The position numbers and the translations under genes are program-made. 34,617 bases of DNA from an uncultured Flavobacteriaceae bacterium (GTDB lineage Bacteria > Bacteroidota > Bacteroidia > Flavobacteriales > Flavobacteriaceae), in the NCBI GenBank assembly GCA_913043275.1, contig CAJWLL010000023.1:1-34617 (forward strand). Reading direction: 5' to 3'. Shown here in pieces: positions 1-34,617 of the stretch; position 1 is the stretch's first letter; every line of letters begins with the position of its first letter. The notes under the pieces were generated by a model. The model was not told the origin of the DNA. It searched no databases and saw only the letters and a program-made list of their open reading frames with translations.

Positions 1-495
1 TGTATTTGTTTATTTATTTAACAAGTATAATAAAAAGTAGTATTCTATTTCAATCTTAAACAACTCGGCGAAGCGGGTGAGCGAGCCTATTTAATAGATT
101 AATTTATTATATAGTAAACCCCTTACGACCTTAACGCATCTTACTTGTTTTCTACTTACACTTCAACTGACCAGTTCGTTTAATCACCCATATCAGAATT
201 ATAGTAAGTCCTTTTTCGTAACTATCGGAGAAACCTCAACCACTATGTTCAGATCTTATTTCAATCTTGTAGTCTACTATCCAACTTCTAACCCAATAAC
301 TAACTTTTGTCCATCTTGGGTGGTAAGGCTAACATTAACTACTGGCGTTAATACCTTGTTACTATATATATAATAAGATTATGTCTAAAGTGTTAATGGT
401 GTGATCGCTCTTTATAAACAATTAGAGCGAACTTTTCGTCTAACTCATTGAAAATCAACTCTGCTTTTGTTTAAAACTTTTATTAGATTAGACGT
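1..495. other. Left-edge intergenic region
   Basis: No convincing gene is visible. A perfect 7-bp inverted repeat (TCGCTCT at 405-411, AGAGCGA at 424-430, 12-nt loop) is followed on the plus strand by a short T-rich run. It could be a weak terminator or a leader hairpin for the next gene. On the minus strand a 28-codon open stretch ending at 277 reads like protein (it contains SLTTQDGQKLVIG) but has no start codon, so it may be a decayed remnant. Confidence 0.4.
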
Positions 496-1461
496 ATGGA
501 ATTGTACAATCTAAATAAAGAAAATCTTGAAGAAGTTAATCTTGTCCCCTTTAAACTTGAAAAGGATATACAAGCATTAGTAGAAAAGAACACCGAATCA
601 ATTTTTGAATTAGAATTTATAGAATCAGAATTTAGAGTAGAAAAATATAGAATAGATACTCTTTGCTTTGATCCAGAAAACAATTCCTTTGTTATTGTAG
701 AATATAAAAAAGGAAGTAGTTACTCGGTTGTTGATCAAGGAATGACCTACCTGCAACTAATGCTTAATAACAAAGCGGATTTCTTATTAATGCTTTCACA
801 ACACAAAGGAAAGGTTCTTGAAATGAAAGATGTTGATTGGTCGCAATCTAAAATCATCTTTGTTGCTGAATCATTTAACTCATACCAAAAGGATAGCGTG
901 AACTTTGATAACTTGCCATTTGAACTTTGGGAGATTAAAAGATTTACAAACAATACGATTGTATTTAATAAGCACAAATCAAACTCAAAAGAAAGTATCG
1001 GATCACTAACTGATTCTAAAAAGAACAATGCTTTTAGCGAAATTAATAAGGAAGTAAAGGTTTATACTGAACAGGATAGTACGTCCAAAACAAATGCAGA
1101 TGTTCTTGAAAAGTGGGAGGAATTAAAAGAGTTAATGATAGAATTGACTGATACAGAGTTAACTCCTAAAAAAGGTTATATAAGTTTAGATCTTGATTAT
1201 AAAAATAAAATTGTAGCATACTTTAATTTCCAAAAAAGTGGCATTAGAATGGATTTTTCAAGGGGTAATCTTTATCCTGATGGATCGACATCTAAAAATT
1301 ACTTTACGCTTGATGATCCAAAAGGAATAGCTAAAGAAGGTTCTTGGACTTACAAAAGCGAAACTAAAGGAAATGTTTACAAGGTTTCTATCTTCAAGGA
1401 TACGGATATTGATTATATAATGTTCTTGATTAAACAGAAGTATAAGAATTTAAGGCAGTAG
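496..1461 (+). CDS. PD-(D/E)XK nuclease-like protein with C-terminal DUF5655 domain
   Basis: This is a 321-residue soluble protein with two parts. Residues ~15-150 resemble a restriction-endonuclease-like fold: an early acidic strand, D54 in RIDTLCFD, then E69-Y-K71 in FVIVEYKKG, which fits the D...ExK catalytic pattern, followed by a helix with Q81. Residues ~205-321 match my recollection of DUF5655, a domain often found C-terminal to such nuclease-like modules (ISLDLDYKNKIVAYFNF, RMDFSRG, WTYKSETKGNVYKVSI). A Ser/Asn/Lys-rich linker lies between them. There is no signal peptide or membrane segment, so it is probably cytoplasmic. It stands alone between a hairpin-bearing spacer and the tRNA. 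Nuclease activity and any DNA-repair or defence role are inference; no methylase or other defence partner is nearby. The ATG at 496 gives the full N-terminal helix and no alternative start is evident. Confidence 0.75.
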   Translation: MELYNLNKENLEEVNLVPFKLEKDIQALVEKNTESIFELEFIESEFRVEKYRIDTLCFDPENNSFVIVEYKKGSSYSVVDQGMTYLQLMLNNKADFLLMLSQHKGKVLEMKDVDWSQSKIIFVAESFNSYQKDSVNFDNLPFELWEIKRFTNNTIVFNKHKSNSKESIGSLTDSKKNNAFSEINKEVKVYTEQDSTSKTNADVLEKWEELKELMIELTDTELTPKKGYISLDLDYKNKIVAYFNFQKSGIRMDFSRGNLYPDGSTSKNYFTLDDPKGIAKEGSWTYKSETKGNVYKVSIFKDTDIDYIMFLIKQKYKNLRQ

Positions 1462-1535
1462 TTTTCTATTTATATTTTGAGAGTGTCAAATAAGTGTCAA
1501 GAAATTGACTAACTTTAAGTTAAACTTAATTGTAA

Positions 1536-1562
1536 GAAAAACCCCTCGATTACTCGAAGGGC
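1536..1562 (-). terminator. Rho-independent terminator downstream of the tRNA
   Basis: Read on the minus strand, a stem of about seven pairs with one bulged base (GCCCTTCGA...TCGAGGGG) is followed by TTTTTC. It lies about 30 nt beyond the 3' end of the minus-strand tRNA, as expected for its transcript end. Confidence 0.6.
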
Positions 1563-1594
1563 TTGTCTTGATTGAGCTCGCGCTCTTTCTTTGT

Positions 1595-1671
1595 TGGTGG
1601 TCCCACCTGGGCTCGAACCAGGGACCAACTGATTATGAGTCAGCTACTCTAACCAACTGAGCTATAGGACC
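1595..1671 (-). tRNA. tRNA with CAT anticodon (Ile2 or elongator Met)
   Basis: A full cloverleaf is visible on the minus strand. The 7-bp acceptor stem is GGTCCTA/TGGGACC, the D-loop contains AGCTCAGTTGGTTAGAG, the anticodon loop is CTCATAA, the T-arm is CCTGG-TTCGAGC-CCAGG, the discriminator is A73, and the CCA end is encoded. The anticodon is CAT. Two acceptor pairs, C4-G69 and C5-G68, match features that the lysidine synthase TilS recognises in E. coli tRNA-Ile2, which favours tRNA-Ile(k2CAU). Elongator tRNA-Met cannot be excluded from sequence alone. Confidence 0.93.
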
Positions 1672-1830
1672 TGTTGTAGTGTTTATTGGACTTAAGAAGG
1701 TTTTTGAAAAATAATATCACTACCTAAAAAAGGTAATTTACGTATAGATTTACGTATTTCGTCAAAACACCAATATTCAAAGAACTATGACTACGAGACC
1801 AAAAATAATCTTTTTCTACAATATGGAGAC

Positions 1831-1858
1831 AAAAAAAAACCCTCCGGTTAAGGAGGGT
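1831..1858 (-). terminator. Strong minus-strand terminator hairpin
   Basis: ACCCTCC (1839-1845) pairs perfectly with GGAGGGT (1852-1858) over a 6-nt loop. On the minus strand it is followed by at least eight U. No minus-strand protein gene lies immediately upstream, so it probably ends a short RNA from the repeated element. Confidence 0.75.
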
Positions 1859-1975
1859 GAAACCAATCAAACGTTGTTATGAAACATCAACAAATGTTGA
1901 TATAACTAAGACAATTTTAAAACATAAAACACTTAGTCACTTTCTCATAAACATTTGTTAAAGAAAAAACCCCCA
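1836..1975 (-). repeat. Repeated intergenic element E, copy 1 (possible small RNA)
   Basis: This stretch matches 4822-4975 along its length. The shared parts are a CCCTCC/GGAGGG hairpin, then a spacer containing ATGAAACA (plus strand), then a strongly conserved block around CTTAGTCA and AAACATTTGTTAA, then A6 with CC(C/T)CCCACT. Hairpin plus U-run orientation suggests transcription on the minus strand, giving an RNA of roughly 60-110 nt. No ORF longer than about a dozen codons is shared. The identity of the RNA is not recognised. Confidence 0.55.
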
Positions 1976-1988
1976 CTTTCGTGAGGGC
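1965..1988 (-). terminator. Second minus-strand terminator-like hairpin
   Basis: CCC-CAC (1971-1976) pairs with GTG-a-GGG (1981-1987) around a TTTC tetraloop with one bulge. On the minus strand it is followed by TTTTTTC. Confidence 0.55.
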
Positions 1989-2112
1989 CAAAGTCAACCT
2001 AGCAAGAAAAGAACGGTGTCCAGGGTAAATAAAATAGTTGTTTACTTCAAAAATTTTCATGATGACAAAGTAATTTAATTAAGGTGATTTATATTTACAA
2101 AAAAAATAAGTT

Positions 2113-2463
2113 ATGAAAGCAAATACAGTAAGTTTAATAAACTCTATAGTTTTAATATCTATGGGTTTATGGGGTTATTTTGAGTCAGACTCTAGGCCTA
2201 TCACTGCTTTAATTCCGGTAATTGTTGGTGTTATTTTACTTTTAATAAATAGTGGTGTTAAAAAAGAAAATAAAATTGCAGCTCATGTTGCAGTTCTTCT
2301 GACACTATTAATAATAATTGGTTTGGTGAAGCCTTTTTTAGGAACTTTAGGTAGAGGAAATATAGTAGGAATTTTAAGAGTTTCTGTAATGATTATTACA
2401 TCATTGTGGGCTATGATTATTTTTGTTCAAAGTTTTATATCAGCTAGAAAATCAAAATCTTAA
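2113..2463 (+). CDS. Small four-helix integral membrane protein
   Basis: This 116-residue protein is almost entirely hydrophobic. It has four predicted transmembrane helices at about residues 6-22, 30-46, 56-77 and 86-108, with a short basic C-terminus (ARKSKS). There are no catalytic motifs. I recognise only the general type of small inner-membrane protein common in Bacteroidota and assign no function. The ATG is preceded by an AT-rich leader with a near-consensus -7 box (TATATTTA) ~20 nt upstream, which supports the start. It is monocistronic and faces the minus-strand mobile-element remnant. Confidence 0.7.
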   Translation: MKANTVSLINSIVLISMGLWGYFESDSRPITALIPVIVGVILLLINSGVKKENKIAAHVAVLLTLLIIIGLVKPFLGTLGRGNIVGILRVSVMIITSLWAMIIFVQSFISARKSKS

Positions 2464-2471
2464 CTTGTCTA

Positions 2472-2696
2472 TTATTTAATACACCAAATTTCATTCCCTT
2501 TTTCATCATAGACGATATGCAGCTACCCATTACAGAAGTGATATTCCTTACCCTCTGAGATAACCTCAGCGAATAAACCATAAGGGTGGCTAGAGGCAAC
2601 AATGGCATGTCGATGGTCATTAAATAAGCTATTACGGCTATTATCATTCGAGGCTTGGTTGGCTTTGAGCTATGCCTTTGTCTGCTCGTATTCATT
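2472..2696 (-). pseudogene. Broken hypothetical gene in the mobile remnant
   Basis: One minus-strand frame reads as protein-like sequence (NDHRHAIVASSHPYGLFAEV, LHIVYDEKGNEIWCIK, then a stop at 2472-2474) but is interrupted by two in-frame TAG codons. The other frames do not give a comparable protein. It begins where the preceding pseudogene ends. The parent family is not recognised; the 'VYDEKGNEIW' type strand-turn-strand is generic. Confidence 0.5.
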
Positions 2697-3008
2697 TAAT
2701 TTCATCCATAATATTTTGGTGCAACTCATCTGGATCTACTGCCATGATCTTGTCGATCCATGCAGTCCTAGTGTCAACAGAACTATCTTCACTGACCTCA
2801 TCCCTGGGAATAGGAACAACAAACTTCCAAAGATGAAATATAGCATTGAGTTAGTCTCTGCCTTCTAGCCCTCTAATCTCATACAGGATCTCATCAATAG
2901 TAAATGCAGCAGCTACCTAGCAACAGTCTGCTTGACTATCTCAGTAGATTTGTTCTTAGCACCTTTGGGCCTGCCTAGGCTGTAAGTATTTCCTTTCTCA
3001 AACGGCAT
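2692..3008 (-). pseudogene. Broken GRPKGAKNKS-type mobile-element gene
   Basis: The gene starts with ATG at 3008 (MPFEKGNTYSLGRPKGAKNK...) and is cut by TAG at 2913-2915. It continues in another frame as AFTIDEILYEIRGLEGRD, then a stop, then LNAIFHLWKFVVPIPRDE and on to a TGA at 2692-2694. One frameshift plus one in-frame stop therefore separate recognisable parts. A Gly-Arg-Pro-Lys-Gly-x-Lys-Asn-Lys N-terminus followed by a helical domain ending in a 'K-F/Y-V-V/I-P' helix resembles small phage terminase-like or mobile-element proteins; that assignment is tentative. The start is 7 nt downstream of the preceding stop, as in an operon. Confidence 0.6.
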
Positions 3009-3015
3009 CTTTAAT

Positions 3016-3468
3016 CTAGGTTACATTTGGAATTAGATCGGATTTACGGCCAATGCTAACAGCTCCTTTTGTCAAGTGATGGATTTGATTCTGCTCAGGC
3101 ATCATAAAAGAACCTTTTCCTGAAAACTCTTTCACAGCATCTATGAAAGCATTGACTTTCTTTAATCGTTGTATCTCCTCTGGGGTTTCTGCATAGAAGG
3201 TGTGGTCTGCTTTTGTGGGTTTCTTGAGATCAAGTCTCTTACCGTATTCAAAGAGTTGATTGTTTAGAAGGTGTCGGAAGTCCATCTCATGCAGCTCTGC
3301 TAGTTTGATTCCTGACAGGTGCATAGGATTGTTTTGAACATACTTCTTCTCTACTAGCTTATACCTTATGGACTTTACCAGTTCTGTTCTCTTGTTCCAT
3401 TGATTGATACTCATTTCGTACCTGTAAGCATCAAAGTGGATTTCCTGTCTCTTAATTGCTGCTTCCAT
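3016..3468 (-). CDS. Hypothetical 150-aa protein of the mobile remnant
   Basis: This is an intact, charged, helix-rich protein of 150 residues without a signal peptide or membrane segment. I do not recognise a family. The N-terminal half (IKRQEIHFDAYRYEMSINQW) looks coiled-coil-like and the middle has several Leu/Lys helices. Its start overlaps the end of the upstream 45-aa gene by 17 nt, and its stop is 7 nt before the broken GRPKGAKNKS gene, so it was probably part of one transcript. Because its downstream neighbours are decayed, it may be non-functional although still open. Confidence 0.55.
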   Translation of the reverse strand: MEAAIKRQEIHFDAYRYEMSINQWNKRTELVKSIRYKLVEKKYVQNNPMHLSGIKLAELHEMDFRHLLNNQLFEYGKRLDLKKPTKADHTFYAETPEEIQRLKKVNAFIDAVKEFSGKGSFMMPEQNQIHHLTKGAVSIGRKSDLIPNVT

Positions 3469-3589
3469 TGCTTAGATATTTAATTAATAATTTTCTGATT
3501 TTACTTAGCTTTTTAAGAGCTACTGTTGTGTTAGTAATCTTCATTTCAGACTGGAGTGCGTCTCCTTTAAAGTGGTATCTTCTTTTCAT
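3452..3589 (-). CDS. 45-aa basic protein of the mobile remnant
   Basis: This small ORF encodes MKRRYHFKGDALQSEMKI and continues with a Lys/Leu-rich helix (VALKKLSKIRKLLIKYL) before a stop at 3452-3454. It overlaps the next gene by 17 nt in another frame. A basic N-terminus plus an amphipathic helix would suit a nucleic-acid-binding or accessory protein, but I recognise no family. Support is the overlap with the neighbouring reading frame and the clean frame between two hairpin-bounded positions. Confidence 0.45.
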   Translation of the reverse strand: MKRRYHFKGDALQSEMKITNTTVALKKLSKIRKLLIKYLSNGSSN

Positions 3590-3620
3590 GAATTTGTATT
3601 ATTCTATTTTATTTAATTAT

Positions 3621-3700
3621 AAAAAAGGGGGCCAAATGAAGGATCAGCAACCAGTCAGTCTATGCTTAAACCTGACCAGTTTGGTAGGACCCCCTATTTT
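3621..3700. terminator. Multi-tier hairpin between two mobile-remnant genes
   Basis: Three nested stems are visible: GGGGG (3627-3631) with CCCCC (3690-3694), CCAAA (3632-3636) with TTTGG (3680-3684), and GTCAG (3654-3658) with CTGAC (3672-3676). A6 precedes it and TATTTTGTTTT follows, so it could terminate transcription from either side. On the minus strand it follows the ribbon-helix-helix gene directly. The size and the nesting are larger than a plain terminator needs. Confidence 0.55.
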
Positions 3701-3703
3701 GTT

Positions 3704-3841
3704 TTAAGGAACTAGATCCTTTGTGAGTTTCTCTCTGCAATATTTTGTAAGGGTCATTTTCTCCTGTTTTGCTTTCACAAGGAGTGATTCCTTATATGAA
3801 GGCTCAATCCTTAAATTGATTATTTCGTCTTTGTATTCCAT
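3704..3841 (-). CDS. Putative small ribbon-helix-helix DNA-binding protein
   Basis: A 45-residue ORF starts at ATG 3839-3841 and stops at 3704-3706. It begins MEYKDEIINLRIEPSYKESL and continues with a helix-turn-helix-like stretch (VKAKQEKMTLTKYCREKL). One short beta strand (IINLRIEP) followed by two helices with 'MTLTKYCRE' at the turn is the layout of Arc/MetJ-like ribbon-helix-helix proteins, such as relaxosome accessory or antitoxin proteins. It has a terminator-like hairpin right behind it. Function as a repressor or relaxosome component of the decayed element is inference. An opposite-strand ORF over the same bases looks less protein-like. Confidence 0.6.
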   Translation of the reverse strand: MEYKDEIINLRIEPSYKESLLVKAKQEKMTLTKYCREKLTKDLVP

Positions 3842-3968
3842 AGCGTTTGTTATGGGAGTATATATATATCAATTAAGTAAGGGCTTTTCGGTCAAGTTTG
3901 AAAGGGTGTATTACATACTATTGAATCTTAGTTAATATGTATTACATTTATTTTTAACTTGGCCAAAC

Positions 3969-4658
3969 ATGAAAAAGTCTATTTTAATTACACCAGCTTT
4001 TAGGTATATTTTCGAGATTATTATAATTGTTTTCTCAGTAACACTTTCATTTTATATTCAAGATGTATTGAATGATAGAGAAAAAATAGAACTAAAGAAT
4101 ATTGGACTAAAAGCTGTATTAACTGATTTAGATAAGGACAAAGAGTTCTATAGTGGGGGAATTAGGAGAATGAATGGTACTCAAGCTAATATTGACTCTC
4201 TTACAAATAAAAGTATAATTCCAACTAATAAAATGTTTGAATTAGGTGCTAGAAGATATTATGGATTTATTGGTCAAGACAGAAACTATAACTCTATGAT
4301 TTCAACTGGATCAATTGAATTCATAAGTAATAAAGATTTAACTGAAATAATTCATTTGTATTACGGAAGGCACTATGATTTAATGAAAGATTTTTCCCAA
4401 CAAGATGAGAAGTATTTCAATGACATTGAAAAACATATAAATTCTAATTTTGACGCGGATCATTTAAAATTAAATGAATATGACTTCTACAATTTTATAT
4501 ACTCTCCTTTGGAACTAAAAAAAATTGGTACAGATAAAACTCTTCGAAATATGTTGTTACAGAAAAAATGGTCGAATCATTGGTACATTCGTGAAATGAG
4601 TAAGTCATTGGAAACAATAGATAAATTAAAACAGTTGATTGAGATTGAGATTAATTAA
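3969..4658 (+). CDS. DUF6090-family membrane protein, paralog A
   Basis: This 229-residue protein has one N-terminal transmembrane helix (about residues 12-31, YIFEIIIIVFSVTLSFYIQ) followed by a long charged helical region, a topology that exposes the body to one face of the inner membrane. The central motif FIGQDRNYNSM, followed by STGSIE (about residues 98-115), is also present in the gene at 6161-6838, and the N-terminal 50 residues are nearly the same in the two. The pattern (short N-tail, TM helix, VLN-x-x-EKIELKN) matches DUF6090, a family of unknown function common in Bacteroidota, often as tandem paralogs. ATG at 3969 is the only sensible start. No partner gene is obvious. Confidence 0.75.
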   Translation: MKKSILITPAFRYIFEIIIIVFSVTLSFYIQDVLNDREKIELKNIGLKAVLTDLDKDKEFYSGGIRRMNGTQANIDSLTNKSIIPTNKMFELGARRYYGFIGQDRNYNSMISTGSIEFISNKDLTEIIHLYYGRHYDLMKDFSQQDEKYFNDIEKHINSNFDADHLKLNEYDFYNFIYSPLELKKIGTDKTLRNMLLQKKWSNHWYIREMSKSLETIDKLKQLIEIEIN

Positions 4659-4821
4659 GAATTGACTTCGAAATAAGTAGATAATATAGAAATAGTTAAT
4701 TATGTTCAGACTGCTCCGCTTTGCAATTAAAAACTACCAATATGCTGTGATGGGTATTTCCATAACTATGGAACTTATAATACTTTTATATTACAAGTAA
4801 TTAGAATTGCCTGAGTTGAAA

Positions 4822-4854
4822 TATAAAACCCTCCCGTGATGAATAAGGAGGGTT
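4822..4854 (-). terminator. Minus-strand terminator of element E copy 2
   Basis: AACCCTCC (4827-4834) pairs perfectly with GGAGGGTT (4847-4854) over a 12-nt loop. On the minus strand it is followed by TTTATATTT. Confidence 0.6.
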
Positions 4855-4975
4855 AAACACAAACAAGTATGAAACAAAACCTTAAAAAAGGTCTCATATT
4901 ATAAAGATCATTTTAAAGTCAAAAACCCTTAGTCATTCTTTCACAAACATTTGTTAATTAAAAAACCTCCCACTA
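4822..4975 (-). repeat. Repeated intergenic element E, copy 2
   Basis: This is the homologue of 1836-1975 in the same orientation. It has the same CCCTCC/GGAGGG hairpin, a shared GTATGAAACA-like segment, and the conserved blocks CTTAGTCA(T/C)T and AAACATTTGTTAA, then A6-CCTCCCACT. The 3' hairpin seen in copy 1 at 1965-1988 is lost here. The conserved block opposite the terminator end may hold the promoter of a small minus-strand RNA; this is inference. Confidence 0.55.
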
Positions 4976-4978
4976 AAT

Positions 4979-5074
4979 TATAATTTTCTAAGAGTGTTCC
5001 ACTGTCCCATACCCTATAGGTGGGAAACTGGGATACCTAACTAATCTGAAACTTTGATCCTTAAAAACCTTTTA
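4979..5074. repeat. Duplicated hairpin element H, copy 1
   Basis: About 93 bases match 5955-6050 at roughly 80% by eye. The core GTCCCATACCCTATAGGTGGG forms a hairpin that is imperfect here (the inner ACCC/AGGT pairing is weakened). The flanks TTTTCTAAGAGTG and ACTTTGAT are shared. It contains no ORF. Confidence 0.6.
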
Positions 5075-5111
5075 AATTTGAGCTATACAGAAGTTATATG
5101 TCTGAGATGTA

Positions 5112-5138
5112 ATAAAAAACCCTCCAAAAGGGAGGGTT
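5112..5138 (-). terminator. Terminator of the secreted-protein gene
   Basis: A perfect 8-bp stem, AACCCTCC (5118-5125) with GGAGGGTT (5131-5138), has a 5-nt loop and is followed by TTTTATT on the minus strand. It lies 26 nt past the stop of the minus-strand gene at 5164. Confidence 0.8.
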
Positions 5139-5163
5139 AGCTATTTATATTACAGTTATAATT

Positions 5164-5856
5164 TTAAAAGTCCATTACACGAACAGACATTACTGTATTC
5201 ACTACTTTTCTTATTCCTGAAACTTTACTTGAAAACTCTGCAAATAATGGATCACTATACATTTTCTTGGTTTTAGAAAGAGCTGTTTTAATATCAGGTG
5301 AACCAATCCATACAAAATGAGAAAAATCAGCATTTTTACCAACTATTGGAAAAGCGATACCGTATGAATTTTTTTCAAACTCCAATTTCTTTGCCATTTT
5401 TTGAGAAAAGCTTTTAAATTCTTTAAGGTAAGCGGACGGATTTGTTACTTCCATTTGATAAAGCATAAATACGTTATCTTCTGCCCAATCCTGGCCATTA
5501 TACCAAATTGGTGTATTGATTGATTGTGACACATCAATTGCATATTCTCTTAATCTTTCATCTAATAGTAATCTTGCATCCATAGACTGACCATAAGACA
5601 TAAAAGCATTTTCAAAAGCTTCCTCATTTGGAAAACAAAATTGAATTGAATGAGTAGATTCTGTAGATCCATTGGGTAGATAAGCAAATAAAGACTTAGT
5701 ACCTTGAATGTTTTTAGCCCAATCGGTATTCATAGCAGCTGTTATGGTTGATACAACCATTTCTTTATTTTCAGCTTTAAAATCAAAAAACAGACAATAT
5801 TGTGCTTTTAGTGAGATTGTACATAAAAAAAATAATGCTAAAAAGAAATTTTTCAT
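5164..5856 (-). CDS. Secreted two-domain alpha/beta protein of unknown function
   Basis: This 230-residue protein has a clear Sec signal peptide (MKNFFLALFFLCTISLKAQ) with probable cleavage after Ala-Gln or nearby. The mature part appears to hold two repeats of a strand-helix-strand unit. One covers about residues 20-120 and contains MNTDWAKNIQ and SIQFCFPNEEAFE. The other covers about residues 130-230 and contains MLYQMEV, FSHFVWIGSPD and VVNTVMSVRV. That layout resembles dimeric alpha+beta-barrel (NIPSNAP/YciI/Dabb-like) proteins; this is fold inference, with no catalytic motif seen. The gene stands alone between copies of element H, with its own terminator downstream. It is expected in the periplasm or outside the cell. 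Confidence 0.65.
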   Translation of the reverse strand: MKNFFLALFFLCTISLKAQYCLFFDFKAENKEMVVSTITAAMNTDWAKNIQGTKSLFAYLPNGSTESTHSIQFCFPNEEAFENAFMSYGQSMDARLLLDERLREYAIDVSQSINTPIWYNGQDWAEDNVFMLYQMEVTNPSAYLKEFKSFSQKMAKKLEFEKNSYGIAFPIVGKNADFSHFVWIGSPDIKTALSKTKKMYSDPLFAEFSSKVSGIRKVVNTVMSVRVMDF

Positions 5857-5954
5857 TTTAAATAATTTATGATTAATAATTTCAAAAATAATTTATTTTC
5901 GATTAACAAGTAATTAAAATTGAATTATAGTCAATAGCCTTTTTGGATTATTTA

Positions 5955-6050
5955 TAGTTTTCTAAGAGTGCCCCCAACTGTCCCATACCCTATGGGTGGG
6001 ACACTGGGACACCTAACTACTCTCAAACTTTGATTCGCAAAAACCCTCTA
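5955..6050. repeat. Duplicated hairpin element H, copy 2
   Basis: The core GTCCC-at-ACCC-tat-GGGT-GGGAC forms a nine-pair hairpin with a two-base bulge. It is followed by a second CTGGGACA and bordered by AGAGT/ACTCT, which can close an outer stem. It is in the same orientation as copy 1 at 4979-5074. A terminator at 6066-6101 follows on the plus strand, so a small plus-strand RNA is possible. Confidence 0.6.
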
Positions 6051-6065
6051 AAACACCCCCAGACC

Positions 6066-6101
6066 AAACCCTTTGTGATTTTAAATCACTTGCGGGTTTT
6101 T
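6066..6101 (+). terminator. Plus-strand terminator upstream of DUF6090 paralog B
   Basis: AAACCC (6066-6071) pairs with GGGTTT (6094-6099), enclosing the perfect 7-bp stem GTGATTT/AAATCAC (6075-6081/6083-6089), and TTTTT follows. No plus-strand gene lies upstream except element H, which suggests that H is transcribed. Confidence 0.55.
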
Positions 6102-6160
6102 CTGATTTATATTACTAATAGGTGTTTAGAGAAATGGGTATATTGTGATAAATTCATTAG

Positions 6161-6838
6161 ATGAAAAACTCTATTTTAAATAAACCTGCATTCAGGTATA
6201 TTTTCGAAATTATAGTGATTGTTTTTTCGGTGACACTATCTTTTTATATTCAAAATGTTTTGAATGAAAAGGAGAAAATTGAATTAAAAAATCTAGGCTT
6301 AAAGGGTGTTTTATCCGATCTAAAAAAAGATAAAGAGTTATTTCTATTGTCAGTCGATCAGATTAAAGAAAGATCCTTAATAATTGATTCTATAATTGAC
6401 CCAAAATTCAAAATATCAAATGAAATGATTAATAATGGAGTGAAAAGGTATTGGGGCTTTATAGGACAAGACAGAAATTATAATTCGATGCTTTCAACAG
6501 GTTCAATTGAATACATTGGTAATTATGTTTTGCAAGAAAAAATTCATGATTATTATATAACTGAATACAATCTTTTAAAAGATTTTGCACAGCAAGATGA
6601 AAAACACTTTAATGAGATTGAGAAGTACATGAACTCAAAATTTAAAGTTGATTATGTTGAGGATTTTATGTTTGTTTATAATGAATTAACTATAAAAAAA
6701 ATTGTTTTAGATGAAATATTAAGAAACATGTATATGCAAAAACAATTGTCAAATGATGGTTACCTTTTTTTCTTAAACCGGACATTAGATTTGAATACAG
6801 AATTGAAAAAATTAATAGAGCTTGAGTTAGCTAATTAA
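6161..6838 (+). CDS. DUF6090-family membrane protein, paralog B
   Basis: This 225-residue protein is a clear paralog of the gene at 3969-4658. It has the same start (MK-x-SIL-x-x-PAFRYIFEI), one transmembrane helix at about residues 12-31, then a charged helical body with FIGQDRNYNSM and STGSIE at about residues 97-114 and QQDEK near residue 148. Divergence is concentrated in residues 60-90 and the C-terminal third. This is the DUF6090 family, function unknown, probably anchored in the inner membrane. The copies are about 1.5 kb apart with a secreted-protein gene between them, so the pair probably arose by local duplication or a split tandem array. Confidence 0.75.
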   Translation: MKNSILNKPAFRYIFEIIVIVFSVTLSFYIQNVLNEKEKIELKNLGLKGVLSDLKKDKELFLLSVDQIKERSLIIDSIIDPKFKISNEMINNGVKRYWGFIGQDRNYNSMLSTGSIEYIGNYVLQEKIHDYYITEYNLLKDFAQQDEKHFNEIEKYMNSKFKVDYVEDFMFVYNELTIKKIVLDEILRNMYMQKQLSNDGYLFFLNRTLDLNTELKKLIELELAN

Positions 6839-6962
6839 CTTATTATAGTTTGTTTTGACCTTTAACTATGAAGATTTATTGTCGGAGTTTTTTGTTTGAA
6901 CTTTTTTATACTATTAAATCTTTGTTAACTATGTGTGACATTTATTTTTATTTTGTACTTAA

Positions 6963-8063
6963 ATGAAAAAGCTAATACTTCTTTTAGGGTGTTTTATACT
7001 TTTTTTAAGTTTTAATTTGAGTCTATTCTCTCAAGAAAATTTTTTTAAAAATCCGAAAAATACTTTTTTAATTAGCACAGACCTTCATATCCACACTGTT
7101 TTTTCCGACGGTTTTGTATGGCCCGATTTAAGGGTTGATGAGGCATTGAGAGAGGGATTAGATCTAATTTCAATAACTGATCATCTTGAGTATCAACCGC
7201 ATAAAGGTGATATACTAAATCCAGATAAAAATAGGTCATTTGAAATTGCTAATAAATTTGCCCAAGGTAAAGAATTAAATGTGGTGCTCGGGGCAGAAAT
7301 TACTAGATCTATGCCTCCAGGACATTTAAACGCTGTTTTTATTACTGATGCTAATTTACTACTTCACAAAGATTCAATTTCAGGTATTATTGAAGCTAAC
7401 AAGCAAAACGCATTCGTTTTTATAAATCATCCTAACTGGTGGCCAGGAAGACCAAGTGGAATTGCTAGGTTAGAGCCTATTCATGAAGAGTTGATTAAAA
7501 AGAAGTTTATTCATGGCATTGAAGTCGTAAACGTTGGTTTATCGCTTGAAGCCCTTGAAATTGCGATTGAAAATAATCTTACTATTTTGGGAACATCAGA
7601 CGTACATGGTATAGCGACTTGGGAATTTGAGCAGTATGGAGGACATAGACCAATTACATTTGTTTTAAGTAAAGGTAATGATTTAACAAGTATTAAAAAT
7701 GGATTATTTGAGGGTAAAACAATGGTTTGGTATAAAGACTTAATAATTGGAAAGCAAGAAAATTTATTACCAGTAATAGATTCAAATCTAGAATTTTCTC
7801 AACCAATATATATTGAAAACACCAAAATAGCTTTAGTAAATCTATCAAATTTATCTTCTATTCCACTTATACTCAATTATAATGGAGAATTCACTTTACA
7901 TGAAGATGACAAAATATTTATTATTCCTCCTAGAGGATCAAAAGAAATTAAGATTAAAACTATTGAATTACTTAAAAAAATAAATATGAATTTTGAAATT
8001 TTTAATGCAATTATTGGAAAAGATCAATACCTGAAGTTTTCCAAAACATTAAATTTTCAATAA
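6963..8063 (+). CDS. Exported PHP-superfamily metallophosphoesterase
   Basis: This 366-residue protein has a signal peptide (about residues 1-24). The PHP catalytic motifs are complete: H42-I-H44 in TDLHIHTVFSDG, D73-H74 in ITDH, E112 in GAEIT, H121, N155-H156-P157, and S212-D213-V214-H215. These would bind a two- or three-metal centre for phosphoester hydrolysis. A C-terminal region of about 100 residues (from ~260) is beta-rich and resembles the extra domain of secreted PHP phosphodiesterases such as the Sb-PDE type; that subfamily is from memory. It is likely periplasmic, and the substrate is unknown. It is a single gene, with a large inverted repeat (8091-8190) just downstream. Confidence 0.85.
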   Translation: MKKLILLLGCFILFLSFNLSLFSQENFFKNPKNTFLISTDLHIHTVFSDGFVWPDLRVDEALREGLDLISITDHLEYQPHKGDILNPDKNRSFEIANKFAQGKELNVVLGAEITRSMPPGHLNAVFITDANLLLHKDSISGIIEANKQNAFVFINHPNWWPGRPSGIARLEPIHEELIKKKFIHGIEVVNVGLSLEALEIAIENNLTILGTSDVHGIATWEFEQYGGHRPITFVLSKGNDLTSIKNGLFEGKTMVWYKDLIIGKQENLLPVIDSNLEFSQPIYIENTKIALVNLSNLSSIPLILNYNGEFTLHEDDKIFIIPPRGSKEIKIKTIELLKKINMNFEIFNAIIGKDQYLKFSKTLNFQ

Positions 8064-8090
8064 TTTTCTAGATTAGATGTAAATCCTGCA

Positions 8091-8190
8091 ACAGGAGACC
8101 TGTTTCAGATAAATTATAATTATGTCAAGTAGACTTGCAAACTGCTGATAAATAGTGAATTATAATTTATGCTGCATTCAGAAGGTCTCA
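8091..8190. repeat. Long imperfect inverted repeat
   Basis: A perfect 13-bp arm pair, ATAAATTATAATT (8109-8121) with AATTATAATTTAT (8158-8170), is extended outward by GAGACCT (8094-8100) with AGGTCTC (8181-8187) across an unequal internal loop. A small CAAGT-AG-ACTTG hairpin sits at the tip. The structure spans about 100 nt without a U-run, so it is not a normal terminator. It could be a MITE-like relic or a structured 3' region. Confidence 0.55.
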
Positions 8191-8275
8191 AAAGTGCATT
8201 TAATCGATACTTTTTAGTGATTTCGACCCTAATCAAAGATTTTTAGATTGCGAATAATGCAAATACGAATTGCGC

Positions 8276-8283
8276 TATTTTTG
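8276..8283 (+). promoter_or_regulatory. Consensus -7 box of the DoxX-like gene
   Basis: TATTTTTG is a perfect TAnnTTTG match 13 nt before the ATG at 8297. An in-frame upstream ATG at 8270 would lie at or before this box, so the later ATG is the better start. Confidence 0.5.
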
Positions 8284-8296
8284 CATTATAAATACT

Positions 8297-8641
8297 ATGA
8301 GGGTAGTTTTATCATTTTTTTCAGGAATATCTTTTATTCTTTTTGGGTTAGCCTGTTTTTACAGTAGCTTCTTTGTAAATGAATTTTATCGTTATGGTTT
8401 GTCAGAATACAGAACAACAGTTGGTTTTTTCCAGTTGTTGGGAGGAATAGGTTCCATCATAGGTGTTTTTGATAAAAGGATATTAACAATATCATCATTG
8501 GGGCTTTCAGTGATGATGCTATTGGGTGTTGGAGTAAGATTAAAAATCAATGACACATTTATCCAAACACTACCTGCATTAACATATCTCATTTTAAATA
8601 CAATTATTTTTATACATATATTTTATAAAGCCAAAAAATAA
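8297..8641 (+). CDS. DoxX-like small membrane protein
   Basis: This 114-residue protein begins MRVVLSFFSGISFILFGL. It has four predicted transmembrane helices at about residues 3-20, 42-58, 65-83 and 90-108. The segment RTTVGFFQLLGGIGSIIG fits the 'GxxQLLGG' type motif of DoxX-like proteins. No catalytic residues are seen; members of this family are linked to redox or stress functions, but no role can be given here. The start at 8297 was preferred over an in-frame ATG at 8270 because a consensus -7 box (8276-8283) lies between them. It is monocistronic. Confidence 0.65.
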   Translation: MRVVLSFFSGISFILFGLACFYSSFFVNEFYRYGLSEYRTTVGFFQLLGGIGSIIGVFDKRILTISSLGLSVMMLLGVGVRLKINDTFIQTLPALTYLILNTIIFIHIFYKAKK

Positions 8642-8839
8642 AAATTGTGCTATTTTCTTTATTCATCTCTTATCCCTAAGCGATTAAGCCTATCATTCAA
8701 GCGATGCCTTCCATAGTTTGCCATTGGCCGTTTGCCGGGCTGGATCGCTCAGTGGAAAGAAATGCGATTCAACAAAGAACCTATCGGACGACCCCGACAG
8801 GTTTATACCGGGCACACCCAATGCAAAATGTAATCCTTA
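8642..8839. other. Spacer with possible coding remnant
   Basis: A stretch around 8700-8820 is richer in G+C than its surroundings. On the minus strand it reads in one frame as a protein-like piece ([33 protein letters not shown]) with a stop inside and no start. This may be a relic of a lost gene. The perfect palindrome CCCCGATCTCGGGG near 8850 falls inside the end of the next gene. Confidence 0.35.
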
Positions 8840-9265
8840 CTAAAGATCCCCGATCTCGGGGAGTTGGTTGGCGACCTTTTCTGCACTGAGCTTTGAAAAA
8901 AACTTAAATGTGGCCTTCGTATCTGTTATTACTTTTACGAACTGTTTTTCTTTGTAGATGGAATATTCCTTTGCTTTTCCTTTGTATAGGGTGAGTTTGT
9001 AGTAGGGGATCACCAAAGCATAGGTTTCCAAAAGACTCCTGAACCGCAAAATGATCCCCTTAGGACGCAATTCGATGTTGCAGGTATTACGATTGTTATC
9101 CAACACCAAAAGGTTGTGAATATCGATAGAGGATTGGCTAATGACCAGTTTGGAGGAACCAATGCCCCCCTTGGCCCAACGTTCTTTTAAAGAAAAGGGC
9201 TTACCAACTGTTGCCTCAATCTTTTCTTTGATCTTTATCTCATTATAAGAGACGTTTAAAAGCAT
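8840..9265 (-). CDS. Conserved hypothetical protein (141 aa)
   Basis: This 141-residue soluble protein has no signal peptide or membrane helix. It looks mostly beta: alternating hydrophobic strands such as SKLVISQSSIDIHNLLVLDN, NIELRPKGIILRF and YALVIPYYKLTLYKG, followed by a C-terminal helix. That pattern suggests a PH-like or small beta-barrel domain, but I recognise no family with confidence. ATG at 9265 is preceded by TATCTTTAC, close to the -7 consensus. The last codons coincide with a perfect CCCCGA/TCGGGG palindrome, which could also act as a terminator stem. It is a single gene. Confidence 0.6.
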   Translation of the reverse strand: MLLNVSYNEIKIKEKIEATVGKPFSLKERWAKGGIGSSKLVISQSSIDIHNLLVLDNNRNTCNIELRPKGIILRFRSLLETYALVIPYYKLTLYKGKAKEYSIYKEKQFVKVITDTKATFKFFSKLSAEKVANQLPEIGDL

Positions 9266-9764
9266 TTTTATGGTAAAGATAAGGCTTTAGTTGTTTATCT
9301 TTCCCATTGGATTTAAGGTGAATTGCTTTTGAGTTTTCATAATAAATTATTTACATTTACACGTTGCTATTCACGTAGTAACTTTTGCTTAAAAGGTATG
9401 ATTAGTATGGTTGCTTCTCATATCTTTTTTGTTTTTAGAATCTATCTACTGCCATCATGATCTAGTCAATCCATTTCAAACAATTGTGATGCTTTTAAAC
9501 TATCCCAAGGCTCATTTTTGACTTAAGTCATTTTGGATATAAACAATTTAATTCTCTAGCAGCTGGGCTATACTCCTCTTGACTATTTCAGTTACAAATT
9601 ATAATCAGGATTTTACTTTACTTGATAGTGATTGTAGCTATAAAATTTGGAGTGTTTAAAATTAGACTTGAGGACCGCTTATAAAATAAACAGTGTAAAG
9701 GATGTTCTTTTAAATTCATTGTAAAAAATGTGTCTTTAAGCTTAACAAAAAATTTTCCAGATAT
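9266..9764. other. Intergenic region with decayed gene fragment
   Basis: No intact gene is seen in these ~500 bases. The middle part (9442-9593) resembles the pseudogene at 2692-3008. The rest is AT-rich without recognisable features. Confidence 0.5.
9442..9593 (-). pseudogene. Second fragment of the GRPKGAKNKS-type gene
   Basis: Two anchors match the minus-strand pseudogene at 2692-3008 in the same order. One is ATCTACTGCCAT...GATC at 9444 (cf. ~2731) with CAATCCAT after it. The other is CTTGACTATTTCAGT at 9578 (cf. CTTGACTATCTCAGT at ~2931). The roughly 150 bases between the anchors in the better copy are reduced to about 100 unalignable bases. No reading frame survives. It is an independent relic of the same element family. 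Confidence 0.5.
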
Positions 9765-10994
9765 TTAAAGAAACTCAACAATAGCAAACCAAGTAGTAAT
9801 AAAAGAAAAAAGGATTACTGCTAAAATCGCTGTGTTTTCAATTATGCCAGCCTTATAGGATTGCATTAATCTTTTTTTGTTAATCAAAATAAAAATTGGA
9901 ATTGCAACGGCTGGTAGAATACAAGCCTGAAAAGCTTGTGAAAAAATCATTAGTGCTGGCGGACGCTGATCCATGAAAATTGAACCAAATGAGAATAGTA
10001 AACCCAATAATATTAAGATTTTAGATTGTTGAGTTCGAATATCTCTTGACGTACCCCTGTAATCAGCTATAAGCCAAGGTGCAATTAAAACAATAGGAAA
10101 GATTGTTGATAGCCCAGCTCCGGCAATGCCAATAATTAAAATAAATGCTGATAATTTTCCTCCTAAAGGTTCAAAAAGGCGAATCATCTCAATGGTATTT
10201 TCTACCCTTAAACCTGATAAGTGAAGTGTTCCAGCTGCGACAGCCATAATTATTCCACTTAAAAAAAGCATCATAGAAGCAGAAACAAATGAATCTTTTT
10301 TTTCTTTTTTTAAATCATTTACTGTCCAACCTTTCTCAGCTACAACAGTACTTCTCATAATAAAAACAGCTGCTGAACATGTGGTGCCTGTTATTGCAGC
10401 TATCAAACCAAAAGCTCCTGGCACATTAGGTATGCTAGGAACTAGACCCTGAAATAATGATGATAAACTTGGTTTTACCATGAAAAAAACTAAAACAAAT
10501 GACAAACCCATTAGAATGACCAAAACTGTTAGTGCTTTCTCAAAATGACTATACCTACCAAACAGAATTAGTATATAAATTATAATACTGAAGAATAAGA
10601 TTATCCATCCTCTGTGAATAATCGTATTATTAAAACCAATCCTAATTCCCTCTTGAATCAAATCTGCGACAATACCCATCACACCAATTAGAGCTAGTAA
10701 TTCCCCTATAATAAGTGCCACAATAATGTAGATTGACAGAATTGATCCAAATTTGAATTCTTTTTTGAAGTTGAACAAAGCAGTATTACCAGATACAATT
10801 GTAACTTTTCCATAGGCTACCATTAAAATGTAGGTGAAAATGCAAGAAAGTAATAATGCCCAAAATAAACTCATTCCAAATTCAGCTCCTGTTTTGGCCA
10901 TAGTAGTAATACTTCCTGTACCAATATTATATCCTATTAAAAATAGTCCAGGGCCAAGAGCACTTATAGCTAGTAAAAATTTCTTGTAATTCAA
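9765..10994 (-). CDS. Nramp-fold transporter lacking the canonical metal site
   Basis: This is a 409-residue integral membrane protein with about 11 transmembrane helices. The opening GPG (14-16) and G21-Y22 align with Nramp helix 1, but the metal-binding D-P-G-N is replaced by I-G-T-G (residues 24-27). The helix-6 M-P-H is replaced by S-A-A (207-209, within TGTTCSAAVFIMRS). Both substitutions remove the residues that bind Mn/Fe in true Nramp proteins. It is probably an inner-membrane importer with another substrate. It lies 59 nt downstream of the Gfo/Idh/MocA gene on the same strand, so co-transcription is likely. A link to import of a sugar-acid or a product of the lyase cluster is inference from context. 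ATG at 10994 is the natural start. Confidence 0.75.
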   Translation of the reverse strand: MNYKKFLLAISALGPGLFLIGYNIGTGSITTMAKTGAEFGMSLFWALLLSCIFTYILMVAYGKVTIVSGNTALFNFKKEFKFGSILSIYIIVALIIGELLALIGVMGIVADLIQEGIRIGFNNTIIHRGWIILFFSIIIYILILFGRYSHFEKALTVLVILMGLSFVLVFFMVKPSLSSLFQGLVPSIPNVPGAFGLIAAITGTTCSAAVFIMRSTVVAEKGWTVNDLKKEKKDSFVSASMMLFLSGIIMAVAAGTLHLSGLRVENTIEMIRLFEPLGGKLSAFILIIGIAGAGLSTIFPIVLIAPWLIADYRGTSRDIRTQQSKILILLGLLFSFGSIFMDQRPPALMIFSQAFQACILPAVAIPIFILINKKRLMQSYKAGIIENTAILAVILFSFITTWFAIVEFL

Positions 10995-11053
10995 TTAATA
11001 TTTTTTAAAAAAATTATTTCCGATAAGGTTTGATTTTTTTTGGTTTACAAATG

Positions 11054-12070
11054 TCATTGATCTACATTTTCCCACCCCCCACTATTTACAGATTTTTCAA
11101 GGGCTTCTAGGATTGCGATACCATGAAGAATGTTGGAGTGTTTCCGTGGCTCTTTACCAGTTTTAAACATCGTAACCATATCTAAATAATTTTTAGATGG
11201 AACTTTTTTTTCAACAGTTGCCTTAATTTCAACAAACCCTTTTTTGGTTTCAACAAATGTTTGCCAACCTCTGTTTTTAACTGAAAAAATTAAAGTTACT
11301 GATATACCATTTTCAAAAATAATACTTGCACTTCCAGTGGAATTATTTTTATTCACGCGAACCTTTACTGCCCTATTATCAATTATATAGATTAATGGCT
11401 CAATTAAATGGGGGCCATAAAAAAAGACACCTCCATATTTAGAATCTAGGTCTAATGGTCCATACATTATTATATTTTCTTTGGATTCCATTTGGCTTAT
11501 TTGATTTTTTATGTCAAATGTTGCAAAACTGTGTGCAATTGAACTGTAGGAAGTGACAGGGGTTTTTAATTGACGTGCTTTACTAAGAAACTCTTCACCT
11601 TTTTGTTTTCTATAACAAAAAGGTTTATCAATAAAAATTGGAATCCCTTCCTCTAAAAAAGGCATAGCAGCGTCTAGGTGATATTTACCATGTCGATGAT
11701 CTACTATAAGTGCATCAATTTTACCCAACATATCGTTTGGATGACTTACAATGTTTGGAATATTCCCCTTTTCCATTGCAATTCTTGCAAAAGCTTCAGT
11801 TTCACCCCAAACATACTTTACCTCTAATCCTGGAAATATGTTGTCTATGTTAAAAAGTTTCCCAAATGCAGCTGTATGGGAATTTTCTGCACCTATAATA
11901 CCAATATTAATCTTTTTGGAAATATCATCTTCAAAACTGTTAAATGATGATCGGTTCGCAGAACTTCTATATGGAGCTGCAAAAGCAATTGAATATAAAC
12001 TACCTTTTGCTATATTTCCAATAAACGACCTTCTGGAGAAAATTTTCTGCATTGAACTCTTGTTTTTCAT
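11054..12070 (-). CDS. Tat-exported Gfo/Idh/MocA-family oxidoreductase
   Basis: This 338-residue protein opens with a twin-arginine signal (SRRSFIGNIAKGSLYSIAF). A Rossmann strand-loop follows (INIGIIGAENSH), and the family's E/D-K-P is present as IDKPF near residue 150. NAD(P)-dependent sugar or sugar-alcohol oxidoreduction is the usual activity, here probably periplasmic. The A of its ATG (12068-12070) is also the last base of the upstream stop codon TAA (12070-12072), so the two oxidoreductases are translationally coupled. For that reason ATG at 12070 is preferred to an in-frame TTG at 12088. The middle domain is short compared with the 450-residue partner, so the two probably act on different substrates. 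Confidence 0.8.
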   Translation of the reverse strand: MKNKSSMQKIFSRRSFIGNIAKGSLYSIAFAAPYRSSANRSSFNSFEDDISKKINIGIIGAENSHTAAFGKLFNIDNIFPGLEVKYVWGETEAFARIAMEKGNIPNIVSHPNDMLGKIDALIVDHRHGKYHLDAAMPFLEEGIPIFIDKPFCYRKQKGEEFLSKARQLKTPVTSYSSIAHSFATFDIKNQISQMESKENIIMYGPLDLDSKYGGVFFYGPHLIEPLIYIIDNRAVKVRVNKNNSTGSASIIFENGISVTLIFSVKNRGWQTFVETKKGFVEIKATVEKKVPSKNYLDMVTMFKTGKEPRKHSNILHGIAILEALEKSVNSGGWENVDQ

Positions 12071-13422
12071 TAGATTTTCATCTCCCAACCTTTTTCATAA
12101 TTACGGCTCCAGAATTTCATTGCACCCTCATCATTAATTATATGACCATTATTATAATCAATATCAAGTGTTCTCCCTACTCTATAAGCAATATTTCCTA
12201 GCTGAACAAGTAAAGTGCTTTTGTGTCCAGAATCTATGTCAGAATTAAGTTTTTTATTATGAGTTATGGCATCAAACATATTTCTAATATGCAATGCATC
12301 TAAATATTCGGATGGATTAACTCTATCTCTAGAATCAATTTTTTTGTCATATTTTTCTTCTTCAATTACTTTGTTGTTTAAATCAAAGATTTTATAGCTA
12401 TTTCCGCCGGGGATTAATAAACTTCCCTTTTCGCCATAAATGACGACCCCTACAGAACTTCCTTCACTATATTTTCCATTACAACTTCTAGATTCCCAAG
12501 ACATGGACAATCCATCTTTGAAATCTAAATTAATTGTTTGTGTATCGGGAGTTTCCCAATCATCATCATACCTATATCTTCCTCCGTTTGAACTCACTCT
12601 AATGGGGTAATCAACATCCATTCCCCACCTTAACAAATCAATCATATGAGTTCCGTTGTTAAGAGCTTCTCCTGTTCCCCAATGCCAGTGCCAGTGCCAG
12701 TTATAATGTATAAGATTGTCCTTGAATTCTCTTCTAGGAGCAGGACCCTGCCATAATTCCCAATCTAGCCATTTTGGGGGGTCTACTTTTTTCCCGATTC
12801 CAATAGAGGGTCTATTATTTGAATACCAACCACGACCAAAATAAACTCGTCCTATTGCTCCATTCTTGATTGCGGTTATTCCTTTGACGACATTGGGCCA
12901 AGATCTTCTCTGGTTTCCCATTTGAATAACTTTTCCATAATAATTTGCAGCTTTAACAAGAATTTCACCCTCATTGGGATTGTGACTACATGGTTTTTCA
13001 ACATAAACATGTTTTCCTGCCTGCATGGCCATTACAGAAGCTGGTGCGTGCCAATGATCAGGAGCAGCAATTACTAAAATATCAAGATCTTTACTCTCTA
13101 AAGATTTTCGTACATCACCATATCCCTTAGTTTTTATTTCTTGAATTTCATTCAATTCAGAAATAGATTTGGTTATAGTTCTACTGTCAACATCACAAAC
13201 GTGAATGACATCACAATTTTTTTGGCTAGCAAAATTTTTAGCTAATCTTGATCCACGGCTCTTGAGTCCCATGACGGAAACATTAAATCTATCATTGGAG
13301 CCTAAAATCCTTCCATAGCTTTTGGCGCTAAACTGAGGCAGTATACCTCCAAAAGCAAGTAAAGTTGAGCCTTGAGTAGTTTTTTTAACAAAAGACCGTC
13401 TGGAAATTAATTTTTCATTCAT
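12070..13422 (-). CDS. Tat-exported Gfo/Idh/MocA-family oxidoreductase (long form)
   Basis: This 450-residue protein has a twin-arginine signal (ISRRSFVKKTTQGSTLLAF) and an N-terminal Rossmann domain starting at about residue 46 (NVSVMGLKSRGSRLAKNFA). It has EKP in VYVEKPCSHN near residue 140, and a C-terminal substrate domain with the WHWHWHWGTGE and NNGTHMIDLLRW motifs usual for this secreted subfamily. It probably acts in the periplasm on a sugar or uronic-acid derivative with tightly bound NAD(P). It starts the operon oxidoreductase-oxidoreductase-transporter and is divergent (75 nt) from the heparinase-like lyase, suggesting joint control. WHWHWHW is encoded by three TGCCAG repeats (plus strand 12683-12700), a small hypervariable-looking tract. 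Confidence 0.85.
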   Translation of the reverse strand: MNEKLISRRSFVKKTTQGSTLLAFGGILPQFSAKSYGRILGSNDRFNVSVMGLKSRGSRLAKNFASQKNCDVIHVCDVDSRTITKSISELNEIQEIKTKGYGDVRKSLESKDLDILVIAAPDHWHAPASVMAMQAGKHVYVEKPCSHNPNEGEILVKAANYYGKVIQMGNQRRSWPNVVKGITAIKNGAIGRVYFGRGWYSNNRPSIGIGKKVDPPKWLDWELWQGPAPRREFKDNLIHYNWHWHWHWGTGEALNNGTHMIDLLRWGMDVDYPIRVSSNGGRYRYDDDWETPDTQTINLDFKDGLSMSWESRSCNGKYSEGSSVGVVIYGEKGSLLIPGGNSYKIFDLNNKVIEEEKYDKKIDSRDRVNPSEYLDALHIRNMFDAITHNKKLNSDIDSGHKSTLLVQLGNIAYRVGRTLDIDYNNGHIINDEGAMKFWSRNYEKGWEMKI

Positions 13423-13497
13423 TGTTGAAATTTTATAACTTTAATATACAAAAATCTTAAAACTCTAGTTTTTAAAATTTAACATAAAGTTTTAACT

Positions 13498-15576
13498 ATG
13501 AAAAAGTTTCAAATTCAACTAAGTTTTTTAGTAATTCTATTATGTTCTCAAGTTCTTGCACAGAATAATTGGAAAAACATTAAAACTATAGAAGATTTAT
13601 ATGAGTCATATCCAAATAGGCTTGAGTTCCTTTTTGATCAATTAGATCTTAATTATGATGGATTAGTTGAGGTTAAGAAGAGCTATGAAGAAAAAGATTT
13701 AGTAACTGCTGCAAGAAAACTTCTAATATACTATAAGAAAAATGGGAAGCTTGATAGTATAAGAAAAAAACAGCCAATAGTAACAAACGAATCGGTCTCA
13801 AAATCAGATACGATTTTAAAAAATGTATTTACTATCCAAAATGTTAAAAGCAAACTACCAATACTTAAGGATTCTCATCGAGACTGGTATTATAAAGGAC
13901 CATTCAATGATGAGGAATGGGCATGGTTATCAAATAGACATTCTCAATTATCTCAGGTGTTTCAATCTTATTTGGAGACGGGTAATCCAAAGTATGCTTT
14001 ATATGTCGATGAGTTTTTGAGAGATTTTATTATTAAGAGCTGGCCTTATCCAAAAAAAAAGAGTACGACTTCAGTATGGAGGGGACTAGAGGTTTCATTT
14101 AGAGCAAAAAAATGGAGTGATATTTTTTATTCCTCATTAAATTTTGATCAATTCTATCCTGCAACTCATTTACTTATTCTAATAAGTTTGGCTGAGCATG
14201 CGCACTACAATTATAACTTTCACTCAAAAAAGGATAATTGGTTGACAATGGAAATTTCAGCATTAACGAAAATCGCAAGTTTTTTCCCAGAATATAAATT
14301 ATCTAATCAGTGGATAGATTATTCAATAAAGGAGATGACAAAGAGTATGCAAGAACAGATTTATCCTGATGGTGTTCAAACAGAACTATCATCACATTAT
14401 CACAATGTGTCTCTTAAAAACTTTGAACTCTTTAATGATCTTTGCATTTTGGTAGGAAGGGATTTACCCGATTATTACTTAAAGACTATTGAAGAGATGT
14501 ATAATTATTCTGCCAGGGTCATGAGACCTGATGGCAGTAGACCATTAAATAATGACTCAGACAGGGGAAATCAGTTAGGAAAAACTTACACATTTGCTTA
14601 CGATAATAGGCAATTAATTCTAGATGGGTACGAAAAATATAATAATCCTGAATGGCTATTCATTGCAACTAATGGTAAAAAGGGAATAGCCCCGAAACAA
14701 AAATCTTTCTTTTATCCATGGGCAGGGCAATTAATTTCAAGAAGTGGATATGACAAATTAGCTCATTGGGCATTTTTTGACGTGGGCCCATGGGGTTCAG
14801 GACACCAACATCAGGATAAACTTCATCTTTCGATATCGGCCTATGGATATGATTTTTTAGTAGATTCAGGAAGGTTTGCCTACAAAGGAGTTGTTGCAGA
14901 TAAATTTAGATCATTCGCAAGGGGAAGTTCGGCTCATAATGTAGTTCTAATTGATAATAAAAATCAGAGCCCTGGACCAGAAAAAACTTTAAGTCCGCAA
15001 TCAATTGATAAATACAAGATTACTCAAGACTATGATTATGCTTTTGGAACATTCAATAATTTTTTAGAACTAAAAGGCGAAGCTGAACACACTAGGGCAC
15101 TTTTTTATCTTAGAGATCAATTTTGGTTAGTTCTAGATAATATTACAACAGATCGTCCAAGAAATTTAAAATTTTTATGGCATTGGCACCCCAAATGTAG
15201 AGTAATTCAAGAATCAATTAATACTCGTGGGGTTGTTGATAAAAAAAGTTTAAAGATTATGCCATTATCAAATGTCAATTTTAAAATTTCGCAAGTTTCT
15301 GGCCAAGAGAATCCAAATATTCAAGGATGGTACAGTTCTGAATACAACCTATATGAACCTAATATTTTAACAGAGTACAGTGTTGAAATTGATAAAACGG
15401 AATCTTTTTTATGGTTAATAATTCCTGAGAATAATAGTCAAAGGCAAATAAAAACAAATGTTTTAGAAGTCAACTCTTCAGGCTTTGATATAGAAATTTT
15501 TATAGATAATGAGAGTTGGATAATAACTATACCTTTAAAAAGTAGTTTAGACGTTGAACTGGTCAAAAAAAATTAA
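13498..15576 (+). CDS. Heparinase II/III-family polysaccharide lyase
   Basis: This 692-residue protein has a signal peptide (about residues 1-21). Residues ~30-390 form an alpha-toroid typical of the family, containing DGVQTELSSHYHNVS (291-305) and RPDGSRPLNNDSD (343-355). Residues ~405-690 are the beta-sandwich heparinase II/III domain, with GHQHQDKLHLSI (435-446), VDSGRF and SSAHNVV (477-483). H300/H302, H436/H438 and D440 are plausible catalytic or metal residues. It should cleave uronic-acid-containing glycans by beta-elimination in the periplasm. The exact PL family (12, 15, 17 or 21-like) and the substrate cannot be told. It is divergent from the oxidoreductase operon, and the DUF6786 gene follows after 37 nt. 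Confidence 0.88.
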   Translation: MKKFQIQLSFLVILLCSQVLAQNNWKNIKTIEDLYESYPNRLEFLFDQLDLNYDGLVEVKKSYEEKDLVTAARKLLIYYKKNGKLDSIRKKQPIVTNESVSKSDTILKNVFTIQNVKSKLPILKDSHRDWYYKGPFNDEEWAWLSNRHSQLSQVFQSYLETGNPKYALYVDEFLRDFIIKSWPYPKKKSTTSVWRGLEVSFRAKKWSDIFYSSLNFDQFYPATHLLILISLAEHAHYNYNFHSKKDNWLTMEISALTKIASFFPEYKLSNQWIDYSIKEMTKSMQEQIYPDGVQTELSSHYHNVSLKNFELFNDLCILVGRDLPDYYLKTIEEMYNYSARVMRPDGSRPLNNDSDRGNQLGKTYTFAYDNRQLILDGYEKYNNPEWLFIATNGKKGIAPKQKSFFYPWAGQLISRSGYDKLAHWAFFDVGPWGSGHQHQDKLHLSISAYGYDFLVDSGRFAYKGVVADKFRSFARGSSAHNVVLIDNKNQSPGPEKTLSPQSIDKYKITQDYDYAFGTFNNFLELKGEAEHTRALFYLRDQFWLVLDNITTDRPRNLKFLWHWHPKCRVIQESINTRGVVDKKSLKIMPLSNVNFKISQVSGQENPNIQGWYSSEYNLYEPNILTEYSVEIDKTESFLWLIIPENNSQRQIKTNVLEVNSSGFDIEIFIDNESWIITIPLKSSLDVELVKKN

Positions 15577-15613
15577 TTTAAACAATCAAATTTTGTAATA
15601 AAAAAATTAAACA

Positions 15614-16798
15614 ATGTTGCTTTTTCTTCGAAACAATGTTTATTTCATATTATCTATTTTGTCTTTTTTAAATTGTGAGTCTATTGATGTATCATCCAAT
15701 AGTTTTAAGAAAGATTTAGACTTGTTAAATGAACAAACAGAGCCTATTATTCTCAAATCCAATGGCGGCCAATGTCAATTAATTGTTGTTCCCGAATTTC
15801 AAGGAAGGGTTATGACCTCCACAAGCAATGGTCTATTAGGAAGTAGTTATGGATGGATTAATGATAATCTAATCAGCTCGGGAGAAATTCAATCCCATAT
15901 CAATGCCTATGGTGGTGAAGATCGGTTCTGGTTAGGGCCTGAAGGAGGACAATTTTCCATCTTCTTCGAACAAGGGAATCCTTTTGATTTAGATCACTGG
16001 CAAACCCCCGCTTCAATAGACACAGAACCTTTTCGATTGGACTCATTCTCTAATAAATATGCTAAGTTAAGTAAACACTTGAATTTAGTCAACTACTCAG
16101 GATATCAGTTCAAATTGAAAGTAGATAGAAAAGTAACCATTTTCAACCGCTCAGAGATTGAAAAAAACCTAAACATCACAATAGAAGGGACATTATTTGT
16201 AGGTTTTCAAAGTGATAACAAAATCACCAATTTGGGTCAAAATTCTTGGAGAAAAAAAACAGGACTTTTGTCAATATGGATTTTGGGAATGTTCAAGCCC
16301 TCTGATGGTACTTGGGTCATCATACCCTATAAAAATGATCTCAACCTTAACACTTCCTATTTTGGAGCAGTTCCTGAGGATAAAATTAAGGTCACAGATC
16401 ATGTCGTTTTGTTCAAAGGGGATGGAAAGTCCAGATCAAAAATAGGCCTTCCACCTAAAAATTCACTGCCTATTATGGGTAGTTTTGATCCTGCCAAAAA
16501 GGTATTGACAATCGTACAATTTTCACTTTCCGATGATCAGGATTATGTCAATTCACTATGGAAAATACAAAAAGAGCCATATAAGGGGGATGTGATTAAT
16601 TCGTATAACGATGGACCCATAGAAAATGGGAACCAGATTGGACCTTTTTATGAGTTGGAAAGCTCCTCATCCGCTAAAGAATTGTATCCTGGAGAAAGCA
16701 TCAAACACTTTCACAGTACTTATCATTTTGAAGGAGACTTCAAGACCTTGAACTATTTATCGAAACAACTTCTAGGCTTTGACCTTTCTGAAATTTAA
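15614..16798 (+). CDS. DUF6786-family lipoprotein
   Basis: This 394-residue protein has a lipoprotein signal (…LSILSFLNC, Cys at ~21). The rest is beta-rich and agrees with my memory of DUF6786: VVPEFQGRVMTSTSNG, GGEDRFWLGPEGGQFSIFF, DHWQTPASIDTEPF, GLLSIWILGMF, FKGDGKSRSKIGL, NSYNDGP and GPFYELESSS. Such proteins probably have a galactose-mutarotase-like beta-sandwich; function is unknown. It is co-directional with and 37 nt after the lyase, so likely one transcript. It is probably anchored facing the periplasm. A role in binding or isomerising sugars released by the lyase is inference. Confidence 0.75.
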   Translation: MLLFLRNNVYFILSILSFLNCESIDVSSNSFKKDLDLLNEQTEPIILKSNGGQCQLIVVPEFQGRVMTSTSNGLLGSSYGWINDNLISSGEIQSHINAYGGEDRFWLGPEGGQFSIFFEQGNPFDLDHWQTPASIDTEPFRLDSFSNKYAKLSKHLNLVNYSGYQFKLKVDRKVTIFNRSEIEKNLNITIEGTLFVGFQSDNKITNLGQNSWRKKTGLLSIWILGMFKPSDGTWVIIPYKNDLNLNTSYFGAVPEDKIKVTDHVVLFKGDGKSRSKIGLPPKNSLPIMGSFDPAKKVLTIVQFSLSDDQDYVNSLWKIQKEPYKGDVINSYNDGPIENGNQIGPFYELESSSSAKELYPGESIKHFHSTYHFEGDFKTLNYLSKQLLGFDLSEI

Positions 16799-16890
16799 TA
16801 TTAATCTATTTCAATCAAAGTAATTGTATGTTTTAATTATATTTAGTTTATATAAATAGTAACATAAAAAAGCAAATTTTATTTTTTAAC

Positions 16891-17067
16891 TTTTATAACC
16901 GTTCAAAAGAGTATAGTGGAACTAAACGTTCTCCACAATCAATTCAAACAAATAATCCTCTAGGATACTCTCTTTTCAATGATTATTTTGCACCAGTTTT
17001 ATCAAAGTCTAGCATAGAGGCACTTCGATTAATTTTTCAAGATAACGACAAAGGAGAGTCAGGGTAG
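16891..17067 (+). pseudogene. Possible C-terminal remnant of a lost gene
   Basis: A 58-codon open stretch ends in TAG at 17065-17067. It reads like protein (NPLGYSLFNDYFAPVLSKSS, then IEALRLIFQDNDKGESG), but no ATG, GTG or TTG start is found in the frame back to the previous stop. It follows the DUF6786 gene and precedes the lipoprotein gene by 11 nt. Its family is not recognised. It may be the tail of a deleted gene. Confidence 0.3.
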
Positions 17068-17078
17068 ATAGCTAATTA

Positions 17079-18080
17079 ATGCAAAAAAAAATGAATCGTC
17101 TAATTTTATTCTTATTTATCACGCTTATTATTTCCTGTGGCAAAGAATCATCTGATTCGGGATCATCCTCTAGCACTTCTTCCACTTCTAATGATACCCA
17201 ACAAAATGATAGCTTGAGCAACGAAAGTTCAGGCAATAACAGTTCTAGTGATGATAGCTCTGGGAATAATAGCTCAGATACAGATAACACAAATACTTCA
17301 GAAAAAAAAGTAGTTTTTAATTCCAACATTCACAATAGCTTAACAGCGGAATGGGTCGAACAATACAACATTATTTTAGACACACTCGACAAAAGAATAC
17401 CTGTATTTGCTAATAATTATAAAGATTTAGATATTTATGCTTGGAATAGTAATACCAACAAGCCATACAGTTCTCAAATAGGAGATGCCTCTGGAGCATG
17501 TATTTGCGGTAACGATCAAGGCAGATATATGGTTCTTGAGATTCCCGAAGATGAGTTTACCTACAAATCCATGCACAGATATTCCGTTATCGCTCATGAA
17601 TTTTTTCACGCCTATCAAATGAGTATTTCCTCAAACTTTAATAGTGGAGATTTTAAAATTAAATGGCTTAGTGAAGGACCCGCTGCAGTTTTTGAATCGT
17701 TATACGTTCAGGAGCACTACGACTACAATTATTTTAAATATGATCAAGACCGGGTTGACAATGAAGCGATAACCAACCCCTCCATATATGAGAGTTATGA
17801 CAGTGGGGGAGATTCAAACTATTCTTCAAGTGTTTTTATGACATTAGCCTTAGTAAAAGAATTGGTTAAACTAGACCATACTGAATCAGATGCCATTAGA
17901 ATGATTATTAAGGATTTTCAGGAACAGAATCCTGGGTCAGCCAATTGGAAAGATGTTTTTAAACAAGTATTTTCCTTTTCAGTAGATTCTTTTTATAGCA
18001 AACTTTCCAGCTACCAAGCTGATATTAATACCGTTTTGCCAAGTGAAGATCTGTCCTTGCGAGTCATCTTTAACAACTAA
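17079..18080 (+). CDS. Gluzincin-like metalloprotease lipoprotein
   Basis: This 333-residue lipoprotein has a signal ending LIISC (Cys20). Residues ~21-75 are a low-complexity Ser/Asn/Asp/Thr linker, as in surface-exposed lipoproteins. The catalytic part has HEFFH (173-177, in VIAHEFFHAYQMS) and a downstream Glu in WLSEGPAAVFES (E199), which is the HExxH...E zinc-ligand pattern of gluzincins. C141-I-C143 might form a disulfide or metal site. It is likely a zinc peptidase anchored in the outer membrane and displayed on the surface; substrate and peptidase family are unknown. ATG at 17079 and an in-frame ATG at 17091 are both possible. The gene stands alone. Confidence 0.7.
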   Translation: MQKKMNRLILFLFITLIISCGKESSDSGSSSSTSSTSNDTQQNDSLSNESSGNNSSSDDSSGNNSSDTDNTNTSEKKVVFNSNIHNSLTAEWVEQYNIILDTLDKRIPVFANNYKDLDIYAWNSNTNKPYSSQIGDASGACICGNDQGRYMVLEIPEDEFTYKSMHRYSVIAHEFFHAYQMSISSNFNSGDFKIKWLSEGPAAVFESLYVQEHYDYNYFKYDQDRVDNEAITNPSIYESYDSGGDSNYSSSVFMTLALVKELVKLDHTESDAIRMIIKDFQEQNPGSANWKDVFKQVFSFSVDSFYSKLSSYQADINTVLPSEDLSLRVIFNN

Positions 18081-18358
18081 TTTCTTTTGTATTTAACTAG
18101 AAGCTCTTGGCCAATCAAATCAGCTAAGACCATAAGCAAATTTTTTTTTTGAAAAGGTCCTTTCATTTATTTAAAATTTTAATAATAGATAGATGTATAA
18201 TTAAATACATTCAAATTAAAAAATAGGGCAATTAGAAATTCTAATAATAAACATTTATAATTAATACAACTTAACATTTTTGAGTTATTAAGTAATAAAA
18301 AATCACACTAAAAGATTAACATCTCACTAAATAATTGTTAGATGTAAATACTTAAGGT

Positions 18359-19570
18359 TTATAGTCGAGTATTTACAATATTATTGAATATAGATCCAAA
18401 AGTATAACTCAAGCCAAGGGAAACCCTGTTTTGGAAATTGGTGGAAATTTGCCTTTGTCTGAGTAATAAATCTTCGATAGAGGCTTCCCCTTTAGGTAGG
18501 TTGATTTGATCCCTGATTAACTGAAAGTTTCCAGAGACCCTTAAAGAAAGCCCTCTAAAGACTCTCAAGTTTATATAGTTGTTGAATGTAAGCCTATTTT
18601 GATCTGGCTGATCAACAAACTGTGAGGCCACTAGATAAGAGTATATACTTCCCCATTTTTCCCTATACCTTAAATTCAGCGTCAAGGATTGATTAAACAT
18701 TTCTTGATTAATAAATCCATAAATGGTTTTGTCAAAATATTCATAAAAATTGTATCCTATTTTATAAGCTAAAGTAATTTCTTTGGTTAAAACCTCTGAA
18801 TAGGGAATAAAATTATATTCTAAAGCTGGAGAAAAATTCACAGATGACTTATAGTTTAAGAAAGTATCTTTGAGGTATGATCCAAAAACACCTGTTGAAA
18901 AATGGCTAGATAGACTTCTTACTACACTACCTGAAAAATTAGCTCTCTCTCGTTCACTATTATAGCTTTCATCATCCCCAGAAAAAAATTTGACCGATCT
19001 TTTTAGGTTTAAATCTGATCTAATCCTCCACATTTCAGTGACTCTATCCACATCAGCCCCAAAGTTAATTTCCTCCTCTTTGATACTTTTTTCGTTTTCA
19101 AAATTAAAGGAGCCTGAAACCTCAAAAACCCAATTTTTCCATTTATCCGATGATAATTCATCGGATTCGAATTCTTTATCGAGGAAAGTTATATCCAATT
19201 GGTTTTGATAATCAATGTTTTGCATAAAGTAAACAATCCCGAGTTTATATGTTTTTAATAATATTTCTCTTGTCTCAATAAAGGTGAAATTCTTAGGAAT
19301 ATCTGTACTGATTTGATTCTCTAAATTTTGAAAATTATTTTTGCCTTTGTATTCAAAAGAGAAACTTCTCCCACCCCCTGCATTGGTAATTTGAAAAACA
19401 AAAACTTCAATATCGGACAAGGTTCTATCACGAACATAATCAAATATAAGAGTGTTCTGCTTTATAAAATCGTTATCGCAAGGACAACTAAGAAAAACTT
19501 TTATTTTATCAGATTGAGAGAATAACCTCGATAGAGATATTAAAAATAATGCTAGATAGATACTTCTCAT
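18359..19570 (-). CDS. Outer-membrane beta-barrel protein of unknown function
   Basis: This 403-residue protein has a signal peptide (about residues 1-19). An N-terminal domain (about 25-130) contains the motif SCPCDNDFIKQ, then FDYVRDRTLSDIEVFVF and NAGGGRSFSFEYKG, which I have seen in a conserved Bacteroidota family of unknown function. The C-terminal ~250 residues consist of alternating amphipathic strands with aromatic girdles, and the last strand ends GLSYTFGSIFNN...TRL. That is consistent with an outer-membrane barrel. No enzyme motif is present. It is a single gene on the minus strand, bordered by AT-rich spacers. Confidence 0.65.
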   Translation of the reverse strand: MRSIYLALFLISLSRLFSQSDKIKVFLSCPCDNDFIKQNTLIFDYVRDRTLSDIEVFVFQITNAGGGRSFSFEYKGKNNFQNLENQISTDIPKNFTFIETREILLKTYKLGIVYFMQNIDYQNQLDITFLDKEFESDELSSDKWKNWVFEVSGSFNFENEKSIKEEEINFGADVDRVTEMWRIRSDLNLKRSVKFFSGDDESYNSERERANFSGSVVRSLSSHFSTGVFGSYLKDTFLNYKSSVNFSPALEYNFIPYSEVLTKEITLAYKIGYNFYEYFDKTIYGFINQEMFNQSLTLNLRYREKWGSIYSYLVASQFVDQPDQNRLTFNNYINLRVFRGLSLRVSGNFQLIRDQINLPKGEASIEDLLLRQRQISTNFQNRVSLGLSYTFGSIFNNIVNTRL

Positions 19571-19941
19571 AAAACTCAGAGTGAAATTAAAAATTTTGAA
19601 GTAAAAAAAAAAAAAAAAGAATATTAAATGAGTTTCGATTATTTAGGATAAGTATATTGTATTTCTTTAACAAGAAAATTTCAATAATGAAAAAATCAAT
19701 TTTTACTTTCCTTACTTAAAAAACCGCTGGAACACAAAAAAATAAATTATCAAATTTAACTTCTTTTAACAGGGGCTTGAGACCCAAGACTTCATGTCTT
19801 TTTTTACATAAAAACATTGAATAATTAAGATCATTTTTTGACAATTCTTATAATGACCCTTGCAAAAGTTTCAGTGGCATTTAGGAATTTAATTTAGATA
19901 AAATCTCTTATTTATTCATTAACCTATGCCCTACCGTATTA
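19571..19941. other. Intergenic region between barrel gene and sulfatase
   Basis: No gene is seen in these ~370 bases. The region has a homopolymer run of about 16 A near 19603-19618 and a small plus-strand hairpin, AAGAC-TTCAT-GTCTT followed by T (about 19783-19805), with no obvious upstream plus-strand gene. Confidence 0.5.
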
Positions 19942-21510
19942 TTAGTTTTCAAAAACAGCCAGAGGCTCCCATTTTTTGGAGTACAAATTAGTGCTAAAGT
20001 TTTTCTGGGGGGTTCCCGGAGTCGTTCTTCCATTTTTTATAGCAGCTGTAAAAAGAGTAATCAGTTCGCCTTCTATTTTTTGGGATTGACCGTAGAGGTT
20101 ATTCTTTTCTTCAGGGTCCTCCTTCAGATTGTAAAGTTGAAATTTAGGTAATCCTTGAGCTTCTTTTTTAGAGGGTCGAGGGTAACTCCAGCCACCCGAT
20201 CCGGGACAAAAAATAAACTTATAGTCTCCTTTTCTAATGGCAAAACTACCATTGATCGAGTGATGGACCGTAAATGTTCTTTGGTAATCATTTTCGGTTG
20301 TTTTTGCAAAGACGGGCACCAAAGAAAAACTGTCTTCCCCCTCATTGTCTGATAGTTTTTTCCCCAATATATCCGCACAGCTAGCAAGCAAATCGGTGGT
20401 ACAAATAGTTTTATTGGAAACCGAACCGGCCTGAATTTTCTTTGGCCATTTCAAGATAAAAGGTACCCGGTGACCTCCTTCATAAATATCGGCCTTGTGC
20501 CCCCTGAAGTCACCACTGGGATCATGTCCTTTTTCTCCCAGAACGTCAAATTTTGCTTGGGGAGAGCATCCGTTATCGCTAGTAAAAATTACAATTGTAT
20601 TCTCTGAGATTTCCAGTTGTTCCAACAGCCTATTGAGCTTCCCCACGTGATTGTCAATCTGCATCACAAAATCCGCATAAGGGTTCAAACCACTCTTTCC
20701 TTTCCATTCCTCGTTGGGTAAGATGGGAGTATGGGGAGAGGGCAAGGGCAAGTACAAGAAAAATGGTTCTCCCTTTTCATTCATCTCGGTGATATAAGTT
20801 TCTGCTTTATCAAATAGGTGAGGAGTAACCCCTTCATGGACAAAGTCATTGGCTGTGGGCCCTTTTCTCCACCAGTGGTAATCTCCTTTTCTTTCGGTAA
20901 TATTCTCAACCTGAGCGGTAATTTTTTCATTTTCTACATATACATAAGGCGGCATGTCTAGTGAGCCACAGTGTCCATAGGCATAATCAAAACCCAAGCC
21001 ATTTGGGCTGTTGCTGATCTTTTTTAAAAAATCAATTTTCTCAAAAATCTCTCCATTTTTGATTGGTGTATTTTGAAAAGCGCTATCCTTCAGGGCCCAA
21101 TCCCAGCCCAAGTGCCACTTGCCAATAAAGGCAGTATTGTAGCCATTGGATTTTAAAAAAGAAGCCACGGTTGTTCTGTCTTGTGGGATCAAGGCACGTG
21201 AAGTACCACTCAAAACACTTTTTTTGAGCGGACTTCGCCAGTTGTACCTCCCTGTCAATATCCCATATCGGGTAGGGGTACAAACTGAAGAGGAGGTATG
21301 AGCATCTGTAAAAATCATCCCCTGACTAGCCATTTTATCTAGAGAAGGCGTTTTGATTTTTCCCTCTGGATTAAAGGCTCCCAGATCTCCATAGCCTAGG
21401 TCATCTGCTAAAATATAAATGATATTGGGAGCCGCCAAGGTAAATTGCTGACGACAGGAAAAAAGCATAAAAATCAATAGAAATAACAGGAAGTAAATGC
21501 TCTTTTTCAT
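19942..21510 (-). CDS. Sulfatase lipoprotein with C-T-P-T-R active site
   Basis: This 522-residue S1-type sulfatase has a lipoprotein-like signal (…LLIFMLFSC, Cys19). Metal and catalytic motifs are present: D36-D37 (ILADDLGYGDLG); the formylglycine site C77-T-P-T-R81 (SSVCTPTRYGILTGR), which fits the canonical C-x-P-x-R; GKWHLG; SPHTPILP; and FTSDNGCSP with the calcium Asp/Asn. It should hydrolyse sulfate esters on glycans after maturation by formylglycine-generating enzyme or anSME, neither of which is in this window. It is divergent from the pterin dehydratase gene (start-to-start ~40 nt). The likely substrate is a marine sulfated polysaccharide, an inference from the neighbourhood. Confidence 0.9.
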   Translation of the reverse strand: MKKSIYFLLFLLIFMLFSCRQQFTLAAPNIIYILADDLGYGDLGAFNPEGKIKTPSLDKMASQGMIFTDAHTSSSVCTPTRYGILTGRYNWRSPLKKSVLSGTSRALIPQDRTTVASFLKSNGYNTAFIGKWHLGWDWALKDSAFQNTPIKNGEIFEKIDFLKKISNSPNGLGFDYAYGHCGSLDMPPYVYVENEKITAQVENITERKGDYHWWRKGPTANDFVHEGVTPHLFDKAETYITEMNEKGEPFFLYLPLPSPHTPILPNEEWKGKSGLNPYADFVMQIDNHVGKLNRLLEQLEISENTIVIFTSDNGCSPQAKFDVLGEKGHDPSGDFRGHKADIYEGGHRVPFILKWPKKIQAGSVSNKTICTTDLLASCADILGKKLSDNEGEDSFSLVPVFAKTTENDYQRTFTVHHSINGSFAIRKGDYKFIFCPGSGGWSYPRPSKKEAQGLPKFQLYNLKEDPEEKNNLYGQSQKIEGELITLFTAAIKNGRTTPGTPQKNFSTNLYSKKWEPLAVFEN

Positions 21511-21527
21511 CCTACTTTAATTAAATT

Positions 21528-21535
21528 TATTTTTG
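21528..21535 (+). promoter_or_regulatory. Consensus -7 box of the pterin dehydratase gene
   Basis: TATTTTTG matches TAnnTTTG and lies 16 nt before ATG 21551. An in-frame TTG at 21533 overlaps this box, which argues against it as start. Confidence 0.5.
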
Positions 21536-21550
21536 TTAAAAAATTTAGCA

Positions 21551-21796
21551 ATGCAAAATAAATGGATACAAAGCTCAGGTAAATTAATTAAAACCTTTCA
21601 ATTTAAAGACTTTAAGGAAGCATTAAAATTCATCAATAGTGTTGGAGAAAAAGCGGAATCAATGAATCATCATCCCAAAATCACGAATCTTTACAATTCT
21701 GTTACGCTCGAATTGTGGACCCACGATCAAAACGCCATTACAGACTTGGATTTTCAATTAGCAGACGAGATAGATCGCCAAATTAAAGAAAGCTAA
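21551..21796 (+). CDS. Pterin-4a-carbinolamine dehydratase
   Basis: This 81-residue protein matches the PCD/DCoH family. It has the signature E-x-x-x-H-H-P in EKAESMNHHPKITN followed by VTLELWTHDQNAITDLDFQLA, including the T-H and D of the active site. It dehydrates 4a-hydroxy-tetrahydropterin during regeneration of the cofactor for phenylalanine hydroxylase; some homologues assist molybdopterin or other pterin functions. ATG 21551 was chosen over TTG 21533 because the latter overlaps a -7 box. No phenylalanine hydroxylase is in the window. It is small and monocistronic. Confidence 0.88.
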   Translation: MQNKWIQSSGKLIKTFQFKDFKEALKFINSVGEKAESMNHHPKITNLYNSVTLELWTHDQNAITDLDFQLADEIDRQIKES

Positions 21797-21805
21797 AAAT
21801 GATCA

Positions 21806-21883
21806 ATTTTACTCTTTTTTAGTTAATTTTAGGTCGTTTTACCCCCTTAATTGAGTAAAATAAGCCTTTTTTTGGCCAAAAAA
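21806..21883. promoter_or_regulatory. Paired inverted repeats upstream of the NIPSNAP gene
   Basis: ATTTTACTC (21806-21814) and GAGTAAAAT (21853-21861) form a perfect 9-bp pair. A 16-bp palindrome, TTTTTTGGCCAAAAAA (21868-21883), follows. Both lie in the spacer before the NIPSNAP gene and after the pterin dehydratase stop. They could be a terminator-like structure or operator; there is no direct evidence for a regulator. Confidence 0.35.
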
Positions 21884-21972
21884 CGCATTTTTTGTCTTGA
21901 CTAAACCACTAGGTTTTTAGCATTTATTTTCCTGAGTAAAAAAATTATATTTACATAGACTAAACATTAATT

Positions 21973-22710
21973 ATGAAAAAAATACTCGTTTTAATCGCCC
22001 TCATAAGTTGTATTAATTTTTTTGGACAAAATGAAGTTTATGAAATCAGAACTTATGCACTTTTTCAATCTTCTAATTTTAATAATTTCAACATCTATTT
22101 TGAGGATTTTTTCATTCCTGTTCTCAATCAACAAGGGATTGATAACATAGGGGTATTCCAAGAAGTTTCGGAAGACCTACCCAGAAAAATTTACGTTTTC
22201 ATCCCTTTTGCAGACATGGATTCTTATCAGAAAGCACGTGCCCTTATTGCCACTGATGAGAGCATCCAAAAAGCTTCTGCCGAACTCAGTCCTGTTAATA
22301 ATCCTATCTTCAATCGATATGAGACGTCGCTTTACATGGCTTTTGATGGAATGCCCAAAATGGTCAAACCCGATAATATGAATCGATTCTTTGAATTGCG
22401 CACCTATGAAAGTCATTCGGAAGACGCCTTCAGGAGAAAAATCAAGATGTTTAATCAGGGAGAGCTAGCCTTGTTTGACAAACTTGATTTTGGTTCTGTA
22501 TTTTTTGGGGATAAAATCGCGGGGGATCGAATGCCTTGTTTGACCTATATGCTTGCTTTTGAAAGCTTGGAGGAGCGAAACGAAAACTGGGGACAGTTTT
22601 TCGATCATCCTTTCTGGACAAAGTTAAAAAGTGACCCTGCCTACAAAGACAGTTGTTGCTCTTCCATCACCCGTGCTTTCCTAACCGCCATGTCTTATTC
22701 TCAACTTTAA
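21973..22710 (+). CDS. Secreted NIPSNAP-family protein
   Basis: This 245-residue protein has a signal peptide (MKKILVLIALISCINFFGQ). It is a tandem of two NIPSNAP-type alpha+beta units: one begins EVYEIRTYALFQSSNFNNF (about residue 21), the other FFELRTYESHSEDAFRRKI (about residue 139). Each E-x-R-T-Y is the family hallmark. Function of secreted NIPSNAP proteins is not established. The next gene, a sulfatase, starts 3 nt after its stop, so the two are almost certainly one operon. The protein may assist or bind sulfated glycans, but this is inference. A TATATTTA box ~25 nt upstream may be its -7 element. Confidence 0.85.
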   Translation: MKKILVLIALISCINFFGQNEVYEIRTYALFQSSNFNNFNIYFEDFFIPVLNQQGIDNIGVFQEVSEDLPRKIYVFIPFADMDSYQKARALIATDESIQKASAELSPVNNPIFNRYETSLYMAFDGMPKMVKPDNMNRFFELRTYESHSEDAFRRKIKMFNQGELALFDKLDFGSVFFGDKIAGDRMPCLTYMLAFESLEERNENWGQFFDHPFWTKLKSDPAYKDSCCSSITRAFLTAMSYSQL

Positions 22711-22713
22711 TTA

Positions 22714-24564
22714 ATGCGTATATCACTTTTTCTTGTATTGCTGCTGCTTAATGTAGCATGTGATTCAATTGAGCAGTCCTACCCCAACATCGTTTGGCTA
22801 ACCACCGAAGACAATTCACCCCAACATATGAAATTGTATAATGCTGAGGGTGCGGCTATGCCTACTATCGAAAAATTAGCAAAAGAGGGGATTGTTTTTG
22901 ATAATGCCTTTTCCAATGCACCGGTTTGTTCTGTAGCTCGAAGTACTCTAATTACGGGTTGCTATGCACCCAGAATATTTACTCAATTTCACAGAAGAGC
23001 CCAACATGTTCCCCTTCCAAAGGGGCTTATGCCATTCCCATTTTACCTTAAACAGGTAGGCTATTATACTACTAATAATCATAAAGAGGACTATAATTTT
23101 ATACTGCCCGAAGGTGTATGGGATGAATCATCTAAAAAAGCAAGCTACAAAAACAGAAAGTCTGGTCAACCCTTTTTTCATGTTCAAAATCATACGGTAA
23201 CCCATGAGGGAAATTTGCATTTTGATCAAAAGGCTATAGACAATACTCTGGATAAAGAATTAGAGGGAATAAAGGTTTTCCCTTATCATCCTAACACCAA
23301 AACCTTTCGTTATTCCTACCACCATTTTCAAAATAGGCATGTTTTGGCCGATCAGAAGATGGGGGAATTCATTTTAGACCTGGAGGAACAAGGACTTATG
23401 GAAAACACCATAATCTTCTATTTTGGCGACCATGGAGGGGTACTTCCTAGAAGCAAAGGCTACGCTTACGAAAGTGGATTGCAGGTCCCCTTGGTAGTTT
23501 ATGTCCCTGAAAAATGGAAACACCTGTTTCATCAAAGCAAAGGATCGAGATCAAAAACCTTTGTGGAGTTTGTCGATTTAGCGCCCACAGTTCTTTCTTT
23601 GGCAGGTGTTACTCCTCCACAGGGCATTGACGGAACACCAGTTTCAGGTGTGTTTTCGCAAGCTTCAAAAATAGAACAAAAGAATACGACCATAGGTTAC
23701 GCTGACCGCTTTGATGAAAAATACGATTTAGTCAGAACTTTGAGGGTTGGGAAATACAAATACATTAGAAATTATCAACCCTTTAATGCAGATGCTTTAT
23801 TTAATTTTTATCGTTATAAAATGTTGGCATTTCAGGAGTGGGATGAATTATACCGTATGGGGAAGCTCAATGAAGAACAAAGGCAATTTTTTGAACCAAG
23901 AGGTCCTGAGGGGCTTTACGATTTAGAGCAAGATCCCCATGAAGTAAATGACCTTTCCGAAAGACCCCAATATCAAGAAATTTTGACCCGGATGAGAAGC
24001 CAGTTGCGAGAAAAACTTACCGGATTGCCTGATCTCAGTTTTTATCCTGAACCCTATTTGTTGGAGAATGCTATCGAAAATCCTGTAGCTTTTGGGCAAA
24101 ATAATCAAAATGAAATTAGTGAATTGATAGAAGTTGCGGATCTTAATTTGTCTGGATTTAAAGTGGTTAAAGAAAAAATAAAACAAGCTTTGAATGATAA
24201 CAATCCATGGAAAAGATATTGGGGCTTAGTTGTATGTAGCTCTTTTGGAGATAAGGCAAAAACATTGGTTCCTCAAATTAAAAAAATGGTTAATAGAGAT
24301 AATGAAAACTTAGTCCGGGCTCGCGCCATGGAATACTTGATGTTGAATCAAGAATTTTTTGATTCCAAAATCATTGATGAGTTGTTAAAAAATGCCAAGT
24401 CAGAGATAGAAGCTAACCTAATTCTCAATAGTTTAGGTTTGATTAAAAATTTAAACCCCCACTTTAAATTCAATTTATCTAAAGAAATTTTCCCACTTGA
24501 ATGGTATGATAAACCAAATGATTTGATAAACAGAAGGATGAATTATTTAATCGATAATCGTTAA
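22714..24564 (+). CDS. Sulfatase-like lipoprotein with C-S-V-A-R motif
   Basis: This 616-residue protein has a lipoprotein signal (…LLLLNVAC, Cys16). The sulfatase domain spans about residues 22-470: TTEDNSPQH supplies E32/D33 where D-D is usual; NAPVCSVARSTLITG has Cys72 as the formylglycine candidate; YFGDHGG and KGYAYESGLQVPL follow. The motif is C-S-V-A-R, with Val where Pro (or Ala) is expected. The last ~120 residues are helical repeats (HEAT-like), e.g. LVRARAMEYLMLNQEFF. It is probably periplasmic, acting on a sulfated glycan, and co-transcribed with the NIPSNAP gene (3-nt gap). A non-sulfatase phosphoesterase role is possible if Cys72 is not converted. Confidence 0.8.
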   Translation: MRISLFLVLLLLNVACDSIEQSYPNIVWLTTEDNSPQHMKLYNAEGAAMPTIEKLAKEGIVFDNAFSNAPVCSVARSTLITGCYAPRIFTQFHRRAQHVPLPKGLMPFPFYLKQVGYYTTNNHKEDYNFILPEGVWDESSKKASYKNRKSGQPFFHVQNHTVTHEGNLHFDQKAIDNTLDKELEGIKVFPYHPNTKTFRYSYHHFQNRHVLADQKMGEFILDLEEQGLMENTIIFYFGDHGGVLPRSKGYAYESGLQVPLVVYVPEKWKHLFHQSKGSRSKTFVEFVDLAPTVLSLAGVTPPQGIDGTPVSGVFSQASKIEQKNTTIGYADRFDEKYDLVRTLRVGKYKYIRNYQPFNADALFNFYRYKMLAFQEWDELYRMGKLNEEQRQFFEPRGPEGLYDLEQDPHEVNDLSERPQYQEILTRMRSQLREKLTGLPDLSFYPEPYLLENAIENPVAFGQNNQNEISELIEVADLNLSGFKVVKEKIKQALNDNNPWKRYWGLVVCSSFGDKAKTLVPQIKKMVNRDNENLVRARAMEYLMLNQEFFDSKIIDELLKNAKSEIEANLILNSLGLIKNLNPHFKFNLSKEIFPLEWYDKPNDLINRRMNYLIDNR

Positions 24565-24662
24565 AAAATGTCATTAGACCTATATTAGGAGGGAACTCTA
24601 AGAGTTTACAGAAAAGTAAGAAGGCAGATTTTAGTTAAAGGAAAGGTTAACCTCACAGATAA

Positions 24663-24697
24663 GAAAACCCAAAAAAAAACAGGGTTACACTTTTTGG
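24663..24697. terminator. Weak bidirectional terminator between converging genes
   Basis: AACCC (24666-24670) and GGGTT (24682-24686) enclose an A-rich loop. TTTTT follows on the plus strand and TTTTCTT on the minus strand. It sits in the 181-nt gap between the plus-strand sulfatase gene and the minus-strand receptor gene, where both must stop. Confidence 0.4.
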
Positions 24698-24745
24698 ATT
24701 TATCGAATCAAAAGATATACCTTTTTTCTACGGGTTACATAAAAT

Positions 24746-27211
24746 TTAGAATTCTCTTTTGCCAAATTCACTATCGATGAACTTGGACCTATTTTTTCGG
24801 TTGTTAAAATTATAACTCAAGGTAAGCAGTATCATATCCACCTCATAAACATAATTGGTAGTAGTATAGAATTCATCTTCCCTTCGTGTAGTAATCCTTT
24901 GTTCATTAGAGTTTAAAAGTCCCATATCGATATTTTTCCATTGGAGTGATGCAGTTAATTGGTTATTCCAAAAACGTTTTGTTAAGGTTAAGTTTGGTGA
25001 GTAGTACTCCGAATCTATTCCCTGAGCAGTTATTCTTTTAGAAAGATAATTGAATGTAAACTGAGCAAAAGAGGTGTTGGAAAAATTATAAGTGCTGTTT
25101 ATGTTTAAGCTATAAATATAGTCGTCTGTATTTACTATACGATCGTCAAATGATCCTTGAATGATATAGTAGTAAAAGTTAGAGGAATAAAACACTTTTA
25201 ACCTTTTACTGAGGTTATATTCCGCACCATTTTCTCTTCCGATAACTTTGGCATTCCCCACATTGGAATAGATACGATTCAAAAGTGTGTCATTGTATAC
25301 AGTATTGACCCTATTGATCAAATGATTAACATTTCGATAGTATATTTTAAAAAATTTACTATTACCTTTTTTAGTTTTCTTATTTACTCCAATTTCCACT
25401 TGATCTATTAATTCAGGATGTAAGTTAGGGTCACCTTGTTCAAGGGTTTCTGAATGTTCTCTTTCTGGAAAGGGATTCATCTTAAATGTAGTTGTTCGCT
25501 CGATTCTTTTACTGAAAGCAAGGCTTAATGAAAGGTTCTCTCTCCACCGGTAGTATATACTAGCCGAAGGAAAAAGCTTAGTAAAATCCAATGAATAGTT
25601 TTCATCCAATTCTCCTGTTTTGTCTTTTAAAGAAAGTTCTCTTTTCATTTTTTCCAATCGCAGACCAGCTGCAAAATTCCACTTTTTAATACTGCTATTA
25701 TATTGCAAATAAGCGGCACTTATTGATCGTTTTAGATTAACCTCACTCGAGAACTCAGGAATCAAATCGAAAAGCTGTGTCTCATTGTTTTTTCGCTGAT
25801 AAACAAAATCTCCAGTATGGTCTAGGTTTCTAAATTGGTATCCCATTTTAAGGGTACCTATACTAAGTGGTTTAAAGGCATAATCTAGCTTAACCCGCAA
25901 ACCGAATAGCGGATTTTCGTTTGTATTGTATTCATCTTGATAGACTATTGTATGGTCCGGATGGCCCAAATTTTTGTTGGTAGTAGGACCTCCTAAGAGA
26001 GCATATTCATAAAGAATGGAAGAGCTGAGCTGAGCCAAATTTTCAAAACGATGATCGTAGTTTAAGCTCCCCAAAACAAAGTCACTTTTTCTAATCCTTA
26101 GATTTTCATTGTAATATTGAAATTGGTAGTCAATTTTATCCGTGATGGCATAATTAGCATAATAAAGAATGTCAGCAGTTCGCTCTTTGGTTCTTTTTCC
26201 AGCATAGAGTCCAAGTGAAAAGAGGTCCTTATCTGAAAGCTGATAATCTGCTGTAAGCCTTCCTGAAAAATTGATTTCGTCGAAACTACGTTCGCCGTCA
26301 GAGGGGAACCTTGTATACTTATCCCCAATTATTGTGTATACGTCTCCTTCTCTCCTTCCCAAGATGTCATTTCTTTGAAAGTTTAATCCAGACGAAAAAT
26401 TCCATTTATCCCTAACAGTGTTATATGTAATGTCTGCACTAAATCTTTGAGCCGGTTGAACATTTTCATAGTCTTCGATAGATGGAGCGCCTAAGAGGGT
26501 GTTAAACTGAAAATAGTCCCCTTTAAGGATATTTTTAAGGGTAAGTATATTGATGATTCCTGCTTTCCCTTCTGCATCGTATTCAGCAGAGGGAGCAGTA
26601 ATGATTTCGATATTTTTGATACTGTTGGCGGGGATTTGACTCAATAAACTTTGAATATCAGACTGTATGGGTTTGTTATTCAATAACACCACAAAACCCG
26701 TACTTCCTCTAAGGCTAATTTCACCTAAGCCATTGATAGCCATAGAAGGCAGGTTTCTAATTACATCAATTCCGGTCCCACCTTTAGCGGTTGAGAATTC
26801 ACTTGAAGAATATACCCGTCGGTCAATTTTATTTCGAATGGCTTTGTGCTTGGCATCTACAACTACTTCATCCAGAAAATTTTGGCTGGTTTTTAGACCG
26901 ATGATTCCCAGATTAACCGGAGTATTTTTTTGGGCATCAATATTTCCGGTTTCTAAGGTATGATAACCAAGAAATGAGATTTTTACTGAGAATTTTCCGG
27001 AGCTGCTGATAGGGAGGAGAAAACTACCGTCAGGTTTTGAAATGGCTCCTTCCAAAATTTCACCATCTTTTATCAGAACTATCGAAGCATACTCTATGGG
27101 GTTGTCTGTGTTTTTATCCATTACGACTCCTTTAATCTGACCCCTTGAATAGAAGGATATTAAAAAAATAAAAATGAGACTCAAAATAAATTTTCTACAC
27201 ATCTTTTTCAT
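24746..27211 (-). CDS. TonB-dependent-receptor-like outer-membrane barrel
   Basis: This 821-residue protein has a signal peptide (about residues 1-24). An N-terminal carboxypeptidase-regulatory-like domain follows (IKGVVMDKNTDNPIEYASIV, DGSFLLPI, ISFLGYHT), then a plug (about residues 115-225; VIRNLPSMAINGLGEISLRG, IEIITAPSAEYDAEGKAGII). A C-terminal barrel of the OMP_b-brl_3 type runs to the end. No SusD-like gene is adjacent, so it is not a SusC/D pair. TonB-linked uptake of an unknown ligand or a structural role is possible. It is the first gene downstream of a converging gap, and a 75-nt spacer separates it from the GT39 gene upstream. Confidence 0.8.
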   Translation of the reverse strand: MKKMCRKFILSLIFIFLISFYSRGQIKGVVMDKNTDNPIEYASIVLIKDGEILEGAISKPDGSFLLPISSSGKFSVKISFLGYHTLETGNIDAQKNTPVNLGIIGLKTSQNFLDEVVVDAKHKAIRNKIDRRVYSSSEFSTAKGGTGIDVIRNLPSMAINGLGEISLRGSTGFVVLLNNKPIQSDIQSLLSQIPANSIKNIEIITAPSAEYDAEGKAGIINILTLKNILKGDYFQFNTLLGAPSIEDYENVQPAQRFSADITYNTVRDKWNFSSGLNFQRNDILGRREGDVYTIIGDKYTRFPSDGERSFDEINFSGRLTADYQLSDKDLFSLGLYAGKRTKERTADILYYANYAITDKIDYQFQYYNENLRIRKSDFVLGSLNYDHRFENLAQLSSSILYEYALLGGPTTNKNLGHPDHTIVYQDEYNTNENPLFGLRVKLDYAFKPLSIGTLKMGYQFRNLDHTGDFVYQRKNNETQLFDLIPEFSSEVNLKRSISAAYLQYNSSIKKWNFAAGLRLEKMKRELSLKDKTGELDENYSLDFTKLFPSASIYYRWRENLSLSLAFSKRIERTTTFKMNPFPEREHSETLEQGDPNLHPELIDQVEIGVNKKTKKGNSKFFKIYYRNVNHLINRVNTVYNDTLLNRIYSNVGNAKVIGRENGAEYNLSKRLKVFYSSNFYYYIIQGSFDDRIVNTDDYIYSLNINSTYNFSNTSFAQFTFNYLSKRITAQGIDSEYYSPNLTLTKRFWNNQLTASLQWKNIDMGLLNSNEQRITTRREDEFYTTTNYVYEVDMILLTLSYNFNNRKNRSKFIDSEFGKREF

Positions 27212-27286
27212 TCAACTTCATTAAAATATTAACAGTGGCTTTATAGCTTCCTTAATCAAATTAAGATCTAAAAATAATATTTGAAT

Positions 27287-28690
27287 TTATTTAATTTGAT
27301 AAAGCCCATCTTTTCTTCTATCCATTAGCAGTTTTAGTTTGCTTATTACGTTGGATGAGAGATCTTCAAGCTGCCTCTTTTTGATAATGATAGAAAAGGA
27401 TGTCGAGTCCTCAACCATTTTTTCCAACGCATATGGAGTAATGATTTTTATTTTTCCTTTAGAGTAAAACTGACTAGAATAAGATTTGAATGGGAATGCA
27501 TAAAGCTCTGATGAATTTACCTCGGGATGGAAAACTAGCGTTTTGTCTGTACTATTGGAGAGTATCTTTTGTGTGGGTTCCAAAAAGTAAGCTCCAATCA
27601 ACAATACGGGAATACCTACAGCAACACACAGCAACGATTTTTTTCTCTTAAATGAGGTCCAATGATGGGTGATCAAAAGGGCAATAGGAATCATTACCGG
27701 CAGGGTGTAGGTATGGATCAAACTTTTTGAAAAAGTAAAGAAAAACGGAGTCCACAAAATCCATAGCCAAAGGAAGAGTTGCCAAGGGTCATTCCAAACT
27801 TTTTTTAATCCGTTTTTGAGTTGGCTTAAAAGGACAAAAGACCAAGGCAGAGCACCGGCCAATATAAAGGCCCAAATGATCCCCAAAGGCTGTTGTTTGG
27901 GGAAACCATATTTATCGCCCGACCAAGAGGAGTCTATAAAACGCAGGAAATGTTCTCCCACCACAAAATAGTCAATAAAACCCGGGGAATTAATCTCCAT
28001 CAGATAGTACCAAGGAAAGGCGATCAATAGAGTTAAAAGCCCTCCCAATACCCAAGGAATTTGAAAAATTCTTTTTAATGATATTCGATGACGAATACAC
28101 CAGACGAAAAGGGGAGGAAAACTTAGTACACAAATGATGGGACCTTTAGCCAACAACCCCAAACCGATACCAACAAAAAAAATTAATCCTGATATCCTAC
28201 TTTTTTCAGAATGAAGAAATTGCCAGAACCCCATCATTGTTAAAGCAACCGAAAAAGAGAGCATCAAATCGGTAGAGAGTACCCCGGCATGAAGAAAAAA
28301 CTCGGGAAGTGTAAGAAGGACAATTCCAGGGATCAAACCATTAATTTTTTTTTGGTGACCATAGGGAATCAGAAGTAAAGTAATTAAAATAGCTATCATC
28401 CAAAAGGGGAGCCTAAGGGCAAATTCATGGTCTCCAAATAGACTTATGGAACTGGAACAAATCCATGTAGAGAGTGGAGGTTTAGCCCAAAATGGGACAC
28501 CGTAATCTATTTGCGGAACAATCCAATTACCCGTTTCAACCATCAATCGGGCAATCTCTCCATAGCGTGCTTCTGTTTTGTCTGTTAGTGGAATGACGGC
28601 ATTGAAAAATAAGCGTATTCCCGCCAGAAGAATAAATATACAACCATAGGGTGATCTGAAATCTTTTTTAATTCTTTCTGCTAAGCTCAA
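27287..28690 (-). CDS. GT39/ArnT-like membrane glycosyltransferase
   Basis: This 467-residue protein has about 11-12 transmembrane helices and the N-terminal signature of PMT/ArnT-type enzymes: DKTEARYGEIARLM (the acidic loop-1 residues), then GVPFWAKPPLSTW. A soluble C-terminal segment of about 110 residues follows from ~365. These enzymes move a sugar from a polyprenyl-phosphate donor to lipid A, proteins or other acceptors on the periplasmic face. The start overlaps the stop of the GT2 gene by 4 nt (ATGA), and the GT2 product probably makes the polyprenyl-phosphate sugar that this enzyme uses. The acceptor is unknown. Confidence 0.8.
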   Translation of the reverse strand: MSLAERIKKDFRSPYGCIFILLAGIRLFFNAVIPLTDKTEARYGEIARLMVETGNWIVPQIDYGVPFWAKPPLSTWICSSSISLFGDHEFALRLPFWMIAILITLLLIPYGHQKKINGLIPGIVLLTLPEFFLHAGVLSTDLMLSFSVALTMMGFWQFLHSEKSRISGLIFFVGIGLGLLAKGPIICVLSFPPLFVWCIRHRISLKRIFQIPWVLGGLLTLLIAFPWYYLMEINSPGFIDYFVVGEHFLRFIDSSWSGDKYGFPKQQPLGIIWAFILAGALPWSFVLLSQLKNGLKKVWNDPWQLFLWLWILWTPFFFTFSKSLIHTYTLPVMIPIALLITHHWTSFKRKKSLLCVAVGIPVLLIGAYFLEPTQKILSNSTDKTLVFHPEVNSSELYAFPFKSYSSQFYSKGKIKIITPYALEKMVEDSTSFSIIIKKRQLEDLSSNVISKLKLLMDRRKDGLYQIK

Positions 28691-29421
28691 CTTTTATACT
28701 TCTTTGAAATTTTAAAAAGGTCCCACCATAGGGTAAAAAAATACAGGGGACTCACTCTGGAATCGGGGGTGTCTACCCATGCCCTAAGTGGAATTTCCCT
28801 TATATAATTTTGAATTTCGGATCTTCCGAAAAGACGGATCATTCTAAAGAAAATTTCAACATCGAAAAGCCATTTGGAAATAAAAACCTGGTCAAATATT
28901 TTCTCAGCGGTTTGGGTTTCAAAAATTTTGCATCCGCATTGAGAATCGTATATGCTTAAATTTAATGCATTGGAGATTGCGGTAGCGACAACCCTTCCCA
29001 AGAGAAATCGGTACCATTTTCTTTTGATTTGGTTGTCTAGTTTTAATATTCTCGATCCAAAAGCCAATACCACATTTTCTTTTACCTGTTCTGACAAGCG
29101 CAAACATTCTTCAAGGCTGGTGGCAAGGTCAGCATCCAAATAAGCTACTTTTTGGAAATTTTGATATTTTAGTACTTGGCGGAAACCAGTAAAAATAGCA
29201 TTGGCCTTTCCCCTATTTTGTGCCATATTATATAATTCAATTTGACCGGGAAATTGATTTTTTAAGGCCGATAACACATCATCTGTTGTGTCTTTTGAAC
29301 CATCATTGACAAAAAAAACAGACACTTTAGGTTGGAGAGAAAGGAAGCTTACGAACTGAGAAACGGGCAACCTATCAGCCTCATTATAGCATGGGATTAC
29401 GATTGCCAGATCTTTTTGCAT
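28687..29421 (-). CDS. Family 2 glycosyltransferase (polyprenyl-phosphate sugar synthase-like)
   Basis: This 244-residue cytoplasmic GT2 has DLAIVIPCYNEADRL, FFVNDGSKDTTDDVL, NRGKANAIFTGF and the metal-binding A-Y-L-D-A-D-L-A. Lys and Arg near GSRILKLDNQIKRKWYR resemble dolichyl/undecaprenyl-phosphate glucose or mannose synthases. It lacks the C-terminal membrane helices that some homologues carry. It should make polyprenyl-P-hexose for the GT39 gene that follows with a 4-nt overlap. ATG 29419-29421 is preferred over an in-frame TTG at 29428-29430, because that TTG lies inside a perfect -7 box (TATATTTG, 29428-29435). The mRNA would then be almost leaderless. Confidence 0.8.
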   Translation of the reverse strand: MQKDLAIVIPCYNEADRLPVSQFVSFLSLQPKVSVFFVNDGSKDTTDDVLSALKNQFPGQIELYNMAQNRGKANAIFTGFRQVLKYQNFQKVAYLDADLATSLEECLRLSEQVKENVVLAFGSRILKLDNQIKRKWYRFLLGRVVATAISNALNLSIYDSQCGCKIFETQTAEKIFDQVFISKWLFDVEIFFRMIRLFGRSEIQNYIREIPLRAWVDTPDSRVSPLYFFTLWWDLFKISKKYKS

Positions 29422-29427
29422 AGTGCT

Positions 29428-29435
29428 CAAATATA
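29428..29435 (-). promoter_or_regulatory. Consensus -7 box of the GT2-GT39 operon
   Basis: TATATTTG on the minus strand matches TAnnTTTG and is only 6 nt from ATG 29421, implying a very short or absent 5' leader. No TTTG -33 box at the usual 19-21 nt spacing was found. Confidence 0.45.
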
Positions 29436-29492
29436 AGTATAATTATACTCTAGGCTTTCTATTTCAAATAGCTTATTAGATTATAAAAAAGC

Positions 29493-29522
29493 AAAAAAAT
29501 GCGAGCCCATCGGCTCGCATTT
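29493..29522 (-). terminator. Strong minus-strand terminator
   Basis: A perfect 11-bp stem AAATGCGAGCC/GGCTCGCATTT (29497-29507/29512-29522) with a 4-nt loop is followed on the minus strand by TTTTTTTGC. It ends the transcript of the small ORF at 29543-29605. Confidence 0.85.
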
Positions 29523-29542
29523 GACTTATAGAAAAGGATAGC

Positions 29543-29605
29543 TCAGAAGACAGTACTTGTAGGTATCTGCTGTCCTAACTTTCCTAAATTACATACGTAA
29601 GACAT
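29543..29605 (-). CDS. 20-aa peptide ORF with strong Shine-Dalgarno
   Basis: ATG 29603-29605 opens a 21-codon frame encoding MSYVCNLGKLGQQIPTSTVF, stopped by TGA at 29543-29545. Upstream, AAAGGAGGTG contains a full AGGAGGT (29611-29617) 5 nt from the ATG. That is exceptional here, since no other gene in the window shows such a site. A strong terminator lies 20 nt downstream (29493-29522), so it forms its own short transcription unit behind the antiporter gene. A TCCTTTTC after the stop (plus 29531-29538) could pair with GAAAGGA and mask the SD. The family is not recognised. It could be a leader peptide, a regulated small protein or a translational decoy. Confidence 0.5.
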   Translation of the reverse strand: MSYVCNLGKLGQQIPTSTVF

Positions 29606-29695
29606 TTGACACCTCCTTTCAAAATATGTTAGACATAGCTGTTGTCACAGCAAGAAATTCTTTTTAAATATAAGCAGAAAAAAAATTTCTCCCGA

Positions 29696-30964
29696 TTATT
29701 TTACAATGTTTTTTAGCGTTAATCCTTGAACCAAAATCGTAAACAATACAATTACATATGTAAGAAAGAGAATTAAGGCTTTTCCCTCTCCAATATCGTC
29801 AGGTAAATTAAGCGCCAAGGCTACGCTCAAGCCTCCTCTAAGTCCACCCCAAGTGATGATCAAGGCAGTTTTCTTTTCAAACTTTTTGAATAGTGATAAG
29901 AAGGCTATAGGAATACTTACACCTATACCCCTAGACAATACAACCAGAATAATTACCAAAACGGAGATAGTTATAAATGGTAATTGGAAAGACTCAAAAA
30001 TCATAATAACCTCCAGTCCAATAAGAATGAATAAAATGGCATTTAAAGTTTCATCCAAAAGATGCCAAAACTTATAGACATAATCACCCATCGCTTTTTG
30101 GATACCATCTTCATTTTCATCAATGTCAAGATTTTGATTTAGAAATAATCCCATCATCACTACCCCTAAAACTGCGGAAAAATGAAAATAGTGTGAGATA
30201 ATAGGCAGTAATAAAACCAGTGAAATGGTTATTAAAACTTCTAATTCAGTATGTTCATTCTCAATATATTTTAAAAGTTTAAGTCCAAAATACCCCATAA
30301 CTGTTCCTAAAGCAATACCTCCCAAAACCTCAGTTACAAATAAGCTTCCAACTGCAGCAGCAGTTATATTTTCCACACCATCTTGTTTGATACTCAAAAG
30401 AGTTAAAAAGACCACTACGCCTATACCATCGTTAAAAAGAGATTCTCCTGCAATACGGGTTTCAGTTATAGAAGATAGATTCATTTTTTTTATCATTGCC
30501 AATACTGCTATGGGATCAGTGGGTGCTATCAAAGCACCAAACAAAAGACAATCTATATAAGTCAACCCCATAGTATTCAGACCAAATACAGGTTGCTCAA
30601 TCAACCAGTAGACTCCCGAACCAACTGCAAAAGTGGAAAAAATCACCCCAAAGCTAGCTAGAAGTAGAATAGTCACTTTATCTTTCAATAGTTCATGAAC
30701 ATTGACACTCATAGCACCAGCGAAGAGCAAGAAAGGCAACATTACATTTACCAACAACTCACTGAAATCAAATTCTTTAGTAATTTCTGATACAGTTTCA
30801 AATACCTGAGGAAAAACAACCCCCACCATGGTAACAATAATAGATAAACAGAGTGCCAAAATCATCAAACCTATGGTTTGAGGGAGCTTTAAAACTCGGA
30901 TATTAATCAGCGTAAAAATTGCTGCTAAAGTTATTAATATAGTAGATAATTCAAGAATGCCCAT
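29696..30964 (-). CDS. CPA1-family sodium/proton antiporter
   Basis: This 422-residue protein has about 12-13 transmembrane helices and the CPA1 motifs TDPIAVLA and ESLFNDGIGVVVF; the Asn-Asp pair in the latter is the ion-binding site. Also present are FSAVLGVVMMGLFL and WGGLRGGLSVALALNLP. It exchanges cytoplasmic Na+ (or K+) for H+, consistent with a marine lifestyle. It stands alone; riboflavin synthase is 35 nt upstream on the same strand, so some read-through is possible. It has no C-terminal regulatory tail. Confidence 0.88.
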   Translation of the reverse strand: MGILELSTILITLAAIFTLINIRVLKLPQTIGLMILALCLSIIVTMVGVVFPQVFETVSEITKEFDFSELLVNVMLPFLLFAGAMSVNVHELLKDKVTILLLASFGVIFSTFAVGSGVYWLIEQPVFGLNTMGLTYIDCLLFGALIAPTDPIAVLAMIKKMNLSSITETRIAGESLFNDGIGVVVFLTLLSIKQDGVENITAAAVGSLFVTEVLGGIALGTVMGYFGLKLLKYIENEHTELEVLITISLVLLLPIISHYFHFSAVLGVVMMGLFLNQNLDIDENEDGIQKAMGDYVYKFWHLLDETLNAILFILIGLEVIMIFESFQLPFITISVLVIILVVLSRGIGVSIPIAFLSLFKKFEKKTALIITWGGLRGGLSVALALNLPDDIGEGKALILFLTYVIVLFTILVQGLTLKNIVK

Positions 30965-30999
30965 GATTAATAGTTTTCTTAAATATAATCTAAATATTT

Positions 31000-31590
31000 C
31001 TATATGTACAAATCGTGAAGTTTTGAAATATATTTTCCGATTATGTCAAATTCTAAGTTGACCGTTTCTCCTTTTTGTATCAGGCGGAAATTAGTATGTT
31101 CATAGGTGTAGGGAATTATTGCCACAGAAAAGTGATTCAGACCAGAATCAACCACAGTAAGACTGACACCATTGACACAAATGGACCCTTTTTCGACAGT
31201 AATGTTTTTTTGATTTTGATCATACTCGAAGTCAAAAAACCAGCTTCCTTCTCTGAAATTGACTCCGGTGCAAAAACCGATCTGATCTACATGACCTTGA
31301 ACAATGTGTCCATCCAGACGACTGTTAATCATTATGGCCCTTTCAAGATTGATAAAATCTCCAATTTTAATCCTCCCTAGATTGGATTTTTCCAAAGTTT
31401 CTTGAATAGCAGTAACCGTGTATTGATTACCTTTTATCTCAATCACGGTTAAGCAAATACCATTATGGGCCACGCTCTGGTCTATTTTTAATTCTTGCGT
31501 TAAACTACTTTCCAGGCTTAGGTGAAGATTCTCTTGGTCTTTTTCCAAATAAATCACTTTCCCATATGCCTCAATAATTCCGGTAAACAT
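31000..31590 (-). CDS. ribE: Riboflavin synthase alpha chain
   Basis: This 196-residue protein has the classic MFTGIIEAYG start and two lumazine-binding repeats. The first has NGICLTVIEI and INLERAI, then LDGHIVQGHVDQIG; the second has KGSICVNGVSLTVVD and VAIIPYTYEHTNF. It dismutates two 6,7-dimethyl-8-ribityllumazine molecules into riboflavin and a diamine. Length fits the family (about 195-215). It is divergent from pdxA across 53 nt, a gene pair common in Bacteroidota. Confidence 0.95.
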   Translation of the reverse strand: MFTGIIEAYGKVIYLEKDQENLHLSLESSLTQELKIDQSVAHNGICLTVIEIKGNQYTVTAIQETLEKSNLGRIKIGDFINLERAIMINSRLDGHIVQGHVDQIGFCTGVNFREGSWFFDFEYDQNQKNITVEKGSICVNGVSLTVVDSGLNHFSVAIIPYTYEHTNFRLIQKGETVNLEFDIIGKYISKLHDLYI

Positions 31591-31604
31591 CAGTTAGATT
31601 TAAT

Positions 31605-31612
31605 TACATTTG
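31605..31612 (+). promoter_or_regulatory. Consensus -7 box of pdxA
   Basis: TACATTTG matches TAnnTTTG, 31 nt before ATG 31644. It lies inside a 9-bp arm (ACATTTGTG, 31606-31614) of an inverted repeat whose other arm (CACAAATGT, 31639-31647) covers the pdxA start codon. Confidence 0.5.
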
Positions 31613-31643
31613 TGATGTAAAATTATGAATAAAAGCAACACAA

Positions 31644-32654
31644 ATGTTGGGGAAAATAAAGCTGGGTATTTCAATTGGAGATCCAAATGGGATTGGGGTC
31701 GAAATCATTTTAAAAATTTTTGAAGATCGAAGGTTATTTGAATTTTTTACTCCTGTTGTTTTTGCGCCGATCAAGTTGCTGGAATATCAAAAAAAACATT
31801 TTCAGTTCAATCCCATTCTGGCCGTAAAAAAGAAAAATAAACAATTGCATAGGGCTCAGTTGAATGTATTTGACCTTCCCATGCCGGAGGGTAAGCTGGT
31901 TTTTGGAGAAGCTTCAAAAATGGCAGGTGAACTGGCTTTAGAATCTTTAAAGTCAGCTACCTCAGCCTTAAAAAAAGGAGAGGTTGATGCCTTAGTTACT
32001 GCCCCAATAAAAAAGGAAACAATTCAATCTAAGGATTTTAAGTTTCCAGGTCATACTGATTACTTAGCGAAAGAACTTGGTGGAAAAAGTTTGATGTTTA
32101 TGATTTCGGAGTTATTAAAAGTAGCCCTCGTTAGTGATCATATTGCAGTTAAAGACATTTCCGGAGTTTTTACCCCTGAATTATTAAGAGAAAAAATCCA
32201 ACAGCTGGAGGGCTCTTTAATACAGGATTTTAACATTGGTCGACCGAAAATAGGTGTTTTGGGGCTTAATCCCCATACAGGAGATAAAGGTGTAATTGGT
32301 AAAGAAGATGATGAAATTACCCTTCCATTGATACAAGAATTATCAGCATCAGGCCATTTGGTTTATGGGCCTTATGCTGCCGATAGTTTTTTCGGCAATC
32401 AAACTCACCTCCAATTTGATGCTGTTTTGGCTATTTATCATGATCAAGGTCTAATCCCCTTTAAAACTTTAACATTCGGATCGGGCGTAAATTTTACAGC
32501 TGGTCTAAGTAAAATAAGGACTTCACCAGATCACGGGACTGCTTTTGAAATTGCGGGAAAAGGCTTAGCCGAAACAGAATCTTTCAGGAATGCAATGTTC
32601 TTGGCTAGGAACATTTACTTTAACAGACAAAGAGAAAAAATTACTTACCATTGA
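31644..32654 (+). CDS. pdxA: 4-hydroxythreonine-4-phosphate dehydrogenase
   Basis: This 336-residue protein has the PdxA family motifs: ISIGDPNGIGVE at the N-terminus, VTAPIKKE, FPGHTDYLA with the metal-binding His, GLNPHTGDKG, GPYAADSFF, and YHDQGLIPFKTL with a second His, then TSPDHGTAFEIAGKG with a third. It makes 3-amino-2-oxopropyl phosphate in the DXP-dependent pyridoxal phosphate pathway. Its length is normal for the family (about 330). It stands before yceD, rpmF and fabH, but a separate -7 box (32706-32713) suggests that those genes also have their own promoter. Confidence 0.95.
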   Translation: MLGKIKLGISIGDPNGIGVEIILKIFEDRRLFEFFTPVVFAPIKLLEYQKKHFQFNPILAVKKKNKQLHRAQLNVFDLPMPEGKLVFGEASKMAGELALESLKSATSALKKGEVDALVTAPIKKETIQSKDFKFPGHTDYLAKELGGKSLMFMISELLKVALVSDHIAVKDISGVFTPELLREKIQQLEGSLIQDFNIGRPKIGVLGLNPHTGDKGVIGKEDDEITLPLIQELSASGHLVYGPYAADSFFGNQTHLQFDAVLAIYHDQGLIPFKTLTFGSGVNFTAGLSKIRTSPDHGTAFEIAGKGLAETESFRNAMFLARNIYFNRQREKITYH

Positions 32655-32705
32655 GAATAAAGTTGAAAAATAGGATAAGGACACTGTTAAAAGCTTTTTT
32701 TTATA

Positions 32706-32713
32706 TAAATTTG
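32706..32713 (+). promoter_or_regulatory. Consensus -7 box before the yceD-rpmF-fabH genes
   Basis: TAAATTTG matches TAnnTTTG, 20 nt before ATG 32734, inside the 79-nt gap that follows pdxA. Confidence 0.5.
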
Positions 32714-32733
32714 CACCCTTAAAAGTCGAAAGG

Positions 32734-33255
32734 ATGGGGCAGTTTTCAGAATTCTTGATCTCGTTTATTGGTTTAAAGGATGGCATACATCGATTCGATT
32801 TTAAGATTGATAATAAGTTCTTTGAAGGCTTTGATTTTTTAGATTTTCAAAAAGTCGAGATTCAGGTTGATTTGGTTTTTGAAAAAAAATCAACCCTTTT
32901 GGAGTTGAATTTCAGTGCAGAAGGGAAGGTGACAGTTCCATGTGATATCACCACAGAACTTTTTAAGTTGCCTATAGATACTGCTTTTAGATTAGTGGTA
33001 AAATTTGGGCCGGAGGAAAACCTCGATGATGACGAGATTTTGATTCTTCCACATGGTTCATATGAAATTCAACTGGCTCAATACATTTTCGAAATGATAG
33101 TATTGTCTGTGCCTCAAAAGAAAGTTCATCCTGGAATTGCCGAGGGAACTTTAAAATCAGAGGTTTTGGAAAAACTAAAAGACTTACAGCCTCAAGAAAA
33201 ATCTCCATCAAATGAAACAGATCCAAGATGGGATAAATTGAAAGACTTATTATAA
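32734..33255 (+). CDS. yceD: DUF177/YceD-family protein
   Basis: This 173-residue protein has a central beta-strand-rich part with VTVPCDITTELFKLPI, the position of the conserved Cys in the DUF177 family, and an acidic stretch (EENLDDDEILIL). In many bacteria this gene precedes rpmF, as here (28-nt gap). YceD homologues have been linked to accumulation or maturation of 23S rRNA; the exact role is not certain. It shares synteny with the E. coli yceD-rpmF-plsX-fabH order, except that plsX is absent here. It is cytoplasmic. Confidence 0.88.
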   Translation: MGQFSEFLISFIGLKDGIHRFDFKIDNKFFEGFDFLDFQKVEIQVDLVFEKKSTLLELNFSAEGKVTVPCDITTELFKLPIDTAFRLVVKFGPEENLDDDEILILPHGSYEIQLAQYIFEMIVLSVPQKKVHPGIAEGTLKSEVLEKLKDLQPQEKSPSNETDPRWDKLKDLL

Positions 33256-33283
33256 TAATATATAAAAATTAAAAGCTACAAAA

Positions 33284-33481
33284 ATGGCTCACCCTAAAAG
33301 AAAAATATCGAAAACCAGAAGGGACAAAAGAAGAACCCATGTCAAGGCAGTTTCTCCTCAAATTGGTACTTGCAATACTACAGGGGAAGCCCACTTGTAC
33401 CACCGTGCTCATTGGCATGAAGGCAAACTTTACTACAGAGGTAAAGTTTTGATAGACAATAACCAGGTTACAGAAGCTTAA
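33284..33481 (+). CDS. rpmF: 50S ribosomal protein bL32
   Basis: This 65-residue protein starts [19 protein letters not shown], the typical basic N-terminus of bL32, and continues [20 protein letters not shown]. It has one Cys (in GTCNTTGE), not the four Cys of the zinc-binding form, so it is the zinc-independent type. It is co-directional with yceD and followed by fabH after a 131-nt spacer that contains a hairpin. Confidence 0.95.
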
Positions 33482-33496
33482 TTTTTACAAAAATCT

Positions 33497-33534
33497 CACA
33501 AAAACTCTTCCTTTTTTTAAGGACTTTTTTGTGA
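33497..33534 (+). promoter_or_regulatory. Hairpin in the rpmF-fabH spacer
   Basis: CACAAAAA and TCCTT pair with AAGGA and TTTTTGTG around a T-rich loop. It could terminate or attenuate between rpmF and fabH. A TTTG at about 33546 followed by TATCTTCA may form a fabH promoter. Confidence 0.4.
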
Positions 33535-33612
33535 ATAAAGATTTTGTTTGCTCTAAAAAACTACTATCTTCACATATATAATATTGACGGTTCAAAAGGA
33601 AGTGATCTACTG

Positions 33613-34617
33613 ATGAATTATATCAATCCAATTCCCTTAAAGGCTGCTATAACTGCGGTAGGGGCGTATGTTCCTGAGGAAAAAATCACTAATGCTGACT
33701 TGGAAAAGATGGTAGACACCACTGATGAGTGGATTTTGGAAAGAACTGGGATAAGAGAAAGAAGAATACTCAAAGACCCGACAAAAGGCTCTTCTTTTAT
33801 GGCAATCAAGGCCGCTGAAAATCTCCTAAAAAAAAGAAAATTAGACCCTCTAGAAATTGAAGCGGTCATCGTTGCTACTATCACGCCCGATATGAAAGTT
33901 GCTGCTACTGCTGCATACGTTGCTTCAGAAATTGGCGCGATCAATGCCTTTGCTTATGACCTTCAAGCTGCTTGTTCCGGCTTTCTTTTCGGAATGTCAA
34001 ATGCCTCCAGTATGATTGTTAGCGGACGATACAAAAAGGTTTTACTGATCGGATCAGATAAGATGTCTTCAATAATAGATTATTCTGACAGATCAACCTG
34101 TATTATTTTTGGGGATGGTGCTGGAGCAGTCCTTTTTGAACCTAGCGAATCTGCTTACGGATGGGAGGACGAGTATTTGAGATCTGATGGTAGTGGAAGG
34201 ATGTTTTTGAACATAAAGGCAGGAGGATCTTTGTTTCCTGCTTCAGAAGAAACATTACAAGGAGGAATGCATAATTTGTATCAAGATGGGAAGGCAGTTT
34301 TTAAGTATGCCGTTTCAGAAATGACCAATGCAGTTGAGGAAATTATTGATCGTAACAAACTTGACATAGAGAATATTTCTTATTTGGTCCCTCATCAGGC
34401 CAATAAAAGAATTATCGATGCAATTACCAAACGTGTTGGTTTGCCTTATCAAAAGGTCATGACTAATATTGAATATTTTGGAAACACAACAGCGGCAACA
34501 TTACCGCTTTTACTAAAAGATTACGAATCAAGATTAAACCCTGGAGATCGGCTGGTTTTTGCTGCTTTTGGTGGAGGTTTCACCTGGGGAGCAGGCTATT
34601 TGACATGGGCCTATTAA
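33613..34617 (+). CDS. fabH: Beta-ketoacyl-ACP synthase III
   Basis: This 334-residue enzyme condenses acetyl-CoA or branched acyl-CoA with malonyl-ACP to start fatty acid synthesis. The catalytic triad is intact: C121 in DLQAACSGFLFG, H261 in LVPHQANKRI, and N291 in FGNTTAATLPLL. FGDGAGAVLFE is also present. ATG 33613 (MNYINPIPLKAAITAVGAYV) fits the family length of about 330. An earlier in-frame start at 33544 would add 23 residues that do not resemble FabH and lie in the promoter region. The stop codon is the last three bases of the window, so the gene is complete. Confidence 0.95.
   Translation: MNYINPIPLKAAITAVGAYVPEEKITNADLEKMVDTTDEWILERTGIRERRILKDPTKGSSFMAIKAAENLLKKRKLDPLEIEAVIVATITPDMKVAATAAYVASEIGAINAFAYDLQAACSGFLFGMSNASSMIVSGRYKKVLLIGSDKMSSIIDYSDRSTCIIFGDGAGAVLFEPSESAYGWEDEYLRSDGSGRMFLNIKAGGSLFPASEETLQGGMHNLYQDGKAVFKYAVSEMTNAVEEIIDRNKLDIENISYLVPHQANKRIIDAITKRVGLPYQKVMTNIEYFGNTTAATLPLLLKDYESRLNPGDRLVFAAFGGGFTWGAGYLTWAY

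Follow-up and report, generated by a model that had tools for sequence, protein, structure and literature searches.

A conserved small RNA gene with an rpsU-type Shine-Dalgarno sequence and a 20-codon reading frame in marine Flavobacteriaceae

The window, i.e. the whole stretch of DNA analyzed here, comprises 34,617 nucleotides from an uncultured Flavobacteriaceae bacterium, which corrects the Cytophagales placement proposed in the initial annotation. Between an ORF encoding a Na+/H+ exchanger (29696-30964) and another encoding a family 2 glycosyltransferase (28687-29430), both identified with Pfam, the minus strand harbors, from ca. 29672 to 29493, a self-contained small RNA gene whose product would be ca. 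160-165 nt long. Judged by sequence comparison, the existence of this gene is near certain. In 5' to 3' order it consists of a promoter-like box, a 5' hairpin, a Shine-Dalgarno sequence (SD), a 20-codon ORF, an element located after the stop codon (the post-stop element) and a terminator. The corresponding features are the following:

29665-29672, minus strand: putative -7 promoter-like box TATATTTA of the Bacteroidota type, TAnnTTTG in most relatives
29638-29651, minus strand: 5' hairpin GCUGU-GACA-ACAGC, detected by blastn in the genus and by the RNA model in other genera
29609-29620, minus strand: extended SD GAAAGGAGGUGU, complementary to the 16S 3' tail ACACCUCCUUUC
29543-29605, minus strand: ORF MSYVCNLGKLGQQIPTSTVF, 20 codons, stop TGA, frame kept in relatives
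29608-29613, minus strand: 5' strand of helix P2, GGUGUC, which is the SD's 3' half; partner strand 29567-29562 (GAUACC)
29562-29567, minus strand: 3' strand of helix P2, GAUACC, pairs with 29608-29613
29598-29604, minus strand: 5' strand of helix P3, UGUCUUA, including the UG of AUG, pairs with 29577-29571
29571-29577, minus strand: 3' strand of helix P3, UAGGACA, pairs with 29598-29604
29579-29587, minus strand: 5' strand of P4, codons 7-9, UUAGGAAAG, relatives having UUAAGGAAU-like versions; partner strand in the post-stop element
29527-29541, minus strand: post-stop element CUAUCCUUUUCUAUA, with the SD (helix 2) or codons 7-10 (P4) as alternative partners
29493-29522, minus strand: intrinsic terminator with an 11-bp stem, GAUG loop and U tract, showing covariation and loop conservation

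The SD core GAAAGGAGGTG occupies 29620-29610 and is followed by TCAA and by the ATG at 29605-29603, on the minus strand; the strong SD ahead of an ATG described initially is thus present, with a gap of 4 nt after AAAGGAGGTG instead of the 5 nt given then. The SD can base-pair with 12 nt of the 16S tail, whose sequence, GGAACACCTCCTTTCTAGAG, was taken from three members of the genus (G006, G007 and G018). In these three genomes the matches to the tail are 16S genes according to their flanks, other matches look like coding sequence, and a search of the own assembly with the genus tail sequence did not retrieve its own 16S tail. Computed with RNAduplex, the 20 nt upstream of the ATG bind the tail with -21.2 kcal/mol, as compared with -7.0 kcal/mol or weaker for 25 other ORF starts of the window, drawn from the 33 mechanical ORFs of at least 90 aa; among 9,886 background windows a single one, presumably the small RNA SD itself, reaches -20 kcal/mol. 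The SD-poor character noted initially holds for the window, and genome-wide the pattern AAAGGAGGN{3,9}ATG yields 20 matches (19 distinct SDs) against 15 in the reversed control. The small RNA SD is the strongest of these 20, rpsU is second with -19.9 kcal/mol, and the rest reach -16.8 kcal/mol or weaker. Another short ORF of the same genome, 26 codons long (L209, G000:C3:73174-73191, minus strand), lies behind AAAGGAGGTT, with -16.8 kcal/mol.

Concerning the distribution, blastn found the small RNA in 20 of the 22 genomes of the genus, own genome included, and the RNA model added G004, so that 21 of 22 carry it; the only one in which it was not found, G020, is 68% complete. Among the other 38 of the 60 genomes searched, blastn gave one match, restricted to the terminator. 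Scanning the family with the model gave matches with E <= 0.5 in 35 of 199 genomes, nine of them strong: the own genome, G004 and representatives of seven other genera (E from 8.8e-24 to 8.3e-11), all of them assemblies of 1.3-2.2 Mb. Order and phylum scans, of 395 genomes each and with stricter filters that lose weak matches, returned only the own genome as a strong match. The weak family matches (E of 5.6e-5 and higher) and the order and phylum matches of 31-37 bits were rejected, since the six loci read from the former and four order-scan alignments read from the latter are terminators without SD or ORF; weak matches outside the clade beyond those ten were judged by score alone.

A GTDB scan for the 5' hairpin CTGTGACAACAG plus AGGAGG plus ATG, in which these three parts, hairpin included, are conserved by construction and the rest is free, yielded 94 stretches. 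Among the 80 listed, 71 match the RNA model (E <= 1e-4) and are labeled Flavobacteriaceae, Flavobacteriales, Flavobacteriia, Flavobacteria, Candidatus Arcticimaribacter or Bacteroidetes, two Crocinitomicaceae and one Cryomorphaceae being also among these labels, and the nine that bear other labels (one Bacteroidaceae) do not match it. Two pattern matches in IMG/VR were discarded as not being this RNA (L227 does not match the model; L226 scores 12.5 bits, E 0.6). Taken from these scans, the carriers appear to form one group of marine Flavobacteriaceae genera. Two assemblies hold two different copies each (L150 and L153 in MAG UBA11891, L012 and L022 in G005), which may reflect strain mixture, contamination or true paralogues. 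In Rfam 15, no family reaches its gathering score at the small RNA and the only match in the window is a tRNA; the best sub-threshold scores, from the two copies searched, are 21.7 bits for L20_leader (cut-off 58.7) and 21.3 for RefA9 (cut-off 49). No paper naming this RNA in its title or the start of its abstract was found in open-licence PMC full text.

TAnnTTTG is the -7 promoter consensus of Bacteroidota, and its exact form is present in 59 of the 75 copies with enough upstream sequence, at a nearly constant distance from the hairpin (within one base in 51 of the 59); the exact motif is absent in the other 16, the window (TATATTTA) among them. This arrangement suggests that the box acts as a promoter from which the RNA would be transcribed. 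The 5' hairpin was found independently of the pattern scan by blastn in the genus and by the model in other genera, where L069 is short by one base; it gives 66 matches in 66 loci, and a single one in the window. The terminator, whose 11-bp stem, GATG loop and T run span 29522-29497, and the 20-codon ORF, with its stop at 29545-29543, are present as initially described. In the 66 loci, GATG-loop terminators occur 64 times at the small RNA and once elsewhere, whereas the 84 terminator-like hairpins found elsewhere in these loci have other loops.

The neighborhood of the unit was examined in 72 copies, the genes being identified with Pfam from a single representative per named cluster. Upstream lie a Na+/H+ exchanger (53), a lumazine-binding, riboflavin synthase-like protein (8) or a Na+/Ca2+ exchanger in opposite orientation (7); downstream are a 2OG-Fe(II) oxygenase (37), a glycosyltransferase (14) or others, including opposite-strand genes. 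The window glycosyltransferase probably starts at ATG 29421 (minus strand), ca. 10 nt after a TATATTTG box of its own, and not at the listed TTG. The oxygenase ATG often abuts the terminator U tract, so that a promoter would hardly fit in between and the oxygenase may depend on read-through from the RNA. Such a layout would fit a cis-acting leader or attenuator of the downstream gene, with the tiny ORF as leader peptide, but the genes that follow the remaining copies differ, and the terminator arms pair with their own upstream RNA no better than with that of others, in an antiterminator search whose positive control worked. Moreover, upstream of the 30 best oxygenase loci of other genera (94 genomes matched) there is neither the hairpin nor an SD-ATG. 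We therefore rejected the attenuator, which we consider very improbable; since the downstream genes differ and some lie on the opposite strand, the unit is most likely a gene of its own.

An N-free ORF of 19-21 codons is found in 72 of the 77 copies with SD and ATG, and ends with TAA (52), TAG (15) or TGA (5). The remaining five comprise L111 (20 codons, one N), L096 (stop lost, end five codons later), L091 (which holds N), and L163 and L119, cut by contig ends. Insertions and deletions between copies comprise whole codons, and pN/pS over 281 close pairs is 0.52 in frame, 0.63 in frame +1 and 1.19 in frame +2. A reading frame is thus preserved, and relatives also retain the start and the SD; the small difference between 0.52 and 0.63, confounded by the fold, supports selection on the residues themselves weakly. 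Of the 51 peptides of 20 codons, 50 have Pro15 and 48 end with Leu or Phe, the latter encoded by different codons. Otherwise the peptide varies strongly between lineages, especially in its C-terminal half, and by inspection it is polar and charged, with no membrane segment. A clade of seven copies (L166, L112, L147, L167, L155, L129 and L144) has a different peptide, of the MSIEKNSKELVGLLVPFVHLF type. Its post-stop element nearly duplicates the 16S tail, three of the copies having TCACTCCTTTCTAA and the remaining four a closely similar sequence.

These peptide properties bear on a possible relationship with type I toxins. The hok and aapA mRNAs are type I toxin messengers with a distal SD-sequestering element; the small RNA likewise has a short ORF and its own terminator. 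Its SD may pair with a remote 3' element, as happens in toxin mRNAs when folded; sequence comparison favors this pairing, but the predicted SD accessibility is no lower than in shuffled controls. Here, instead, the peptide is polar and variable, no antisense partner is known, and the RNA is near-universal in the genus, unlike the patchy occurrence of toxins. A toxic, membrane-active peptide with its SD held by a distal element is, hence, improbable.

To analyze the fold we used the structure-blind alignment A5. The 81 model matches and four genus loci reduce to 78 distinct ones, of which A5 holds 72; it omits L104, L163 and L119 (contig-end cut), L091 (N), a second L121 match consisting of the terminator only, and L003, a near-copy of L106. 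Over five helices, 96.5% of 2,572 cells are paired, compared with 41-53% when the partners are slid. Thirteen pairs have changed on both sides, seven in the terminator, three in P2 and P3, two in helix 2 and one in the 5' hairpin; as A5 contains near-identical pairs, these counts are not independent, and cluster representatives were used for the duplex tests. Shuffled alignments, which ignore relatedness, equal the data in none of 500 cases on four of five measures and in 3 of 500 on the fifth, further pair types. The paired cells amount to 95.3% in P2, 90.0% in P3 (with two of the both-side-changed pairs) and 99.9% in the terminator, and own P2/P3 partners outperform those of other lineages in all 5000 permutations (0/5000, 16 clusters).

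P4, which forms a pseudoknot with P3, was tested by duplex energies because in one seven-member clade the MAFFT alignment shifts the post-stop element by one base, so that helix 2 is undercounted there. Its strands change in step, being AAAGAGU/ACUCUUU in L129, AAGAAGU/ACUUCUU in L144 and GGAGUGU/GCACUCC in L149. Using 71 of the 72 A5 copies (L111 holds N), own P4 duplexes have -9.98 kcal/mol versus -6.21 kcal/mol across lineages (0/5000 permutations, nine cluster representatives), and own SD/post-stop duplexes have -10.06 kcal/mol (1/5000, nine representatives); with six clusters these become 11/5000 and 188/5000, respectively. The post-stop element pairs about equally well with codons 7-10 as with the SD. 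Altogether, the compensatory changes support a fold that would span the start region and the post-stop element.

Masking of the SD by the downstream TCCTTTTC, as suggested initially, is favored by this comparative pairing, which is better than in shuffles (p <= 0.05) in 45 of 73 copies, but the lowered accessibility that it implies is not predicted: for the mean unpaired probability of AGGAGG, the median is 0.29 both in the copies themselves and after shuffling their downstream part, and SD accessibility falls below that of its shuffles in 30 of 73 copies. Energetic occlusion of the SD is accordingly not supported, its predicted accessibility being equal to that of the shuffled controls. In rpsU leaders (10 found in 18 loci) the corresponding accessibility is 0.55.

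A chance juxtaposition of SD, ORF and terminator, devoid of function, could find some support in the number of AAAGGAGGN{3,9}ATG matches of the own genome being not far from that of the reversed control. Conservation, covariation and SD strength rule it out, leaving a practically negligible probability.

A pseudoknot over a start codon, accompanied by a conserved 5' hairpin, recalls receptors. In the rpsO (S15) and alpha operon (S4) mRNAs of E. coli, a ribosomal protein binds a translational pseudoknot over the start codon. The small RNA resembles them in the hairpin and the downstream pairing over the start region, and differs in having no known binder and an anti-SD-like element after the stop as the competing strand. 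If P2, P3 and P4 built such a receptor, a ligand or ribosomal protein would lock or free the start. This is improbable, since by eye the pseudoknot in A5 has no unpaired core that is invariant, the receptor would control nothing but a 20-codon ORF, and none of the Rfam families, otherwise comparable as structured bacterial RNAs, reaches its gathering score at the small RNA.

As for the ribosomes involved, normal Bacteroidota ribosomes hide their anti-SD and initiate without SD. According to PMC9976891, rpsU of Flavobacterium johnsoniae is autoregulated by ribosomes lacking bS21, which prefer extended SDs; most Flavobacteriales studied carry one such extended-SD gene, rpsU, to which a genome-wide gene count limits SD-dependent control in this order. 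The same work gives rpsU SD helices of 9-13 bp and about -14 to -21 kcal/mol, and discusses Tyr54 along with the bS21 residues that contact the 16S tail (PMC9976891). With the rough comparison that a different program allows, the -21.2 kcal/mol of the small RNA is at the strong end of that range. Among the 77 copies, the match to the tail reaches 14 nt (TAGAAAGGAGGTGT) in 50 and 12-13 nt in 14, and the SD is shortened or interrupted in 13.

A strong SD on Flavobacterium rpsU had also been mentioned in the initial annotation, and rpsU of the own genome (G000:C15) indeed bears the same extended form. The pattern GAAAGGAGGTGN{1,8}ATG, modelled on the small RNA and rpsU themselves, has 39 sites in 29 related genomes: 24 at the small RNA (one a contig-end-cut copy in G005), 14 at rpsU, assigned by position, and one elsewhere (G005:C5); its reversed control gives two matches. 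It misses small RNA copies with other SD letters (G004, G012, G018, G124 and G108) and the rpsU of G013. With 38 of the 39 longest-SD sites at these two genes, it is reasonable to connect the small RNA with ribosomes whose anti-SD is exposed; its 20-residue ORF is not bS21, and it is probably a second gene, beside rpsU, that such ribosomes translate.

The two genes do not always go together. rpsU starts, read in 23 RNA-bearing genomes (hence leaving out G020), have the extended SD in 17 (with one changed base in G018), a weakened one in G095 and none in G006, G007, G019, G124 and G108, where the small RNA retains its SD (L049, L046, L047, L188 and L193, respectively). That the small RNA keeps its SD where rpsU has none argues for a function of its own and against a simple role as companion of rpsU. 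The initial proposal of a small regulator or sensor is partly supported, by the conserved unit to which the ORF belongs and by the SD shared with rpsU. The own bS21 has Tyr54, and of four relatives read, G124 and G108 have His54. Combined with their SD-less rpsU, this hints at a lost rpsU autoregulation in these two genomes, and the link to bS21 may not be general.

The same SD data may be read in terms of a ribosome decoy or base-pairing sRNA, the effector being the RNA itself. Its SD would then trap 30S subunits whose tail is free, or its post-stop element would bind the SDs of other mRNAs in trans, for instance that of rpsU, and the ORF would only serve to load the ribosome. The small RNA SD being the strongest of those tested in the own genome, the likeness of the post-stop element to the 16S tail (closest in the TCACTCCTTTCTAA clade), the appearance of the 5' hairpin and the GAUG terminator loop as RNA-level sites, and the variable peptide all speak for it. 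We consider it unlikely, nonetheless, because a start and an interchangeable stop 19-21 codons on, kept in 72 of 77 copies, are more than a decoy needs, and because the rpsU SD is missing in five genomes that keep the RNA.

Coming back to the structured messenger, we give about an even chance to the complete description of a free-standing small RNA gene, with its own terminator and, putatively, its own promoter, whose structured mRNA encodes a peptide of 19-21 residues from a start meant for ribosomes with a free 16S tail. Either as a structured small mRNA or as a dual-function RNA it would be new. More tentatively, as a possibility that we hold less likely than not, the RNA would be specialised in sensing ribosomes whose anti-SD is exposed: an internal element resembling the 16S tail would compete with the true tail for the SD, so that the RNA would weigh free against occluded 16S tails and switch its state on being translated.

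In the structured messenger described first, the P2/P3 hairpin of the resting RNA would contain the AUG together with the SD's 3' half, and the post-stop element would either close the pseudoknot with codons 7-10 (P4) or pair with the SD's 5' half. A ribosome whose tail is free, which at rpsU is one without bS21, could invade this structure by forming up to 14 bp with the SD and then initiate. On reaching codons 7-10 this ribosome would melt P4, and the released post-stop element could then mask the SD upstream; at the stop codon the ribosome would itself cover the post-stop element. Translation would in this way meter itself, and the state of the RNA would change with the supply of exposed-anti-SD ribosomes. 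The output, as well as this order of events, is what we infer from sequence and predicted pairing: it may be the peptide or the changed RNA state, and both gating by bS21-deficient ribosomes and a regulatory effect are presumed.

Among the closest known systems is the rpsU mRNA of Flavobacterium johnsoniae (PMC9976891), which shares an SD pairing with 12-14 nt of the 16S tail in SD-poor Flavobacteriaceae. The small RNA differs from it in that it encodes no ribosomal protein, has its own terminator after 20 codons, presents its start region within a covarying, pseudoknot-type fold, and persists in genomes whose rpsU lacks an SD. Gene counts such as the one in PMC9976891 would probably overlook an unannotated 20-codon frame. 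A group of marine genera keeps a second extended-SD start, predicted to be as strong as that of rpsU and placed inside a conserved fold, in what constitutes a new RNA family of uncultured ocean bacteria. The idea of specialised ribosomes becomes testable beyond the autoregulation of one protein and, if the sensor reading is true, the RNA would be a second client of specialised ribosomes in Bacteroidota, and one that is not a ribosomal protein.
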